Source: Neotamlana sargassicola
GTDB lineage: Bacteria; Bacteroidota; Bacteroidia; Flavobacteriales; Flavobacteriaceae
Length of the DNA stretch: 64,000 nucleotides
Reading direction: 5' to 3'
NCBI RefSeq assembly: GCF_020523965.1
Contig: NZ_JAJAPX010000001.1
Location: forward strand, 186,001 to 250,000
Part shown: piece after piece, positions 1-64,000 of the stretch
Numbering within the stretch: the first letter of the stretch is position 1
Layout of the letters: each line of letters begins with the position of its first letter
Made by a program: the position numbers and the translations under genes
Notes under the pieces: model-generated
Seen by the model: the letters and a program-made list of their open reading frames with translations, nothing else
Told to the model about the DNA's origin: nothing
Database searches by the model: none

Positions 1-1
1 C

Positions 2-55
2 GTTGCCAACTTAAAAGAACGAAGCGATTATTTAAACCGATATTTAAACATTTAA
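2..55 (+). CDS. C-terminal tail of an upstream protein, probably a CBS-domain protein (partial)
   Basis: An open frame enters from the left edge and ends at a TAA three bases before the nadK start. Only 17 residues are visible, ending in DYLNRYLNI. In Flavobacteriaceae the gene directly before nadK is usually a CBS-domain protein with a similar tail. The identification therefore rests on remembered synteny plus a short tail, not on a domain seen here. Confidence 0.5.
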   Translation, partial: VANLKERSDYLNRYLNI

Positions 56-58
56 CTT

Positions 59-952
59 ATGAAAGTTGCCGTTTTTGGACGCTATTACAACAAAACAACA
101 AGCAAATCTGTTGAAACATTGTTTAATTATTTGTTTAGACAAGATATTGAAGCCTACATTGAAGATGAATTTTATAATTTAATAAACAACGAAGCTCACA
201 ATATAAAAGGCTTTGAAACCTTCAATAAATTTAACCAACTTGATAAAACCTTTGATTTACTGGTAAGTGTTGGTGGCGATGGTACAATTTTAAGAGCTAT
301 AACTTACGTAAAAGACATAGACATACCAATAATTGGTATAAACACTGGCCGTTTAGGTTTTTTAGCCACGATACATGTTGAAGCTATTGAACAAGCCTTT
401 CAAAATATAATTGATGGTAAATACAAAATTTCCGAACGTAGTTTATTAGCTGTTGAAACATTACCAACAAACGAGGATGTAGAAAATTTATATTTCGCAT
501 TAAATGAAGTTACTGTTAGCCGCAAAAACACAACATCTATGATAACCGTTGAAACTCATCTAGATGGTGAACACTTAACGTCGTACTGGAGCGACGGTTT
601 AATAGTATCTACACCAACAGGCTCTACAGGATATTCCTTAAGTTGCGGTGGACCAGTAATTACACCAGGCGCCTACAGTTTTGTACTCACACCAATAGCA
701 CCGCATAATTTAAGTGCACGCCCCTTAGTTATACCAGATTCTACCGAAATACAATTAAAAGTTGATGGTAGAGAGCAACAGCATTTAATATCGTTAGATT
801 CCAGAATTGCGACTTTAGATAATGGAACCATCATTAAAATTAAGAAAGCCGATTTTACTATTAAAATGATAGATTTATTCAATGAAAGCTTTTTAGACAC
901 TTTAAGAAAAAAATTGCTTTGGGGGGAAGACAACCGCAACCAGAAACAATAA
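59..952 (+). CDS. nadK: NAD kinase
   Basis: This cytosolic enzyme phosphorylates NAD to NADP with ATP or polyphosphate. The 297-residue length is normal for bacterial NadK. The signature GGDGT motif lies at residues 72-76, followed by the NTGRLGF segment near residues 94-100. The substrate-binding stretch with TPTGSTGYSLS lies near residues 184-194, and the C-terminal beta-sandwich core is complete. The ATG lies three bases after the stop of the upstream frame, so the two genes are probably co-transcribed. A separate promoter appears to start the next gene. The assignment is firm from the motifs alone. Confidence 0.96.
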   Translation: MKVAVFGRYYNKTTSKSVETLFNYLFRQDIEAYIEDEFYNLINNEAHNIKGFETFNKFNQLDKTFDLLVSVGGDGTILRAITYVKDIDIPIIGINTGRLGFLATIHVEAIEQAFQNIIDGKYKISERSLLAVETLPTNEDVENLYFALNEVTVSRKNTTSMITVETHLDGEHLTSYWSDGLIVSTPTGSTGYSLSCGGPVITPGAYSFVLTPIAPHNLSARPLVIPDSTEIQLKVDGREQQHLISLDSRIATLDNGTIIKIKKADFTIKMIDLFNESFLDTLRKKLLWGEDNRNQKQ

Positions 953-999
953 TTTATAAGAAAATCTGTTTTAAACTCAGACTAAAAGGGTCTTACACA

Positions 1000-1028
1000 T
1001 TGTAAACTCATCTTATTTATTATATTTG
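1000..1028 (+). promoter_or_regulatory. Bacteroidota-type promoter before the DUF6089 gene
   Basis: TATATTTG at 1021-1028 matches the -7 consensus TAnnTTTG of the Bacteroidota primary sigma factor. A TTG at 1000-1002 lies 18 bases upstream, close to the expected -33 spacing. The start codon at 1046 leaves a short leader. It probably drives the DUF6089-uppS-bamA unit. Confidence 0.6.
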
Positions 1029-1045
1029 CAAACTTTTGAATATTT

Positions 1046-1729
1046 ATGAAGCAATTTATTCTATTGACATTAAGTATTTTATATATTCAATTCTCTAACG
1101 CTCAAATAAACGAAATTGGTGTTTTTGGTGGGGGCAGTAATTTTATTGGCGATATTGGTTCTACGCAGTATATAGCCCCGAATGCGCCTTCTCTGGGATT
1201 AGTTTATAAATGGAATGCTAGTCCGCGACATTCTTGGAGAGCCTCAATAGTTTATTCCGATTTAAAAGCATACGATAGCGATTCAGACGACCCAAGACGA
1301 CAACAAAGAGATTATTACTTAGATTCAAATTTATTAGAAATTTCTGCTGGAATGGAATTTACTTTTTTAGACTTCAATTTACACTCCGAAGATAAATTAA
1401 TAACACCCTACTTATTTTCAGGTATAAGTGCCGTTAACTACATAAACTATTATTACGAGAATGCTTTACCCATTGATCAAAATAAAAGAGAATGGACCTT
1501 TGGAATACCTATGGCTATAGGTATAAAATCAAATTTTTTGGGTAATTTTATCCTCAGTTTCGAAATCGGAGCAAGATACACCTTTACAGATCAAATAGAT
1601 GGCAGCTTTCCAGAAAACACATCAGAAGATTATAGTTTCGGAAATATAAACAATAACGACTGGTATGTATTTACAGGTTTTACACTAACTTACACCTTTG
1701 GAGAAAAACCATGCTATTGTATAGATTAA
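1046..1729 (+). CDS. DUF6089 family outer-membrane beta-barrel protein
   Basis: The protein has 227 residues. A signal peptide of about 19 residues ends at NAQ, followed by an N-terminal GVFGGGSNFIGDIG segment and repeated amphipathic beta-strands. The last strand is YVFTGFTLTYTFG, typical of small outer-membrane barrels. It matches the DUF6089 proteins that sit between nadK and uppS in flavobacteria. Their molecular role is not established. The stop codon is one base from the uppS start, so translation is probably coupled and the protein may take part in envelope assembly with the BamA encoded downstream. That role is inferred from context only. Confidence 0.82.
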   Translation: MKQFILLTLSILYIQFSNAQINEIGVFGGGSNFIGDIGSTQYIAPNAPSLGLVYKWNASPRHSWRASIVYSDLKAYDSDSDDPRRQQRDYYLDSNLLEISAGMEFTFLDFNLHSEDKLITPYLFSGISAVNYINYYYENALPIDQNKREWTFGIPMAIGIKSNFLGNFILSFEIGARYTFTDQIDGSFPENTSEDYSFGNINNNDWYVFTGFTLTYTFGEKPCYCID

Positions 1730-1730
1730 A

Positions 1731-2471
1731 ATGGATTTAAAAGAAAACATAAAACTAAATAGATTACCAAAACACATCGCCATTATTATGGATGGTAATG
1801 GGCGTTGGGCAAAACAACAAGGCATGATTCGTGCTTTTGGGCATGAAAACGGAACAAAAGCGGTAAGACAAACCGTTGAAGCTTGCGCCGAATTAGGCAT
1901 AGAAAACCTAACATTATACGCATTTTCTACCGAAAACTGGAATCGTCCAAAACTTGAAGTACAAACCTTAATGAAGCTTTTAGTCTCTTCGCTTAAAAAA
2001 GAAATTTCAACGCTTCAAGACAACAATATAAAACTCGCTGCCATTGGAAATTTAAATACACTACCAAAAAAAGTACACAGCGAGCTTACCGACGTTATTA
2101 ACAAAACTGCGAATAATTCAAGAATGACGCTTACCCTTGCGTTAAGCTATGGTTCTAGAGAAGAATTACTAAACACTGTTAAAGAAATTAGCATTAAAGT
2201 TAAAAATAATATAATTTCGCCGGAAAATATTGAAGAATCAATTATAAATAAGCATCTTTACACGCAAAATTTACCAGACGTGGATTTGCTTATTAGAACT
2301 AGTGGAGAACAACGTATTAGTAATTTTTTGCTCTGGCAAATCGCTTACGCCGAATTATATTTTACAAAAGTATTATGGCCAGATTTTACCAAGCAACATT
2401 TGTATGAAGCTATTATTGAATATCAAAAAAGAGAACGACGATTTGGGAAAACAAGTGAACAACTTAGCTAA
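1731..2471 (+). CDS. uppS: Isoprenyl transferase (undecaprenyl diphosphate synthase family)
   Basis: The enzyme condenses isopentenyl diphosphate onto farnesyl diphosphate to make the C55 lipid carrier for peptidoglycan and O-antigen. The 246-residue length is typical of the family. The catalytic Asp21 lies in the motif MDGNGRWAK. Downstream are the conserved TLYAFSTENW segment and the C-terminal RTSGEQRISNFLLWQ block that binds isopentenyl diphosphate. The gene starts one base after the DUF6089 stop. Its last 17 bases overlap the inferred bamA start, so the three genes form a tight envelope operon. The function is firm. Product chain length cannot be read from sequence. Confidence 0.95.
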   Translation: MDLKENIKLNRLPKHIAIIMDGNGRWAKQQGMIRAFGHENGTKAVRQTVEACAELGIENLTLYAFSTENWNRPKLEVQTLMKLLVSSLKKEISTLQDNNIKLAAIGNLNTLPKKVHSELTDVINKTANNSRMTLTLALSYGSREELLNTVKEISIKVKNNIISPENIEESIINKHLYTQNLPDVDLLIRTSGEQRISNFLLWQIAYAELYFTKVLWPDFTKQHLYEAIIEYQKRERRFGKTSEQLS

Positions 2472-5046
2472 CACGCTAATTTCAAAACTAAATGTAAAGT
2501 ATACTTTAACATTACTTTTTTTAATTACCTGCTTAAGCATTGAAGCTCAAACTTATAGCGAAGGTAGCAAATACACTATAGGAGCAATAACTGTTTCTGG
2601 AGACACTTCATTTAATGAGCAAACCATAATTTCTTATTCTGGCTTAACAAAAGGCAAAGAAATTACCATTCCTGGCGAAGAAATAGCAAATGCAATTAAA
2701 AAACTTTGGAACTCAAAATTGTTTAGCGATATCGAAGTTTTCGTAACTCGCACCGAAGGCGATGTAGCTTATTTAGAAATTAACCTTTCCGATTTACCAC
2801 AGCTAAACCTTTTAAAAATTAACGGTGTAAAAAAAGGGAAACAAGAAGCTATTATTAAAGAAGCCAAACTTAATAAAGGAGTAAAAGTTACCGAAAACCT
2901 TATTACAACAACAAAAAATTATTTACAAAAAAAATACAAGAAGGACGGTTTTTTAAATACAAAAGTACATGTTAACACTATAGAAGTTAAGGATTCTATT
3001 CCTACAGCTCGAGTAAATATGGTGCTTAATATTGATAAAGGTGAAAAAGTAAAAATTAAAGATATAGCATTTTCAGGCAACTCCATTTTAAGTGATAAAA
3101 AGCTTAGAAAAGCTATGAAAAGCACCAAAAAAATTAACCGTTTACGTGTTTACAAGCGTTCAAAATTTATCGATTCTGCATATCAAGCCGATTTAGGACA
3201 CATCGTAGATAAATACAAAGAAAACGGCTATCGCGATGCACGTATAATTACCGATAGCGTTATTGTAAACGACGACAAAACTATCTCGTTAAAAATAGTC
3301 GTAAATGAAGGCGAACTTTACACCTTTGGCGATATTACATTTATTGGTAATACCGTATACTCAAACGAATATTTAAGCCGTATTTTAAGAATTAATAAAG
3401 GCGACACATATAACGGTGTAGAACTACAAAAACGAATTGCAGACGACACTAAACCAGACGGTTTCGATATTACAAACCAATACCAAAATAACGGATACTT
3501 ATTCTCTACCATAAACCCAGTTGAAGTTAGTGCCGATAATAACGTTATTGATATTGAAGTTAGAATTTCTGAAGGAAAGCCAGCATATTTCAATAATGTA
3601 TCTGTGGTTGGTAACGACAAAACAAACGATCATGTAGTGTATCGTGAAATACGTACGCGCCCAGGGCAATTATATAGTAAAGCCAATGTAGTACGTACCG
3701 TTCGTGAACTTGGGCAATTAGGGTTTTTCGATGCCCAAGAAATTACACCAAACTTTAACAACCCAAACCCTAACGAAGGAACCATCGATATGGAATATTC
3801 GGTTAAAGAAACCGGTTCTAGCCAAATCGAACTTCAAGGTGGCTACGGTGGTGGTGGTTTTATTGGTACTTTAGGTTTATCGTTTAATAACTTTTCAATA
3901 AAAGATATTTTCAAAAAAGAAGCATACAAACCAATACCAATGGGCGACGGACAAAAATTAGCATTACGTTTACAAGCAAGCCGTTTTTTCCAAACCTATA
4001 GTTTCTCGTTCTCCGAGCCTTGGTTAGGTGGTAAACGCCCAGTGCAATTTTCAACATCATTATCGCACACAAAACAGTTTTTATATGATTATACTACTGG
4101 AAATGCCGATAAAAGCAGAAGCTTTAATATCACCGGACTTACCTTTGGCTTAGCAAAACGATTAACTGTTCCAGACGATTATTTTACATTATCGCAAGCC
4201 ATAAGTTTTCAGCGTTACGATTTAAATAATTACAATACCGGTTTATTTACATTTGGTGATGGTTACTCGAACAACTTATCTTACACCGTTGGGTTAAGTA
4301 GAAATAATACGAGTGTAGACCCTATTTATCCTACCGGTGGATCTAAATTTAGTGTTACCGCTAAACTTACGCTTCCATATTCACTCTTTAACGGTGTGGA
4401 CTATGCCGAATTAAAAGATGAATATGATGACCTTGATTTAACAGATGCTGATGATTACGCGCGTGCTGGAGAAATAGATCAAGAACGTTTTAAGTGGTTA
4501 GAATTTTACAAAGTTAACTTTCAAGGAGAATGGTACACACAACTTACTAAAGATTTAGTGCTGCGTCCGTTAGTGGAATTTGGCTTTTTAGGTGCCTACA
4601 ATCAAGATAGAGGTGTAATTCCTTTTGAGCGCTACTTTTTAGGAGGCGATGGTTTAGCAAACTATAGTTTAGATGGCCGTGAAGTAATACAATTACGTGG
4701 TTACCCTAACCAATCGCTAACACCACTTGATGAATCAACCAATCAAGCATCGAGCGATGGTGGTACTATTTACAACAAGTTTTCTTTAGAATTACGTTAC
4801 CCAATAACGTTAAAAGCATCGGCTAAAATATATGCCCTAGGTTTTTTAGAAGGCGGAGTATCGTATAACAGTTTTAGAGACTACAACCCATTTAATATAA
4901 AACGTTCGGCTGGTTTAGGTGTTCGTATTTTTATGCCAGCATTTGGTTTATTAGGAATCGATTTTGGTCACGGATTCGACCCATTACCAGGGCAAACAGT
5001 TAAAAACGGATGGGAAACTCACTTCATAATCGGGCAGCAATTTTAA
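2455..5046 (+). CDS. bamA: Outer membrane protein assembly factor BamA
   Basis: This is the central beta-barrel insertase of the outer membrane. With a GTG start at 2455 the product is 863 residues. It opens with a plausible signal peptide, in which hydrophobic YTLTLLFLITCLSIEAQ follows a lysine-containing n-region. The open frame extends back to a GTG at 2302, but that adds about 50 residues that overlap uppS and buries the signal peptide. I therefore chose 2455, which overlaps uppS by 17 bp. Residues of roughly 40-430 carry repeated POTRA units (for example IKDIAFSGNSIL and FGDITFIGNTVYS). The C-terminal half is the barrel, with the conserved FFLGG-type loop (RYFLGGDGL) and a terminal strand ending in a hydrophobic residue (QF). 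The overlap suggests translational coupling. Confidence 0.93.
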   Translation: MNNLANTLISKLNVKYTLTLLFLITCLSIEAQTYSEGSKYTIGAITVSGDTSFNEQTIISYSGLTKGKEITIPGEEIANAIKKLWNSKLFSDIEVFVTRTEGDVAYLEINLSDLPQLNLLKINGVKKGKQEAIIKEAKLNKGVKVTENLITTTKNYLQKKYKKDGFLNTKVHVNTIEVKDSIPTARVNMVLNIDKGEKVKIKDIAFSGNSILSDKKLRKAMKSTKKINRLRVYKRSKFIDSAYQADLGHIVDKYKENGYRDARIITDSVIVNDDKTISLKIVVNEGELYTFGDITFIGNTVYSNEYLSRILRINKGDTYNGVELQKRIADDTKPDGFDITNQYQNNGYLFSTINPVEVSADNNVIDIEVRISEGKPAYFNNVSVVGNDKTNDHVVYREIRTRPGQLYSKANVVRTVRELGQLGFFDAQEITPNFNNPNPNEGTIDMEYSVKETGSSQIELQGGYGGGGFIGTLGLSFNNFSIKDIFKKEAYKPIPMGDGQKLALRLQASRFFQTYSFSFSEPWLGGKRPVQFSTSLSHTKQFLYDYTTGNADKSRSFNITGLTFGLAKRLTVPDDYFTLSQAISFQRYDLNNYNTGLFTFGDGYSNNLSYTVGLSRNNTSVDPIYPTGGSKFSVTAKLTLPYSLFNGVDYAELKDEYDDLDLTDADDYARAGEIDQERFKWLEFYKVNFQGEWYTQLTKDLVLRPLVEFGFLGAYNQDRGVIPFERYFLGGDGLANYSLDGREVIQLRGYPNQSLTPLDESTNQASSDGGTIYNKFSLELRYPITLKASAKIYALGFLEGGVSYNSFRDYNPFNIKRSAGLGVRIFMPAFGLLGIDFGHGFDPLPGQTVKNGWETHFIIGQQF

Positions 5047-5130
5047 TTAAAAAATAATTTTGGCACGATATTTTCTAATAACACTTTGATGTTTTGCATA
5101 ATAATTAAAATTTTTAATGTTAAAATTCGT

Positions 5131-5138
5131 TAATTTTG
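5131..5138 (+). promoter_or_regulatory. Possible -7 promoter element before the OmpH genes
   Basis: TAATTTTG fits the TAnnTTTG consensus about 80 bases before the chosen ompH start. No convincing -33 TTG is present at the right distance, so this is a weak call. Confidence 0.3.
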
Positions 5139-5217
5139 AAAACAGTAAATTTACCGAAGTAAAATTTTACGATTATATTTAACATTTATGAATTTTCAAA
5201 TTATAAAATATAAACCC

Positions 5218-6228
5218 ATGCAAAATAAAGTTCTTTTTTTATTGACATTAGTTCTTACTGTAAGTCTATCGTCGTTTGCTCAACGTGGTTTAAGAGTTGC
5301 TTATATTGATACCGAATATATTTTAGAAAATGTTCCAGAATACCAAGAAGCGTCAAATCAACTTAATACTAAAGCCGAAAAATGGAAAAATGAAATCCAT
5401 CAAAAGCTAACCGCAATCGAGCAAAAGCGAAAAGATTTAAGTAACGAAAAGGCACTTTTAACTAAAGAGTTAATAAACGAACGCGAAGAGGACATTTTGT
5501 TTGAAGAGCAAGAAATTCTAGATTATCAACAAAAGCGATTTGGCCCAAACGGAGATTTGTTTATTCAGCAAAAACAATTAATGCAGCCTATTCAAGATCA
5601 AATTTTTGCAGCCGTACAAGACATCGCTGCGGGCAAAAGCTACGATATGGTTTTAGATAAAGCCGAAGTAAACATGTTATACTCTAACAAAGCTTACGAT
5701 ATTAGCGAGCAAATTTTACGAAGTATAACAAGAACAGCAAAACGAAACCAAGCGCAAACCAAAGCTGAAAGAAAAGCAGCTAAAGAAGAAGAGTTAATTC
5801 CGGAAATAAACACCGAATTAGAAGCCAGACAAAAAGCTTTAGAAGAAAAAAAAGCTGCTAGAGAAAGTGCTATTGAAAAAGCAAGACAAGAAAAATTAGC
5901 TGCTCGCGAAGCTAAAGTTAAAGCTGCCGAAGAACGTCGTAAAAAAATATTAGAAGAACGTGAAAAAGCTAGACAGGCTAAACTAGAAGGCTCCGATACA
6001 GAAACTAAAGTAACTGAAGGCGCAGGCACTGAAAAAACAGGAACTGAAAAAACCGAAGAAACCGAAGAAACGGAATCTGAAGCACCTAAAACTAGAGAAC
6101 AGCTTATTGAAGAAAATAGGCAACGTAAATTAGCCGAAAGAGCTGCCAGAAAAAAAGAACTAGAAGAAAAAAAGAAGAAAATACTAGAAGAAAGACAAAA
6201 AGCTAAAGATAGCTTAAACAACAATTAA
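5218..6228 (+). CDS. OmpH/Skp-family periplasmic chaperone with long charged C-terminal extension
   Basis: Skp-like proteins hold unfolded outer-membrane proteins in the periplasm for BamA, encoded just upstream. The ATG at 5218 gives a clean signal peptide ending at SFAQ. An in-frame ATG ten codons earlier (5188) would add residues before the lysine, so 5218 is preferred but not proven. The mature protein begins RVAYIDTEYILENVPEYQ, as in OmpH proteins, and continues as a helical coiled coil to about residue 175. An extra segment of roughly 160 residues, very rich in Lys, Glu, Ala and Arg, with a TE-rich spacer in the middle, then runs to the C-terminus. Ordinary Skp is about 160 residues, so this tail doubles the protein. 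The tail function is unknown. Confidence 0.88.
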   Translation: MQNKVLFLLTLVLTVSLSSFAQRGLRVAYIDTEYILENVPEYQEASNQLNTKAEKWKNEIHQKLTAIEQKRKDLSNEKALLTKELINEREEDILFEEQEILDYQQKRFGPNGDLFIQQKQLMQPIQDQIFAAVQDIAAGKSYDMVLDKAEVNMLYSNKAYDISEQILRSITRTAKRNQAQTKAERKAAKEEELIPEINTELEARQKALEEKKAARESAIEKARQEKLAAREAKVKAAEERRKKILEEREKARQAKLEGSDTETKVTEGAGTEKTGTEKTEETEETESEAPKTREQLIEENRQRKLAERAARKKELEEKKKKILEERQKAKDSLNNN

Positions 6229-6258
6229 TAATTTATAACACACATTAATACTTTAACA

Positions 6259-6759
6259 ATGAAACACTTAAAAACTATTTTATTAGCGACGGCATTATGC
6301 ATTGGTACTATTAGCTTTACTCAAGCACAAAGTAAAGTTGCACATATAAACACTCAAGAATTAATTGCTGCTATGCCAGAGGCTAAAGCTGCTCAGTCTG
6401 AACTTGAAACACTTGGTAAAACCTACCAAACCGATATTCAAGCATCTATTACCGAGTACCAAAACACGGTTAAGCAATACGAAGCAGAAGCTAGTACTAA
6501 AACCGATGAAGAAAACCAAAAACGTGGTTTAGAGTTACAAGAAAAGCAACAACGTATTGCTCAATTTAGAGCTGATGCACAAAAGCACATTGCAGAAAAA
6601 GAAGCTGAATTATTTAAGCCTATTCAAGAAAAAGCGATGAATGCTATTAACGAAGTTGCAAAATCTTTAGGTTACGATTACGTTTTAGACAGAGCTACTT
6701 TAATTGTAGCCGAAGGAAAAGATATCTCTACAGATGTAAAGAAAAAATTAGGTATTTAA
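6259..6759 (+). CDS. OmpH/Skp-family periplasmic chaperone
   Basis: This 166-residue protein is the canonical-length OmpH/Skp paralogue of the preceding gene. A signal peptide ends at TQAQ, followed by KVAHINTQELIAAMPEAKAA. A long alpha-helical coiled coil comes next, and the C-terminal YDYVLDRATLI segment is shared with the first copy (YDMVLDKAEV). It lies 30 bp after the first ompH and is followed by a strong terminator, so the two are probably transcribed together, possibly with bamA. It is expected to act as a trimeric holdase for outer-membrane proteins. The tandem pair after bamA is usual in Bacteroidota. Confidence 0.93.
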   Translation: MKHLKTILLATALCIGTISFTQAQSKVAHINTQELIAAMPEAKAAQSELETLGKTYQTDIQASITEYQNTVKQYEAEASTKTDEENQKRGLELQEKQQRIAQFRADAQKHIAEKEAELFKPIQEKAMNAINEVAKSLGYDYVLDRATLIVAEGKDISTDVKKKLGI

Positions 6760-6781
6760 TAAAACCTTTACTCTTAAAAAT

Positions 6782-6811
6782 AAAAAAGCTGCTTTTTAAA
6801 GCAGCTTTTTT
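6782..6811 (+). terminator. Rho-independent terminator after the OmpH genes
   Basis: A perfect 14-bp inverted repeat (arms 6782-6795 and 6798-6811, core AGCTGCTTT/AAAGCAGCT) has a 2-base loop and ends in a T-run. It separates the bamA-ompH unit from murI, whose ATG follows 15 bases later. The arms are A/T-flanked on both sides, so it could also work on the other strand. Confidence 0.85.
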
Positions 6812-6825
6812 ATTTTTGTTAAACT

Positions 6826-7605
6826 ATGAAAACAAACGATATTGGCATTTTCGATTCTGGAATTGGGGGTACTTCCATTTGGACGGAAATTAACACACTG
6901 CTTCCAAACGAAAACACCATTTATTTAGCCGATAGTAAAAATGCGCCTTACGGCCCAAAAGGAAAAGAGGCCATTATAAATTTAAGCATTAAAAATACAG
7001 AGTACTTAATAAAACAAAACTGTAAGCTTATTGTTGTGGCATGCAACACGGCCACTACAAATGCCATAGATTACTTAAGAGCTAATTACAGCTTACCGTT
7101 TATTGGTATTGAACCTGCTATTAAACCAGCTGCTTTGCAAACAAAAACAAACAGCATAGGTATTTTAGCTACACGCGGTACATTGAGTAGTGCGTTATTC
7201 TCGAAAACCTCAACCTTGTTTGCTAGTAACATAAAAGTAATTGAACAGCATGGCGATGGTATTGTAGAACTTATTGAAAATGGCAAGCTATTTTCGGATG
7301 AAATGAATAGCATTTTAACAGGGTATTTGCAACCCATGATTGATGCTAATATTGATTATTTGGTATTAGGCTGCACGCATTACCCCTACTTAATGCCGTT
7401 GCTTATAAAACTTTTACCAAAACATGTTAAAATTATAGATTCTGGTGCCGCTGTTGCACGACAAACTAAATCTGTTTTAGAACAGAACGATTTACTTAAT
7501 TCATTGCATGTAAAAGGTGAAAATACATTCTTCTCAAATAGTAATACGGAAGTTATGAAAAGCCTTTTAGGAACTAATTATACCGTTAATTATTTAGATT
7601 TTTAA
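6826..7605 (+). CDS. murI: Glutamate racemase
   Basis: The enzyme makes D-glutamate for peptidoglycan by cofactor-independent racemisation with two cysteines. At 259 residues it has normal length. Visible motifs are IGIFDSGIGGTS with Asp10, the first catalytic Cys73 in ACNTATTNA, and the second Cys183 in GCTHYPYL. Both catalytic cysteines are intact, so it should be active. It follows the OmpH terminator closely, so its promoter must lie in or next to the hairpin. This order (bamA, ompH, ompH, murI) is common in flavobacteria. Confidence 0.95.
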   Translation: MKTNDIGIFDSGIGGTSIWTEINTLLPNENTIYLADSKNAPYGPKGKEAIINLSIKNTEYLIKQNCKLIVVACNTATTNAIDYLRANYSLPFIGIEPAIKPAALQTKTNSIGILATRGTLSSALFSKTSTLFASNIKVIEQHGDGIVELIENGKLFSDEMNSILTGYLQPMIDANIDYLVLGCTHYPYLMPLLIKLLPKHVKIIDSGAAVARQTKSVLEQNDLLNSLHVKGENTFFSNSNTEVMKSLLGTNYTVNYLDF

Positions 7606-7610
7606 GGTAA

Positions 7611-7712
7611 CTTAAATTGCGTTAAGGATTGAAGTGGTTAGCTTTTGGCGAGGCGCGCATCGAGCCAAAACTAGTAACGAAAAGTCTGACCCTTGTGGTA
7701 ACGCCCAATTTA
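7611..7712 (+). ncRNA. Structured intergenic element, probably a dispersed flavobacterial RNA or repeat
   Basis: This element lies between the convergent murI and carbonic anhydrase genes. GCGTTA (7619-7624) can pair with TAACGC (7699-7704). GTTA (7637-7640) can pair with TAAC (7675-7678), and TTTTGGC (7643-7649) with GCCAAAA (7664-7670). The pairings are nested, as in a folded RNA. The unpaired blocks GGATTGAAG and GAAAAGTCTGACCC resemble sequence I remember from intergenic spacers in other Flavobacteriaceae genomes. Only one copy is in this window, so dispersal cannot be shown here. It could be a small RNA, a bidirectional 3' processing element or a mobile palindromic repeat. It is locally richer in G+C than its surroundings. 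Confidence 0.5.
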
Positions 7713-7729
7713 TTTATAATGCGTTTGTT

Positions 7730-8248
7730 TTAATCTTCTTTAAACCAACTGGAATATTTAATATAGTTATTCGCTATTCTATCAATTTGACCAGAAATTA
7801 GTTCTGGGCTAACATCTTTTATTTTTTTAGCTGGAACTCCGGCATAAATACTGCCAGATTCTACGTGGGTATTTTGCGTTAAAACGGCTCCTGCAGCGAT
7901 GATACTATTGCTTTCCACGATACAATTATCCATAATAATACTGCCCATGCCAACCAAAACATTATCGTGAATGGTGCAACCGTGCACTATGGCATTGTGC
8001 CCTATGGAAACGTTATTACCTATTGTTGTTGGAGATGTTTTATATGTAGCGTGAATTACCGCACCGTCCTGTACGTTAACTTTATTTCCCATTTTTATAA
8101 AATGCACATCGCCTCGCACTACAGCATTAAACCAAAAACTACATTGGTTTCCTGCCGTAACCTCGCCAACAATTGTTGCGTTTTCCGCGATATAACAATC
8201 TTCTGGTAATTGCGGATGTTTACCGTTTACAGACTTTATAATTGGCAT
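7730..8248 (-). CDS. Gamma-class carbonic anhydrase family protein
   Basis: This is a 172-residue left-handed beta-helix protein built from hexapeptide repeats of the IxxxxV type. It matches the YrdA/PaaY branch of gamma carbonic anhydrases, which form trimers with a metal at each interface. The three metal ligands of the family are present as His66, His84 and His89, the last two in the IGHNAIVH spacing. Reversible hydration of CO2 is therefore possible, though many members have weak or untested activity. It ends convergent with murI and starts nine bases after the stop of the PorP/SprF gene, so the two may share a transcript. Confidence 0.9.
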   Translation of the reverse strand: MPIIKSVNGKHPQLPEDCYIAENATIVGEVTAGNQCSFWFNAVVRGDVHFIKMGNKVNVQDGAVIHATYKTSPTTIGNNVSIGHNAIVHGCTIHDNVLVGMGSIIMDNCIVESNSIIAAGAVLTQNTHVESGSIYAGVPAKKIKDVSPELISGQIDRIANNYIKYSSWFKED

Positions 8249-8257
8249 AGTTTATTT

Positions 8258-9262
8258 TTAATTAACTGCAGGGCAATTACAGTCGAAACGTTCGCGACGA
8301 CAACTAAAGTTAAACCCTATAGTAATTTGATGAAAGCCACCGTTGGTATAAACAACATCGTCTAACTGGTGGGTATAGTTATAGGCAAACATTAAACTGT
8401 TGTAATCAATTCCTAGTATAGGTGTAATTTGGTTTAAGGTTTGGCTATCTATAGCGTTTCCATCGTTAAGATACTCGGCACCATCGAAGCTTTTACGATA
8501 AGATAAACCGGCCCAAATTTTACCAAAATCCATAGTTTTGTAAGCTTTTGCGTTAAAATCGATTGCTGCTTCTTGGGTTAATTCTCGCAATTGAAACATA
8601 ACGGAAGGCTCGAAACTCCAAGAGCTTCCATATTTATTAAACACGTAACCAGTAGAAAATAAATAGCGACGTAAATTACTAGTTATAGCTAAATCGTTGT
8701 TTACACCAGAATTTTCTAAAACATTTTTAATGGTTCCGTGCAGATAAAAATCCAGATAATGATAAGAAAAACCAAAATCGATATTAAAATTAGTTGCGTT
8801 TTCTACACCACCACTAACAATAGGATCTGGACCATCGAACAAAAAACTAGTTTCATCGAGTTGATATTGAATAAAGCCTGCACTTAAACCAAAGGACAGC
8901 ATGTTTAAATCTACTTCACTTCTGGAAAACATTAAGTGATGCGCATAAGTAAAATAAGCGCCTGTTTGGGAATGATATCCGTTTTTATCGGCAAAAACAA
9001 TACCACCAATACCAGATGGTGAATCGCCTATTCTTCCATTAGCACTAACCGTCATTAATCGCGGTGCATCCTCATGACCAAACCATTGTTGGCGGCCTGT
9101 TAACCTTACTTTAGCACAGTTAGCCGCTCCAGCCATTGATGGATGAATTAAGTAGTAGTTATCGGTTAAATAATCAGTATATATTGGCAAACCTTCCTGC
9201 GAAGTTGCAACAAACGATACCAAAGTAAAAAGAATTACTGCTAACGTATTTTTTTTAATCAT
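8258..9262 (-). CDS. PorP/SprF family type IX secretion system membrane protein
   Basis: This is an outer-membrane barrel protein of the PorP/SprF family, members of which assist type IX secretion or surface display of particular substrates. The ATG at 9262 gives a signal peptide (IKKNTLAVILFTLVSFVATSQ). The frame stays open to 9307, but that start would place 15 extra residues before it. The mature start GLPIYTDYLTDNYYLIHPS and the GRQQWFG motif are characteristic of the family. The C-terminus carries many alternating strands and ends CNCPAVN. No adhesin gene adjoins this copy, unlike the second PorP/SprF gene near 55-56 kb, so its substrate is unknown. Confidence 0.88.
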   Translation of the reverse strand: MIKKNTLAVILFTLVSFVATSQEGLPIYTDYLTDNYYLIHPSMAGAANCAKVRLTGRQQWFGHEDAPRLMTVSANGRIGDSPSGIGGIVFADKNGYHSQTGAYFTYAHHLMFSRSEVDLNMLSFGLSAGFIQYQLDETSFLFDGPDPIVSGGVENATNFNIDFGFSYHYLDFYLHGTIKNVLENSGVNNDLAITSNLRRYLFSTGYVFNKYGSSWSFEPSVMFQLRELTQEAAIDFNAKAYKTMDFGKIWAGLSYRKSFDGAEYLNDGNAIDSQTLNQITPILGIDYNSLMFAYNYTHQLDDVVYTNGGFHQITIGFNFSCRRERFDCNCPAVN

Positions 9263-9408
9263 AGATAAAACCAAGTAGGTTAATATTGAATAAACGTTTG
9301 TTTTCAAAAAAAATTACTTGCAAAAAATACGAATTTTAATCGGTAATTTCTATTATTTAACAATTGGAACAAACCTCAAATATTTAAGCAAGAAAATGTT
9401 TCTTTTAG

Positions 9409-9416
9409 TATTTTTG
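9409..9416 (+). promoter_or_regulatory. Possible -7 promoter element before the Nfu gene
   Basis: TATTTTTG fits the TAnnTTTG consensus and lies 17 bases before the start codon. The -33 region is not clear, so confidence is moderate. Confidence 0.4.
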
Positions 9417-9432
9417 TAAAAAATTAGTTGAA

Positions 9433-10335
9433 ATGAACACTTTTAAGGTTTCTGTGCAAGAAACAACAAACAATGCCATTGTAAAATTTGAATTAAACCA
9501 ATTTGTAACTAAAAATCAGAGTTTCGAATTTAACAACATAGACGAAGCAAAGTCTTCGCCACTGGCTCAACAATTATTTTATTTACCTTTCGTAAAGAAA
9601 ATTTATATATCTGGAAACTTTATTGCCGTAGAACGCTATAATATTGTAGAATGGAAAGACGTTCAAGATGAAGTAGCTCAGCAAATTGAAGCTTATTTAA
9701 ACGACGGTGGTACTGTAATAACAGAAACTGCAACTGCAAAAAAAGTACCTGTAACGGTATATGCTGAAAGTACACCAAACCCAAGCGTAATGAAATTTGT
9801 AGCTAACAAAAAATTAGTAACAGCCATGTTTGAGTTTACCTCTATTGAAGAAGCCAAATTATCGCCACTAGCTACAGAGTTATTTCATTTTCCTTTTGTA
9901 AAAAGTGTATTTTTTGATGAAAACTATGTTTCTATTACAAAATTTGATATTACCGAATGGCAAGAAATTACATTTGAAATTCGTGAATTTATAAGAAGTT
10001 TTATTGAGAAGGGTAAAGACATTGTTTTACCAGAAGCTACCGAAACACTTAAAAAATCTACAGAACAGTTAGACCATCACTTCGAAGCTTTAGATGATAC
10101 ATCGAAACAAATTGTAAATATTCTAGAAGAATATGTAAAACCAGCTGTTGCGAGCGATGGTGGTAATATTCAGTTTATTGGTTACGACGAAAACACTAAA
10201 AACGTGAGTGTGTTACTTCAAGGTGCATGTAGTGGTTGTCCATCGTCAACATTTACACTTAAAAACGGTATAGAAAATATGCTAAAAGAAATGCTTCCAG
10301 GCAAAGTAGCCATGGTTGAAGCTATTAATGGATAA
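9433..10335 (+). CDS. NifU/Nfu family Fe-S cluster scaffold with duplicated N-terminal domain
   Basis: The 300-residue protein carries a C-terminal NifU domain (residues about 220-300). Its CSGCPSS motif (Cys266 and Cys269) can hold a 4Fe-4S cluster for transfer to apo-proteins. Before it are two copies of the Nfu N-terminal domain, at about residues 5-95 and 108-200. Each has the pattern EAKxSPLAxxLFxxPFVKxxx followed by ITEW or IVEW. Ordinary Nfu proteins have one such domain, so the region looks like an internal duplication. It is a single gene with its own probable promoter, followed by dodecin. Cytosolic Fe-S cluster carriage is the family role. The value of the duplication is unknown. 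Confidence 0.9.
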   Translation: MNTFKVSVQETTNNAIVKFELNQFVTKNQSFEFNNIDEAKSSPLAQQLFYLPFVKKIYISGNFIAVERYNIVEWKDVQDEVAQQIEAYLNDGGTVITETATAKKVPVTVYAESTPNPSVMKFVANKKLVTAMFEFTSIEEAKLSPLATELFHFPFVKSVFFDENYVSITKFDITEWQEITFEIREFIRSFIEKGKDIVLPEATETLKKSTEQLDHHFEALDDTSKQIVNILEEYVKPAVASDGGNIQFIGYDENTKNVSVLLQGACSGCPSSTFTLKNGIENMLKEMLPGKVAMVEAING

Positions 10336-10418
10336 GTTTTTTAGAACTTAATGTGACTTTTTAAAGCCAATTGTTTCTAAATTAATAGAAAACAAAATTA
10401 ATTTAAAAACAAAATATT

Positions 10419-10619
10419 ATGGCAGTATTAAAAGTAATCGAGGTGCTTTCTAACTCAAATAAAAGTTGGGAAGATGCTACTAAAAAAGCAGTAAAAGAAG
10501 CCTCAAAAACCTTAAAAAATATTCGTTCGGTTTACGTTCAAGACCAAAGCGCTATTGTAAAAGATGGGGATGTAACCGAGTTTCGAGTAAATTTAAAAGT
10601 TACTTTCGAAATTGAATAA
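10419..10619 (+). CDS. Dodecin family protein
   Basis: Dodecins are small flavin-binding proteins that assemble as hollow dodecamers and store or buffer riboflavin-type cofactors in the cytosol. The 66-residue product shows the family pattern: VLKVIEVLSNSNKSWEDA, an amphipathic helix (ATKKAVKEASKTLKNI), then two strands ending in FRVNLKVTFEIE. The length and start (MAVLKVIE) are exactly as expected. It stands alone, with a good terminator just downstream. Confidence 0.93.
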   Translation: MAVLKVIEVLSNSNKSWEDATKKAVKEASKTLKNIRSVYVQDQSAIVKDGDVTEFRVNLKVTFEIE

Positions 10620-10650
10620 GTCCTAAATACTACCTATTTATATATATTTT

Positions 10651-10677
10651 AAAGCACTCTTTTTTAGAGTGCTTTTT
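10651..10677 (+). terminator. Rho-independent terminator after dodecin
   Basis: Arms AAAGCACTCT (10651-10660) and AGAGTGCTTT (10666-10675) pair perfectly around a TTTTT loop and are followed by further Ts. Confidence 0.8.
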
Positions 10678-10703
10678 CATTTTATAATACTTATTTTTAT
10701 AAC

Positions 10704-12812
10704 ATGAAACATCTTTATCTTTTAGTAATTTTTATTGTTTTATTTTCTTGTACTTCTAAATCGTCAAAACCCATGACCCATAAATATACAAATGCATTAA
10801 TTAACGAAACAAGCCCATATCTTTTACAACATGCGCATAACCCTGTTAATTGGCAACCTTGGAATAGTAAAACATTAAATCAAGCTAAAACAGAAAACAA
10901 ACTTGTTTTAATTAGTATTGGGTATGCGGCTTGCCATTGGTGCCATGTTATGGAACATGAAAGTTTTGAAGATTCGTTGGTAGCACAAACCATGAACATC
11001 AATTACATCAATATTAAAATTGATAGAGAAGAACGCCCAGATGTAGACCAAGTTTACATGAATGCCGTACAACTTATGACTGGCCAAGGTGGTTGGCCTT
11101 TAAATATTGTAGCCTTACCAGATGGCAGACCTGTTTGGGGCGGTACATATTTTAAAAAAGAACAATGGATTAGCGCTTTAAACCAAATTGCAGAATTATA
11201 TAAAAGTAACCCAGAAAAACTACATGAATATGCCAATAAATTAGAACAAGGCATAAAAAGCATGGATGTTGTTGCTACAAACAATAACAAACCCGATTTT
11301 AATAAAACATTTATAAATAATGCCATAAAAAATTGGTCTAAAAGTTTCGATAAGCATTATGGTGGCACTAACCGAGCTCCAAAATTTATGATGCCAAATA
11401 ACTATCAATTTTTACTTCGTTATGCTTATCAAAATAACGACCAAGACATTTTAAATTTTGTAAACCTTACGCTAACCAAAATGGCTTATGGCGGATTGTA
11501 CGACCATATTGGCGGTGGTTTTTCTCGATATTCTGTCGATATTAAATGGCATGTGCCGCATTTCGAAAAAATGCTTTACGACAATGCACAACTGGTAAGT
11601 TTATATGCCGATGCTTACCAACTTACAAAAAGCGAACTCTACAAAAACGTAATTACAGAAACATTAAATTTTGTAAACAATGAAATGACAACTAAAAACG
11701 GTGCATTTTTCTCCTCTTTAGATGCCGATAGCTTAAATAAAAACAACGAATTAGAAGAAGGCGCGTTTTACGTATGGACAAAACAAGAGTTAGAACATAT
11801 TTTAAAAGAAGATTTCTTATTATTTTCCAACTATTATAATGTAAACGATTTCGGGTTTTGGGAGCATAACAATTACGTACTAATAAAAAATGAAGACGAT
11901 AACGCTTTCGCGGAAAAACATAACATTTCAATAGAAGCCCTTCAATCCTATAAAACAAAATGGAAGCAAACACTATTAGAAATTAGAAATAAACGCCCAA
12001 AACCAAGGTTAGACGATAAAACTCTAACCTCTTGGAATGCCTTAATGCTTAAAGCCTACGTGGATGCTTACCGAGTTTTAGGTGATGAAATTTATCTCGC
12101 TTCTGCAGAAAAAAACGCAAACTTTATTTTAAACAATCAGTTACAAAACGATGGTAGCTTGTTTCATAATTACAAAAATGGAAAAAGCTCCATTAATGGT
12201 TTTTTAGAAGATTACGCCACCACTATTGAGGCATTTATTGCGCTTTACGAAGTTACCGGAGAAGAAAAATGGTTAAAAACATCGCGCGATTTAACGAATT
12301 ACACCTTCGATTTCTTTTTTAATAAAACCAGTAATATGTTTTTCTTCACATCCAGTAAAGATGAAGCTTTAGTATCTAGAAGTGTAGAATACCGCGATAA
12401 CGTAATAGCAGCCAGCAATTCTATTATGGCAAATAACTTGTTTAAATTGTCACATTATTTTGATAATGAATATTTTTATAACACAGCAACAAACATGCTA
12501 AACAACGTAACTTTGGAAATGCAAGATTACCCATCTGGCTATTCAAATTGGTTTAATTTAATGCTAAATTACACACATCCATATTACGAAGTTGCATTAG
12601 TTGGTAATGAAGTTAATAAACAACTAACCGAATTAAATAAAAACTATTTACCAAATAAATTAATTGCTGTATCTAAATATGAAAACAGTATGCCTCTATT
12701 AAAAAACAGATTTACACCAGATAAAACCTTAATTTATGTTTGTGTAAACAAATCATGTAAATTACCTGTAAGCAAAACTAAAGAAGCCTTAAAACTTATA
12801 ACAAAACAATGA
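10704..12812 (+). CDS. DUF255 thioredoxin-domain protein (SPATA20/YyaL family), predicted lipoprotein
   Basis: The 702-residue protein matches the YyaL/spermatogenesis-associated 20 family. It has a thioredoxin-like N-terminal domain (residues about 25-190) and a large alpha/alpha-barrel resembling N-acylglucosamine epimerases. The segment [17 protein letters not shown] and the motif CHWCH (residues 77-81) are diagnostic. Here the N-terminus is a lipoprotein signal with the putative lipidated Cys16 in LFSC, so the protein should sit on the periplasmic side. Many homologues lack a signal. The biochemical function of the family is not established. Its stop overlaps the next start in ATGA. Confidence 0.88.
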
Positions 12813-13168
12813 AAACATTAACCATAATATTACTCGCATTTGTAGCTATAGAACATTTTTACTTTTTAATTTTAGAAATGTTTTTCTGGACCAAACCAAA
12901 AGGCATAAAAGCCTTTAATATAAAATCTGAAGCTTTTGCTAAAGAAACTAAAGTTTTAGCCGCTAATCAAGGTTTATATAATGGTTTTATAGCTGCCGGA
13001 ATTATATTTTCTATTATTAAAAATGATATTTCAACCGCGTTATTTTTTACGGTTTGTGTAATAATTGCTGGTATTTATGGGGCTTACTCAACTAAACAAA
13101 TTAAGCTATTTTATTTTCAATCGGTTCCAGCTATAATTACACTAATAATTATTTTATTGAGTTTTTAG
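12809..13168 (+). CDS. DUF1304 family small membrane protein
   Basis: This 119-residue protein has four hydrophobic segments and matches DUF1304. Diagnostic features are the N-terminal [16 protein letters not shown] pattern, then [12 protein letters not shown], then [21 protein letters not shown] near the end. No function is established for the family. The ATG shares four bases with the preceding DUF255 stop (ATGA), which implies translational coupling and a possible joint role in the envelope. Confidence 0.88.
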
Positions 13169-13299
13169 TTTTTTAAAGTGACCGTTTAATATTTCTGTGT
13201 CTATAATATTGTAAACAATTTAACTTTTATTTTACCTAAGCCAAGTTAAAAGCAAATAAATAGTTACTAACTTTAATATAATTATAAATATCAGAAATT

Positions 13300-14115
13300 A
13301 TGGATTTAAAAAACATTGACGCATCAAAATGGATGGACCTCATTTTAGATTATGGCCTGAAAATTATAGGAGCCATTGCTATCTGGATTATTGGTTCTTG
13401 GGTAATTAAAACTTTAATTAAAGGCCTTAAAAAAGTAATGCTTAAGCAAAATTACGACGAAAGCTTACAAAAGTTTTTAATTAACTTATTAAGCTGGATT
13501 TTTAAAATTGTTTTAATTATTGTTGTTCTAGGAACTTTAGGTGTTGAAACCACGTCGTTTGCTGCTATTTTAGCTGCTGCTGGTTTAGCAATTGGTATGG
13601 CTTTACAAGGGTCGTTAGGAAATTTTGCTGGTGGTGTGTTATTAATGATTTTTAAACCAATAAAAATTGGAGATTTAATTGAAGCTCAAGGCGAAATTGG
13701 TGTTGTAAAAGAAATTGAAATTTTTACAACTAAACTTACTGGGTTATCTAACCGAGAAATTATAATACCTAATGCAGCTCTATCAAACGGTAATATTATT
13801 AATTATACTACCGAAGGTACGCGTCGTGTTGATTTAGTTTTTGGTGTTAGCTATGATGCCGATATTAAGCAAACAAAAGACGTTATAATGAATGTTTTAA
13901 CATCGCACCCAAAAGTTTTAAAAGATCCTGCTCCAGCTGTTACTGTTTTAGAATTGGCAGATAGTTCGGTAAACTTTGCTACAAGACCTTGGTGTAAAAC
14001 CGAAGATTATTGGACTGTTTATTTTGATGTTACAGAAAATGTGAAATTAGCTCTTGACGCTGCTGGTATTGAAATTCCTTACCCACACAGTGTTGAAATA
14101 CATAAAGATGCTTAA
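13300..14115 (+). CDS. Small-conductance mechanosensitive channel (MscS family)
   Basis: This is an inner-membrane channel that opens under membrane tension to release solutes on osmotic downshock. The 271-residue length fits the minimal MscS type. Three transmembrane helices are visible. The pore-lining third helix is rich in Ala and Gly (AAILAAAGLAIGMALQGSLG), followed by NFAGGVLLMIFKPIKIGD and the cytoplasmic beta and alpha/beta domains with the conserved IPNAALSNGNIINYT stretch. It is monocistronic, faces tsaB, and shares a bidirectional hairpin with it. Confidence 0.94.
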   Translation: MDLKNIDASKWMDLILDYGLKIIGAIAIWIIGSWVIKTLIKGLKKVMLKQNYDESLQKFLINLLSWIFKIVLIIVVLGTLGVETTSFAAILAAAGLAIGMALQGSLGNFAGGVLLMIFKPIKIGDLIEAQGEIGVVKEIEIFTTKLTGLSNREIIIPNAALSNGNIINYTTEGTRRVDLVFGVSYDADIKQTKDVIMNVLTSHPKVLKDPAPAVTVLELADSSVNFATRPWCKTEDYWTVYFDVTENVKLALDAAGIEIPYPHSVEIHKDA

Positions 14116-14139
14116 TTACTAAGCAACAGTATATAAATT

Positions 14140-14174
14140 AAAAAGGCGAAAGTTTTACACTCTCGCCTTTTTTG
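14140..14174. terminator. Bidirectional terminator between mscS and tsaB
   Basis: AAAAAGGCGA (14140-14149) pairs with TCGCCTTTTT (14163-14172). A T-run follows on the plus strand and an A-run precedes it. It lies between convergent genes and can serve both. Confidence 0.75.
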
Positions 14175-14177
14175 TCT

Positions 14178-14852
14178 CTATTTTTTTGATTTTATTGCCA
14201 CAAAATCTTTTAAGTAATAGGGCTCAAAATAGGCTACATCTTCAAATTTTTCTTCTTCATATTTCTTGAAAGCTATTAGGCTCATTTCGTTTGCCGAAGG
14301 TAATTTATCCTCAATAAAAATGGCATTCTGATGATTAATAAGTGTTTTTGTTTTCTCTACACCGTTTCCTATAAAGTAAACTTTGCCTGCTTTTAAATTT
14401 TCTGCGAAAGCGTTTTCATCTAATATTTGTGCTTGAGTTTCTCTTATTTGATTAAAACAACCATCAAAAATAGCTGAATATACTTCTAGCCTCCTAGCAT
14501 CTAGCATAGCAACTATTTCGCCATCGTTTATAGAAACTTGATGAGCCAATGCGGTTAATGTTGGTACTGAAATTAAAGGAATGTTTAAGGAAAAAGAAAG
14601 TCCTTTGGCTGCTGAAACTCCTATTCGCAAACCTGTGTAAGAACCAGGACCTTTGCTTACAGCAATGGCGTTTAAATCTTGAGTTGTAATACCTGCCTTT
14701 TTTAAAACCTCATCGATGTAAACATGCAAACGTTCGGCGTGCGAGTAGCCTTTATCGTTATCTTCAATTAAAGCAATGGTTTTTCCATTTTTTGAAACGG
14801 AAACCGAACAATTTGTTGTAGCAGTTTCTATGTTTAATATATGTGTACTCAT
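14178..14852 (-). CDS. tsaB: tRNA N6-threonylcarbamoyladenosine biosynthesis protein TsaB
   Basis: TsaB is the partner of TsaD in making the universal t6A modification of tRNAs that read ANN codons. The 224-residue product begins ILNIETATTNCSVSV, the start of the actin-like fold. It contains the hallmark KGPGSYTGLRIGVSAAKGL near residues 65-83. It is a normal full-length TsaB. It lies downstream of the ABC exporter genes, separated by a palindrome that probably terminates them, so it may have its own promoter. Confidence 0.94.
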   Translation of the reverse strand: MSTHILNIETATTNCSVSVSKNGKTIALIEDNDKGYSHAERLHVYIDEVLKKAGITTQDLNAIAVSKGPGSYTGLRIGVSAAKGLSFSLNIPLISVPTLTALAHQVSINDGEIVAMLDARRLEVYSAIFDGCFNQIRETQAQILDENAFAENLKAGKVYFIGNGVEKTKTLINHQNAIFIEDKLPSANEMSLIAFKKYEEEKFEDVAYFEPYYLKDFVAIKSKK

Positions 14853-14863
14853 TTTAAAAACAA

Positions 14864-14883
14864 ATTCCCGCCTAAGCGGGAAT
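14864..14883 (-). repeat. Short palindrome between tolC and tsaB, possible terminator
   Basis: ATTCCCGC (14864-14871) and GCGGGAAT (14876-14883) form a perfect 8-bp stem with a 4-base loop. On the minus strand it is followed by TTTGTTTTT, so it can end the exporter operon before tsaB. Similar GC-rich palindromes are common in flavobacterial spacers, so it could instead be a dispersed element. Confidence 0.6.
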
Positions 14884-14961
14884 GATTTATGTGATTATTT
14901 ATAATGCTTAGATTGCAAAATTACATATTAATTTGTTAAGGATATTCTCAAATTACAGTTT

Positions 14962-16392
14962 CTAAATTTGTCTTATCGGTATCCCAAAATAAAATTCTAA
15001 AATTTTCAATTTAAATATAAAATCATATTTAGTTCTAATAACATCGGCTTGCGAATTTTCGAACTGAATTTTAGATTGATTGAAGTCAAAAGAATTAATT
15101 ACACCTAACTCGTACCTATCACTTACATAACCAAAAGCTTTTTCTCTTGCATCTCTTGTTTTTGTTGCTGCTTCAAAAGCTTGTTTAGCATTTTTTGCAT
15201 CATTGTACGCTTGATATACAGTGGCTTCTAAATCTAAATTTGCCTGCTCTAACTGATATTTAGAACGCTCTAAACTAACTTTATTTCTACTAATATTATT
15301 CTTAGCCGAAAAACCATTAAGTATTGGTATACTTATTTGAAGTCCAAAATTATGACCATCATTTCTACTAAATTGATCGAAAATAGGATCTGGTCCACCA
15401 ATAATTGATGAATAATTTGGAGTTACAACATTTTGGTTTGTATCTTCAACAAAACCTATAATAGTACTTGGATCATCAGAGTTTAATTCTGCTCCCACAA
15501 CTTGGTCGCTGTATGATGCTCTTGTGCTATAACTATAAAACCCGGAAAGGGTTGGCAATAAAGCACCTTTCGCTACTTTAACATCATATTCTGCTAATTC
15601 TAAATTTGTTTCGGCTATCTTAATATCATTTATTTCCGCTTTAGCTCTGCTAATTATAGTACTAGGGTCTTCATTTAAAATTTCTTCATTTATTAAATTA
15701 TAATCAATAGTTTCTACATCAAAATTTCTATAATCTTTTAGTTGTAAGAGTTGTGCTAAACTTATTTTTGAAAGAAATAAATTATTTTGAGCGGATACGA
15801 TTTGTTGCTTTTGTGTTGCATCTGTTGCTTCCAACTCTAAAATATCTCCAGACGGGATTACTCCGGCTTCGATTAGTTTTTGTGTCTGTGCAATATTTTC
15901 AACAGTTAATTGATTTTGTCCTCTTAAAACTTTTAATTGCTCTCTGTTAAAAAGTATTTGCAGATAAGCGTTTGCTACGGATAAAGAAATATCGTCTTTC
16001 ATCTTATCAATTTGATATTGGCTTGCAATTATGGCTAAATTAGAACGCCTAAAAGTGTTTAAGTTTCTTAATCCTCTATATATAGCTACGTTGGAGTTTA
16101 GTCCTAATGATGTAAATTGAGTAGTAAGATTTTCTAAAATTCCTGTGGTAATATTTTGGTTTAAACCAATATTCCAAGAGTGATTACCAGAGGCATTAAG
16201 TGTTGGTAAAAAATTTCCAAAAGCATCACTTTTATTAATCTCACTCTGATCTAAATCTAACTCCGATTGCTTTACAGAAATATTATTTTCTAGTGCATAG
16301 GTTACACACTCTTGTAATGTCCATGTTTTTTGCTGAGCATAACCGCCTGAGACAACAATTAACAGTAAACACGCTATAAAAATACTTTTCAT
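14962..16392 (-). CDS. TolC family outer membrane efflux protein
   Basis: This is the outer-membrane exit duct of the tripartite exporter encoded just upstream. With the ATG at 16392 the product is 476 residues and starts with the signal peptide KSIFIACLLLIVVSGGYAQ. The open frame reaches 16473, but that would overlap the adaptor gene and add a lysine-rich leader, so 16392 is preferred. It lies one base after the adaptor stop. The typical TWTLQECVTYALENN opening is present, as are two repeats of long coiled-coil helices with outer-membrane strands. It is the last gene of a five-gene operon. Confidence 0.92.
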   Translation of the reverse strand: MKSIFIACLLLIVVSGGYAQQKTWTLQECVTYALENNISVKQSELDLDQSEINKSDAFGNFLPTLNASGNHSWNIGLNQNITTGILENLTTQFTSLGLNSNVAIYRGLRNLNTFRRSNLAIIASQYQIDKMKDDISLSVANAYLQILFNREQLKVLRGQNQLTVENIAQTQKLIEAGVIPSGDILELEATDATQKQQIVSAQNNLFLSKISLAQLLQLKDYRNFDVETIDYNLINEEILNEDPSTIISRAKAEINDIKIAETNLELAEYDVKVAKGALLPTLSGFYSYSTRASYSDQVVGAELNSDDPSTIIGFVEDTNQNVVTPNYSSIIGGPDPIFDQFSRNDGHNFGLQISIPILNGFSAKNNISRNKVSLERSKYQLEQANLDLEATVYQAYNDAKNAKQAFEAATKTRDAREKAFGYVSDRYELGVINSFDFNQSKIQFENSQADVIRTKYDFIFKLKILEFYFGIPIRQI

Positions 16393-16393
16393 A

Positions 16394-17512
16394 TTACTTT
16401 TCTTCATCCTCCTCATTGTCTTTTGATGCTTTGTTCCACACTTTAATTTTATCGCCTTCTTTAACACCTTCAACTATTTCAACGTTAATACCATCAGATA
16501 AACCAAGCTCTACATTTTCTTTTTTAAATTTACCATCTTCTTGCTGAATTTCTACAAAAGGTTTTTCGGTAATTCGGTTGTATTGTAATAAGGCTTCACG
16601 AATAGCTAAAACACTATCTTTTGCCTCAATATCTATTTCGGCGTTTGCACTATACCCAGCGCGTATATTTGTTAAAGAATCTAACTTAACATCGGCTTTT
16701 ATGGTAAACTGTACTGCGCCATTTTCTTCTATTCCTTTGGGTGCTAAAAAGGTTAAAGTAGCAGGAAATTCTTTGTCGTTAATGGCTCCTAAAACTACTT
16801 TTATTTCTTTACCTTCTTTAAGTTTTCCTATTTCGGCTTCATCAACCTTACCTTCAAAAATCATTAAACTCATATCGGCAATTGTTGCTATGGTTGTACC
16901 ATCGTTAAAGTTATTACTTTGTATAACTTGATCTCCTTCACGCACCGGAATTTCTAAAATAGTACCTGGTATTTGGGCTACAATACTTGTGTTTGCAGCA
17001 CTTCCGCCAGAAATAGAACCTTGTTTAATAATTTTATAATCGTTTTGTGCTTGTGCTAAAGTTTCTTTGGATTGATTAAATGCTAATTCGCTATTTTCAA
17101 AATCTTGCTGAGAAATAACACCTTTTTCAAACAACGCTTTATTTCTATCGAATAATACTTTAGCATTATTATAACCTAATTGTTCACTTTTTATACGGCT
17201 TCTTGCACTTACTAAACTCTGTTCGTTTGGTACAACTCTAATTTTAGCTATTAAATCGCCTTTTTTTACTAAATCCCCTTCTTCAACAAAAATCTCGTCA
17301 ACAATACCAGAAATTTGGGGTTTTAATTCAATTTCTTCCTCTGGATTTAATTTTCCCGTTGCTACTGCTTTAGTGTTTATTGATGTGTAAAAGGGTTCTT
17401 CTACTTTAAAATCTTCAATAGATTTTGAGTTGGCATCCTTAAAGTATTTTAATACAAATACTAATAAAATTAGGGCTACTATTCCTAAAATAATTTTAAC
17501 TGTTTTATTCAT
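16394..17512 (-). CDS. Periplasmic adaptor subunit (MacA/HlyD family)
   Basis: This membrane-anchored adaptor links ABC permeases to TolC. The protein has 372 residues and one N-terminal membrane helix (IILGIVALILLVFVLKYF). The lipoyl half-motif GIVDEIFVEEGDLVKKGD lies near residues 68-85. A coiled-coil hairpin occupies about residues 95-165, followed by the returning lipoyl half and a beta-barrel domain. The C-terminal end is acidic (NEEDEEK). Its position between the permeases and tolC supports a MacAB-TolC-like pump. The exported substrate cannot be told from sequence. Confidence 0.9.
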   Translation of the reverse strand: MNKTVKIILGIVALILLVFVLKYFKDANSKSIEDFKVEEPFYTSINTKAVATGKLNPEEEIELKPQISGIVDEIFVEEGDLVKKGDLIAKIRVVPNEQSLVSARSRIKSEQLGYNNAKVLFDRNKALFEKGVISQQDFENSELAFNQSKETLAQAQNDYKIIKQGSISGGSAANTSIVAQIPGTILEIPVREGDQVIQSNNFNDGTTIATIADMSLMIFEGKVDEAEIGKLKEGKEIKVVLGAINDKEFPATLTFLAPKGIEENGAVQFTIKADVKLDSLTNIRAGYSANAEIDIEAKDSVLAIREALLQYNRITEKPFVEIQQEDGKFKKENVELGLSDGINVEIVEGVKEGDKIKVWNKASKDNEEDEEK

Positions 17513-17524
17513 TTTTTTGATTGT

Positions 17525-18769
17525 TTATTCTTCTCTTAATGCTTCTATGGGTTTTATACTTGTTGCTTTAAATGCAGGAATTAAGCCTATTAACGTGCCT
17601 AAGGCTACTAATATTAATAGGGCTACAAACACAACGGCTATTGAAACTGATGCGTTTACGATAGCTGCATCTGGACCTTGACCAAAAAGGTAGTCCAATA
17701 TAATTAAAATCCAACCACCGGTTATTATACCCAATAACCCAGCCATAAGTGTTAAAAACACTGCTTCTGTTACTATTTGCCTTTTTATTTCGTAGGGTGT
17801 GGCGCCTAAAGCACGCCTTACACCAATTTCTTTAGTACGCTCTTTTACTGTGATAAGTAAAATATTACCTATGGCAAACACACCAGCAATTAATGTTGCA
17901 ATACCTACAAACCATGTTAAAAATTGCATACCTACTAAAAAGCCTGTCATTTTTTTAAACTCTTTACCTAAGTTAAAGCTACCAAAGGCACGCTCGTCTT
18001 CAGGGTGAATATCGTTTAAGTTTTTAAGCATTAACTTAACATCTGTTTCAATTTGCTTAATATCGTATTCTGGTTGACCAGTTATCATCATCCAACCAAT
18101 TTTATCGCCTCGGTTGTAAATTTGCTGGAATGTAGTAAAGGGTACATGCATATCTGTTCGTGGTCCCATATTTACATTACTAACTTCAAAAACACCTATA
18201 ACTTTAAAATTAATATCATTTATTTCAATGTAAGTACCAATAGCTTCTTCATCTTTTTCGAATAATTGCTGATAGCTGTCTTCAGAAATAACCACAACTT
18301 TTTTTCTATCATTTATATCATTTTGATTAATGAAACGCCCATGAATTAAATTCTTTTTTTGAAGTTGATCGAGCAACGGGTAATCGCCCGCCATTTGAAA
18401 GCTTCCTGATAAAAAATTTCTGGTTGCGCTAACTGTTTGCTGGCTTCTTGGTAAAACAAACTCTACACCTTCTACATTGGCTTCAATACTTTTAGCATCG
18501 TTTAAACTTAAACTTACTTGTCTGCCTTTTTGAAAACCTTTAAAAGCCTGGTCTGTACTTTGTCCCCACACAAACACTGTATTTGTTGCAAAATCACCAA
18601 ATAAGCGGTTAAATGCATTCTCTAAACCTCGGGCAGAACCTAACAATCCTATTAATAATAAAATACCCCACCAAACGCCAACCATGGTTAAAATAGACCT
18701 CAGTTTGTTTTTACCTAAGCTATCGAAAATTTCTTGCCAAGTGTCTCTTTCTAATAAAAATTTTAACAT
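17525..18769 (-). CDS. ABC transporter permease (MacB/FtsX family), second of two
   Basis: The protein has 414 residues with one N-terminal membrane helix, a periplasmic MacB core domain of about 220 residues, and three C-terminal helices forming the FtsX domain. The cytoplasmic loop VKERTKEIGVRRALGATP is diagnostic of the family. The ATPase is separate (19993-20694), unlike E. coli MacB, where it is fused. It lies one base downstream of its paralogue, so the pair probably forms a heterodimer. It ends with ATSIKPIEALREE, the usual end of this family. Confidence 0.92.
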   Translation of the reverse strand: MLKFLLERDTWQEIFDSLGKNKLRSILTMVGVWWGILLLIGLLGSARGLENAFNRLFGDFATNTVFVWGQSTDQAFKGFQKGRQVSLSLNDAKSIEANVEGVEFVLPRSQQTVSATRNFLSGSFQMAGDYPLLDQLQKKNLIHGRFINQNDINDRKKVVVISEDSYQQLFEKDEEAIGTYIEINDINFKVIGVFEVSNVNMGPRTDMHVPFTTFQQIYNRGDKIGWMMITGQPEYDIKQIETDVKLMLKNLNDIHPEDERAFGSFNLGKEFKKMTGFLVGMQFLTWFVGIATLIAGVFAIGNILLITVKERTKEIGVRRALGATPYEIKRQIVTEAVFLTLMAGLLGIITGGWILIILDYLFGQGPDAAIVNASVSIAVVFVALLILVALGTLIGLIPAFKATSIKPIEALREE

Positions 18770-18770
18770 A

Positions 18771-20000
18771 CTAGTCGTTTCTTAATGCTACAATTGGTTT
18801 AATTCTCGACGCCTTTTTTGCAGGTACATAACCTGCAATAGTTCCGGCTATAATTAGAGTTAAAGTGGCTCCAAAAACCAAAGTGTTACTTACCCCTGGA
18901 TCTTTAATAAAATAGACTTCTAGTGATGGCCCAACCAACTCTAAAACTGCAACACCAATTAATAGCCCAACATACCCAGCAATGGCAGTAATTATAATAG
19001 ATTCTATTAGTATAATTGCTACAATAGATCTGGGAGATGCTCCTAAAGCTTTACGTATACCTATTTCTTTGGTGCGCTCTTTTACTATAAAAATCATTAT
19101 ATTACTTATACCTACAATACCTGCGATTAAGGTGCCAAAACCAATAATTAATATAATTACAGTTAAACTAGATGTCATTATATCTACTTGTTTTGTGCCT
19201 TGTGCCATATTCCAGATTCTAATAGCGCGTTGATCTGATGGCGCTACAGAAAACCGTTCTTTTAACTTAGCTTGAATTTTATTTCCAAAAGCTAAGGCTT
19301 GGTCGGAATTCATTTCCGGATTATAGGTTAGGCTTATTTCATCTACATAATCGTTATTGCCATAAATTTTTTGAGCTGTTGTAACAGGCATGTAAATACG
19401 GCGTTCTTCATATTCGCTTCCTTCATCTTCAAAAACACCAACAATTTTGTATTGAATACCGTTTAAATTTATATACTTACCAAGAGCCGGAACCGTTTTA
19501 TATAAATCGGTTTCTACCATTCTTCCAACAACAACAACTTTAGTATTGTTTTGAATATCGTTGAAGTTTAAATAGCGTCCTTCTTTTACTAATGTTTTTT
19601 CAAGAAATTGATGGTCTGGATGCACCGCTCGAATATCATAAGTATTCTGCTCGTTTTTGTAGGAAGCATTTAAATTTTTATAAACTCGTGATGTTATATA
19701 CTCAATATCATCACCAAATTCTTCTTTTACAAACTCGTAATCTTCATTTTCAAACTGAATTTTTCGCCCTGCTTGGTAACCTTTATTTGCTTTAGTTGTT
19801 AAGCCAGACCTTATAAAAATGGCGTTGTCTGCATCGTCTACAAAGGCTTCTTCAAATGTGTTTTGTAAGCCATTTGCAATACCAAAAAGTATGGCGAATA
19901 ACAAAATTGCAAAAGCTACCGTAAAGCCAGAGAGTAAACTACGCGTTCTATTCATGTTTATACTCTGAAAAATTTCGCGCCAAAGGTCTATATCAAACAT
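18771..20000 (-). CDS. ABC transporter permease (MacB/FtsX family), first of two
   Basis: This 409-residue paralogue of the next gene has the same plan: one N-terminal helix, a periplasmic core domain, three C-terminal helices, and the loop VKERTKEIGIRKALGASP. Its start overlaps the ATPase stop by eight bases, which points to coupled translation. The two permeases differ clearly in the periplasmic domain, so each half may have a distinct role in substrate or adaptor contact. That is an inference. Confidence 0.92.
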   Translation of the reverse strand: MFDIDLWREIFQSINMNRTRSLLSGFTVAFAILLFAILFGIANGLQNTFEEAFVDDADNAIFIRSGLTTKANKGYQAGRKIQFENEDYEFVKEEFGDDIEYITSRVYKNLNASYKNEQNTYDIRAVHPDHQFLEKTLVKEGRYLNFNDIQNNTKVVVVGRMVETDLYKTVPALGKYINLNGIQYKIVGVFEDEGSEYEERRIYMPVTTAQKIYGNNDYVDEISLTYNPEMNSDQALAFGNKIQAKLKERFSVAPSDQRAIRIWNMAQGTKQVDIMTSSLTVIILIIGFGTLIAGIVGISNIMIFIVKERTKEIGIRKALGASPRSIVAIILIESIIITAIAGYVGLLIGVAVLELVGPSLEVYFIKDPGVSNTLVFGATLTLIIAGTIAGYVPAKKASRIKPIVALRND

Positions 20001-20694
20001 ATTGTTCTGCTCTTACTTGGTTTACCTTTTTATCTTCCATTATTACGCCATCTCGCAAACGCACAATACGTTTACACATATTTGCTATGTCTTCTTCGTG
20101 AGTTACCATTAAAATGGTTTTACCTTCATCGTTTAAACTTTGAATAAAAGCCATAATTTCGTGAGAGGTTTTAGTATCTAAAGCTCCGGTTGGCTCATCG
20201 GCAAGTAATAATTTAGGGTTTGCAGCTAATGCTCTAGCAATGGCAACACGTTGTTTTTGCCCTCCTGAAAGTTCTTTTGGTAAATGATCGGCCCAATCTA
20301 ATAAACCTACTTTTTGTAAATGAAATTTTGCTTTTTCAATACGTTCTTTACGCTTTATTCCTTGATAATACAATGGAAGGGCCACGTTTTCAATAGCATT
20401 TTTGTAGTTTATTAAATTGAAAGATTGGAAAATAAAGCCTAAAAATTTATTCCTGTAAACTGCTGCTTTTTTTTCAGTAAGATTTTTTATAGGTAAACCA
20501 TCTAGAATATAATCGCCGGTATCGGCTTCATCTAACATACCAATAATATTTAAAAGCGTTGATTTACCTGAACCTGAAGAGCCCATTATGGCAACCATTT
20601 CGCCTTCTTCAACAGAAATATCAATTCCTTTTAATACATGTAAACTTGAGTCTCCTATGGGATAGGATTTGTGAAGCTGGTTGATTTTTAACAT
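19993..20694 (-). CDS. ABC transporter ATP-binding protein (MacB/LolD type)
   Basis: This 233-residue ATPase powers the two adjacent permeases. Walker A is GSSGSGKST (residues about 35-43), the signature motif is [15 protein letters not shown], Walker B is [12 protein letters not shown], and the switch histidine lies in MVTHEE. It is the first gene of the operon (ATPase, permease, permease, adaptor, TolC). The architecture fits export of a peptide, lipid or drug to the outside. LolCDE-type lipoprotein release is less likely, because the operon contains an adaptor and TolC. Confidence 0.93.
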
Positions 20695-20785
20695 TTTAAT
20701 TTTTGATTGATTAGCCGACCTTTAAGTTAAGCCTTTCTTCTTAGACTATCAATTAAAAAAAATGTTACAAAAAGATTTAAAAAAA

Positions 20786-21007
20786 TTATTTAGTGCTTGA
20801 GGTTTTGTATTTCTGATATATAAAATAGATGAGCCCGCCAACTAAAATGTACGGTATTGCCATTAAATACACTATACCATCGTTTATGGCTTCGGCTGCA
20901 GTTTGACTTTCTTCACTCTCTAATACAGCACGACACATAGCACATTGCGCATTTCCTTTAAAAAAAAGAAATAGAGTGATTAAAGAAAAGACTGCTTTTT
21001 GCTTCAT
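20786..21007 (-). CDS. Small secreted or membrane protein with CxxC motif, oxidase-assembly context
   Basis: The product is 73 residues from the ATG at 21007. An upstream in-frame TTG at 21016 is less likely. A signal-like hydrophobic N-terminus ends near NAQ and is followed at once by CAMCRAVLESEE. A single membrane helix (IVYLMAIPYILVGGLIYFIY) and a short basic tail come next. I do not recognise a named family. It lies 37 bases downstream of the DUF420 gene and after SCO, so a role in copper handling or oxidase assembly through the cysteine pair is plausible but unproven. Confidence 0.75.
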   Translation of the reverse strand: MKQKAVFSLITLFLFFKGNAQCAMCRAVLESEESQTAAEAINDGIVYLMAIPYILVGGLIYFIYQKYKTSSTK

Positions 21008-21043
21008 TTTAAACAATTACTTTTTTTATTCTAAATATTGGAT

Positions 21044-21571
21044 TTAGTTATAATACGGTGAAATCATTAAATAAACAATAACTCCTGTTACTGCAACATA
21101 CAACCAAATTGGATATGTTATTTTAGCTATCTTTTTATGTAATTTAAAATTTTGGGTAATGGCTCTTGCATAAGTAATTAATACAAATGGTATAACTGCT
21201 ACCGACAAAATTATATGACTTATTAAAATTGTGTAATAAATAGCGCCGTAACTACCTTGGTAACTTGTTGAGTCGCTAGTCATGTGATACAACACATACA
21301 TTACCAAAAACAGTAGCGATAACCCTATGGCAAATTTCATTAATAATTCGTGAGCCCTTTGGTTTCCTTTTTTTATTTGCCACACAGCAAGAACTAAAAC
21401 AACAGCAGTAATACCGTTTATTACTGCGTAAACTGGTGGTAAAAATATTGGTAATTCAATATCTAACTTTACACCAAAAAGTATTGCTACTACAATGGGT
21501 ATAACTACAGATAATATAATTATTAAGGTATTGTATTTTTTATGGTCTTGCGTATTTGTATTGGTATTCAT
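21044..21571 (-). CDS. DUF420 family membrane protein
   Basis: The 175-residue integral membrane protein has about five hydrophobic segments. Conserved histidines lie in membrane contexts such as QRAHELLMK, YHMTSD and SHIILS. It matches DUF420, a family regularly found with SCO and cytochrome oxidase genes and thought to help heme-copper oxidase assembly, though without an established biochemical activity. It starts one base after the SCO stop, so it is co-translated with SCO. Confidence 0.88.
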   Translation of the reverse strand: MNTNTNTQDHKKYNTLIIILSVVIPIVVAILFGVKLDIELPIFLPPVYAVINGITAVVLVLAVWQIKKGNQRAHELLMKFAIGLSLLFLVMYVLYHMTSDSTSYQGSYGAIYYTILISHIILSVAVIPFVLITYARAITQNFKLHKKIAKITYPIWLYVAVTGVIVYLMISPYYN

Positions 21572-21572
21572 T

Positions 21573-22316
21573 TTATTCTTTTAAAAGTTTTGCTATGTCT
21601 TCTTTTAATATGCTTATTTCTTCGGCTATACCGTCGTCGTCGGTTTGTTCTTCTTCAGATACAATGCCTCTGTAATATATTATTGGATTTCCGTTTTCGT
21701 CTTTTCTAGAGCGAATGTATCCGTTTTTATCAATTAAAGCGAAGTTTCCTGAATGCTCGAAGCCACCTAACACATTCTCGTTTTGTGCTGCATAAATATA
21801 AAAACCAGCATTCGCCAAATTATATATTGCCTCTTTTTCTCCAGTTAGTAAATTCCAATTAGGGTTAGTAATACCGTATGTTTGAGCATAACTTTTTAAA
21901 ACTTCTGGAGTATCGTAATCTGGATTTATAGTGAATGATGCTACACCAAAATTTTCAAAATCTTTAAATGTATCCTGTATTTTAACCAAATTATTATTCA
22001 TTCTTGGGCAAATAGTTGGACATGTTGTAAAAAAGAATTCAACTACATATACTTTTCCTAAATAATCTTTATTAGTAATTGTTTTACCTTCCTGATTGGT
22101 AAAACTAAATTCTGGAACTTTGCGTTTTTCACCATTATTGTCAATAAAAACTAAATCTGAAGCTTGATTTTTTTTATCGTTTGCATAATCACTTCGGCTT
22201 TCGTTTCTAATAACATCGCCTTGAGTAATTCTATCAACTATTTTAGGAACAAATAAAATACCAAAAAGCAGTATTATAAATGCTATACCAACGTATGAAT
22301 AATTAGTTTTCTTCAT
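21573..22316 (-). CDS. SCO family copper-delivery protein for cytochrome oxidase
   Basis: SCO proteins deliver copper to, or reduce, the CuA site of oxidase subunit II. The product has 247 residues, with an N-terminal membrane anchor (residues about 7-25) and a thioredoxin fold facing the periplasm. The copper ligands are complete: Cys99 and Cys103 in TTCPTICPRM and His189 in GGFEHSGNF. It overlaps the upstream SCO-like gene by 14 bp and is followed by DUF420. Its likely client is the CoxB protein encoded at 62803-63870. Confidence 0.93.
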   Translation of the reverse strand: MKKTNYSYVGIAFIILLFGILFVPKIVDRITQGDVIRNESRSDYANDKKNQASDLVFIDNNGEKRKVPEFSFTNQEGKTITNKDYLGKVYVVEFFFTTCPTICPRMNNNLVKIQDTFKDFENFGVASFTINPDYDTPEVLKSYAQTYGITNPNWNLLTGEKEAIYNLANAGFYIYAAQNENVLGGFEHSGNFALIDKNGYIRSRKDENGNPIIYYRGIVSEEEQTDDDGIAEEISILKEDIAKLLKE

Positions 22317-23028
22317 TATTATTTTTTAAATCGTTAGCGCGCCTTGTATCTGTGTTTTCAAATTCTCCCTTTCGCTTTTGGCGATATTCTGTAAACAATA
22401 CACGCAAATCGTCGCTCATTTTATTTTTTATTTCGGCTACTTCAATACAATCGTAACCGTTTAAACCATAAACAGGTTTATTTTTTTCTTTTTCATTATC
22501 TTCTCTATCATCTAGTCGCCCACGTTGTGTTAAATCTTTATCTACAACAAAAACCTTTTGCGAGTATAAATCTTCCGATAGCGGTGTATCTGTTTTTAAA
22601 CTATTATGGATTTGTTTTATTTTACTTGGTGATGCAAAAACAAAATGCCAATAATCTAAAGCTTCATAAGAACTTATTTCTTTTTTTACAGTTTCAACTG
22701 AAGCTTCAGTACCTGTAGGTAAAAGCATTACTATTTGAAACTTTTTAAAGCCTTTAAATTTATCGTAAACTAGTTCTTTTAAATTGGAAGCTGCAATGGT
22801 ATGATCTATTGGGTTTTCGCCTAAAAAGCCTAAAACTGTAATATGATCTTTTAATTGAACGTCTTCTTTGGTAAGAGATGTAAACCCGTTTAAATCAGAA
22901 ACATTCTCATTTATTATTTCTAGAGGAGTGTAGTTGTGCGTTGCAGGATACAACATCAATAAAAACGCTACTGGCAAAAAGAACAATACTACTAAAACAA
23001 AATATGTGCTTGCTTTTTTCTTACTCAT
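22303..23028 (-). CDS. Membrane-anchored SCO-like protein lacking the copper-binding cysteines
   Basis: The protein has 241 residues with one N-terminal membrane helix (FVLVVLFFLPVAFLLMLY). A domain follows with the strand order of a thioredoxin or SCO fold, for example HITVLGFLGENP where SCO has its cysteine loop, and FVVDKDLTQRGRLDD where SCO has its second binding strand. The CxxxC motif is absent. The C-terminal 30 residues are charged. It overlaps the true SCO gene by 14 bp and has its own promoter after the oxidase terminator. I infer a degenerate SCO paralogue, perhaps structural. I do not recognise a named family. Confidence 0.75.
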   Translation of the reverse strand: MSKKKASTYFVLVVLFFLPVAFLLMLYPATHNYTPLEIINENVSDLNGFTSLTKEDVQLKDHITVLGFLGENPIDHTIAASNLKELVYDKFKGFKKFQIVMLLPTGTEASVETVKKEISSYEALDYWHFVFASPSKIKQIHNSLKTDTPLSEDLYSQKVFVVDKDLTQRGRLDDREDNEKEKNKPVYGLNGYDCIEVAEIKNKMSDDLRVLFTEYRQKRKGEFENTDTRRANDLKNNNEEN

Positions 23029-23052
23029 AAAACAGGTGCAAAAATCATTTTA

Positions 23053-23060
23053 CAAAAATA
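23053..23060 (-). promoter_or_regulatory. -7 promoter element for the SCO-like/SCO/DUF420 unit
   Basis: On the minus strand this reads TATTTTTG, matching TAnnTTTG, 25 bases before the start at 23028. The -33 region would fall inside the adjacent terminator stem. Confidence 0.45.
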
Positions 23061-23086
23061 AAAAAAGGCGGTTTAAAAACCGCCTT
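23057..23086 (-). terminator. Terminator after oxidase subunit IV
   Basis: Arms 23065-23074 and 23077-23086 (GGCGGTTT against AAACCGCC) form a perfect 10-bp stem with a 2-base loop. A T-rich tract follows on the minus strand. Confidence 0.8.
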
Positions 23087-23113
23087 AATATCTATATTTA
23101 ACTGATTTTATAA

Positions 23114-23494
23114 TTAAAAATCTCGTTTTATGTAACCGTTATCGTATACATTGAATACATATCCTCCTTCTTGTAATAATATAAATGATAAATATATTAT
23201 TAAGAAAACACCTGTCCAAACTACTGCACGTCTCAATCCTTTAGTTTCGTCGCGCATGTGCATAAAATCCCAAGCGATATAATAGGCCTTTACAATAGTT
23301 AATATTATGAAAATCCAGTTAAGTAATTTCATTCCTAAAAACTTAGCCATTAATCCTTCTGGTTTGTATATACCTAAAACAACTTCTATTGCAGTTACAA
23401 ACGAAAGAAATGCTAAAACACCCCAGATTTTTTGTTTGTTGGACTTAAATTTCCAAAGTCCTCTAAAAATTTCTAATTTATGTTCGTGTGCCAT
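23114..23494 (-). CDS. Cytochrome c oxidase subunit IV family protein
   Basis: The small 126-residue inner-membrane protein has three hydrophobic helices (residues about 24-42, 55-74 and 88-107) and a charged N-terminus. It matches the prokaryotic subunit IV of heme-copper oxidases. The segment YYIAWDFMHMRDETKGLR is characteristic. It is the last gene of the cyoE-subunit III-subunit III-subunit IV run and is followed by a terminator. Subunit IV stabilises the complex and has no catalytic role. Confidence 0.9.
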   Translation of the reverse strand: MAHEHKLEIFRGLWKFKSNKQKIWGVLAFLSFVTAIEVVLGIYKPEGLMAKFLGMKLLNWIFIILTIVKAYYIAWDFMHMRDETKGLRRAVVWTGVFLIIYLSFILLQEGGYVFNVYDNGYIKRDF

Positions 23495-23511
23495 TTTAAT
23501 TTATTTTTTTA

Positions 23512-24480
23512 TTATACTAAGTAGAAGAACGTGAATACAAATACCCAAACTAAATCTACAAAGTGCCAGTATAAACCAACTTTTTCTACCATTTCGTAGC
23601 TTTTGCGTTTTTCGTAAGTACCTATTACAACATTAAAGAAAATGATAATGTTAAGTACAATACCTGAAAATACGTGGAACCCGTGAAATCCTGTTATAAA
23701 GAAAAAGAAATCTGCAAATAATGGCGAACCGTATTCGTTTACGTGAAGATTAGCACCTTCTACAACTGCTTTACCGTTTGTTTTTATAGCTTCTAAAGAC
23801 TCTGCTCTAGATAATACTGTTTTTTCTCCTTCTTCTGTTAATGTTTGAGTTCGCACTAAAACATTTTCATGAGACTCTAAACCATGAATAACATCTTGAA
23901 CACTATAAGTTGGTAACGTACCTTCGTTAACAAACCATAAACCGTTTTTTCTTTCGTGCTGTGTTCTGTCGGTATGGCTAGCAACAACAAAATCACTTAA
24001 TGCTACTCGATGACCTTCGGTATCTACAAACTGTAAAATATTACCACCTTTTGTTTGCACCGCACCATAATCTCCTTTAATGAATGTAGCCCATTCCCAT
24101 GCTTGAGACCCAACGAATATAATACCACCAATTATAGTTAAAAACATATAAATGGTAACCTTTGCTTTATTTAAATGATGACCTGCATCTACAGCTAATA
24201 CCATAGTAACCGACGACATAATTAATATAAATGTCATAAAGGCTACATAAATCATTGGTAGTTCTTGCCCATGTAAAAATGGTACGTGGGTAAACACTTC
24301 ATCGGCAATTGGCCATGCATCAATAAATTTAAATCTTGAAAATCCGTAGGCTGCTAAAAACCCAGAAAAAGTTAAGGCATCTGAAAGGATGAAAAACCAC
24401 ATCATCATCTTTCCGTAACTAGCTTTTAATGGCTCGTTTCCTCCGCTCCATGTTTTGCCTTCTGCTACTGCTGTACTCAT
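23512..24480 (-). CDS. Cytochrome c oxidase subunit III with large hydrophilic insertion
   Basis: The 322-residue subunit III has membrane helices near residues 27-47, 75-97, 107-125, 255-285 and at the C-terminus (LVWVFVFTFFYLV). Conserved features include WFFILSDALTFSGFL and FFFITGFHGFHVFSG. A soluble stretch of roughly 115 residues (about 138-252) interrupts the helices and includes a His/Asp/Arg-rich part (SHTDRTQHERKNG). That stretch is absent from the 193-residue paralogue encoded just upstream. Subunit III usually stabilises the oxidase and its proton uptake. The role of the insertion is unknown. Confidence 0.92.
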   Translation of the reverse strand: MSTAVAEGKTWSGGNEPLKASYGKMMMWFFILSDALTFSGFLAAYGFSRFKFIDAWPIADEVFTHVPFLHGQELPMIYVAFMTFILIMSSVTMVLAVDAGHHLNKAKVTIYMFLTIIGGIIFVGSQAWEWATFIKGDYGAVQTKGGNILQFVDTEGHRVALSDFVVASHTDRTQHERKNGLWFVNEGTLPTYSVQDVIHGLESHENVLVRTQTLTEEGEKTVLSRAESLEAIKTNGKAVVEGANLHVNEYGSPLFADFFFFITGFHGFHVFSGIVLNIIIFFNVVIGTYEKRKSYEMVEKVGLYWHFVDLVWVFVFTFFYLV

Positions 24481-24510
24481 AAATTTTGGTTATTGTTTAT
24501 AAAAGTTGCA

Positions 24511-24518
24511 CAAAAATA
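24511..24518 (-). promoter_or_regulatory. Possible internal -7 promoter before the long subunit III gene
   Basis: On the minus strand this reads TATTTTTG (TAnnTTTG) in the 116-base gap between the two subunit III genes. A TTTG lies farther upstream than ideal, so this is a moderate call. Confidence 0.4.
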
Positions 24519-24596
24519 GGTATTTTATTTATGTAATAAAACATCAAACTACAAATTATACACACTTTAAATAAAAGTTGATTTTTAAAAACTTTT

Positions 24597-25178
24597 TTAG
24601 CCTACAAAATATAGAAATAAAAACAAATACACCCAAAGTATATCTATAAAATGCCAAAAGGTAGATGCTAAATCGAACCCTAATTTATCAGTAGCACTGT
24701 ACTTACCTTTTAAATGATTATAAATAACTACTAATAAGCAAATTAGACCTACTACTACGTGTAAAATATGTACCACGGCTATTAAATAAATATAGGACAT
24801 GGTTACGTTACTCGTTGGTCCTGTGAAGTTATAACCTAGGTTAATTATTTCTTGAAAACCTTGAAATTGATTAAAAATAAAAACTACACCTAACACTAAA
24901 GTTATTACTAACCATAGTGTTGTTAGACTTTTGTTATTTTTTTTTAAAGCATTTTTTGCCATAAAAAAAGTTACGCTACTTATTATTATAACTATTGTGC
25001 TAATTATAAATGCATTTGGTAACTGGAAATCTTTTAACCAATCGGGACGTGAACTACTTACAACAAAAGCACTGGTCCAGCCTGCAAAAGACATAATTAG
25101 TGAAATAATGCCAAACCATAGCATCATTTTTTTTGCTCTAATATTTTTTTCTTGAGGAGTTCCTTGAGTTAAATCCAT
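24597..25178 (-). CDS. Heme-copper oxidase subunit III (short form)
   Basis: The 193-residue subunit III has five membrane helices. It opens KMMLWFGIISLIMSFAGW and ends with the WHFIDILWVYLFLFLYFVG signature shared with the long paralogue (WHFVDLVWVFVFTFFYLV). It starts three bases after cyoE and is clearly in the same transcript. Two subunit III genes in tandem are usual in flavobacterial oxidase loci. Which helices are used in the mature complex is not known from sequence. Confidence 0.92.
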   Translation of the reverse strand: MDLTQGTPQEKNIRAKKMMLWFGIISLIMSFAGWTSAFVVSSSRPDWLKDFQLPNAFIISTIVIIISSVTFFMAKNALKKNNKSLTTLWLVITLVLGVVFIFNQFQGFQEIINLGYNFTGPTSNVTMSYIYLIAVVHILHVVVGLICLLVVIYNHLKGKYSATDKLGFDLASTFWHFIDILWVYLFLFLYFVG

Positions 25179-25181
25179 AAT

Positions 25182-26075
25182 TTAATGTAAAAATTTATCG
25201 ACTACATATACAATTTGTACCAACGATATGTAAGATACACTTACTAACATAAGCTGTTTTGCAGCTTTCTCTGTCATTAATCTAAACAATCTTATAGCGT
25301 AATACAACATCCATAAACCTAATGCAAAAACAATAATAGCTGCTATAATTGATAATTGTAATCGTCCTGTAAAGCCAAAAACAGGAATTATTGATACCAT
25401 AATAGTCCATATAGTGTACATAATAGTTTGCACCGCTGTACCTTTATCTTGTTTTCCCGTAGGCAGCATAAAAAATCCGCCTTTTTTATAATCGTCAAAT
25501 AAAAACCAGCCAATAGCCCAAAAATGTGGGAATTGCCAAAAGAATTGTAATGCAAAAAGGGTTCCTGGTTCTATTCCAAAATCATCTGTAGCAGCAACCC
25601 AACCTAACATAAAAGGTATAGCTCCTGGTATAGCACCCACAAAAACAGCAAGTGGTGTTTTTGTTTTTAAAGGCGTATAAACAGATGTATATAAAAATAT
25701 TGAAATAGCACCAAACATAGCTGTTTGCTTGTTAATGGTGTATAAAATAATAATTCCTAAAAGAGTAAAAATACAAGCTATTATAAATGCTGTAGTAACC
25801 GACATACGACCTGATGGAATAGGACGATTTTTAGTGCGACTCATTAAAGCATCTAAATCTTTTTCAATTATTTGATTAAATGCGTTTGAAGCCCCTACCA
25901 TAAAATAACCACCTAAAGCTAAAAGAATTAAGGTTTTTACTTGAACAACTTCAACACCTAATAAATATCCCGCTACCGATGAGAATACCACACTTAATGC
26001 CAATCGCATTTTGGTGATTTCTTTAAAATCTGAAATTACAGAAGGTGCTGTTACTGATGTATTTGTTTTGCTCAA
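25182..26075 (-). CDS. cyoE: Protoheme IX farnesyltransferase (heme O synthase), TTG start
   Basis: The enzyme attaches a farnesyl group to heme B to give heme O, the precursor of heme A for the oxidase. The 297-residue UbiA-type membrane protein has about nine helices. The aspartate-rich motif appears as NQIIEKDLDALMSRTKNRP near residues 66-84. The start is TTG at 26075. An in-frame TAA lies three codons upstream and the next ATG is more than 20 codons downstream. Starting there would delete the conserved DFKEITKMRL segment, so TTG is well supported. A good promoter precedes it, and it heads the oxidase operon. Confidence 0.94.
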   Translation of the reverse strand: MSKTNTSVTAPSVISDFKEITKMRLALSVVFSSVAGYLLGVEVVQVKTLILLALGGYFMVGASNAFNQIIEKDLDALMSRTKNRPIPSGRMSVTTAFIIACIFTLLGIIILYTINKQTAMFGAISIFLYTSVYTPLKTKTPLAVFVGAIPGAIPFMLGWVAATDDFGIEPGTLFALQFFWQFPHFWAIGWFLFDDYKKGGFFMLPTGKQDKGTAVQTIMYTIWTIMVSIIPVFGFTGRLQLSIIAAIIVFALGLWMLYYAIRLFRLMTEKAAKQLMLVSVSYISLVQIVYVVDKFLH

Positions 26076-26111
26076 TTCCGTTTAGGCTTCGCCCGTTTTG
26101 TTTTGCGAGTG

Positions 26112-26142
26112 CAAAGATACTTTATAAAAGCGTTTTGGGCAA
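26112..26142 (-). promoter_or_regulatory. Promoter of the cyoE-oxidase operon
   Basis: The minus strand has TATCTTTG (26119-26112), a perfect TAnnTTTG, with TTG (26142-26140) 20 bases upstream. Transcription would begin about 30 bases before the TTG start codon of cyoE, which supports that start. Confidence 0.7.
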
Positions 26143-26150
26143 TGTTTTAT

Positions 26151-28253
26151 TTAATAATCAAAATACCAATTAAACAAATCGGTACGTAAACCAAAATTAA
26201 ACCAAACCGTATTGCTTTTATAAACTGTTTCGGTTGTAACATCTGGATTAAAATTTCGCACTGTAATATCGGTAAACAATTTTAAATTGCTGGAAGGATT
26301 TACTACGTAACCCGCTTGTAAATTACCGTAAAAACTATTTGTAGTAATACCTTGTCCTACTTTTACACCAGTATCTAGAGGTCGGTCGTTGTAATTCCTA
26401 TAAATATCGCCACCATAACTAAAAGCATCGGTATCGGTATTATAGTCAAAACCACGTTTACCAAAAATAAATTTAGCGTTAGCATACCAACGGTTATAAA
26501 AATAGTTACCCATAAGTACCAATTCGCTAAAATTAGCACTCCATAAATGCGCCATCGATTGGTTATTGTGCCCATAATTTGTTGCGATAGTACTATGCGA
26601 ATACGTGTAAGGACGCACGCGGTTATATTCCATTTGCAACATTAAATTATCGACTTTAAAAGCATTATAATATTTAACACCTAATTGATAACCAAACTTA
26701 TTTTTCCAACTTTTATTTCCAGCTTTTACATCGCTAAGCGAAAATTCATCCAAAATAAATTGGCCGTAAAAATTAATGTTATTGTTCCATTTATATTTTG
26801 CAGAAGCACCCATAATAGCATTTCCGGCATCTTGCCCAGTTTCGAACTCTATAGCGCGATAAAAAATAATAGGATTTAAATAATTAACATCGAAACTTCG
26901 GTTTGTAGTGTTTGCCCAAATTACCGATTCGAAAAACCCAACATTTAAACGTTTAGTTACGTTCCAACTTAAAAAATGGGTGGCCATGTATTTGGTTAAA
27001 AAAGCATCGTCGGTTGTAACTTCTGGACGTACATCTTTTAACCACATCCAGGTATTGGTGTATTTAATTTTCCAGAATTTAGTGTTTAGTTTTAAAAATG
27101 GATGCGGACTCGCTACATCACTCAAAAACAACGATCTGTAACCATCGCCTATAAAGTTTTTTCCATGTCCAAATTGAATGTTTACAAAATCGGCCGGAGC
27201 ATACGATAAATAAGCTTCTGCCACAGGATAATCGTACGAATCAGTTTTAAAAGCTTTAGCAATGCCTCGACCAGGAATTATTGCTGGATCTGGCCCAAAA
27301 GCTTTTAAACTTTCGGCATATTCGTTAAAATATTGTGCAAAACGACCTTGACTTTCGAAAACCGAGGTGTAAAAATTAAACTTTTTGCCCAACCCTCCTT
27401 TTACAAGTAAACCTCGTGTGTTATTGTAGGTTGAACTAAAATCGGCTTCGGTATCTTTACCTACTTGTAAATCGAAAATTGGATCGATGGTAAACCAATA
27501 GTTTTCACCTTGTAATTGCACTAAATGTTCGTTCCAAAGCTTTTTACCAAACCATGTTTTTCTTTCTTGAAGTAACTTTTCTTTTTCTGCTTTAAAATTA
27601 TAATACTTTGAAATCTCTGAGTAAACAAAAGGTTTTGAAGCTGTATGACTATTGGTTCCAACTACATTTATGGCTCTATCGAACCTAGCATAATCGCTAT
27701 GGGTAAATTGCACATTTAACTGGCTTGAAAAGGCATTGTCTTTATAACCAACAATACTGTTATTTAAATTGTCGTATTCACTATGTGAAGCAGCTTCAAG
27801 TGTTGCAATTTCCTTAGCTACTTGTTCATTTTCAACAGGTGAATTATTAAAATCTGTTAACGGAATTTTAATAGGAAGCGCATATTGCTTAAATGTTTTT
27901 CGACCATTATAACTTGCTGGTTCAATTTTTGGGAATAACTTAAAAACACGTTCGGTTTCTTCTTTTAATTCTTTGTAAACCGATTTTACATAAATAAGAT
28001 TAAAAACACCTAAAGTATCAACTTCAAAAATTACAGCGACATCGCCTTTATAAGCGTCTTTTACAACAACTTCTGGCGTTTTAAATTCCGATTTAATAAT
28101 TTGATATACGTTTTTGGTAAAACACTGCTTTAAAGAATCGGCAGTTACATTTTTACAACTAGGAAAAACAGGTTGCTTTTCGGTAGAATTTATAGTTTGT
28201 GAAACGCTTTTAAATTGAGCTAAAAGTAGAAGAAGGACAATGAATTGCTTCAT
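26151..28253 (-). CDS. RemB-like gliding motility outer-membrane protein with TonB-C-like N-terminal domain
   Basis: The 700-residue protein has a signal peptide ending near SVSQ. A domain at about residues 25-135 has the same layout as the C-terminal domain of the two TonB proteins upstream: PVFPSC with Cys33, Cys44, then VAVIFEVDTLGVFN, then FPKIEPASYNGRKTFKQYALPIKI. The remainder is rich in Tyr, Asn and Phe strands, for example YNRVRPYTYSH and FNFGLRTDLFNWYFDY, typical of an outer-membrane barrel. I recall proteins of this type being annotated as gliding motility protein RemB, but the name is not certain. The next genes upstream encode the TonB pair, which reinforces the link. Confidence 0.68.
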   Translation of the reverse strand: MKQFIVLLLLLAQFKSVSQTINSTEKQPVFPSCKNVTADSLKQCFTKNVYQIIKSEFKTPEVVVKDAYKGDVAVIFEVDTLGVFNLIYVKSVYKELKEETERVFKLFPKIEPASYNGRKTFKQYALPIKIPLTDFNNSPVENEQVAKEIATLEAASHSEYDNLNNSIVGYKDNAFSSQLNVQFTHSDYARFDRAINVVGTNSHTASKPFVYSEISKYYNFKAEKEKLLQERKTWFGKKLWNEHLVQLQGENYWFTIDPIFDLQVGKDTEADFSSTYNNTRGLLVKGGLGKKFNFYTSVFESQGRFAQYFNEYAESLKAFGPDPAIIPGRGIAKAFKTDSYDYPVAEAYLSYAPADFVNIQFGHGKNFIGDGYRSLFLSDVASPHPFLKLNTKFWKIKYTNTWMWLKDVRPEVTTDDAFLTKYMATHFLSWNVTKRLNVGFFESVIWANTTNRSFDVNYLNPIIFYRAIEFETGQDAGNAIMGASAKYKWNNNINFYGQFILDEFSLSDVKAGNKSWKNKFGYQLGVKYYNAFKVDNLMLQMEYNRVRPYTYSHSTIATNYGHNNQSMAHLWSANFSELVLMGNYFYNRWYANAKFIFGKRGFDYNTDTDAFSYGGDIYRNYNDRPLDTGVKVGQGITTNSFYGNLQAGYVVNPSSNLKLFTDITVRNFNPDVTTETVYKSNTVWFNFGLRTDLFNWYFDY

Positions 28254-28342
28254 TTTAATTAGTTAAAAGTTTAATTAATAGCGAAAGATACTATTATTTT
28301 TACACAAGCAACACGCTAACCATTATTTTAGTGAAAGCATAA

Positions 28343-28374
28343 AACAAAAAACCGCTATCTGATTTAGATAACGG
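28343..28374 (-). terminator. Terminator after the downstream TonB gene
   Basis: Arms 28352-28360 and 28366-28374 form a 9-bp stem with a 5-base loop and a T-run on the minus strand. One pair is G-U when read as minus-strand RNA and would be A-C on the other strand, so it should work only in the minus direction. Confidence 0.7.
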
Positions 28375-28398
28375 CTTAGTCTTTAAAAAATTATACTC

Positions 28399-29190
28399 CT
28401 AGTGCACTTGTAACACAATTGGCAGTGTGTAAATAACACCTACATTTTTATTGTTTTGTTTTCCAGGTGTCATTTCAGGAATTAAGTTAATGACACGTTC
28501 GGCTTCGGCACCTAACTTATTATGAGGAGCACGGGTTTTAATGTTTTTAATATGCCCGGTTTTATCAATTGTAAATTGGGCTTGAATAACTTGTTTTCCA
28601 TTTAAACCCAAATCTGAAGCTAAATCAATATCAAACTTACGTTGTACTAGTTTGGTAATTTTCTTTTCCATGCATTTTTTTCTACCTAGATTGTCTACTT
28701 CCTTTTCGCAACCTGGAAAAATAGGAACATTTTGAATAAAGCTAACCGGAATGGGAGTATCGTCAATTAGTTCTTCTAAAACAATATCGCTCGGATCGAT
28801 TGGCTCTTCGCTTGTGGTGTTTTGGTCTGATGTGATGACATCTTTAAATTCTTCTAAAACATAATCATTATCAACCTGCTCAATTTCGTCAATAATAAGT
28901 TTTTGCTGTTTAGCTTGTGGTTTTGTTTCGGCTTGAGGTTTTTGATATACTTTAAAATTCTCGATGGCTATTTCGGTGTCATCGTCTGGCAATAAAACAT
29001 CGGCAATCTGTGGGGTGTTTGTTTTAAAATTCATTTCTAGCAAACCAAAGGCAGCAAGCAAACACACAATTAGACCGATTTGAAAATACAAGGTTGTGTT
29101 TTTTTGTAAATTTGCGTCATGCTTTTGCGACTTTTTTGTGCTTTGTCCGTTTTGGCGAGTGGACTCTGGCACATTTTTAAAATTTTTCAT
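28399..29190 (-). CDS. Energy transducer TonB family protein (second of a tandem pair)
   Basis: TonB proteins pass proton-motive energy from ExbBD to outer-membrane receptors. The product has 263 residues. A basic N-terminus is followed by one membrane helix (FQIGLIVCLLAAFGLLEM), then an acidic, Pro/Lys/Gln-containing periplasmic linker. The C-terminal domain runs from PIFPGCEKE to LPIVLQVH and includes QFTIDKTGHIKNIKTRAPH. It shares this domain, with its two conserved cysteines, with the neighbouring TonB and RemB-like proteins. Each TonB gene has its own terminator, so they are probably regulated separately. Confidence 0.87.
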   Translation of the reverse strand: MKNFKNVPESTRQNGQSTKKSQKHDANLQKNTTLYFQIGLIVCLLAAFGLLEMNFKTNTPQIADVLLPDDDTEIAIENFKVYQKPQAETKPQAKQQKLIIDEIEQVDNDYVLEEFKDVITSDQNTTSEEPIDPSDIVLEELIDDTPIPVSFIQNVPIFPGCEKEVDNLGRKKCMEKKITKLVQRKFDIDLASDLGLNGKQVIQAQFTIDKTGHIKNIKTRAPHNKLGAEAERVINLIPEMTPGKQNNKNVGVIYTLPIVLQVH

Positions 29191-29242
29191 AATAATTATA
29201 GTTAAAATGTTAATATTATGATAAAGTCACAATAAGCATACC

Positions 29243-29279
29243 AAAAAAGAAAACCCGTTACATTTCTGTAACGGGTTTT
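29243..29279 (-). terminator. Terminator between the two tonB genes
   Basis: AAACCCGTTACA (29251-29262) and TGTAACGGGTTT (29267-29278) pair perfectly, extended by one more A-T pair, around a TTTC loop. On the minus strand a T-rich tract follows. Confidence 0.85.
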
Positions 29280-29316
29280 TATATTTTAGTTTCCGAACAA
29301 CTTCGGAAAACAAAGT

Positions 29317-30039
29317 TTAATCTTGAACTTGGAAAATAATTGGTAATGAATACGGAACGTTTACTGGCTTTCCGCGTTGTTTACCTGGTTGCATTTTTGG
29401 TAATAAACCAATTACACGCTTTGCTTCTTTTTCTAATCCTGGGTGTGGTGCTCTAGCACGTACTCCAGAAATGTTTCCTGTTTTGTCGATTTTAAATATT
29501 ACGTTAATACGTTGTCTTCCAGACAAACCTAAATCGCCTGCTAAATCGGTATTAAACTTCTTATTTACAAACTGAGATATTTTTTTAGACATACATGCTC
29601 TTTTAGCATTGTTTGTTTTTTCCTTTTCGCAACCTGGAAAAACTGGTACATTTTCAATTACTGAGAATGGTACATCAATATCTTCTTCAACTTCTACTAC
29701 TTCTACCTCTTCAACCTCAACAATTTCAGTTTCTTGATCTACCTCTGTAGATTCAATTACAGTTTCTTCAACCTCAACCTCATCTTCAACAATCTCAATA
29801 ACTTCTGGAGCTGCTGGCGGTGGCGGTGGTGGTGGCGGTGTTTGTATTTGTTCTGTTAATGGAATTTCTTCTTCAAACTCTTCTTCCATTTCGACCATAC
29901 CGACATCAATATCGGCCTTTTCGTATGTTTTGTAATTAATAGCATAGTTTGTTAAGAATAGCATTAAAGCTAAACCAATAGCAAAATAAAGCGAGCTATT
30001 ACGCGACACATTTGCTTTAGGATTTTTTTTAGGTTCCAT
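29317..30039 (-). CDS. Energy transducer TonB family protein (first of a tandem pair)
   Basis: The product has 240 residues with one membrane helix near residues 13-31 (SSLYFAIGLALMLFLTNYA). A short polyproline stretch (PPPPPPPPAAP) is followed by a very acidic Glu/Val spacer that would span the periplasm. The C-terminal domain runs from PVFPGCEKE through INVIFKIDKTGNISGVRAR to LPIIFQVQD. It resembles the next gene in layout but has a different linker. Bacteroidota often encode several TonB proteins for different receptor sets. Which receptors this one serves is not evident. Confidence 0.89.
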   Translation of the reverse strand: MEPKKNPKANVSRNSSLYFAIGLALMLFLTNYAINYKTYEKADIDVGMVEMEEEFEEEIPLTEQIQTPPPPPPPPAAPEVIEIVEDEVEVEETVIESTEVDQETEIVEVEEVEVVEVEEDIDVPFSVIENVPVFPGCEKEKTNNAKRACMSKKISQFVNKKFNTDLAGDLGLSGRQRINVIFKIDKTGNISGVRARAPHPGLEKEAKRVIGLLPKMQPGKQRGKPVNVPYSLPIIFQVQD

Positions 30040-30100
30040 TTTATTTAATTGTTTTTCAAGATTGGTAAAATAACTATTTATTTATTAAAAATGCAACAGT

Positions 30101-30478
30101 TTATTTGTTTTTAACTTGTAACATATTGTAAATACTTAAAACTAAGGTTGCAAGTAAAGCTCCAAGGGTGTTTGCTACAACATCAAATACATCTAATGCT
30201 CTTGTTGTTGTAATTGTACCTTGTAAAACCTCAATTACTATGCCAAATACAAAGGCTATTAAAAATGCATACCACAGGCCTTTTTTTTGACTAAAATTTA
30301 AGGTATAAACCAAAGAAAAGTACCAAAGACACATTAATAAAGCGTAAGTTACAAAATGAAATATTTTATCAATGTTCGATACGGCTACTTCGGGTAATTC
30401 CTTAATGTTTATTAAACATACTATTGCTAACGCTACATTATAAAATGCAGTTATAGCAAGTATCCCTTTTTTAAGCAC
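30101..30478 (-). CDS. VanZ family membrane protein, GTG start
   Basis: The 125-residue protein has four membrane segments. It contains the VanZ-family pattern DKIFHFVTYALLMCLWYFS near residues 42-60, IGIVIEVLQ-like IVIEVLQGTITTTRALDVFDVVANTLGALL, and a hydrophobic end. The function is unsettled. VanZ homologues are linked to teicoplanin resistance in some Gram-positives, but that role should not be assumed here. The start is GTG at 30478, within the last codons of gcvH (8-bp overlap). No ATG lies early enough to keep the first helix. Confidence 0.82.
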   Translation of the reverse strand: MLKKGILAITAFYNVALAIVCLINIKELPEVAVSNIDKIFHFVTYALLMCLWYFSLVYTLNFSQKKGLWYAFLIAFVFGIVIEVLQGTITTTRALDVFDVVANTLGALLATLVLSIYNMLQVKNK

Positions 30479-30851
30479 CTATTAAGGTTTTATAATCTTC
30501 TGCTGTAAGCAAACCTTCTACTTGAGACAAATCGGTACATTTTACTTTTATCATCCAACCATCACCATAAGGGTCGGTATTTACTTTTTCTGGTTCATCC
30601 TCTAGGGCTTCGTTAAACTCTGTAATCTCACCAGAAAGCGGTAAAAATAAATCGGATACAGTTTTTACAGCTTCAACAGTACCAAAAACCTCATCGGCCT
30701 CAAGGGTTTCGTCTAAAGTTTCTACTTCAACGTAAACAATATCGCCTAATTCACTTTGAGCAAAATCAGTAATACCAATCGTTGCAATATCGCCCTCAAT
30801 TTTAACCCATTCGTGGTCTTTAGTGTACTTTAAATCTGTTGGAATATTCAT
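30471..30851 (-). CDS. gcvH: Glycine cleavage system H protein
   Basis: The lipoyl-carrying shuttle of the glycine cleavage system moves the methylamine group between the P and T proteins. The 126-residue length is canonical. The lipoylated lysine is Lys63 in GTVEAVKTVSDLF. Conserved N-terminal (YTKDHEWVKIEG) and C-terminal (NTDPYGDGWMIKV) blocks are present. The gene overlaps vanZ by eight bases. It starts 68 bases after the sprA stop, with a plausible own promoter. Confidence 0.95.
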   Translation of the reverse strand: MNIPTDLKYTKDHEWVKIEGDIATIGITDFAQSELGDIVYVEVETLDETLEADEVFGTVEAVKTVSDLFLPLSGEITEFNEALEDEPEKVNTDPYGDGWMIKVKCTDLSQVEGLLTAEDYKTLIGA

Positions 30852-30876
30852 AGTTTAAATATAAATTTGATTTTAG

Positions 30877-30884
30877 CAAATGTA
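30877..30884 (-). promoter_or_regulatory. -7 promoter element before gcvH
   Basis: On the minus strand this reads TACATTTG (TAnnTTTG), 26 bases before the gcvH start. A TTTT lies 19 bases upstream in place of TTTG. Confidence 0.45.
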
Positions 30885-30918
30885 TTTATTCAAACTTAAA
30901 ATTAAAACCTTTTATATA

Positions 30919-33900
30919 TTAATTTCCAAAATTATACCTTAAGGTTAATCCCGAGCGTATGCTTGTTTGCGGAAATGCAGTTGAAATAGCGTAATCGGAG
31001 AACGTATAATCGAAATAAAATATGCCTGTTAAATTTTTACTAAATGCATAATCGGCACTGTATTTTAAAGCCCAAACGGTTTGGCCCGAAGTAATTTGAT
31101 TATTATCTAAATCGAGATATCGAATTATGGTTTTATTTTCTCGAACAGATACATCGGCTTTCATATTTAAATCGCTTACAATGCGTTTTTGAGGTCCTGC
31201 CAGTTTGGAATTTATACGTAAATCCTTTATACGATATCCTAAACCTATGGTATATTCGTCGCCTTGAATTTCGGTCACCAAATTATTATCGAAGCTTAAG
31301 GAAATAAGTCTATCTCTAGCAATTTCGGCTAAGATTTTAACCGAATTTTTCATTTCGAAGTCTAATCGCATTAACGGGCTAAAAGATTCGCTTAAGTTAA
31401 TGTTACTAAACAAAGTTTCGTTTTTAAAATTACCCGATTGGTCTTTTGCTTCGTCCGGCTGATCGACATATGGAGTTCCAGGAATTGGTTTCTCGTTGTC
31501 TTCATCGGCTAAATTCAAATTTAAATTGGTATTAAATTGATTGATGGTGTAGGTTGAACGATAACCATGTGTAAGCGAGAAACGTTTGAAGCGTTTTTTA
31601 AACCAATTAAACTTCATAAAACCGGTGTACTTTAAATCCCAGTTTGGTAATGGAAAATCTCTAAATGCGCTAGTTTTTACATCGGTTGCATCTTGCCCAG
31701 AGTAAGCAGCTAAAAAGGCAGGCAATAATACCTTCTGGTTGTTTTTACCAAAACCTAACGGATACCCATCGTCGTCTCTTTCGAAACCTGGACCGCCATA
31801 AAAGGCCTCAGCTAAACGGTTGGCAATTTTTAAACGATTATCGCTAAAATCATTAAAGACTTTACTCACATTCTCGTCGCTTTTTTTAAACGCTGTTTTA
31901 ATTAAAACGGTTGAAATATTGTAATTACCAAAGGTATTTGGTGTTAACGGATTGTATTCGCCATTATCGACATAATAATTTTCGGTAAAATTCTCGTAAT
32001 AAGCACGGTTACCAACAATATCGATTTTTAAATCGCGTACGGGCTCTAAATTTGCCGAATAGTCAATTTGATTTTGCTTAGTGGTTGCATATTGCTCGTT
32101 AAATTCAGGATACAAGGTTAACCAACCTTTTTTTGCTGCTAGATATCTAATATCACTTTGGCTACCAAAAGTAAAAGCTGTTGATGGTTTTAGCGTACCA
32201 ATAAAACCTGGAGTTTGCGTGTAACCTGGTAAATATGTCCCGCTATTTTCGTTATAATTAAATGTAAGGCGTTTTACACTGGTTAAAATATCGATACCAG
32301 CGTTTAAAATTTTTCTAGCTGTTTTGTTTTTATTTTTAGGCGCAGGCGCTTTTCTGTTGTTTGCCCCTGGAGATCCTCCTGGAGTTGTAGTTCTTGCTCT
32401 AACCGTTCTAATTGGTTTTTTAACCAGACCAATGTATTTATAAAAACGATTCATATCTAAAGTGGTCACCAAATTATGCACGCTAGAGTTTTGCACCGAG
32501 TTGCCTAAATCGAAAACTCCAGTTAGTGTATTGTCTGGATCGTCGGGATCGGTGTAATCAAGCTCTAACTCACCATATAAATCGGAACCTTTTTGCCATA
32601 AAAATGTACCCGTATATTGGTAAGTAGCATCAATAAAACTAAAGGTTGGTATTTTATTTAAAGGTAACTGATAGGTTAAACCTAATGTTTGGGTTTGCCT
32701 GTTCGGATCTCCAACATCTAAAATACCATCCCAAACATCGAGCGATTCGTCTTGTATTCCATCGGAATAATCGCCAACATAATAATTTCTAACAATATTA
32801 TTATTGGCTGCCGAGTAATTAAACTGCAACGATTTTGTTAAGTTATAATTGATGTTATACTGAAAATCGAAGGTATAATTTCGTTGTAATAATTGTTCTA
32901 CCGAAATATCATCGTCCGATAAATCAATTGTTCTAAATCGTTGGCTATTATACTGGCGGTTAATATCGCTACTTACCGTAAAACTTGATGGTAATAAATT
33001 AAAATTAAAATCTTTTAAAAATTTCCCATATTTTCCTGTAAAAAGCGAATCGTTGTTTTTAAAAGGCTCTACGGTTAATTGGTTAAAATTATGTGCATAA
33101 TTAGCACCAATGCGCACGGTTTTGTTTATCGATTTTTCAATTTCGAAATCGCGATGTTCCACCTTGTTAAAAGAATAGTTTAAGGTCACATTTTCCACAT
33201 CGTAAAATCGGGCTTTTTTATCGCCAGTTCTGTTCTTTTTTACACCAATAAAATTGATGCTTTTACGCTTCGTATAATCTTCAGAATTTTGTAAAATTTC
33301 TTCTCTATCAGATTCGGTCTCTGCAGCATCTAAACGCGATTGCAAAGTTAAATCTTCATAAAAGGCATCGTACTTTGGCGTAATTAATTGTTCACTTTGT
33401 GCATAATTAAAAGGTAATTGCACACCCCATTTTTTTGGGAATAACTGCCCAATATTTACATTGGTTACCATGTCGTATTGCACAACATCTTCTAAACTAC
33501 GTTCCGAAGGTCCTTGTTCCAAAGAGCCAAAACCAGCAGTACTCTGGCTTCCTGTTGCGCTAATCGTAGCAAAATCGGCAATATTACTATCCATGCTCAC
33601 TACAGCAGCCCAACCGCCTTCGTTATCCATATCAGATAAACGTAATTCGTTATACCAAAGTTCGGCACATACGTTATTGTTATTCGATATGTTTTTTACA
33701 CCAACCATTAAGGTTCTTACATCTCCAAAGTTAGGATTTCCTTTTATTCCTACACGGTGCTGGCCAAGAACATACCCATCAAACGGGTCGCTAACTAAAG
33801 ATATTTCATCATCTATTACATCGTAAAACGTAGGGTCTTCGTTATTTAAAGAAGCATCAAAAATACCTTGTGCTTTTACTTTCCCTAAAACCTCTATAGA

Positions 33901-36900
33901 TAAATTTATTTCGTTATTTGTAGGCCAAACATCGTCTGCTGAAGATTCTGTAATTTCTAAAGGTATTTCAATTTGATAATAGTTATCGGTTAAATCGTTA
34001 CCCATTCGAATAAAACCAACTAAATCATCATCACTTAATAACCCAGAGTCTTCATCGCTATCTTCGGCATGCATAAACATTCTTAAACGCTTATATTGGC
34101 GCATATCGATATTTATATTTTTGTAAACGGCTCTAGAATCTTCAGACTCTAAATTACAAACTTTCAATACTAACGACTGTTCGTTTTGGTTAACAACAGT
34201 ATTGTTATTAAACAATTGCTCTGGCTCAATTCCTGGAGGAATTTCGTAGCTCCCTTCGTTTTCGAGTGTACCAATTACACCAACAGAAAAATCGGTTTGA
34301 GCATCGGTTGGATCTAGATCGCCCGTATCTAAAGCTTGGGTATAGCGTCTCCAATCGCTTCTAACTAAATCGAGGGTTCCAAAACGGAAAACGGTAGTTT
34401 CGGTAAACTCTTTTAAGAAAAGACGTGCAAATCGCACCGATCTTAAATCGCTAATACCACCAACGGCTCTTGCTAAATCTCCTTCTACTGGAATTCTAAA
34501 TTGATACCAACGAACATCGACACTTTCACCATTTGGTAATGAACGTGGCCTATTTTTAAAATCGCGTAAATATTCTTTTAACGGGTTTGAGTTTGGAAGA
34601 TTATCGAATTCTGTTTCTGTTAAAGGTAAATTTTGTCTGGTAATATCGAGTTCGTATTCGTAATAACTATCTATGGTATTCATGGTGTTATCACGGTTAA
34701 TATCCTCTACATCGGGTTGGGTATTCGAGCCACGATTGGTATCGGTAAATGTATCTGGCGTGTTGCCTTCTACTCCATTATACTTTTTGTATCGTTCAAA
34801 AATATCACCATTGGTATTTAAAAAATAGGTGTAGTTATCGTTTGATGGATCTTCTAAACCTTGATATTCTGGCGCTAAATTTTCCCTTATTGCAAAACGT
34901 TGTTCGGCTTCATCATTATAACCATCGAAACCAACATCTTGGTTTGTTCGTTCTTCACCTGTGGTATCGAACGCATAAACTAAACTTTGATTTTGAGGCA
35001 CAATACTTCCCCATTCGGTTGCTTGTTGTTCTAAAATTGAAATATCACCATCTTCTGGAAGTCCGTTTTCGTAAAGTTTTCTACCATCTTTTAAAATATC
35101 TTCTGAGATGTTTCCTAGGTTTAAAACTAACTTTCCTCCTGGATTGGTTGGGTTTTCTTGAAATGGATCTTGTAACCAAAAATCGATATACTCTACATTT
35201 TGCTGTTCGAAATCGGTAGATGTAATTTGCCTTGTAATACCTGCCCAAGATTCTTCTGGATTATTAAGCGTTCCGCTTGAAGCATTTGGATCGTAATTAT
35301 AAGGCCCTCTTTCTGTTGGATAATAGGCTAAATCGAGCGTGAACAACACCGAATTTTGTCCTTGCACCAAATCGACTTCTGGAAATAATTCATCTATGTA
35401 TACGCGGCTAGTGTATAAACTAGACATATCTTCGTCGGTAATCTCGTCTGGACGTTGCGTGCTATAAAAAATAGGATCGATTGTATACCAGTTAAGCATG
35501 GCTCTATTATATCCGCTTTCTATACCATTCACATAATTAACATCGACCTCGCCATCGCCATCTAAATCGGCTGGTCTACTGGATAAATACCATGACTGTT
35601 GTGAAGTTAAATCGATACTATTTTGCGAGCCTTCAAAATCGTCGATATACGATGTTGTTTCTCCATTTAGGTCGGTTCCGTTTGGTGCGCCCGGTATTAA
35701 ATATGCAAATTCGCCACGTAGTGATAAATTCGATTCTACATCGGTATCTATATTTGGTAATTTGTTTACCATTCTTGTTAAAAATGGCACTTTAGTAGCG
35801 TAATTACCGTTAATACCAAAAATGGTATTGTTTATAGATTCTGTACCGTAGTTTGCTTTTTGTGTAATGGGTCGCTCGTTAAGATTTAAAAGCGTGGCTC
35901 CTAATACAAAGTTTTCGTTAAACTTATGTTCAATATTTACTCCTGTAAAACGTCTGGTTTGCTGCCCAAAAACAGCATTGTTTTCGGTTGATACCTCAAT
36001 AGGTGTATCTGAAGCTTTTAATGCTTCGTCTAAAATATAAACCTGACCTAAATCGTAATCGACCGTATAATCGATACCTTCAACTAAAACACGACCTCCA
36101 GCCGAAACGCGCACCGAACCTCGTGGTACATTAAACGAACCTATAGAAATACCGTCGCCTCCCGATGATGTGTATCGCCCTTTTAATTTAAATTTATTTT
36201 TTTCAACTTCTTCTAAAGCTGCTGTTTGAGTGCTTTTATATAGTATATCGTAAACGTATTTTTCTTGGTTTTCGTTATAAGAAGCCTCGTTATTATAATC
36301 ACCATCACCAAGTTTATTAAACAGGTACTCACCAAATGGTTCTACACTGGTAAAAACAATTTTTCCGTTTGCGGGTATTACGGTAATACCAGAAACATAA
36401 TCAAAAAAACCATCACCATTTGTTTGCGGATCGTTGTTATAATTAAGTTTATCTAAGTTAAACACTCTTAATAATGGCACGTTTTGAATTAAATCGTCTT
36501 CTGCTGTATTTGCAGTTACAGGATTTCCGTTTATATCTAAATCAAAATTGTCATTAACTGGAGTTATAAAGTTTAATGGCGATGCCTCGTTATAAAAAAT
36601 GTTAAGCTTAAAATCGTCTTGACTTAAATTGTAGGCACCAGTATCATATATGTTTTTCATCATTAAGTCCCAAACCGGCTGCGTAACATTAGTAATACTA
36701 CTTTTTAGCATTTTTAATACCAATGTAGAATTAACCACGGAAGTTACATCGCCATCGTCGTTAGTTTCAATACTGGTAGCTTCAATACCATCGTTAGCAA
36801 ACTCACCTACTTGATACACTTTTCCGCCTAATGTATATTGAAAAGCCACAGCTAAAACCTCATCGTTTGTTAAACGCTGATTTAACGAAATGTAACCCAA

Positions 36901-38259
36901 ATCTTCGTTTAGCGTATATTCTTGTCCGTTGGTTAATTTTCTAGCATTTTCAATTTTAGCATAGTCGGAGCCTTCTTTAACAACCGATGAAAAGGTTCCA
37001 AAGCCTTGTTGTACCGTAGCGATATCTCGAATTTGATTGGTTAAAATAGAACCCGCATCGATTGCCGTAGGATCAAAATCGTTATTTGAGTTATTTGGTA
37101 CTGCGTTTGGACTATTAATAAAACCGCCATAACCATTAGCTTGCGGGTCCAAAAATATATTATCGTTACTTGTATCTCCTGGATTATAAACAGATTCACC
37201 TAAATCTTGCAAGGCTACAATGTTTCTAACATTTTCGGTTTGATTTGTTCTATTCGTTATCCAAACCTCAATACGCGTTATTTGTAAACCTTTATTATTT
37301 ATAAACGGATAGTTTTCGAGTGCACTATCGTAATTATCTCTAAAATATTGGGCTAAAAAGAAGTGCCGATTTTCATCATATTCTCTAATGAATAATTCGA
37401 ATTCTTCAACGGTACCACCGCCTTGAGCTATAACCGTATTAGATTGTGATTTTTGCTCGGAAAACACACCCGTAATTGTTGTTTTCCCAAACTGTAACTG
37501 CGCCTTAACACCAAATAAACTTTGTGCTCCCGTAATTAACGAGCTGTTTAAGGGCATGCTTACATTACCTACTTCAATTTTTTGAAGAATGTCGTCTTCG
37601 GTTGGCGTGTATTCTAGTTTTATAAGCTGTTGAAAATCGAAAGTAGATTGGGTATCGTAGTTTGCTGTAACTTGCAAACGTGTTCCTACATTACCCAGCA
37701 AACTTAAACTGATACGTTGGTCGAAATCGAAAGTAAAATTACTTCTATTTCTAGGTGAAAATGTTGGGTTGTCCTGTCTAGAAAACAGTACTCCTAAATC
37801 CATTTCTACACTACCCGTTGGCACCAACTCTATGGTGTTACTTCCAAAAATAGTTTCAAAAAACCCTGAATTCACATAAAATTCGGGTAAGAGATTTTTT
37901 TTCGCATCTTCGCTACCTTCTTTTTTACCATCGAAGGCATCAATTTTTTCTTTGTAATAATTCCTAATATTTTCTTTTGCAACCAAATCAAAATATTCCG
38001 ATGGTGTTAAGATTATAGGATATTTAAGATTGTAGTCGCCAATAGTTTGTGTATAAATATAACGATTGGTTACAGGATCGTAGGTATATTTAGATTCTAC
38101 AGTATCGAGTTCTGGAGTTTTAATTTTCCCTAAACTAAATCCAGTTTTTGTAGAGTCTTGAGGGGTTTGCGACCAAACAACAACCGTAAAAAAAAGCATA
38201 AAAACACATAAAACATATGGCTTAGGTAGTTGCAATAGATTTGGTCTGGTAATTTTCAA
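30919..38259 (-). CDS. sprA: Cell surface protein SprA, type IX secretion translocon, TTG start
   Basis: SprA forms the very large outer-membrane barrel through which T9SS substrates leave the cell. The 2446-residue length fits its roughly 36-strand barrel. The start is TTG at 38259: an in-frame stop lies three codons upstream and the next ATG falls inside the signal-peptide hydrophobic core (YVLCVFMLFFTVVVWSQ). The N-terminal region around LLPEFYVNSGFFETIFGSNTI, the repeated WYNELRLSDMDNEGGWAAV-type blocks and the C-terminal strand TLRYNFGN are as expected. The gene lies seven bases after ruvA and is probably co-transcribed with it. It serves both PorP/SprF systems and the type B adhesin in this window. 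Confidence 0.94.
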   Translation of the reverse strand: MKITRPNLLQLPKPYVLCVFMLFFTVVVWSQTPQDSTKTGFSLGKIKTPELDTVESKYTYDPVTNRYIYTQTIGDYNLKYPIILTPSEYFDLVAKENIRNYYKEKIDAFDGKKEGSEDAKKNLLPEFYVNSGFFETIFGSNTIELVPTGSVEMDLGVLFSRQDNPTFSPRNRSNFTFDFDQRISLSLLGNVGTRLQVTANYDTQSTFDFQQLIKLEYTPTEDDILQKIEVGNVSMPLNSSLITGAQSLFGVKAQLQFGKTTITGVFSEQKSQSNTVIAQGGGTVEEFELFIREYDENRHFFLAQYFRDNYDSALENYPFINNKGLQITRIEVWITNRTNQTENVRNIVALQDLGESVYNPGDTSNDNIFLDPQANGYGGFINSPNAVPNNSNNDFDPTAIDAGSILTNQIRDIATVQQGFGTFSSVVKEGSDYAKIENARKLTNGQEYTLNEDLGYISLNQRLTNDEVLAVAFQYTLGGKVYQVGEFANDGIEATSIETNDDGDVTSVVNSTLVLKMLKSSITNVTQPVWDLMMKNIYDTGAYNLSQDDFKLNIFYNEASPLNFITPVNDNFDLDINGNPVTANTAEDDLIQNVPLLRVFNLDKLNYNNDPQTNGDGFFDYVSGITVIPANGKIVFTSVEPFGEYLFNKLGDGDYNNEASYNENQEKYVYDILYKSTQTAALEEVEKNKFKLKGRYTSSGGDGISIGSFNVPRGSVRVSAGGRVLVEGIDYTVDYDLGQVYILDEALKASDTPIEVSTENNAVFGQQTRRFTGVNIEHKFNENFVLGATLLNLNERPITQKANYGTESINNTIFGINGNYATKVPFLTRMVNKLPNIDTDVESNLSLRGEFAYLIPGAPNGTDLNGETTSYIDDFEGSQNSIDLTSQQSWYLSSRPADLDGDGEVDVNYVNGIESGYNRAMLNWYTIDPIFYSTQRPDEITDEDMSSLYTSRVYIDELFPEVDLVQGQNSVLFTLDLAYYPTERGPYNYDPNASSGTLNNPEESWAGITRQITSTDFEQQNVEYIDFWLQDPFQENPTNPGGKLVLNLGNISEDILKDGRKLYENGLPEDGDISILEQQATEWGSIVPQNQSLVYAFDTTGEERTNQDVGFDGYNDEAEQRFAIRENLAPEYQGLEDPSNDNYTYFLNTNGDIFERYKKYNGVEGNTPDTFTDTNRGSNTQPDVEDINRDNTMNTIDSYYEYELDITRQNLPLTETEFDNLPNSNPLKEYLRDFKNRPRSLPNGESVDVRWYQFRIPVEGDLARAVGGISDLRSVRFARLFLKEFTETTVFRFGTLDLVRSDWRRYTQALDTGDLDPTDAQTDFSVGVIGTLENEGSYEIPPGIEPEQLFNNNTVVNQNEQSLVLKVCNLESEDSRAVYKNINIDMRQYKRLRMFMHAEDSDEDSGLLSDDDLVGFIRMGNDLTDNYYQIEIPLEITESSADDVWPTNNEINLSIEVLGKVKAQGIFDASLNNEDPTFYDVIDDEISLVSDPFDGYVLGQHRVGIKGNPNFGDVRTLMVGVKNISNNNNVCAELWYNELRLSDMDNEGGWAAVVSMDSNIADFATISATGSQSTAGFGSLEQGPSERSLEDVVQYDMVTNVNIGQLFPKKWGVQLPFNYAQSEQLITPKYDAFYEDLTLQSRLDAAETESDREEILQNSEDYTKRKSINFIGVKKNRTGDKKARFYDVENVTLNYSFNKVEHRDFEIEKSINKTVRIGANYAHNFNQLTVEPFKNNDSLFTGKYGKFLKDFNFNLLPSSFTVSSDINRQYNSQRFRTIDLSDDDISVEQLLQRNYTFDFQYNINYNLTKSLQFNYSAANNNIVRNYYVGDYSDGIQDESLDVWDGILDVGDPNRQTQTLGLTYQLPLNKIPTFSFIDATYQYTGTFLWQKGSDLYGELELDYTDPDDPDNTLTGVFDLGNSVQNSSVHNLVTTLDMNRFYKYIGLVKKPIRTVRARTTTPGGSPGANNRKAPAPKNKNKTARKILNAGIDILTSVKRLTFNYNENSGTYLPGYTQTPGFIGTLKPSTAFTFGSQSDIRYLAAKKGWLTLYPEFNEQYATTKQNQIDYSANLEPVRDLKIDIVGNRAYYENFTENYYVDNGEYNPLTPNTFGNYNISTVLIKTAFKKSDENVSKVFNDFSDNRLKIANRLAEAFYGGPGFERDDDGYPLGFGKNNQKVLLPAFLAAYSGQDATDVKTSAFRDFPLPNWDLKYTGFMKFNWFKKRFKRFSLTHGYRSTYTINQFNTNLNLNLADEDNEKPIPGTPYVDQPDEAKDQSGNFKNETLFSNINLSESFSPLMRLDFEMKNSVKILAEIARDRLISLSFDNNLVTEIQGDEYTIGLGYRIKDLRINSKLAGPQKRIVSDLNMKADVSVRENKTIIRYLDLDNNQITSGQTVWALKYSADYAFSKNLTGIFYFDYTFSDYAISTAFPQTSIRSGLTLRYNFGN

Positions 38260-38266
38260 AATAAAA

Positions 38267-38848
38267 TTATAAATTTTTGAGTGCTTCTTTTATAACAGTT
38301 TCAACACTAGCGTCTGGTTGGGCTGCCATAATTTTATTAACGACACGTTCGGCTTGTTTTTTAACATATCCTAACACTTCTAAAGCAGATAACGCTTCTT
38401 CTTTATTGGTATTGTCTTTTGTAATAGAAACTTCGTCAATATCGTAAATCTTTATGATTTTATCTTTTAAATCAATAATAACACGCTGAGCAGTTTTAGC
38501 ACCTATACCTTTTATGGACTGAATTAAAGCTACATCTTCTCCTGCAATTCCTTCTCGAATTTGTTTTGGTGTTAAAGATGATAACATAGTGCGGGCAATA
38601 CTAGCCCCAATACCACTTACAGATATTAACAACCTAAAAATTTCGCGTTCGGCTATTGATGCAAAACCATAAAGTGTATGCGCATCTTCTTTAATTTGAA
38701 GATGCGTAAATAACTTTAAGCTTTCTTTATCTGGTATTTGAGAGAATGTATGTAACGAGATATTTAGCATATACCCAACACCATTACAGTCTATAACAAC
38801 ATGGGTTGGGTTTTTCTCTACAAGTTTTCCTTGAATGTGCGTTATCAT
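38267..38848 (-). CDS. ruvA: Holliday junction branch migration protein RuvA
   Basis: RuvA binds four-way junctions as a tetramer and loads the RuvB motor. The 193-residue product has the N-terminal OB domain (MITHIQGKLVEKNPTHVVIDCNG at the start, split by a conserved GVGYMLN). Two helix-hairpin-helix motifs follow (LLISVSGIGASIA and LIQSIKGIGAKTAQ), then the small C-terminal RuvB-contact domain. ruvB lies about 13 kb away beside queG, so the pair is not an operon here. The sequence ends just before sprA. Confidence 0.95.
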   Translation of the reverse strand: MITHIQGKLVEKNPTHVVIDCNGVGYMLNISLHTFSQIPDKESLKLFTHLQIKEDAHTLYGFASIAEREIFRLLISVSGIGASIARTMLSSLTPKQIREGIAGEDVALIQSIKGIGAKTAQRVIIDLKDKIIKIYDIDEVSITKDNTNKEEALSALEVLGYVKKQAERVVNKIMAAQPDASVETVIKEALKNL

Positions 38849-38902
38849 GAAATAGAACAGTTAGTCTCTGCCAAATGTAATAAAATTATTGTATTTAAGC
38901 TG

Positions 38903-41197
38903 TTATTGCTCTAGTTGCTCTAATTCCCATTTTTGTTTTTCTTGCGCATCTATAACTGCAATAGCCGTCATGTTTACAATTTCATCTACGCTTGCACCTA
39001 ACTGTAAAATGTGAACAGGCTTTCTCATTCCCATCATAATTGGACCAATAGATTCGGCATCATTTAATTCTTTTAACAATTTATAAGTGATGTTTGCTGA
39101 ATCTAAATTCGGAAAAATAAGTGCATTCACTTTTTTACCTACCAATTTAGAGAACGGAAATTTTTCGCGTAACATAGTATCATTTAAAGCAAAATCGGTT
39201 TGCAACTCACCATCTACATCCATATCTGGATTAGAGCGATGTAAATATGATACAGCTTCGGTTACTTTTGAAGCTTTTGGGTTTACTGAAGACCCAAAGT
39301 TTGAATATGAAACCATTGCCATTACGGGGTTTAGGCCAAACATGGAAATTACCTTAGCCGTCATTTGACCAATTCTGGCTAAAGTTTTAGCATCTGGATC
39401 GATATTTATTGAGGTATCACTTAAAAATAATGGGCCTCTTTTAGTCATCATTAAATTGGTTGTAGCCACTCGAGATATTCCTTTAGCTTTACCAATTAGC
39501 TCTAACATTGGTTTTACTACCGTTGGGTAATTTCTTGAATAACCAGAAATTAAAGCATCGGCATCACCTTCGTTAACCATCATGGCTGCAAAATAATTGC
39601 GCTCGCGCATTAAACGTTGCGCACTGTAGTAAGTAACTCCTTTACGTTTACGCTGCTCCCAATATACTTTCGCATATTTGTTTTTGCGTTCGTTTTCTTC
39701 TTCAGTTTTTGGGTCGATTATTTCTATATCGGCATCAAACTCTAGTTCTGCCATTAAAGACTCTATTGTTTCTTTTCTTCCTAACAAAATAGGAATGGCA
39801 ATACCTTCTTCGTATACAATTTGAGCCGCTTTTAAAACATCTAACTGGTCGGCTTCTGCATACACTACACGTTTTGGGTTTAATTTTGCTCTGTTAAGCA
39901 ACAACCTAACCATTTTATTATCGGAACCTAAACGTTCTCGTAGTGTATCTGTATATTTTTCCCAATCTGTAATTGGTGTTTTTGCTACACCACTTTCCAT
40001 AGCCGCTTTTGCAACGGCAGGAGGAATTTCGGCAATTAGCCTTGGATCGAAAGGTTTTGGTATAATATAATCTTTACCAAAAGTTAATCTGGTTTCACCA
40101 TAAGCAATATTTACTTGCTCTGGCACCGGTTCTTTAGCTAATTTAGCAAGTGCTTTTACAGCTGCCATTTTCATAGCTTCGTTAATCCCTGTAGCCCTAA
40201 CATCTAAAGCGCCACGGAAAATAAATGGAAATCCTAATACATTGTTTACTTGATTAGGATGATCGCTACGCCCAGTTGCCATAATAATATCGTCTCGAGT
40301 ATCTATAGCTAATTGATAGCCAATTTCTGGATCTGGATTTGCCATAGCAAAGACAATAGGATCTTTTGCCATAGAAAGCAACATTTCTGGTGATACAATG
40401 TTTGCCATAGAAAGCCCGATAAACACATCGGCATCTTTCATGGCTTCATCAAGAGTATCTATTTTTCTATCGGTAGCAAATTCGGCTTTTTCAGATGTTA
40501 AGTTATCTCTATCTTTTCTAATTACCCCTTTACTATCTAACATAACCATGTTTTCTAGTTTTACACCACAAGCTTGGTATAAACGCGAGCACGAAATTGC
40601 TGCGGCTCCAGCGCCACTAATTACAATTTTAGCATCCTCAATTTTTCTGTTGGTTAATTCGATAGCATTTAATAATGCTGCGGCCGAAATAATAGCCGTT
40701 CCATGTTGATCGTCGTGCATTACTGGAATATCGAGTTCTTCTTTTAAACGACGTTCAATTTCGAAAGCTCCTGGAGCTTTAATATCTTCAAGATTAATTC
40801 CACCAAAGGTTGGCGCTATATTTTTTACGGTTTCAATAAATTCATCAACATTTTCGGTATCAACTTCAATATCAAAAACATCAATATCTGCAAATATTTT
40901 AAACAATAAACCTTTACCTTCCATAACAGGTTTACCAGCCAAAGCACCAATATTACCTAAACCTAAAACCGCAGTACCGTTTGATATTACAGCTACTAAA
41001 TTTCCTTTTGAAGTATATTTATAAGCAGCTTCTTTATCTTTTTCAATTTCTAAACAAGGTACTGCAACACCGGGCGAATATGCCAACGATAAGTCGCGTT
41101 GTGTTGCATATTTTTTTGTTGGTACTACTTTTATTTTTCCTGGAGTAGGTTTGGCGTGGTATACAAGTGCTTCTCTGCGTTTACTTTCTTCGCTCAT
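38903..41197 (-). CDS. maeB: NADP-dependent malic enzyme with C-terminal phosphotransacetylase-like domain
   Basis: The enzyme oxidatively decarboxylates malate to pyruvate, giving NADPH. The 764-residue protein matches the large MaeB type. The catalytic part (about 1-425) contains YSPGVAVPCLEI, VMHDDQHGTAIISAAALLNA and the Rossmann motif ISGAGAAAISC. Residues of about 430-760 form a phosphate acetyltransferase-like domain (VYAEADQLDVLKAAQIV), which in this family is regulatory rather than catalytic. A TAnnTTTG promoter element lies about 65 bases upstream. It stands between the orphan kinase and ruvA without obvious functional linkage. Confidence 0.95.
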   Translation of the reverse strand: MSEESKRREALVYHAKPTPGKIKVVPTKKYATQRDLSLAYSPGVAVPCLEIEKDKEAAYKYTSKGNLVAVISNGTAVLGLGNIGALAGKPVMEGKGLLFKIFADIDVFDIEVDTENVDEFIETVKNIAPTFGGINLEDIKAPGAFEIERRLKEELDIPVMHDDQHGTAIISAAALLNAIELTNRKIEDAKIVISGAGAAAISCSRLYQACGVKLENMVMLDSKGVIRKDRDNLTSEKAEFATDRKIDTLDEAMKDADVFIGLSMANIVSPEMLLSMAKDPIVFAMANPDPEIGYQLAIDTRDDIIMATGRSDHPNQVNNVLGFPFIFRGALDVRATGINEAMKMAAVKALAKLAKEPVPEQVNIAYGETRLTFGKDYIIPKPFDPRLIAEIPPAVAKAAMESGVAKTPITDWEKYTDTLRERLGSDNKMVRLLLNRAKLNPKRVVYAEADQLDVLKAAQIVYEEGIAIPILLGRKETIESLMAELEFDADIEIIDPKTEEENERKNKYAKVYWEQRKRKGVTYYSAQRLMRERNYFAAMMVNEGDADALISGYSRNYPTVVKPMLELIGKAKGISRVATTNLMMTKRGPLFLSDTSINIDPDAKTLARIGQMTAKVISMFGLNPVMAMVSYSNFGSSVNPKASKVTEAVSYLHRSNPDMDVDGELQTDFALNDTMLREKFPFSKLVGKKVNALIFPNLDSANITYKLLKELNDAESIGPIMMGMRKPVHILQLGASVDEIVNMTAIAVIDAQEKQKWELEQLEQ

Positions 41198-41262
41198 AAG
41201 GGATTTTATTTTGAAAATATATTTTTGAGAATATATTATTTCTTAAATATTCAATTTATAAA

Positions 41263-41270
41263 CAAAGATA
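41263..41270 (-). promoter_or_regulatory. -7 promoter element before maeB
   Basis: On the minus strand this reads TATCTTTG, a perfect TAnnTTTG. No clear -33 TTG is seen at 19-20 bases. Confidence 0.45.
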
Positions 41271-41330
41271 ATAATACTATGAAATGATATGGTTATTCTT
41301 TAAAAAAAATAGACCTTATGCAATTATTAT

Positions 41331-42536
41331 TTATTTCTTTAAAATAACACTAAAAGTAGTTTGTTTGTTTAAGATAGAATTAACGTGTATTTCGCCTTGT
41401 AGTTTTTTTATTATGTTTTTTACGGTTGCTAAACCAATTCCATTGCCTGTTCGCCCAAATTTATCGTACTTATTTAATTTGTAAAACACATTGAAAATTT
41501 TTTCATGATAATTTTCATGAATTCCTGGGCCATTATCTTGTACTAATATTCTATAATGACTTGCTGTTTCGCATATATTTAAAGTTATATTTACTTGGTT
41601 TTTATCGTTGTATCTAATAGCATTATTAACTAATTCTCTAATAATTTGGTTAAAACCATATTTGTTTACTTCTATTTCGGATAAGCTTGAATTTAAAGTA
41701 AAATTGACTTCTTTATAATGCTTAATAATATTGTCTTGTAAATCTGACTCAAATTCTTTTAAAGAAATGGCCTCTTTTTCTTTATTTAAAATACTATCGC
41801 GCGTATTATAACTTAGTAACCCATCTACCAAACTGGTTAAATCTTCTGATGATTTTATTATGAGTTCAAGCATATTTAAACCCGCATCGTCAATATCTAA
41901 TTTATAATCTTGCTTAATAATTTGAGCTAAATTACTTATGTTTAGTAAAGGTGATTTTAAGTCGTGTGCTGCTAAATATGCAAATTTTTCTAATGCTTCA
42001 TTTTTATCTTTTAAATCGTTTAATGAGGTCTGCAAATTCGCATTAGCTTTTCGTAGTTCGAGTAATTTTATTACTTGATTTGATAAAGCTTTTAAAGTTT
42101 CTAACTGTTCGTTGGTAAGCTGATGCGGTTTATTGTCTATAACACATAAGGTTCCTAAAGGCATCCCTTTATTGGTTGTAAGCGGAATACCAGCGTAAAA
42201 CACAACATGCGGATCACCAGTAACTAATGGATTATCATGAAATCGTTCGTCTTCTCTAGAATCGTTAATTACAAATGGCTGGTTTGGCCTATTAATGGCA
42301 TGAGCACAAAATGCAAATTCCTTTGGAGTTTCTGTAACATTTAAACCATGGTGCGATTTAAACCATTGACGCCTATCATCAATTAAGCTCACTAAGGCTA
42401 TTGGAACGCCACAAATTTCGGCAGCAATTTTAGTTATATTGTCATAATCGGCCTCTGGTAAAGTATCTAAAATATTAAACGACTTTAAAAATTCCAGCCG
42501 TTCGCCTTCGTTTTCGGGTTCTTTTGGTGCAATCAT
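41331..42536 (-). CDS. GAF-domain sensor histidine kinase, soluble and without adjacent response regulator
   Basis: The product has 401 residues and no membrane helix. The GAF domain spans about residues 20-165 (VPIALVSLIDDRRQWFKS, FCAHAI, FYAGIPLTT). A short coiled coil follows, then the HisKA dimerisation helix with phosphoacceptor His191 in AAHDLKSPLLNI. The catalytic domain has the N box (ELVNNAIRYND), G1 (VQDNGPGIH), F box and G2 (GNGIGLATV). All catalytic boxes are intact. This GAF type occurs widely in flavobacteria and its ligand is unknown. No receiver domain lies near it, so its partner is elsewhere. Confidence 0.92.
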   Translation of the reverse strand: MIAPKEPENEGERLEFLKSFNILDTLPEADYDNITKIAAEICGVPIALVSLIDDRRQWFKSHHGLNVTETPKEFAFCAHAINRPNQPFVINDSREDERFHDNPLVTGDPHVVFYAGIPLTTNKGMPLGTLCVIDNKPHQLTNEQLETLKALSNQVIKLLELRKANANLQTSLNDLKDKNEALEKFAYLAAHDLKSPLLNISNLAQIIKQDYKLDIDDAGLNMLELIIKSSEDLTSLVDGLLSYNTRDSILNKEKEAISLKEFESDLQDNIIKHYKEVNFTLNSSLSEIEVNKYGFNQIIRELVNNAIRYNDKNQVNITLNICETASHYRILVQDNGPGIHENYHEKIFNVFYKLNKYDKFGRTGNGIGLATVKNIIKKLQGEIHVNSILNKQTTFSVILKK

Positions 42537-42613
42537 AGAGTGAGAAAATTACTCTAGCAAAGTACACAAATAAATACACGTAACCAATTAAAAACTAATA
42601 ATTAAGAACCTAC

Positions 42614-44167
42614 CTATTTTAAATGAACAATATTAAAATTCACCGTTTTTAAATCGGCAATGAGTTGTACCGACTCACCTAAATTACTCCAAGTAATATC
42701 AATTTTATGTGTTGCAGACGGATTTATTTTTACACTACCAGAAAAAGCTTTACTGGTATTACGTAAACGCATTAACTCTAATTGTTTCAAAACTACATCT
42801 TGTTTTAAACCAGACTCAATTTCTTCTAGCGACAATGTAGTACGGTTAATTTCTTTATGACCACCACTTCCTGCGTTATCGGCAGCTTCATAATCGTTTT
42901 TCCCAGCAAATAAATCGAGATACCATACTTGAGGAATTCCAGGAACAAACATTTGAAGAGCTCTTGCCAACAACAGCTTTTTTTCATCTTCACCTAATGC
43001 ACTAAAAAACGTAGCATTAACCTGATAATAAGATATTTTTTTACCATCGGGACCGTAAAGATTTTTTACGCGACCACCGCGACTCATCACGGTTTCCATA
43101 ATGGCATCAATCTCGCTATCATTTAAAAGACCTTCGTTATAATCACCATCAATTTCCTTTCCTTTTAAATCGAGCACTGGAATACCATCGTGACACCCCA
43201 ACATATTTACGGTTTTATAACCTTTTGCAACAATCTCGTTAATCCATTTATACAAGGCTTTATTGCTAGCCGTTTCCAATGTATGAATCATTAAGCCGGG
43301 TAAGAAAAAATCGTAAATTTGATAACCTTCTTTAGCGACCTCATCATGCAGATTTACACCATATTCGGCATGTATTTCTGGTAATAATTTTAAATTATTT
43401 TTATCGGCAATTTGTTTTATGCGCTCCAAATATTGCCAAGTTCCTGGTTTATTAAAAAAGTTAGTTTCTCCTACTTCTTTATGCAAATAAGCAAAAGCAT
43501 CTAACCTTAATATTTTACAACCGTATTGTTTTAACTTAGCTAAAGTTTCTTCGTAAAATTCCCAAACCAATTCCGATTTGGCATTTACATCCATTTGCCC
43601 TAAATAACTACGTTCTTTAGTTTCTGGATCTTCTATTATTTGTTGATAAAAAGTGTTCCAATAAGGTTGTTCGCTACCATCAGAGAACGGCACTTTTAAA
43701 ATTGGCAAACCTGATTTTCTCATAAAAAGTTTATCGAGATATTCAGGATTTGGTTTTATAACACCGTCGCTATTTAATTCGCCATAACCTTCCCAAAACG
43801 TATTCCAGTTTATAAAAAAATCTTTGTATTTAGAAGCATTACCATGTGCTAATAAATCTTTGAATTGCGGTGAAGCTACAGACAAATGATTTAGAACAAT
43901 ATCGAATTTAAGCATGATATCGAGTGCTTCTAAATCTTTTAAATCGGCTTCTGAAACCAAGTCTTTGTTAATATTATAATCGATTATTGAAAAACCCCGA
44001 TCTAAATCGCTATTAAAAAAAGTTGGCAACACATAAAACAATGAAAAGACGTCTTTAAATTCTGGTTTTTTAAGCATTGAAATAATATCGCTTAAATTTT
44101 CGCCAATACTATCTGGGTAAGCGTTAAGCATAACTCCATTTGGAATAGAATTTTTAGTTGAACTCAT
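42614..44167 (-). CDS. GH13_18 sugar phosphorylase, probably sucrose phosphorylase
   Basis: The predicted reaction is sucrose plus phosphate to glucose-1-phosphate and fructose, in the cytosol (no signal peptide). The 517-residue length fits GH13_18. The barrel shows VLNHLS, the nucleophile Asp223 in LRLDAFAYLHK, the acid/base Glu264 in LLPEIHAEYG, and the transition-state Asp327 in GCHDGIPVLDLKG. The YYQVNATFFSALG and PGIPQVWYLDLFAGKNDYE segments are characteristic of this subfamily. Alternatives are sucrose-6-phosphate or glucosylglycerate phosphorylase. The adjacent PfkB kinase, a plain permease and a LacI regulator favour sucrose. It is the last gene of the sugar operon, 20 bp after the kinase. 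Confidence 0.85.
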   Translation of the reverse strand: MSSTKNSIPNGVMLNAYPDSIGENLSDIISMLKKPEFKDVFSLFYVLPTFFNSDLDRGFSIIDYNINKDLVSEADLKDLEALDIMLKFDIVLNHLSVASPQFKDLLAHGNASKYKDFFINWNTFWEGYGELNSDGVIKPNPEYLDKLFMRKSGLPILKVPFSDGSEQPYWNTFYQQIIEDPETKERSYLGQMDVNAKSELVWEFYEETLAKLKQYGCKILRLDAFAYLHKEVGETNFFNKPGTWQYLERIKQIADKNNLKLLPEIHAEYGVNLHDEVAKEGYQIYDFFLPGLMIHTLETASNKALYKWINEIVAKGYKTVNMLGCHDGIPVLDLKGKEIDGDYNEGLLNDSEIDAIMETVMSRGGRVKNLYGPDGKKISYYQVNATFFSALGEDEKKLLLARALQMFVPGIPQVWYLDLFAGKNDYEAADNAGSGGHKEINRTTLSLEEIESGLKQDVVLKQLELMRLRNTSKAFSGSVKINPSATHKIDITWSNLGESVQLIADLKTVNFNIVHLK

Positions 44168-44187
44168 AATGATTAATTGAGGCTATT

Positions 44188-45120
44188 TTATAAAAGTTTT
44201 GAAACTATATTAATGTTATCGGGTAATCTCCCTACATTTTGAAGCTTAAGTGCTGCCAATTTTAACGCAACTTCTAAACATTCGGTCACTGGTTTTTCAT
44301 TGATATATGCAAACAAAAATCCAGACCAAAAAGCATCACCAGCCCCCGTTGCATCCATCACCTTTTCAATTTTTATAGCAGGCATTTTTATGAGTTCTTT
44401 TCCTTTTTGCGACAAAACAACACCTTTACTTCCTAGGGTTAAACAAACCGTATCGACACCTTGATTATGAAAAAACTCGAAAATTTCTTCATGAGGTAGC
44501 TCTTTTTCAAAAAGTCGCAACATATCGTCTTCACTAACTTTTACCAAAGGATTGAATTTGCAATAGGCTTTTATTACCGACAAAGCTTCATCTCTGCTTT
44601 CCCAAAGTTTTCTAGCATAGTTTACATCAATACTAAGTTTACACCCTAAATTATAAGCTTCTTCTGCTTTTTTAATTATGGTGTCTTGCGCTGGTTTTTT
44701 ACTTAGCGCAAAACAAGTTGTATGATATATTTTTGTTTTTTGAAGGGTTTCTGAAGTTATTTGATCTTCTGTTATTTTATAATCGGTATCTCGAAATGGC
44801 AAGAAATCTGGCGTACCTTCCGATCGGGATACAAAAATAACACTTGTCGCATTTCTTCCCAATTGTTTAATAAAATCAATATTAACACCAACTTCATTTA
44901 ATCGCTTAAAAATATACTCACCAAATCCATCTTGACCAACCGTAGCCACTAAAGCAGCATTTAAACCTAATCGCGCCATATTCATAGCAACATTAGTTGG
45001 CGATCCGCCAAGGTATCGATGATAGTCTCTAGTTTCGTTTATTAAAACACCAGGTTGATGCCCAATAAAATCGACCAAAACTTCGCCAACACACAAAATA
45101 TCTATATTATTATTTTCCAT
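44188..45120 (-). CDS. PfkB-family carbohydrate kinase, probably fructokinase
   Basis: The 310-residue ribokinase-fold enzyme would phosphorylate fructose released by the neighbouring phosphorylase, feeding fructose-6-phosphate to glycolysis. It has the N-terminal substrate-binding motif RYLGGSPTNVAMNMARLG (residues about 35-52). The C-terminal PfkB signature is DATGAGDAFWSGF, with catalytic Asp262 and the anion hole GAGD at 259-262. Substrate choice within PfkB kinases is hard to read from sequence, so the fructose assignment is mainly from context: 36 bp after the sugar permease and 20 bp before the phosphorylase. Confidence 0.85.
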   Translation of the reverse strand: MENNNIDILCVGEVLVDFIGHQPGVLINETRDYHRYLGGSPTNVAMNMARLGLNAALVATVGQDGFGEYIFKRLNEVGVNIDFIKQLGRNATSVIFVSRSEGTPDFLPFRDTDYKITEDQITSETLQKTKIYHTTCFALSKKPAQDTIIKKAEEAYNLGCKLSIDVNYARKLWESRDEALSVIKAYCKFNPLVKVSEDDMLRLFEKELPHEEIFEFFHNQGVDTVCLTLGSKGVVLSQKGKELIKMPAIKIEKVMDATGAGDAFWSGFLFAYINEKPVTECLEVALKLAALKLQNVGRLPDNINIVSKLL

Positions 45121-45156
45121 TGAAAATTATATCTGTAAAATTCTGTTTATCTAATT

Positions 45157-46452
45157 TTAACCTACCTTTTTACTTTTTATAAAAAGCGTACACAAAGCGC
45201 TTATTACAAGTAATACTCCAGCAAAAGTTATTGCGTTTCTAGGGTCGTTGTTTAGGAAGTTTTTAAGAATAAAGCCGAAAGAAAGCGTTTGAAGAATCAT
45301 TGGTATTACAATCATCATATTTATAATACCCATGTAAACACCATATCGCTCTTTTGGAATATCTGCAACTACCATTAAGTAAGGAATCCCCATCATACTT
45401 GCCCAACCAATACCAAAACCAGTAATGGCAAAAAACAGTAGGTTTTTGTTTTCTATGTGCGGAAAGGCTAAAAACCCTAACGCAGCAATAATTAAGCAAA
45501 AAGCATGTACTTTTTTAGCACTAAACTTTTTTGCAAAACCAACCAATGCAAAAGCCACTAAAAAAGTAACTACGTTATACCAACCATTTACTAAACCCGT
45601 CCATCCTACAGCTTCACTATAAGCTTCAGTATTTTCTGGAGTTGCGTTCCACACTGAAAGCGCCACACTTTTTGATGAATTTTGCCAATAACAAAACAAT
45701 GCATACCACTGAAACAAATACACTAAAGCCAACTGCCACATTACTTTAGGCATATCTTTTATAGCCGAAAATATTTCTAGAATTGGCTCGAAAACAGACT
45801 TTTTTTCCCTGATTTTTATAAGTTCTTCTTCGGTTGGCGGAATTTCTTTGGTTTTACTTATACTCCATAAAATAGAAGCTATAGAACAAAACGCTCCCAA
45901 GAAAAAAGATGCATACACCCAAGTTGGCAATGATCCCGTTTTACCAATAAATATTAATGGAAAAACAAACAGCGACACATTGGCTAAAACCTGCCCTAAA
46001 CCCGTAAAAAAACTTTGCATTTGAAACCCAAGTGGTTGTTGTACTTCATCTAAATTATCCGCAATTAATGCTCTGTAAGGCTCCATGGCAGTATTATTTC
46101 CTGCGTCTAAAATCCATAACAAACCAGCTGCCATCCATAACGAACTACTATAAGGAAAGGCCAACAACGTTAAACTACATAAAATCGCTCCTATTAAAAA
46201 AAATGGTTTTCTACGCCCAAATTTAGGACTCCAAGTTTTATCGCTTAAGGCTCCAATTAATGGTTGTACTACCAAGCCCGTAACAGGACCTGCTAAATGC
46301 AAAATTGGAATTTGATCTGGACTCGCTCCTAAAAAATCATAAATGGGTGTAACCGCACTTTGTTGCAAACCAAAACTATATTGAATGCCAAAAAAACCAA
46401 CATTCATGTTTAATATTTGCCAAAACGATAATTTTGGTTTTACTAGTTTCAT
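45157..46452 (-). CDS. MFS sugar transporter (SLC45-like), probable inner-membrane sucrose uptake
   Basis: The 431-residue protein has twelve hydrophobic helices. The loop after helix 2 reads [18 protein letters not shown], the pattern of SLC45/sucrose-type transporters. The stretch [18 protein letters not shown] is also typical of that branch. It would import intact disaccharide, probably with protons, which suits a cytosolic phosphorylase with no kinase on the glucose side. Its ATG overlaps the preceding glutaredoxin stop by four bases (ATGA on the minus strand). Transport of maltose instead of sucrose cannot be excluded by sequence alone. Confidence 0.86.
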
Positions 46453-46817
46453 TTTGTTTTGTTTTTAGAAATTAGTTGCTTTAAAAAGCCTTCAAAATCT
46501 GCTACATCATTCATTATTAGCTGTCCTTGTAAATCTACAACAGGTAACGATAATTCATCTACAGACAATCCTGATTTTTCCATTTTTAAAAGCATTTCGC
46601 GTTGCATTGTTATATTTACATCGACATCAAAATACCGAAACTCAACATTATTTTTCTTTAAAAATGCTTTGGTATCTACGCAATAATGACAACTATCGCT
46701 TCCATACACAATTATTTTGTTGTTTTTAGCTTTTGCTAATTGATTGTTATCGACCTGTGCTGATGATGACAGATACGAAAACAGTCCGATAAAAAACACT
46801 TTAAAAATAAATTGCAT
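46449..46817 (-). CDS. Exported glutaredoxin-like protein with CHYC active site
   Basis: The 122-residue protein has a signal peptide of about 20 residues (ending SSSA). A glutaredoxin or thioredoxin fold follows, with strand IIVYGSDSCHYC and active-site Cys43 and Cys46. A predicted FDVDVN strand and a LSLPVVDLQGQLI segment carry the cis-proline (Pro92). Glutaredoxins are normally cytosolic, but this one should be periplasmic. It overlaps the sugar permease start by four bases and so belongs to the sugar operon. A role in oxidising or protecting envelope proteins of the locus is possible but speculative. Confidence 0.8.
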   Translation of the reverse strand: MQFIFKVFFIGLFSYLSSSAQVDNNQLAKAKNNKIIVYGSDSCHYCVDTKAFLKKNNVEFRYFDVDVNITMQREMLLKMEKSGLSVDELSLPVVDLQGQLIMNDVADFEGFLKQLISKNKTK

Positions 46818-46836
46818 AATGTTGTTATTTAGTTAG

Positions 46837-46882
46837 AAAAAAAAGAGCTGAAAACAATTTAAGTTAAATTAATTTCCAGCTC
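46837..46882 (-). terminator. Terminator or attenuator between the TonB receptor and the sugar operon genes
   Basis: GAGCTG (46845-46850) and CAGCTC (46877-46882) close a longer, partly paired A/T-rich stem. On the minus strand the stem is followed by eight Ts. It lies between the receptor stop and the glutaredoxin start, so it can limit read-through from the receptor. Confidence 0.6.
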
Positions 46883-46911
46883 CAAACAATCACTAAAAAT
46901 CAAACCACTTT

Positions 46912-49536
46912 TTAGAATTTATACTGAAGTGATAAGGTTGTTGAACGTCCGCTAATAGAACGTGCTCTTACTAAACGTGCATCTCCGAATGCTCCATCTC
47001 CATTACCTTCAACTTCTGTAATACCTACGGTATCGAATAAGTTATTTACGCTTAACACTAAGGATAAGCCTTTAGTTAAACCAGCTCTACCAATTAAATT
47101 GAAGTATGCATAACCTGGCATAACTAAATCGTTATCATCTTGAGCATAAGATTTTGTAGTACCTAAAACACTTAACGCTACACTGTGTTGACTCTCTTCA
47201 CCAAAGTTATAAGCAGGTGATAAGTTATACACTAAATCGGCTTGTCTTCTTGGAGTATTTCCTTTGTTATCGCCACCATCAATTTCTGCTTTAGTCCAAG
47301 TAAATGACCCATTAAATGATAAGTTATCTGTAAATGCTAAAGCGGTTTCAGCTTCAACACCCATAGCCTTAAAAGGATTTCCTACCGAACGGTTTAACTC
47401 GTTACTTAAACCTTCATCGGTATTACTTCTAAAAGCAGTAACGTTAACTACACCGTTGTTTAATCTTTTCTTGAAACCAACTTCTAATTGAGAAACTTCG
47501 TCAAACTGTACATCAGCTTTTCCATTAAGACCATAGTTATTTCTATCGGCTGCTCTACCAGAAGCACCAGAACTATATCTACCAAACACAGCCATATCGT
47601 CATTAAACTTATAATTAAGACCTAAAGAGTACGATACAAAATTGTAGCTATCATCAATTACCTGTCCTGCATTTCCAGTAATTACTGGCACCACTTGCTC
47701 AATACCTTCAATAGTTCCGTTACCATCATAATCATAATTTCCTTGACTTGTTGGTCCTGCTTGAATGTTTCCGTTTACATTTACATTTTCGAAACGTACA
47801 CTACCATCAAAATTTAACTTTTCGGTGATGTCTGCATCTACACCAACATAAGGTGAGTTTACATTATGTACTGTGTTGTATTTACGTTGACAACAGTTAC
47901 CCCAAATTGGCGTACCATAAGAGAATTGTCCGTTTCTTGAAAAGCCATCAAAATCGGCTAATCGAGCATCACCACCGCCTTTAACTTCTGATAAAAATGA
48001 ACTCCATTGCCATCCTATTTTAGTGTTTTGAGTAGCTGTAAATAAACCAGCCGTAACACCTACATTATCTCCAATTTTCTTAGTTACTTTAACATCTCCA
48101 AAGAAGTTACTTAAATCGTCTACAGTAACATCAAACATGTGGATTACTTGTGCTAATCCGTTTGATGGATTAAATACTTCTCTGTCACCATCGGCATACA
48201 CTAAGTTACCAGTTGCTCCAACCGCATCTCTAGCTAAAGTTTCCATTTCTGAAACCGTACCAATAGCCGCTGTAAAAGGAGATACCCACTCACCACTGTT
48301 ATTAGAATATCTTGCTTTACCCATTAACTTCCAATCGTTTGGTAAGCTAAAAGAGAATTCTGCACCTAAAGCTTTAGACACTGGGTTGTTACCATTGCGC
48401 ACATCGTTTACATGATTTTCGCCACTAAATGGTGATGTTCCTGCACTTTGTTGTAAATGTGTCGAGTGTACTGCATCTGATGTTATATCGAAACCAGGTA
48501 AATTAGAAAATGTTGGATCGTCGTTACTACCCTCTAACAACATTGGCATTGGTAAATACATTACCGATTTGTCGTTTAATAATTTTACATAAGCACGCAC
48601 ATAACCGCTTTCAAAACGTTTTGTTAAGTTCGCTTTAAACTGTCCACCTTTATTACCTTGGTATCCAATTTCTCTTGGCCCTTCACCCGCTCTAACAAAT
48701 CCACCAATGTGATAAGACAAACCGTTACCAAGTGGCGTTCCATACTCAAAATCTAATCGGCTTGTTTGGTAATCTAAACCAAAGGTTGTTCCTACCGAAC
48801 CACCTTCTGTGGCACCAGTTTTACTAATCATGTTAATAATACCTGCTGGACCATTTGAGGTTTGCGTAGATGCCGAACCACCACGAATAGCTTCAACTCT
48901 ACCTATGTTTGTATCAATTCTTAAAAAGTTATCGGCATTACCAAAAGAAGTATCTCCAAATAAATTTAATGGCAAGCCATCTTCTTGAATTTGAAAATAA
49001 CGAGAACCACCTGAAGAAATAGGCACACCACGCACATTAAAGTTGGCATTACCTTCACCGCCCGACGATTCTGCACGAATACCAGGCACATTTCTAAAAA
49101 GTTCTCCAGCACTTCTTGGTGAAGCTTGTTCTATTAGCTCTACATCCATTGAAGAAACCGATACACTCGATTCAATTTTAGATTTAGGGTTTACAACACC
49201 TGTTACAACTACTTGGTCTAAAGATTGGGCATCTTCAGCCATAATTATATTTACTGTAATATCACTACCACTAAGGGTTACACTTTTTGAAAAAGATGCA
49301 TAACCTATAAAAGTAGCAGATAGCGTATAATTTCCATTTTCTAAACCAGAAATGGTATAATTTCCATCAAAATCGGTTACCGAACCTTTTGTAGTTCCTT
49401 CTAAAATTACATTAACACCTGGAAGTGGCACTCCAGCTTCATCTTTTACATTTCCAGAAATTGATTGTGCCATTAAACTGCCAACCGACAACAGCATCGC
49501 AAAAATCAAAATTCCGTTTAGTTTAATTGTTCTCAT
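46912..49536 (-). CDS. TonB-dependent receptor with carboxypeptidase-like N-terminal domain, predicted sugar uptake
   Basis: The 874-residue outer-membrane receptor has a signal peptide ending at SLMAQ. A carboxypeptidase-regulatory-like domain (residues about 25-110) contains GVPLPGVNVILEGT. A TonB-box-like LDQVVVTG precedes the plug domain (PGIRAESSGGEGNANFNVRG). The 22-strand barrel closes with STTLSLQYKF. It is shorter than SusC proteins and has no SusD gene beside it. The layout recalls the sucrose-type TonB receptors of Xanthomonas and related bacteria, which also sit beside a LacI regulator. It is transcribed away from lacI, with two operators in the shared region. Confidence 0.9.
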   Translation of the reverse strand: MRTIKLNGILIFAMLLSVGSLMAQSISGNVKDEAGVPLPGVNVILEGTTKGSVTDFDGNYTISGLENGNYTLSATFIGYASFSKSVTLSGSDITVNIIMAEDAQSLDQVVVTGVVNPKSKIESSVSVSSMDVELIEQASPRSAGELFRNVPGIRAESSGGEGNANFNVRGVPISSGGSRYFQIQEDGLPLNLFGDTSFGNADNFLRIDTNIGRVEAIRGGSASTQTSNGPAGIINMISKTGATEGGSVGTTFGLDYQTSRLDFEYGTPLGNGLSYHIGGFVRAGEGPREIGYQGNKGGQFKANLTKRFESGYVRAYVKLLNDKSVMYLPMPMLLEGSNDDPTFSNLPGFDITSDAVHSTHLQQSAGTSPFSGENHVNDVRNGNNPVSKALGAEFSFSLPNDWKLMGKARYSNNSGEWVSPFTAAIGTVSEMETLARDAVGATGNLVYADGDREVFNPSNGLAQVIHMFDVTVDDLSNFFGDVKVTKKIGDNVGVTAGLFTATQNTKIGWQWSSFLSEVKGGGDARLADFDGFSRNGQFSYGTPIWGNCCQRKYNTVHNVNSPYVGVDADITEKLNFDGSVRFENVNVNGNIQAGPTSQGNYDYDGNGTIEGIEQVVPVITGNAGQVIDDSYNFVSYSLGLNYKFNDDMAVFGRYSSGASGRAADRNNYGLNGKADVQFDEVSQLEVGFKKRLNNGVVNVTAFRSNTDEGLSNELNRSVGNPFKAMGVEAETALAFTDNLSFNGSFTWTKAEIDGGDNKGNTPRRQADLVYNLSPAYNFGEESQHSVALSVLGTTKSYAQDDNDLVMPGYAYFNLIGRAGLTKGLSLVLSVNNLFDTVGITEVEGNGDGAFGDARLVRARSISGRSTTLSLQYKF

Positions 49537-49583
49537 TCTTTAGTTTTTTTAGTTATTCAACAATATTTCAAGCTTGTTTTTGT

Positions 49584-49591
49584 CAAATTTA
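49584..49591 (-). promoter_or_regulatory. Possible -7 promoter element of the TonB receptor gene
   Basis: On the minus strand this reads TAAATTTG (TAnnTTTG), 48 bases before the receptor start. The -33 spacing is not ideal. The two operator centres lie about 46 and 67 bases upstream of its midpoint. Confidence 0.4.
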
Positions 49592-49625
49592 TATTTTAAT
49601 AACACAAAAAATATCATTTTAACAA

Positions 49626-49661
49626 TCGAAAACGTTTTCGAAAATACCGAAAACGTTTTCG
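49626..49661. promoter_or_regulatory. Tandem LacI-family operators between the receptor and lacI genes
   Basis: Two palindromes with the CG-centred form of LacI operators are present. The first is TCGAAAACGTTTTCGA (49626-49641, perfect over 16 bp). The second is CGAAAACGTTTTCG (49648-49661, perfect over 14 bp). Their centres are exactly 21 bp apart, two helical turns, so two dimers would bind the same face. No other copy was noticed in the window. Binding by the adjacent regulator is inferred. Confidence 0.8.
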
Positions 49662-49710
49662 ATTTAAAAAATAAATACTAAATTTAAATTACAAAACAAC
49701 AAATTACTAA

Positions 49711-50736
49711 ATGAAACAAGCGACTTTAAAGGACATCGCAGAGCAACTAAATTTATCTGTAACTACAGTATCAAAAGCATTAAAAGGCTATCCCGACGTA
49801 AGTAAAAAAACCAGAGCCATGGTAAAGGAGCTTGCCAAAACTTTAAACTATAAGCCTAATACCTTTGCCGTAAATTTAAGAACCAAAGAATCGAAAACCA
49901 TTGGTTTAATTATTCCTGTAATTGTGCATCATTTTTTTTCGAATGTTATAAGGGGTATTGTGGCTCAAGCCGAAAAAAAAGGCTATTTGGTAATTATTTT
50001 ACAATCTAACGAATCGTACGAACTCGAAAAAAAACAATTAGATTTATTAATAAGTCAGCGTGTTGATGGCATCATAATTTCATTGGCTAATGGAACCGCC
50101 GATTTTTCTCATATAAACGCCATTATTGCGCAAGACAAACCTTTGGTTATGTTCGATAAAATTGCCAAAGTGGTTCAATGCTCGAAAGTAATTATAGACG
50201 ACCGAAAAGCGGCTTATATGGCTACGCAACATTTAATTGATACGGGTTGTAAACGCATTGCCCATTTTAGAGGTGCGCTTTTACCGCAAAACTCTATTGA
50301 TAGATTTTTAGGTTATAAAAAAGCTTTGATTGATAATGGTTTTACATACGACCCATCGTTGGTTTATATATGCGAATGTGGTGATATGAGTTTTGAAGAA
50401 GGCCAAAAAAACGCCAAACAACTTTTAGAAGACCATAATGATGTTGACGGCATTTTTATTAATACCGATTTAGTGGCTATTGGAGCCATGACAGAATTTA
50501 GCAAACGAGGTGTAAAAATACCAGAAGATATTAGCATTGTAGGTTTTAGTAACTGGTTTATGTCGTCGGTAATTTCGCCAAGTTTAACTACTATTGATCA
50601 ACCAGGTTATGATATGGGAAAAAGTGCATTTAAACAACTTTTTAAAGAAATTAAAGCTAAAAAGAAAAACACAGCATTTACACCAAAAACCGTAACCTTA
50701 GAAACGGCTTTAGTAAAACGCGATTCCACAAAATAA
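49711..50736 (+). CDS. LacI/GalR-family transcriptional regulator of the sugar locus
   Basis: The 341-residue regulator has an N-terminal helix-turn-helix with the family pattern TLKDIAEQLNLSVTTVSKAL (residues 4-23) and the hinge region around YKPNTFAVNLR. A periplasmic-binding-like sensor domain follows (TIGLIIPVIVHHFFSNVIRG, DGIFINTDLVAIGAM, SIVGFSNWFMSSVISPSLTTIDQP). It is divergent from the receptor gene with two palindromic operators between them, so it is very probably autoregulated and controls the receptor and perhaps the enzyme genes. The inducer is likely sucrose or a product of its metabolism. It could act as repressor or activator. Confidence 0.92.
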   Translation: MKQATLKDIAEQLNLSVTTVSKALKGYPDVSKKTRAMVKELAKTLNYKPNTFAVNLRTKESKTIGLIIPVIVHHFFSNVIRGIVAQAEKKGYLVIILQSNESYELEKKQLDLLISQRVDGIIISLANGTADFSHINAIIAQDKPLVMFDKIAKVVQCSKVIIDDRKAAYMATQHLIDTGCKRIAHFRGALLPQNSIDRFLGYKKALIDNGFTYDPSLVYICECGDMSFEEGQKNAKQLLEDHNDVDGIFINTDLVAIGAMTEFSKRGVKIPEDISIVGFSNWFMSSVISPSLTTIDQPGYDMGKSAFKQLFKEIKAKKKNTAFTPKTVTLETALVKRDSTK

Positions 50737-50871
50737 AGCACATAAAACCCTATAAATAAAAGTCTTAACCAAACCAAACTAGTCACTTAGATCAACTTAC
50801 AACGTAAATTCAATGTTAACAAATTGTAAATTTAAAGTAAAATCTCATGTATTTGCTTTAAAATGAGGCCT

Positions 50872-50994
50872 ATGAAAACAAATTCGTTACATAAAATTAG
50901 AAAAGAAATGGCTTTTAAATATTGGTGTTTAACTATTAAATTTAAGATTTACATTTTAAAATATAAACGTGCTCTAGAAATTCCTTACCGATAA
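50872..50994 (+). CDS. Possible 40-residue basic small protein
   Basis: The open frame starts with ATG, ends with TAA and encodes 40 residues, strongly basic (about eleven Lys or Arg) with aromatic residues (KYWCLTIKFKIYILKYKRAL). It lies in the 304-base gap between lacI and queG, where I see no other gene. It has no acidic cluster and no recognised domain. The upstream bases TGTATTTG resemble a -7 element with one mismatch. The charge pattern and the ATG favour a real small protein, but chance is possible at this length. The rest of the gap, 50737-50871 and 50995-51040, holds nothing I can identify. Confidence 0.4.
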   Translation: MKTNSLHKIRKEMAFKYWCLTIKFKIYILKYKRALEIPYR

Positions 50995-51040
50995 AATAAT
51001 CTTGGAACGCAGGCTTAAAAGTATCTTTAAAATTAATAAT

Positions 51041-51964
51041 TTAAGACTTTAAAAACTTTATATTTCTAGTTAGCCCAGAATATTTTGTTCGCTTAACAGC
51101 TGAGTTTTTAAAAACTTTCCTAAAAGTTTCTTCGGTAATGTCTTCCCAATCCTTTTTACTCATAGAAAGTAATTCGGGGTGCGGATTAAATAGCGGCTCA
51201 CTATGTGGTTTAGAAAATCGATTCCAAGGGCAAACATCTTGACATACATCGCAACCAAACATCCAATTATCCATTTTTCCTTTAAACTCTGTGGGCATAT
51301 TTTCTTTTAACTCAATGGTTAAGTAAGAAATACATTTACTACCATCTACAACATAAGGCTCCACAATGGCTTCGGTTGGGCAAGCATCTATACAAGCTGT
51401 ACATGTTCCACAATGGTCTGTTGTTGGTAAATCATATTCTAATTCTAAATCAATAATTAATTCCGCTATAAAAAAGAACGAACCCACTTTTTGCGATAGT
51501 AAATTACTGTTTTTACCAACCCAACCTAAACCCGATTTGGCTGCCCAAGCTTTATCGAGCACTGGCGCAGAATCTACAAAAGCACGTCCAGAAACCTCTC
51601 CTATTTCATCTTGAATAAAATGAAGTAACGCCTTTAATTTGTCTTTTATAACAAAGTGATAGTCGGTTCCATAAGCATATTTCGACAGCTTAAAAGAATC
51701 GCTATTTTGTATTTCTGAAGGATAATAATTCAATAGAAGCGACACCACACTTTTTGAATCTTCAACCAGTTTTGTAGGATCTAAACGTTTATCAAAATGG
51801 TTTTCCATGTAACGCATTTCGCCGTTCATGTTTTGCTTTAACCATTTTTCTAATCGAGGCGCTTCTTCTTCTAAAAATTGGGTTTTACTAATACCACAAG
51901 ACATAAAACCGAGACGTTTGGCTTCGGATTTTATGAGTTGTGAATATTTTGATTTAAGATTCAT
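51041..51964 (-). CDS. queG: Epoxyqueuosine reductase
   Basis: This is the last step of queuosine biosynthesis: the cobalamin and Fe-S enzyme reduces epoxyqueuosine in tRNA to queuosine. The product has 307 residues, about the core length. Two 4Fe-4S ferredoxin motifs are complete: [12 protein letters not shown] (Cys185, 188, 191, 195) and, with Cys211, CDVCQDVCP (Cys238, 241, 245). The [16 protein letters not shown] block holds the Asp131 expected to act as proton donor, followed by GWVGKN. It lies 42 bases after ruvB, with a palindrome in the gap. Confidence 0.95.
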
Positions 51965-51974
51965 AAATTATGAG

Positions 51975-51995
51975 ATTCTGAAACAAGTTCAGAAT
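51975..51995. repeat. Short palindromic element between ruvB and queG
   Basis: ATTCTGAA (51975-51982) and TTCAGAAT (51988-51995) form an 8-bp stem with a 5-base loop. With its flanks (GAG before, GACA after) this matches a palindrome I recall as widely scattered in Bacteroidota intergenic DNA. Only one copy is seen here. Confidence 0.5.
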
Positions 51996-52006
51996 GACAC
52001 TTGGTG

Positions 52007-53029
52007 TTAAAACAACCCGCCTTGAATATTACCTTTAACTTTCCCTAAATGTTTGTAAGCTAATTCGGTAACTTCACGCCCTCGTGGTGTGCGCATTATA
52101 AAACCTTGCTGTATTAAAAAGGGTTCGTATACCTCTTCAATGGTCTCAGAACTTTCGCTTACTGCTGTTGCTAAAGTTGTAATACCTACAGGTCCTCCTT
52201 TAAATTTATCTATAATTGTAGTTAGTATTTTATTATCCATTTCATCTAAACCATGCGCATCAACATTTAATGCCTTTAATGCAAATTTAGCAATTTCAAT
52301 ATCTATAGATCCGTTACCCTTTATTTGTGCAAAATCACGAACTCGACGCAGCAAAGCATTAGCTATACGCGGTGTTCCTCTACTTCTGCCAGCAATTTCA
52401 ATAGCAGCTTCCATAGAAATAGGAACACTTAATATACTCGCACTACGCTGTACAATTGTGGTAAGTAAATCGGTTTTATAATATTGTAATCTACTTTGTA
52501 TGCCAAAACGTGCACGCATTGGCGATGTTAGCAAACCAGATCGCGTGGTGGCACCAACTAAAGTAAAGGGATTTAAATTGATTTGTACGGTTCTGGCATT
52601 AGGGCCAGTTTCAATCATAATATCAATTTTATAATCCTCCATTGCGGAATACAAATATTCTTCAACAATGGGGCTTAAACGATGAATTTCATCAATAAAT
52701 AAAACATCTCTTTCATCTAAATTAGTTAATAAACCAGCCAAGTCTCCTGGTTTATCTAAAACCGGTCCTGAGGTAACTTTAATACCTACACTAAGTTCGT
52801 TTGCCAATATGTGTGCTAAAGTAGTTTTACCAAGTCCTGGAGGTCCGTGAAATAATGTGTGATCGAGCGCTTCACCACGTAAATTGGCTGCCTGCACAAA
52901 TACTTGTAAATTTTCCAAGACTTGATCTTGCCCGGTAAAATCGTTAAATGCTAGCGGACGCAATTTTTTTTCTACATCAATTTCTTCAGGAGAAAAGTTT
53001 TGGCTTGTTGGGTCTAGGTTTTCGTTCAT
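52007..53029 (-). CDS. ruvB: Holliday junction branch migration DNA helicase RuvB
   Basis: RuvB is the AAA+ motor for branch migration with RuvA. The 340-residue length is canonical. Walker A is [10 protein letters not shown] (residues 61-70), Walker B is LFIDEIHRL, sensor 1 lies in [20 protein letters not shown] with the arginine finger, and the C-terminal winged helix ends with [15 protein letters not shown]. The sequence is intact. It is separate from ruvA by about 13 kb, as in many flavobacteria. Confidence 0.96.
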
Positions 53030-53073
53030 AAAATTACCGTGTAAACTAGAACTTTGTTAGTAATAAAATTTCT

Positions 53074-53091
53074 AATCGCAAAACTGCGATT
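53074..53091. repeat. Small inverted repeat upstream of ruvB
   Basis: AATCGCA (53074-53080) and TGCGATT (53085-53091) form a perfect 7-bp stem with a 4-base loop. No T-run follows on either strand, so it is not an obvious terminator. It may be a dispersed repeat or an operator. Confidence 0.4.
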
Positions 53092-53131
53092 TCTTGAAAT
53101 GACAAGAAGTTCAATAGTTAAACAAATATAA

Positions 53132-53175
53132 ACAAAAAGCCTTTCAATCTCGATAGCAATCGAGAAGAAAGGCTT
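53132..53175 (-). terminator. Terminator of the adhesin-SprF-OmpA cassette
   Basis: This is a two-part hairpin: outer arms AAGCCTTTC (53137-53145) with GAAAGGCTT (53167-53175), and inner arms TCTCGAT (53148-53154) with ATCGAGA (53159-53165). On the minus strand TTTTTG follows. Confidence 0.8.
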
Positions 53176-53214
53176 AATGCTCTTGCTAAAATAAAGCTAC
53201 TTAAAAACTTCTAG

Positions 53215-55098
53215 TTATTTTAAAATTGTGAACTCACAACGACGGTTTTCATTGTATTCATCGTCGCTACAAATACCTTCTTTTACACATTTATTAAGTG
53301 GTTGGGTTTCGCCGTAGCCTATACTTTTTAAACGATCACGATCAATGCCTTGGCTAACCAAATACTCCAATGTAGAAGCGGCACGACGTTTCGATAAATT
53401 TAAGTTGTACTCATCTGGTCCACGAACATCGGTATGTGCAGAAACTTCAACCTCCATGCTTGGATATTTTTTCATTATATCTACTAACACGTTTAATACT
53501 TGTGCTGCATCTTCACGGATATCCCATTTATCGAAATCGAAATAAATTTCTTCTAACTCCACTTGAACACCTCTTTCTTTTTCCTTAATTCGTGTTTCTG
53601 CATCGGCAAAAGATTCTAAATTTAAGTAAATATTGTGTTGTACTTTCCCTTTACTATCGGTTGAAAACTCAACATCTTGAGGAATATAAGCTTTTCTTGT
53701 ACCTCGAATTTTATATTTTTTATTAGGTTCGATTTTAAAGATATAATAAGCATCATCGCCAACAATAGCGTCTTGAATTACAGTGTCAGACTCATCGAAT
53801 AATGTAACTAAAGAACCGGTTAATAATTCACTACTATTTTTATCTTTTACAACACCTTCCACTTGATAAATAGTTAACGGATTTACTTCTCGAGCAAAAC
53901 CAAACATTCTATCGAAACCACCACGATTTGATGATACATAACCCATATTATCTTTTTCGCGAACCACATAAGCAAAATCGTCTAAATTACTGTTTATTGA
54001 ACTTCCTAGGTTTACTGGCTTATCAAAATCGCCATTTACCATATTACTTCTAAACACATCTAAACCACCATAACCTTCGTGACCAATAGAAGAAAAATAT
54101 AGCACGTTAAATTCACTTAAAAATGGAAATTGTTCGCGGTGTACCGTATTAATAGTAGGCCCAAGGTTTATAGGCTCACCATAAGTTCCATCGTCGTTTA
54201 TAGCTACCTTGTATATATCGAAACTTCCAAGAGTTCCTGGCATATCACTTGCAAAATATAAGGTTTTATCGTCTTTTGTTAATGCAGGATGCTCGGTACT
54301 ATAAGCATCTGAGGTAAATGGTAATGCCGTAACATTTGTCCAGGCTCCATCAACCAATTCGGCTTTATAAATTTTAATATGCGCAATTTTTACATCGCCA
54401 GTTTTTGTACGTGTTTCGTTAGTTCTATTAAAGTACATGGTTTTACCATCTTGAGTAAAAATAGCATTACTTTCGTGCGAACTCGTATTAATAGCTTCAG
54501 AAAATGGTTTTATATCAACAAGCTTATTATCGTCTGTTAATTTTCCATTATATAAATCTAAATACGGTAAATTGTTCCAAACATAAGCCGGATTATCTGT
54601 ATTTCTTGCTGAAGCAAAAGCCACTTGATTATCTCCATAAAATGTTAAACCAAAATCGCTACTAGAACCCTCGTTAACAATTTGTTCTAAATTAAAAACG
54701 TGTGGTGTTGTTTTTTCTAAAGATTGAATAAATGCATTTGTATTTACAGGTTTTCTGTAGTACATAGTTAAATGCTTATCGGCATCTTTATAATTTTTAA
54801 CACCTTTTAAAGCTTGACCGTAACGAAAATGGTAATCGATATCGATAGAATCGCCATACTCTAAAAACAATTCTCTATAAGTTTTTACAGCCTTTTGAAG
54901 ACTGCTGTTATAATAATAACTATCTGCCAAATTTTGAAGTACACTTTGGGTACGGTTTTTTGTTTCGTATAATTCTGCTGCATCAGTAAATGCACGTAAT
55001 TCAAAAAGTTTATCGGCGCGTTTTGTATTTCCTTTTTGTGCAAAAGCCATTCCACTAACTAATAAAAGGCTTGCAAATATGTAAATGTGTTTTTTCAT
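53215..55098 (-). CDS. OmpA-family protein with PD40-type repeats, surface-cassette partner
   Basis: The product has 627 residues. A signal peptide ends near AFAQ, followed by TPR-like helices (about 25-130). A beta-propeller-like region has PD40 repeats (about 150-400; DGKTMYFNRTNE, DKTLYFASDMPGTLGSFDIYK, NVLYFSSIGHEGYGGLDVF). An Ig- or CarboxypepD-like segment comes next, then a C-terminal OmpA domain (IYFDFDKWDIREDA through DVRGPDEYNLNLSKRRA). The OmpA part should bind peptidoglycan. It lies 18 bp downstream of a PorP/SprF gene and after the adhesin gene. Such triplets are common in flavobacteria, and the protein probably anchors the surface machinery. Confidence 0.88.
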   Translation of the reverse strand: MKKHIYIFASLLLVSGMAFAQKGNTKRADKLFELRAFTDAAELYETKNRTQSVLQNLADSYYYNSSLQKAVKTYRELFLEYGDSIDIDYHFRYGQALKGVKNYKDADKHLTMYYRKPVNTNAFIQSLEKTTPHVFNLEQIVNEGSSSDFGLTFYGDNQVAFASARNTDNPAYVWNNLPYLDLYNGKLTDDNKLVDIKPFSEAINTSSHESNAIFTQDGKTMYFNRTNETRTKTGDVKIAHIKIYKAELVDGAWTNVTALPFTSDAYSTEHPALTKDDKTLYFASDMPGTLGSFDIYKVAINDDGTYGEPINLGPTINTVHREQFPFLSEFNVLYFSSIGHEGYGGLDVFRSNMVNGDFDKPVNLGSSINSNLDDFAYVVREKDNMGYVSSNRGGFDRMFGFAREVNPLTIYQVEGVVKDKNSSELLTGSLVTLFDESDTVIQDAIVGDDAYYIFKIEPNKKYKIRGTRKAYIPQDVEFSTDSKGKVQHNIYLNLESFADAETRIKEKERGVQVELEEIYFDFDKWDIREDAAQVLNVLVDIMKKYPSMEVEVSAHTDVRGPDEYNLNLSKRRAASTLEYLVSQGIDRDRLKSIGYGETQPLNKCVKEGICSDDEYNENRRCEFTILK

Positions 55099-55116
55099 GT
55101 TTCCTATTATTAAAAA

Positions 55117-56073
55117 TTAGAAGAATCTTGGTGAGCGATCGTATCCGCCTTTAAATCCGAATAAATCAACATCGAATAACACCATAATTTCATGCGATCC
55201 TGAATTAAACTCACCTAAGTTTGACGTTGTATAATCGTAAGCATAACCTATACGAAGTTCTGGCGTAATCCTAAAACTCACTAACCCACTAACGGCATCA
55301 CCTAAACGGTAACCTATACCGGCTTCCAGTTTTTCATGAATTAAAACGTTTGCTGTAACATCGACAGCTAGGGGTGCTCCTTTTACAGCTCTTGCCATAA
55401 ATGCAGGTTTTAATTTTAAATCACGATTTAAATCGAAAACGTAACCACCAGTAAAGAAATAATGCACATTTTCTACACCTGTTGCCTTTATACCACTATC
55501 TTCTTCAAGATGTTTGGTTGCAAATAAATTAGGTGCCGATAGCCCTAAGTAATAATTGTCGCCAAAAAAGAAGGCTCCAACACCAAGGTTAGGAAAGGCT
55601 TTACTTATGTTTTCATCGAAAGCTGTATCAGTACTTGAGTTACCAGATTGTAATTCGAAATCGCTAAAATTAGTATCGAAAAGTGTTACACCAGCTTTTA
55701 AACCAAATGAAATTTTACTTTCGAAACCTACAGGTAAAACATAGGCAAAATCGGCATAAATATTATTTTCGGTAACAACATCTCCAATATTGTCGTTTGT
55801 AAACGAAATACCCATTTCAATTTTTTCGTTTATTGGTGTATGCGCAAAGAAGGTTCCTGTTTTTGGAGCGCCTTCCATACCAACCCATTGAGTTCTATAC
55901 AATCCGCCAAGGTTTAAAATCCCTTCGTCGGCCGTAGCATAAGCAGGGTTAATAACACTCATGTTATACATGTATTGCGTAAACTGCGGATCTTGTTGTG
56001 CGTTACTTTGTAATGACAAGAACGTCAAACCTAACAAAGCAACTATTTTATGATATATATTTAAATGTTTCAT
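55117..56073 (-). CDS. PorP/SprF family protein, likely partner of the adjacent adhesin
   Basis: This 318-residue outer-membrane protein has a signal peptide ending SNAQ and the family opening QDPQFTQYMYNMSVINPAYA, followed by RTQWVGMEGAPKT. The C-terminus has SHEIMVLFDVDLFGFKG and ends SPRFF, the usual end of this family. In F. johnsoniae the homologue SprF is needed to export and attach the adhesin SprB, encoded just upstream of it. The same order here (adhesin first, then this gene 27 bp later) supports a dedicated adhesin-partner pair. Confidence 0.92.
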   Translation of the reverse strand: MKHLNIYHKIVALLGLTFLSLQSNAQQDPQFTQYMYNMSVINPAYATADEGILNLGGLYRTQWVGMEGAPKTGTFFAHTPINEKIEMGISFTNDNIGDVVTENNIYADFAYVLPVGFESKISFGLKAGVTLFDTNFSDFELQSGNSSTDTAFDENISKAFPNLGVGAFFFGDNYYLGLSAPNLFATKHLEEDSGIKATGVENVHYFFTGGYVFDLNRDLKLKPAFMARAVKGAPLAVDVTANVLIHEKLEAGIGYRLGDAVSGLVSFRITPELRIGYAYDYTTSNLGEFNSGSHEIMVLFDVDLFGFKGGYDRSPRFF

Positions 56074-56100
56074 TGTATTAAATTTTGCTTTATCTATAAA

Positions 56101-59100
56101 TTATCTGCTTAAGTATAAGCGTCCTTGTTGTGGGGCGTGTTCACCATCATTATATTTAAAAATGTAGAAGTATACACCAACTGGCAAATCGCCATTTACA
56201 ACCACTCGTGATTGGTTTGGAGTACCATCAAATCTTGGTGTACTTGCATTCCCTTTATAAACTATATTTCCGTTTCGGTTATAAATTTCAATTTCGAAAT
56301 TTGGATATAAAATGGCTAAATTATCTACCTCGAACGTATCGTTAACGCCGTCTCCATTTGGAGAGAAACCATCTGGTAATTCAACTTTTCCACATGCTGT
56401 CGTATTTGGGGAAACTGCCAAACGTACACTACTTTCACAACCTGTATTTAAATCTACAAAGGTTGCATAATATGTTGAATTACTTATTTCCGTAATACTT
56501 GGTATGGTAGAACCGCCAATTTCGGCATCGTACCATAAAACACCATAAATACTAGAATCGTAAGTTAAATTATTGGTTAATGTGCTAATGGTTGGCCCAT
56601 CGTTTAAGCAATATTCTTCATTAGGGTTGGTTAAACTTGGCGTTTCAGCATCATTAATTACAACATCAATTTGTACCGCTTGAGCAGACTCACATCCGGT
56701 GCTATTCGTTTGTGTTGCATAATAATCTTCACCATCAATTAAAGCTTCCGTACCGGTTAACGCTATTGTTAACGCAGCATCTTCATACCATTGAATTGTT
56801 CCCGTTGAAGTGATTAAATCATCTAAATCTGACACTATTGGATTGTTAACTGCACAAAATTCTGGCGTACTATTATCTGTTGTTGGGGTTGGTGTTTCAT
56901 TAACTGTTACTGTAATACTTGCTTCCGAATCTGGCGAACAAGGTGATGTAGCTAATACGGTATAAGTATAAACATTGGCCGCATCGACAGCTGGATCGAA
57001 AACACCAGTTCCGCTTGTTAAGGCAGGAGACCAAGATCCACCGCTTTGAGCATCGACACCTAATAAATCGAATAAATCGACTGCGTCATCAGATGTACAT
57101 AGCGTTATAGAATTGTCTGAACCTGCATTTGGAGCTAAAGTAACCGAAACATCAATACTACTTGATGCGGTACCACAGACATTAGATAAAGAATACGTAT
57201 AAGTTCCAGGAGCATCAACCAATGGGTCGAAAACTCCAGTTCCACTTGCTAAGGCAGGTGTCCAGATTCCTCCAGTTTCTGGCGTTCCACCAAGCTCACT
57301 AAATAAATCTACTGTACCGTTGTTACTACACAAATCTAAAGGTGTGCCATCTGTTCCGGCGTTTAAAGGCTCTTCAACGGTTACTTGAATTGTCACGCTA
57401 TCGCTAGAACACGGTGCTGTAGCTGCAACGGAATATGTAAACTCGTAAACGCCTCCATCAATTCCTGATGCATCAAAAATACTACCAGAAAGCGAACCAA
57501 CATTATCGTCGTTATTCCATGTTCCTCCAGCATCTTGCGAGCCATCTAATCCTGTAAATAAATCAATATTACTATTATTATTACAAGAAATAATTGAAGC
57601 TGTATTTGGTGCTCCAGCATTTGGAGAACTATAAATGGTTACTGTAACTGCTGTTCTTGCTGCGGACTCACAACCTGTAATTGCATCGGTTTGCGACGCG
57701 TAATAAGTTTGTCCGCTTGTTAAATTAAAAGTTGCACTTAAGGCAGTTCCTCCAGTATTATTAATATACCATTGAATACCGTTTCCTGTTGCTACTAAAT
57801 CGGCTACAGTTGCGCTATCACAAAAGGTTTGTGTTCCATTTGCAGTTGGCGCCGCAGTTTCATTAATTACAATACTAACTGTAACGTTAACATCATCACA
57901 ACTTCCTATTGCATCAACATCGAATGTAAAATTATAAGAACCTGCGCTTAATGCATCTAAAGCTATCGTATTCCCTGTTAAGGCTCCTGTAGCGTCATCG
58001 TCGCTCCAAGTCCCTGTTTGATCTTCATCCTCTAATAAATCAAAGAGATTATATGTTTGTCCAGCAGTAATTGCGGCTAAACAAAATTCGGCGGGTGCAT
58101 TTGCTGTACCAGATTCTGGAGCTTCTTCTATGGTTATAGCCACTGTGCTACTATCGGTACAAGAAAATGAATTTGTTACTGTATAAGTAAAATTATAAGT
58201 CCCAATCATTAATGCCGTTAAATCTAAATCACTTCCGCTTAACGCGCCCGAAGCATCATCGTCGCTCCAAGTTCCACCTGCATCTTCACCTGCTAACTGA
58301 TCGAATAAATCTAATGGTGAATTACTTGCTAAATCGTTCTCACAAAAAATGCCTGGTGTTGGTGTTCCAGCGTTAGGTAATGGATTAATTACAATACTAA
58401 CGGTTACATCTACATCGTCGCAGCTACCTATAGCATCAACATTATATGTGAAATTATAAGTTGATGGTGTTAAACCTGATAAATCAACAGTGTTCCCTGT
58501 TAAAACTCCTGAATTACTATCGTCGCTCCATGAACCTGTTTGGTCTTCGTTTTCTAATAAATCGAATAAATTATAGCTTGTTGGTGCGGCCCCTTCACAG
58601 AATTGAGCTGGCGCATTTGCTGTACCAGATTCTGGAGCTTCTTCTATGGTTATAGCCACTGTGCTACTATCTGTACAAGAAAATGAATTTGTTACTGTAT
58701 AAGTAAAATTATAAGTCCCAATCATTAATGCCGTTAAATCTAAATCACTTCCGCTTAACGCGCCCGAAGCATCATCGTCGCTCCAGGTTCCACCTGCATC
58801 TTCACCCGATAACTGATCGAATAAATCTAATGGTGAATTACTTGCTAAATCGTTTTCACAAAAGATGCCCGGTGTTGGTATTCCAGCATTAGGTAATGGA
58901 TTAATTACAATACTAACGGTTACATCTACATCGTCGCAGCTACCTATAGCATCGACATTATAGGTGAAATTATAAGTTGATGGTGTTAATCCTGATAAAT
59001 CAACAGTATTCCCTGTTAAAACTCCTGAATTACTATCGTCGCTCCATGAACCTGTTTGGTCTTCGTTTTCTAATAAATCGAATAAATTATAGCTTGTTGG

Positions 59101-60780
59101 TGCAGCCCCTTCACAGAATTCAGCTGGTGCATTTGCTGTACCAGATTCTGGAGCTTCTTCAACCGTAATGGTTATTGGTTCCGTATCTGAACACGTACCG
59201 TTATCTATGGTGTAATTAAAAGTATACGGACTTCCTGCTACTGTTAAGGTCGTAATGTCTAAATTATTTGAAATGGTATTATCTGAAGCATCGGTCCAAG
59301 TACCAGAATCGTGATCTTGCGATCCATCTAAAGCATCAAATAAGTTAAAAGGTGAATTTGCAGACAATTCATTTTCACAAAACACTTGATTAATTGCGGC
59401 ACCAGCATCTGGATTGTCTAAAATAATTACTTGTACCGTTGTTAACTCTTCTGGGCAAGGATTTGGAGCCACATTTTGAAAATAGGTAAAGTTATATGTA
59501 CCGCTAGTAAAACCAGTTAAATCAATTGGTGAGGTAACAACAGGGTCTGTTATTAAAGTTCCTTGCGTCCAGCTTCCTCCTAAGTCATGATTTTCTAATA
59601 ATGTAAACAAGTCGAAACTTGTTGGTAAATTAGATTCGCAAAAAGATTCAGGATTTGCAGCTGAAGCATTTCCTGCAGAACGTGTTTCGTTTATTGTAAT
59701 TGTAACCGTTGCAGTAGCATCAGGACAATCGTTATTACTTAAAACCGTATATGTAAAAACATAATTTCCAGCTGTTGTTAACGAACTAATATCGACTGTA
59801 CCTTGATACCCATTTGATGTTGTTAAAGGTCCAGACCATGTTCCACTAGTTTCAGGCGAACCTCCTAATTCATCATATAAATCAAAAGCAGGCGGTAAAT
59901 TATCGCTACAATACTCTAAAGTACTAGATGAACCTGCATCTACAGGATCATAAATTTCAACCATCACACCTACAGCGTCACTTGTACAAAAGAAACTATT
60001 AATTTGAATATAATATGTATTACCATCAATTAATACTGTTGCATTGGAAAGAGCTGGAGGAATTGGTTCTCCTAAACCATCAACATTAGCATACCAACTA
60101 TAATTAGTTTCACTCGTACCGGGGTTTAAATCGGCAATTGTAGGGTTTGTATCTGAACAAAATGTTTGGGGATTCGCAGGTGCCGGATTTGCTGGGGAAT
60201 CAAATACACCTACTTGCCCTACCTCAATTTGGCTTTTACACCCACTATTATCTACAAAAACAATATAATAACTTTTAGCACCACTAGGTAAACTATCGGA
60301 GGTGTTAGCTTGATCCGTTAATTCAGGATCGTTATAAACCTCTACGCTTCCCCCTGATGGAATTTCTGAACTTAAAACATCATCAATATAATTTTGAACT
60401 GTTGCATTTTCATTACTACAATAAATTTGATCAAAATTTCCGCCTGAAGCGTTTACTTGGAAATTTACTACAATAGATTGACGCGTACCGCAACTACCTG
60501 AATTATCATCAGCATAATAAGTACCTTCCTGCACTAATTGATTGTTATTTATTAAATTTCCACCGGTATCTGAATCATACCATACAATGCCATTTCCGCC
60601 ATCGGTAACATAATCTGTACGTAAATCGGAAAAGGTATAACCAGATGCATCGCATATAGCAGGTGGTGCCGGATTTGTTACTGTTGGACATTGAGCATTT
60701 AAAGAAAATGTCATCCAAAGAAAAACCACGAAAAAGGATCCGATTAAACTCGGAAGCCTTACAAGGGATTTTGTTTTCAT
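56101..60780 (-). CDS. Large cell-surface adhesin with type B T9SS C-terminal domain
   Basis: The 1559-residue exported protein has a signal peptide (SLIGSFFVVFLWMTFSLNAQ). It contains many related domains of about 80-90 residues, each with a cysteine early (FCE, FCS, YCS), a GTWSDDD- or GSWSDD-like turn, an LxGxxxDLSxL stretch, YNFTYxV, another cysteine and VTITI. The final 100 residues are the gliding-associated type B sorting domain: PDGFSPNGDGVNDTFEV, IEIYNRNGNIVYKG and YFYIFKYNDG. Export through SprA and surface attachment are expected. It is SprB-like in design but far shorter than SprB. Ligand unknown. Two central domain pairs are nearly identical (see the repeat feature). Confidence 0.92.
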   Translation of the reverse strand: MKTKSLVRLPSLIGSFFVVFLWMTFSLNAQCPTVTNPAPPAICDASGYTFSDLRTDYVTDGGNGIVWYDSDTGGNLINNNQLVQEGTYYADDNSGSCGTRQSIVVNFQVNASGGNFDQIYCSNENATVQNYIDDVLSSEIPSGGSVEVYNDPELTDQANTSDSLPSGAKSYYIVFVDNSGCKSQIEVGQVGVFDSPANPAPANPQTFCSDTNPTIADLNPGTSETNYSWYANVDGLGEPIPPALSNATVLIDGNTYYIQINSFFCTSDAVGVMVEIYDPVDAGSSSTLEYCSDNLPPAFDLYDELGGSPETSGTWSGPLTTSNGYQGTVDISSLTTAGNYVFTYTVLSNNDCPDATATVTITINETRSAGNASAANPESFCESNLPTSFDLFTLLENHDLGGSWTQGTLITDPVVTSPIDLTGFTSGTYNFTYFQNVAPNPCPEELTTVQVIILDNPDAGAAINQVFCENELSANSPFNLFDALDGSQDHDSGTWTDASDNTISNNLDITTLTVAGSPYTFNYTIDNGTCSDTEPITITVEEAPESGTANAPAEFCEGAAPTSYNLFDLLENEDQTGSWSDDSNSGVLTGNTVDLSGLTPSTYNFTYNVDAIGSCDDVDVTVSIVINPLPNAGIPTPGIFCENDLASNSPLDLFDQLSGEDAGGTWSDDDASGALSGSDLDLTALMIGTYNFTYTVTNSFSCTDSSTVAITIEEAPESGTANAPAQFCEGAAPTSYNLFDLLENEDQTGSWSDDSNSGVLTGNTVDLSGLTPSTYNFTYNVDAIGSCDDVDVTVSIVINPLPNAGTPTPGIFCENDLASNSPLDLFDQLAGEDAGGTWSDDDASGALSGSDLDLTALMIGTYNFTYTVTNSFSCTDSSTVAITIEEAPESGTANAPAEFCLAAITAGQTYNLFDLLEDEDQTGTWSDDDATGALTGNTIALDALSAGSYNFTFDVDAIGSCDDVNVTVSIVINETAAPTANGTQTFCDSATVADLVATGNGIQWYINNTGGTALSATFNLTSGQTYYASQTDAITGCESAARTAVTVTIYSSPNAGAPNTASIISCNNNSNIDLFTGLDGSQDAGGTWNNDDNVGSLSGSIFDASGIDGGVYEFTYSVAATAPCSSDSVTIQVTVEEPLNAGTDGTPLDLCSNNGTVDLFSELGGTPETGGIWTPALASGTGVFDPLVDAPGTYTYSLSNVCGTASSSIDVSVTLAPNAGSDNSITLCTSDDAVDLFDLLGVDAQSGGSWSPALTSGTGVFDPAVDAANVYTYTVLATSPCSPDSEASITVTVNETPTPTTDNSTPEFCAVNNPIVSDLDDLITSTGTIQWYEDAALTIALTGTEALIDGEDYYATQTNSTGCESAQAVQIDVVINDAETPSLTNPNEEYCLNDGPTISTLTNNLTYDSSIYGVLWYDAEIGGSTIPSITEISNSTYYATFVDLNTGCESSVRLAVSPNTTACGKVELPDGFSPNGDGVNDTFEVDNLAILYPNFEIEIYNRNGNIVYKGNASTPRFDGTPNQSRVVVNGDLPVGVYFYIFKYNDGEHAPQQGRLYLSR
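58105..59136 (-). repeat. Two tandem 516-bp direct repeats inside the adhesin gene
   Basis: Copies at 58105-58620 and 58621-59136 have identical length (516 bp, 172 codons). By eye they differ at about sixteen bases and only about three residues (E/Q, I/T, S/A). Each copy encodes two domains. A third, more diverged relative follows at the C-terminal side. The low protein change relative to base change suggests selection or gene conversion after a recent duplication. Confidence 0.9.
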
Positions 60781-60948
60781 AGATTTGGTTAATTTGTTAA
60801 TTGTTAAATGCCAAACAAATGTTAATTATGTTAAAAAAACAACGGGTTAACACATTCAGCGTTGCAATTTAACTGATTTTATTTACATTTCATCGATTTA
60901 TTTTTAAAAATTTACATTTCAACCTAAAAAAAAGTCTTTAAACGAAAA

Positions 60949-60970
60949 AACCCGCTATAAATAGCGGGTT
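60949..60970 (-). terminator. Terminator after coxA
   Basis: AACCCGCTAT (60949-60958) and ATAGCGGGTT (60961-60970) pair perfectly with a 2-base loop, followed by a T-run on the minus strand. It lies 20 bases after the coxA stop. Confidence 0.85.
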
Positions 60971-60990
60971 CATATAAATATAAGAAAAAG

Positions 60991-62775
60991 TTAGTGTTGT
61001 AACTCTTCTTCTCCGTCTTTTAGCGGTACATTTTGAGGAACAAAATCTACATCATGCCCAGGCTTACTATAATCGTATGCCCAACGATGAACATGTGGAA
61101 TCTCTCCAGGCCAGTTACCATGAACATGCTCTACAGGAGTTGTCCATTCTAATGTATTTGATTTCCATGGATTTTTTTCTGCTTTTTTACCGTAGAAAAT
61201 ACTAGAAAAGAAATTGTAAAGGAATACTAATTGAAATGCTCCCCCAACAATTGCAAATAAGGTTATAACAACATTTACATCAGCTAAATCATCGAATAAT
61301 GGAAAATTACTATTCGTATAATAACGACGTGGTAAACCTGCCATTCCTATAAAATGCATTGGAAAAAACACGCCATAAGCACAAATTGCCGTTACCCAAA
61401 AATGAATATAACCTAAATTTTTATTCAACATACGTCCAAACATTTTTGGATACCAGTGGTAAATACCTGCAAACATACCATATAATGCAGATATACCCAT
61501 TACTAAATGGAAGTGAGCTACTACAAAATACGTATCGTGAACGTTAATATCTAAAGCAGAATCACCTAAAATTATACCAGTTAAACCTCCAGTAATAAAC
61601 GTTGACACCAAACCAATAGAAAATAACATGGCCGGATTCATTTGTAAATTACCTTTCCATAAGGTCGTTATATAGTTAAATGCTTTTACCGCAGATGGTA
61701 TTGCAATTAATAATGTTGTAAAAGTAAATACTGAACCTAAGAAAGGATTCATTCCTGATACGAACATATGGTGACCCCAAACAATTGTTGATAAAAACGC
61801 AATAGCAAGGATTGATGCAATCATCGCACGATAACCAAAAATTGGTTTACGCGAGTTTGTTGCAATAATTTCTGAGGTTATACCTAATGCTGGTAATAAT
61901 ACAATGTAAACTTCTGGGTGACCTAAGAACCAAAATAAGTGTTCAAATAAAACAGGAGAACCTCCTTGGTAGTGTAATACTTCACCTTGAATAAATATAT
62001 CTGATAAGAAGAAAGATGTACCAAAACTTCTATCCATTATTAGTAATAATGCCGCAGATAATAAAACAGGGAACGAAATAATACCTATTACAGCCGTAAT
62101 AAAGAACGCCCATATAGTTAAAGGTAATCTTGTCATAGACATACCTTTTGTACGTAAATTTAAAACAGTAACTACATAGTTAAGCGATCCTAATAAGGAC
62201 GATGCAATAAATATAGCCATTGATACTAACCATAGTGTCATACCTGCACCTGAACCACCTTGGGCCATTGGTAATGCACTTAACGGAGGATAAATTGTCC
62301 AACCTGCTGCTGCTGGTCCAGCTTCAACAAATAACGACAGTACCATAATTACACTTGATAAAAAGAATAACCAATAAGACACCATGTTTAAGAAACCTGA
62401 TGCCATATCACGCGCACCGATTTGTAATGGTATTAATAAGTTACTAAAAGTACCGCTTAAACCAGCCGTTAATACAAAGAATACCATAATGGTACCATGA
62501 ATTGTTACTAAAGCTAAATATATATCTGCATCCATAACACCATCTGGTGCCCATTTTCCTAATAAAGCCTCAAATAAAACATTTGGTTGCTCTGGCCATG
62601 CAATTTGCATACGAAACATAATAGACATCATAATACCTATGATACCCATGATTGTACCAGTAATTAAATACTGTTTTGCAATCATTTTATGATCTAAACT
62701 AAAAATGTATTTAGTTATAAAGGTTTCTTTATGATGATGTCCGTGTTCTTCGTGAGTATCTGCGTGTGCTGACAT
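60991..62775 (-). CDS. coxA: Cytochrome c oxidase subunit I
   Basis: This is the catalytic subunit of a caa3/aa3-type heme-copper oxidase in the inner membrane. The 594-residue product has about twelve helices. WFLGHPEVYIVLLPALG carries the CuB histidine and the cross-linked tyrosine, followed by the histidine pair in TIVWGHHMFVSGMNPF. HDTYFVVAHFHLVMG carries the heme ligands. The N-terminus is histidine-rich (HADTHEEHGHHHKE). It follows coxB by 27 bp and is followed by a terminator. Its other subunits and heme O synthase are encoded about 35 kb away at 23-26 kb. Confidence 0.95.
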   Translation of the reverse strand: MSAHADTHEEHGHHHKETFITKYIFSLDHKMIAKQYLITGTIMGIIGIMMSIMFRMQIAWPEQPNVLFEALLGKWAPDGVMDADIYLALVTIHGTIMVFFVLTAGLSGTFSNLLIPLQIGARDMASGFLNMVSYWLFFLSSVIMVLSLFVEAGPAAAGWTIYPPLSALPMAQGGSGAGMTLWLVSMAIFIASSLLGSLNYVVTVLNLRTKGMSMTRLPLTIWAFFITAVIGIISFPVLLSAALLLIMDRSFGTSFFLSDIFIQGEVLHYQGGSPVLFEHLFWFLGHPEVYIVLLPALGITSEIIATNSRKPIFGYRAMIASILAIAFLSTIVWGHHMFVSGMNPFLGSVFTFTTLLIAIPSAVKAFNYITTLWKGNLQMNPAMLFSIGLVSTFITGGLTGIILGDSALDINVHDTYFVVAHFHLVMGISALYGMFAGIYHWYPKMFGRMLNKNLGYIHFWVTAICAYGVFFPMHFIGMAGLPRRYYTNSNFPLFDDLADVNVVITLFAIVGGAFQLVFLYNFFSSIFYGKKAEKNPWKSNTLEWTTPVEHVHGNWPGEIPHVHRWAYDYSKPGHDVDFVPQNVPLKDGEEELQH

Positions 62776-62802
62776 AATCTTATATCTTGTTAAATCTAGT
62801 TA

Positions 62803-63870
62803 TTAGTTAATTAGAGAGTTTTTAAATTCCTTTTGTTCTTTAATCCAAGCGTCATATTCCTCTTGAGTTTCAACAATTATTTTCATTTGCATGTTGTAAT
62901 GAGAAGTACCACAAATTTTATTACAAAGTAATAAATAATCAAACTCGTAACGTTCTAAAGCATCTTCACCTTTAGCAATTAAAGCTTCACTTTTTTCAAC
63001 TCTAATATTATTAATATTCTGAACCTTTTCTATTATTTCCGGAGTTTGTCGCATTTCTTCTGTAGTTACAGTTGGTGTAAAACCAAATTGTGTAATCATA
63101 CCAGGAACACAGTTCATTTGAGCTCTAAAGTGAGGCATGTAAGCAGAATGCAATACATCTTGAGAACGCATTTTAAATAATACTGGCTTACCAACAGGTA
63201 AATGTAATTCGGTAGTGATAATATCATCTTGTGCATTAGGATCAGCTTCATCTAAACCTAATATATTTGCCTTATCGATATCAATTAAACGTACATTTGC
63301 CTTACCCAAAGTATTATCTGCACCAGCATATCTAGCTTTCCAGTTAAATTGTTGTGCATATAACTCTACAACTATTGGATCATCACTTTCATCAACACCC
63401 ATAATGTTAATCCAAGTATTTAATCCATAAATAATTAAACCAGCTAACACAATCACAGGAATAATAGTCCAAATTGCTTCTAACTTATTGTTATCAGCAA
63501 AAAACAGCGCTGTTCTTCCTTTTTCACCTTTATATTTAAAAGCAAAATAGTGTAATAAAAATTGTGTTATAATTTGAACTAAAAATATAATAACTAAAGA
63601 AATAGCCATTAAATTATCGATAGTAGGACCGTGTGCCGATGCTGAATTAGATAATAATGGTAAATCGCCCCATTTAACAACACAAACTATCGTGATGATA
63701 TAAATAAAAGCTAAAAAGCCCATCATTAAATACCCGTTAAGTGTATTGTCCTTATCGGTAGCTATTTGAGAATTTTCGTTTTTTGCTTGAGCTAAATCGA
63801 AAATCTTTACCATTTGCCAAATGGCAATTAATATAAATACTAAAATTATAATTGTTAATAAAGCAGTCAT
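62803..63870 (-). CDS. coxB: Cytochrome c oxidase subunit II with CuA site
   Basis: The 355-residue subunit takes electrons from cytochrome c through the binuclear CuA centre. An N-terminal hydrophobic segment and two further helices precede the periplasmic cupredoxin domain. The CuA ligands are present: the histidine in DVLHSAYMPHF, Cys316, Cys320, His324 and Met327 in CNKICGTSHYNM. The residue between the cysteines that is usually Glu is Lys here. It lies between the alternative complex III tail and coxA, which fits a supercomplex of the two. SCO at 21573-22316 is its likely copper donor. Confidence 0.95.
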   Translation of the reverse strand: MTALLTIIILVFILIAIWQMVKIFDLAQAKNENSQIATDKDNTLNGYLMMGFLAFIYIITIVCVVKWGDLPLLSNSASAHGPTIDNLMAISLVIIFLVQIITQFLLHYFAFKYKGEKGRTALFFADNNKLEAIWTIIPVIVLAGLIIYGLNTWINIMGVDESDDPIVVELYAQQFNWKARYAGADNTLGKANVRLIDIDKANILGLDEADPNAQDDIITTELHLPVGKPVLFKMRSQDVLHSAYMPHFRAQMNCVPGMITQFGFTPTVTTEEMRQTPEIIEKVQNINNIRVEKSEALIAKGEDALERYEFDYLLLCNKICGTSHYNMQMKIIVETQEEYDAWIKEQKEFKNSLIN

Positions 63871-63899
63871 TGTTCCGTTCGTCTTTATTTATATCTTAA

Positions 63900-64000
63900 T
63901 TAATAATGAAACTCTTCACTTTCTTTTATAAGTGGATACCCTTTAGCAAGCAAAGGCGCTTTTGTTAATGCTGTAAATACTACATATATAAATAATCCAG
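63900..64000 (-). CDS. C-terminal end of a quinol:cytochrome c oxidoreductase subunit (ActF-like), partial
   Basis: The minus-strand frame enters from the right edge and ends at 63900. The 32 visible residues begin with a hydrophobic stretch (GLFIYVVFTALTKAPLLAKG) and end with a charged tail (KESEEFHY). This looks like the end of ActF, the membrane subunit of alternative complex III usually encoded just before coxB in Bacteroidota. The identification rests on a short tail plus synteny. Confidence 0.65.
   Translation of the reverse strand, partial: GLFIYVVFTALTKAPLLAKGYPLIKESEEFHY

Follow-up and report, generated by a model that had tools for sequence, protein, structure and literature searches.

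A predicted phosphate-first sucrose operon with a SusD-less TonB receptor in Neotamlana sargassicola and related marine Flavobacteriaceae

The sux locus of Xanthomonas reportedly combines a TonB receptor, a LacI-type regulator and a permease for sucrose, all of which it shares with the locus described here; its cleaving enzyme is said to be an amylosucrase-type GH13 protein, whereas ours is a GH13_18 enzyme of predicted sucrose-6F-phosphate phosphorylase (SPP) type. In Shewanella, a TonB receptor is encoded with a LacI regulator, permease, kinase and phosphorylase (PMC2996990), and the corresponding Scr proteins (OmpScr, ScrT-II, ScrK, ScrP and ScrR-II) have in common with our locus a TonB receptor lacking SusD, an MFS permease, a PfkB kinase, a GH13_18 enzyme and a LacI regulator. 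Because this arrangement is described from Shewanella, there is nothing new in the layout by itself; the unusual parts are the predicted phosphate-first chemistry and the clade of the kinase. Strict SPPs (EC 2.4.1.329) are known from Ilumatobacter coccineus (IcSPP, 6S9U) and Ruminococcus gnavus (RgSPP). IcSPP was active solely on sucrose 6F-phosphate (S6FP) and fructose 6-phosphate (F6P) among the compounds tested, and the same report is said to place Flavobacteriia within the strict-SPP clade (PMC6720575). The R. gnavus enzyme is encoded beside a sucrose kinase (PMC6521584); this kinase, AgaSK, is described as acting on C6 of glucose and not of fructose (PMC7688924). As for the S6FP that strict SPPs consume, a 2020 review leaves two origins in play, phosphorylation by a PTS as the sugar is taken up, or some environmental or metabolic supply that it terms currently unknown (PMC7178133).

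The locus lies at 42614-50736 of the window, the 64,000-nucleotide stretch of the N. sargassicola genome analyzed here. All six ORFs that the first-pass annotation had named were confirmed in place by the ORF list and by Pfam and NCBIfam domain scans. Five of them follow one another on the (-) strand at distances of 20, 36, -4 and 94 bp, a spacing consistent with a single transcript, and the sixth is divergent; a scan for sigma-70 promoters and terminators was uninformative (32 promoter-like sites against 29.2 expected). Comparative synteny, which had been suggested as a check, bears out the arrangement. The block is found again in marine Flavobacteriaceae, with all six parts in 30 of 80 related loci and all but the glutaredoxin gene in 49; 74 of the loci include the kinase gene, which in 73 immediately precedes that of the phosphorylase. 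By these part counts, the six genes are associated more than chance would allow. The predicted departure from the SusCD layout also holds, since no SusD gene was found among the six by ORF and domain scans, and none adjoins the receptor gene.

The 874-aa receptor (46912..49536, (-) strand) consists of Plug, TonB barrel and CarbopepD_reg_2 domains and scores 105 bits with the NCBIfam SusC/RagA model, below the cut-off of 368. Over 808 aa it shares 44% identity with the receptor of a true sucrose phosphorylase (SP, EC 2.4.1.7) locus in Pseudoalteromonas, and its sole cysteines, the adjacent Cys548-Cys549 (codons 47890..47895, (-) strand), also occur as a pair in that protein. The 431-aa permease (45157..46452, (-) strand) matches MFS_1 in Pfam; among solved structures its top match is Arabidopsis SUC1 (8bb6, E 1.5e-19), followed by SLC45A4, and we predict a sucrose:cation symporter, although its 103 bits with NCBIfam GPH_sucrose fall below the cut-off of 511. 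Sucrose as the cargo is well supported because the receptor resembles that of an SP locus and the permease is nearest to SUC1, and because the enzyme that takes the place of the phosphorylase in some relatives (below) is closest in fold to sucrose invertases. In this respect, the earlier proposal of a SusD-less sucrose uptake locus with a TonB receptor, an SLC45/SUC-like permease and a LacI regulator was sound.

The 122-aa glutaredoxin-like protein (46449..46817, (-) strand) carries a CHYC motif and matches Pfam Glutaredoxin; its N terminus, judged by eye, looks like an export signal, suggesting that the protein is exported. With the gene in 30 of 80 loci, we regard it as optional and reject it as a fixed part. 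The 341-aa regulator (49711..50736, (+) strand) has LacI and Peripla_BP domains. Within the divergent promoter, conserved twin operator-like palindromes span 49627-49661: predicted operator 1, CGAAAACGTTTTCG, is a perfect palindrome (49627..49640), and predicted operator 2 (49648..49661) starts 21 bp after the start of the first. The regulator is probably the protein that binds them, and would repress the operon until a sugar of the pathway binds as inducer.

The 517-aa GH13_18 enzyme (42614..44167, (-) strand) passes TIGR03852, 'sucrose phosphorylase', with 346.6 bits against a cut-off of 334.4. Plain sucrose phosphorylase was the initial view on this basis, and was dropped as the lead once IcSPP turned out to be the nearest enzyme of solved structure (6S9U; 62% identity over 504 aligned residues). 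Loop A of the window enzyme reads KKISYYQ, and the KxxYYQ motif (K377-I-S-Y-Y381-Q382; 43022..43039, (-) strand) equals K373, Y377 and Q378 of IcSPP. The SP motif N(L/V)D(I/L/V)YQ is absent; the enzymes of the Scr-like loci of Pseudoalteromonas (L151, L203 and L205), which served as controls, show NVDLYQ. The catalytic residues D223, E264 and D327 of IcSPP are all present, as are R152, K364, K373, Y377, Q378 and K434; the window enzyme thus resembles IcSPP and RgSPP in loop A, specificity residues and catalytic triad. A kinase gene in the same cluster, a further mark of strict SPPs, is found as well. By this signature, we predict that the enzyme is a strict SPP of a short form, without the ~52-aa insertion found in most of its relatives. 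TIGR03852 cannot decide between SP and SPP because an enzyme bearing the SPP signature passes it, so 'sucrose phosphorylase' calls that this model yields for marine Flavobacteriaceae may be mistaken; models of their sucrose use would then change. The claim of the first-pass annotation that the enzyme phosphorolyses sucrose is probably wrong, and a preference for sucrose-6-phosphate, which it had itself named as speaking against its proposal, is what the signature suggests.

Across the 80 related loci, the catalytic triad, R152, K364, Y377, Q378 and K434 (IcSPP numbering) are invariant, so that the window enzyme and every relative carry the F6P-binding residues R152, K364 and K434; K373 and with it the KxxYYQ motif are kept in 79 of 80, L059 having R for K. 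Invariance alone is weak evidence, because 220 of the 506 columns in the SPP alignment are conserved to the same degree as the specificity residues (naively 1.6% for five columns). In IcSPP, the variants R152A, K364S, K434R and K434A gained activity on fructose and lost performance with F6P (PMC6720575), and selection for the use of plain sucrose should therefore not retain all of the specificity residues.

If the key enzyme is built for phosphorylated sucrose, the neighboring kinase may supply that phosphate. We propose, with a probability of roughly 60%, that the locus is a SusD-less sucrose-scavenging operon working through phosphorylated sucrose. Sucrose would pass the outer membrane through the receptor and the inner membrane through the permease; the kinase would use ATP to phosphorylate O6 of the fructosyl half, giving S6FP, and the strict SPP would cleave this with phosphate into glucose 1-phosphate and F6P. 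One ATP would be spent per sucrose and no free hexose formed. Regarding the ATP economy claimed earlier, the figure of one ATP per sucrose follows from the chemistry on either reading, whereas phosphorolysis of plain sucrose probably does not stand.

The 310-aa kinase (44188..45120, (-) strand) is accordingly a candidate sucrose 6F-kinase. Its sole Pfam match is PfkB (170 bits). It resembles AgaSK in being encoded beside a strict SPP and differs from it in family: the kinase domain of AgaSK is described as a P-loop type with a Walker A motif, which the window kinase lacks. The surroundings differ likewise, as the R. gnavus enzyme is reported with an ABC transporter and AgaSK in place of a TonB receptor, SLC45-like permease, PfkB kinase and LacI regulator. 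The Agathobacter locus L152 also departs from the window locus, with genes for an ABC transporter and an alpha-galactosidase of 946 aa.

The main rival for the identity of the kinase is an ordinary fructokinase, as in the Shewanella scheme, where GH13_18 would phosphorolyse plain sucrose and PfkB would act on the released fructose. The gene types match, and the ScrT-ScrP pair is reported to have enabled growth of Escherichia coli on sucrose (PMC2996990); the TIGR03852 score could be read the same way, were that model not indecisive. The receptor (by its Pseudoalteromonas counterpart), the SUC1-like permease and the LacI regulator fit such a locus; the phosphorylase, with the SP motif absent and the strict-SPP residues present and conserved, does not, and neither does the kinase. 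In a tree, SP-linked kinases (from Pseudoalteromonas, standing in for Shewanella ScrK) and GH13-linked kinases group apart from it with support of 99/95. The SP loci L203 and L205, whose receptors belong to the family of the window receptor, have a kinase of another clade that is 29% identical and best matched by an NCBIfam fructokinase; no kinase was found in L151, whose MFS protein showed no similarity to the window permease by BLAST at E 1e-5. The fructokinase model NF006957 (PRK09434), with a cut-off of 450 bits, gives 125 for the window kinase and also no more than 236 for the Pseudoalteromonas one. Of the solved kinases, 3hj6 (35%) is nearest to the window kinase in sequence; it was deposited as 'fructokinase' and favors this rival, and we set it aside as proof since it rests on the deposition label. 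An AlphaFold model aligns with PfkB kinases at Z up to 38.9 and does not discriminate between substrates, with similar values (about 34-39) for IolC, KDG kinase, fructokinase and adenosine kinase. Altogether, we consider the classical order unlikely. The window's genome has six further PfkB genes; four were scanned, none of them reaching a fructokinase cut-off. Plasmid PfkB matches in Catenovulum, Priestia and Treponema had no sucrose context.

Other sources of S6FP were also considered. We rejected the PTS, as no EIIC match was found in the window's genome or in 20 other SPP-bearing genomes, the control being positive in 7 of 14 known genomes. Sucrose-phosphate synthase is possible in the window's genome, where a GT-B protein (197 bits with the synthase model, cut-off 576; 218 with the MshA model) neighbors a HAD-domain protein that scores 170 bits, near the 183.65 of the sucrose-phosphate phosphatase model. 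The phosphorylase might then draw on intracellular S6FP, or run in reverse, with the transport genes serving another purpose. We find this very improbable: Olleya aquimaris (L020) has the permease, kinase and SPP genes with a best synthase-model match of just 36 bits, which rules out a synthase there, and the phosphorylase gene closes a transport operon that has conserved operator-like palindromes at its head. The window locus offers a concrete candidate source, namely the PfkB kinase, in bacteria that gave no PTS EIIC match.

Among 299 genomes of the same family, SPP occurs in 29, all of which have the kinase, with match starts no more than 2.5 kb apart in 27. The other 26 kinase genomes all encode a GH100-like (neutral-invertase-like) enzyme, and no genome has both SPP and that enzyme (Fisher values for these co-occurrences ignore kinship); in the window's genome, no GH100-like match was found at E <= 1e-30. 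A GH100-like enzyme substitutes for the phosphorylase beside the same kinase clade in a sister lineage, and the 29/26/0 split makes a clean case of enzyme replacement by an unrelated cleaving enzyme. In L181-L183 the partner gene, suspected from plasmid annotation to be an AGE-epimerase, is GH100-like by Pfam. The first 25 Foldseek rows for the enzyme (model with mean pLDDT 75) are GH100 invertases (E 3e-12 to 7e-10, 16-18% identity), and it shares its fold with the alkaline/neutral invertases InvA, InvB and AtNI2.

Since these solved relatives hydrolyse plain sucrose, a fructokinase would explain the GH100-like pairing well. The kinases linked to SPP (L025, L066) and to GH100-like enzymes (L181-L183) form one subclade with support of 100/100, which means that a single type of enzyme has to work with either partner. 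A kinase with dual specificity would do so, phosphorylating sucrose before cleavage alongside SPP and fructose after cleavage alongside the GH100-like enzyme. We give this little credence; the GH100-like enzyme could equally act on S6FP, which would make dual specificity unnecessary. We judge it an even bet that the window kinase is a sucrose 6F-kinase and the missing S6FP source for strict SPPs of PTS-less bacteria, with a GH100-like S6FP hydrolase, likewise unrecognized so far, replacing SPP in sister lineages. If so, the kinase and the hydrolase together would establish a sucrose pathway that puts the phosphate first and comes in two interchangeable versions, one phosphorolytic and one hydrolytic.

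Ten regions (L156-L165) encode ~650-aa GH13 proteins, which we take from context to be GH13_4 (amylosucrase/sucrose hydrolase), NCBIfam having given no name. A window-type permease occurs in four (L156, L157, L158 and L161) and a PfkB match in six (L158, L159, L161, L162, L164 and L165). In L158 and L161, where the permeases are of the window type at 61 and 71%, the kinase is likewise of another, fructokinase-like clade. The L164 kinase fell elsewhere in one tree, with a paralogue from the window's genome, and was excluded from the tree of SP-linked kinases; that of L165 was included in no tree.

Further observations count against the proposed reading. The known sucrose kinase of an SPP locus, AgaSK, reportedly modifies glucose and not fructose at C6. 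The kinase gene is away from SPP in seven SPP genomes, five of which (L035, L060, L061, L069 and L071) lack any close relative of the window kinase, and L156 and L157, two of the four GH13 loci sharing the window-type permease, have no PfkB gene. In some loci (L020, L031, L057 and others), a spacer separates permease and kinase genes. SusCD genes had been expected there and were rejected: when the spacer genes were clustered and a representative of each cluster (taken from L057, L074 and L083) was scanned, they proved to code for MFS permeases, an alpha-amylase-like protein and a trehalase. On the upstream side of the permease is a GH97 gene.

All six genes of the locus (42614-50736) lie at the coordinates claimed by the first-pass annotation, and family searches match its labels; no SusD gene is found among them, in agreement with its SusD-less layout. 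Its observations therefore hold, and its interpretation holds in part: the cargo is retained and the proposed reaction is not. The five minus-strand genes (GH13_18 phosphorylase, PfkB kinase, SLC45/SUC-like permease, glutaredoxin-like protein and TonB receptor) are separated by 20, 36, -4, and 94 bp, and 174 bp lies between them and the facing LacI gene. Between maeB and the phosphorylase gene stands a histidine-kinase-like gene (41331-42536) that is probably outside the sucrose locus, since its homologues are clustered in only 5 of 80 related loci.

A scan of named genomes gave 241 confirmed matches, of which these relatives are the best 80, each locus comprising the match plus up to 10 kb on either side (some contigs stop earlier); because the search patterns derive from the window protein, sampling is thin for distant relatives. 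Closest among the best 80 is Tamlana nanhaiensis, with a 98% identical phosphorylase and the same gene order. The complete six-part set occurs in 30 of these 80 loci, and 49 miss the glutaredoxin gene alone. By part, the kinase is present in 74 loci (including L068, where it is 41% identical and two genes away), the permease in 74, LacI in 53, the receptor in 50, and the glutaredoxin-like gene in 30. Both queG and maeB are present in 24 of the 80, on the LacI and phosphorylase sides, respectively, where mapped, and these flanks mark one common chromosomal site. The receptor, permease, and phosphorylase are each represented by two or more sequence types, in combinations that vary among loci.

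The closest solved relative of the window phosphorylase is 6S9U (E 3e-214), the sucrose-6F-phosphate phosphorylase (SPP) of Ilumatobacter coccineus (IcSPP). IcSPP is reported to act on sucrose 6F-phosphate (S6FP) or fructose 6-phosphate but on none of the other compounds tried, and its clade includes Flavobacteriia (PMC6720575). Published fingerprints are N(L/V)D(I/L/V)YQ for sucrose phosphorylases (SPs) and KxxYYQ for strict SPPs (PMC7178133). The window loop reads K-I-S-Y-Y-Q, and R152, K364, K373, Y377, Q378, K434, D223, E264, and D327 (IcSPP numbering) are all present; in the alignment of the best 80 of 241 relatives, K373 is conserved in 79/80 and the other eight residues in 80/80. As controls, the SPP residues are found in an Agathobacter enzyme whose neighbouring gene encodes a 946-aa alpha-galactosidase of AgaSK-like size, and three Pseudoalteromonas enzymes read NVDLYQ. 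Invariance alone is weak evidence because 220 of 506 alignment columns are conserved as strongly; the case for an SPP rests on which residues these are and on published variants in which altering them confers fructose use. Judged by its sequence, the window enzyme has all strict-SPP features examined and lacks the SP motif, so the earlier proposal that it phosphorolyses plain sucrose is probably wrong. An insertion of about 52 residues in the domain-B region, near the acceptor-site domain, is missing from both the window enzyme and IcSPP; 61 of the 80 relatives carry it (e.g., L007, L034, L068, and L071) as judged by length (>560 aa), its sequence having been inspected in four.

A strict SPP requires a supply of S6FP. 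No PTS EIIC match was found in the window's genome or in 20 other SPP-bearing genomes, some of them incomplete, in a search whose control was positive in 7 of 14 known genomes. PfkB is the sole kinase gene of the operon, and in our leading reading it would make S6FP for the GH13_18 enzyme to split. In one sample of 299 genomes assigned to the window's family (Flavobacteriaceae by nearest named relative, unfiltered for completeness), 29 have a phosphorylase match (E <= 1e-100), 55 a kinase match (E <= 1e-80), and 30 a match to a GH100-like enzyme (E up to 1.5e-70, a cut-off placed after a gap had been seen). Six further GH100 matches near 1e-31 were set aside, including two from the SPP genomes G550 and G616; all six are ~700-aa proteins resembling a fusion in the window's genome. 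The kinase is present in all 29 SPP genomes (Fisher p 2e-25, ignoring kinship; the G618 copy has a stop codon), and match starts lie within 2.5 kb in 27. The remaining 26 kinase genomes all encode the GH100-like enzyme (the G585 copy has a stop codon), with starts within 7 kb in 25. SPP and the GH100-like enzyme occur together in none of the 299 genomes, and the latter occurs without the kinase in four. At three sister loci (L181, L182, and L183, the first two at the same queG-maeB site), LacI, receptor, permease, and kinase are related to those of the window and the GH100-like enzyme replaces the phosphorylase. A natural fusion of a GH100-like domain and a PfkB kinase (L188, 8027-10186, 719 aa) lies close to a receptor that shares 43% identity with that of the window.

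The kinases linked to SPP and those linked to the GH100-like enzyme fall together in a single clade (support 100/97 in a 98-row tree and 99/99 in a 31-row tree), within which the SPP-linked L025 and L066 kinases cluster with those of L181-L183 (100/100). Kinases from SP loci (L203, L205) and from loci with a ~650-aa GH13 gene, either sharing the permease (L158, L161) or from the window's own family without it (L159, L162), form a separate group (99/95). All members of this second group are 25-30% identical to the window kinase and have fructokinase as their best NCBIfam model (171-237 bits; window kinase, 125 bits). The trees were midpoint-rooted for drawing and drew a long-branch warning, so the split is good evidence rather than proof. 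The kinase thus switches with the cleaving enzyme while the receptor or permease remains related. The simplest reading is that fructose-releasing enzymes would pair with fructokinases, and SPP, perhaps like the GH100-like enzyme, with a kinase that phosphorylates sucrose before it is cleaved. Substituted furanoses are known to be phosphorylated on their primary hydroxyl by some PfkB enzymes, the adenosine and aminoimidazole riboside kinases, which align with the window kinase model at Z ~34-37. A fructofuranoside is therefore a chemically plausible substrate.

Alternatively, PfkB could be an ordinary fructokinase, which the GH100-like partner suits equally well, as it resembles enzymes of plain sucrose. 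Prior phosphorylation also gives no account of substrate supply in genomes with a lone SPP. The kinase was searched for in ten SPP genomes, seven without and three with a kinase gene adjoining SPP. Among the seven, no close relative was found in L035 (a MAG), L060, L061, L069, or L071, whose best matches are 24-41% identical, partial or full length, with E 1e-8 or weaker than 1e-14; two Saprospiraceae MAGs (L067, L068) have relatives at 42-44%. The SPP genes of L060, L061, L069, and L071 stand outside sucrose loci; that of L069 adjoins a sodium:solute symporter gene, and L060 has a same-cluster gene in that place. In a 395-genome sample of the phylum, the kinase was matched in 25 genomes (E <= 1e-25), without a strong GH13_18 match in G068, G339, and G343 (50-55%), which are GH100 loci, and in G371, G249, and G190 (42-44%). 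The L184 and L185 kinases adjoin a permease and that of L187 a sodium:solute symporter, with no adjoining GH13_18 or GH100-like gene recognised. L156 and L157 pair the permease with a ~650-aa GH13 gene and show no PfkB match.

Three parts point to sucrose as the cargo, as first annotated. Over 808 aa, the receptor shares 44% identity with a Pseudoalteromonas receptor from a locus with a true SP motif, and in Novosphingobium relatives of the receptor (41%) and permease (46%) are grouped with annotated GH68 and ROK kinase genes. The best solved relative of the permease is the plant sucrose transporter SUC1. The predicted fold of the phosphorylase-replacing protein of sister loci (six-row alignment, mean pLDDT 75) matches neutral invertases in the first 25 Foldseek rows.

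The receptor bears an adjacent cysteine pair, Cys548-Cys549 (47890-47895). Among 50 receptors, all 30 with a glutaredoxin-like gene nearby (46449-46817 in the window) have exactly two cysteines past residue 25, adjacent; of the 20 without it, 13 have the pair and seven do not. The gene thus stands beside 30/43 CC receptors versus 0/7 others (Fisher 7.8e-4, ignoring kinship). Pseudoalteromonas and Novosphingobium receptors have the pair with no glutaredoxin-like gene annotated alongside. A plausible guess is that the protein helps hold the pair in one redox state.

Two predicted operator copies of CGAAAACGTTTTCG (49627-49640 and 49648-49661, starts 21 bp apart) lie in the divergent promoter. 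Of the 49 spacers between LacI and receptor genes, counting that of the window, two exact copies are present in 37, one in five, and none in seven; two of these seven have near copies, and L004 has another repeat. Mononucleotide shuffles gave 0 matches to the operator pattern in 200 rounds. The one exact copy elsewhere in the genome (C32:418699-418712, L168) may be chance; a reversed control pattern also occurs once, so there is no above-chance signal. Of six GH100 loci searched, L181-L183 have the same twin sites, which are absent from L189, L191, and L192.

The gene layout works like the Shewanella Scr pathway (PMC2996990) but lacks its defining SP-type enzyme and SP-linked kinase group. No PfkB-type sucrose kinase was found in the open-access literature, where the IcSPP paper alone was found on SPP in Flavobacteria; such a kinase would be one new, sharply testable claim. 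Elsewhere in the window's genome (L153, contig C36), a GT-B protein (9668-10945) that scores against the MshA and sucrose-phosphate synthase models is encoded next to a 698-aa protein (10950-13046) whose HAD domain is sucrose-phosphate-phosphatase-like. The pair may make or turn over a sucrose-like solute; similar ~700-aa proteins from other genomes show matches of ~29% to the GH100-like enzyme.
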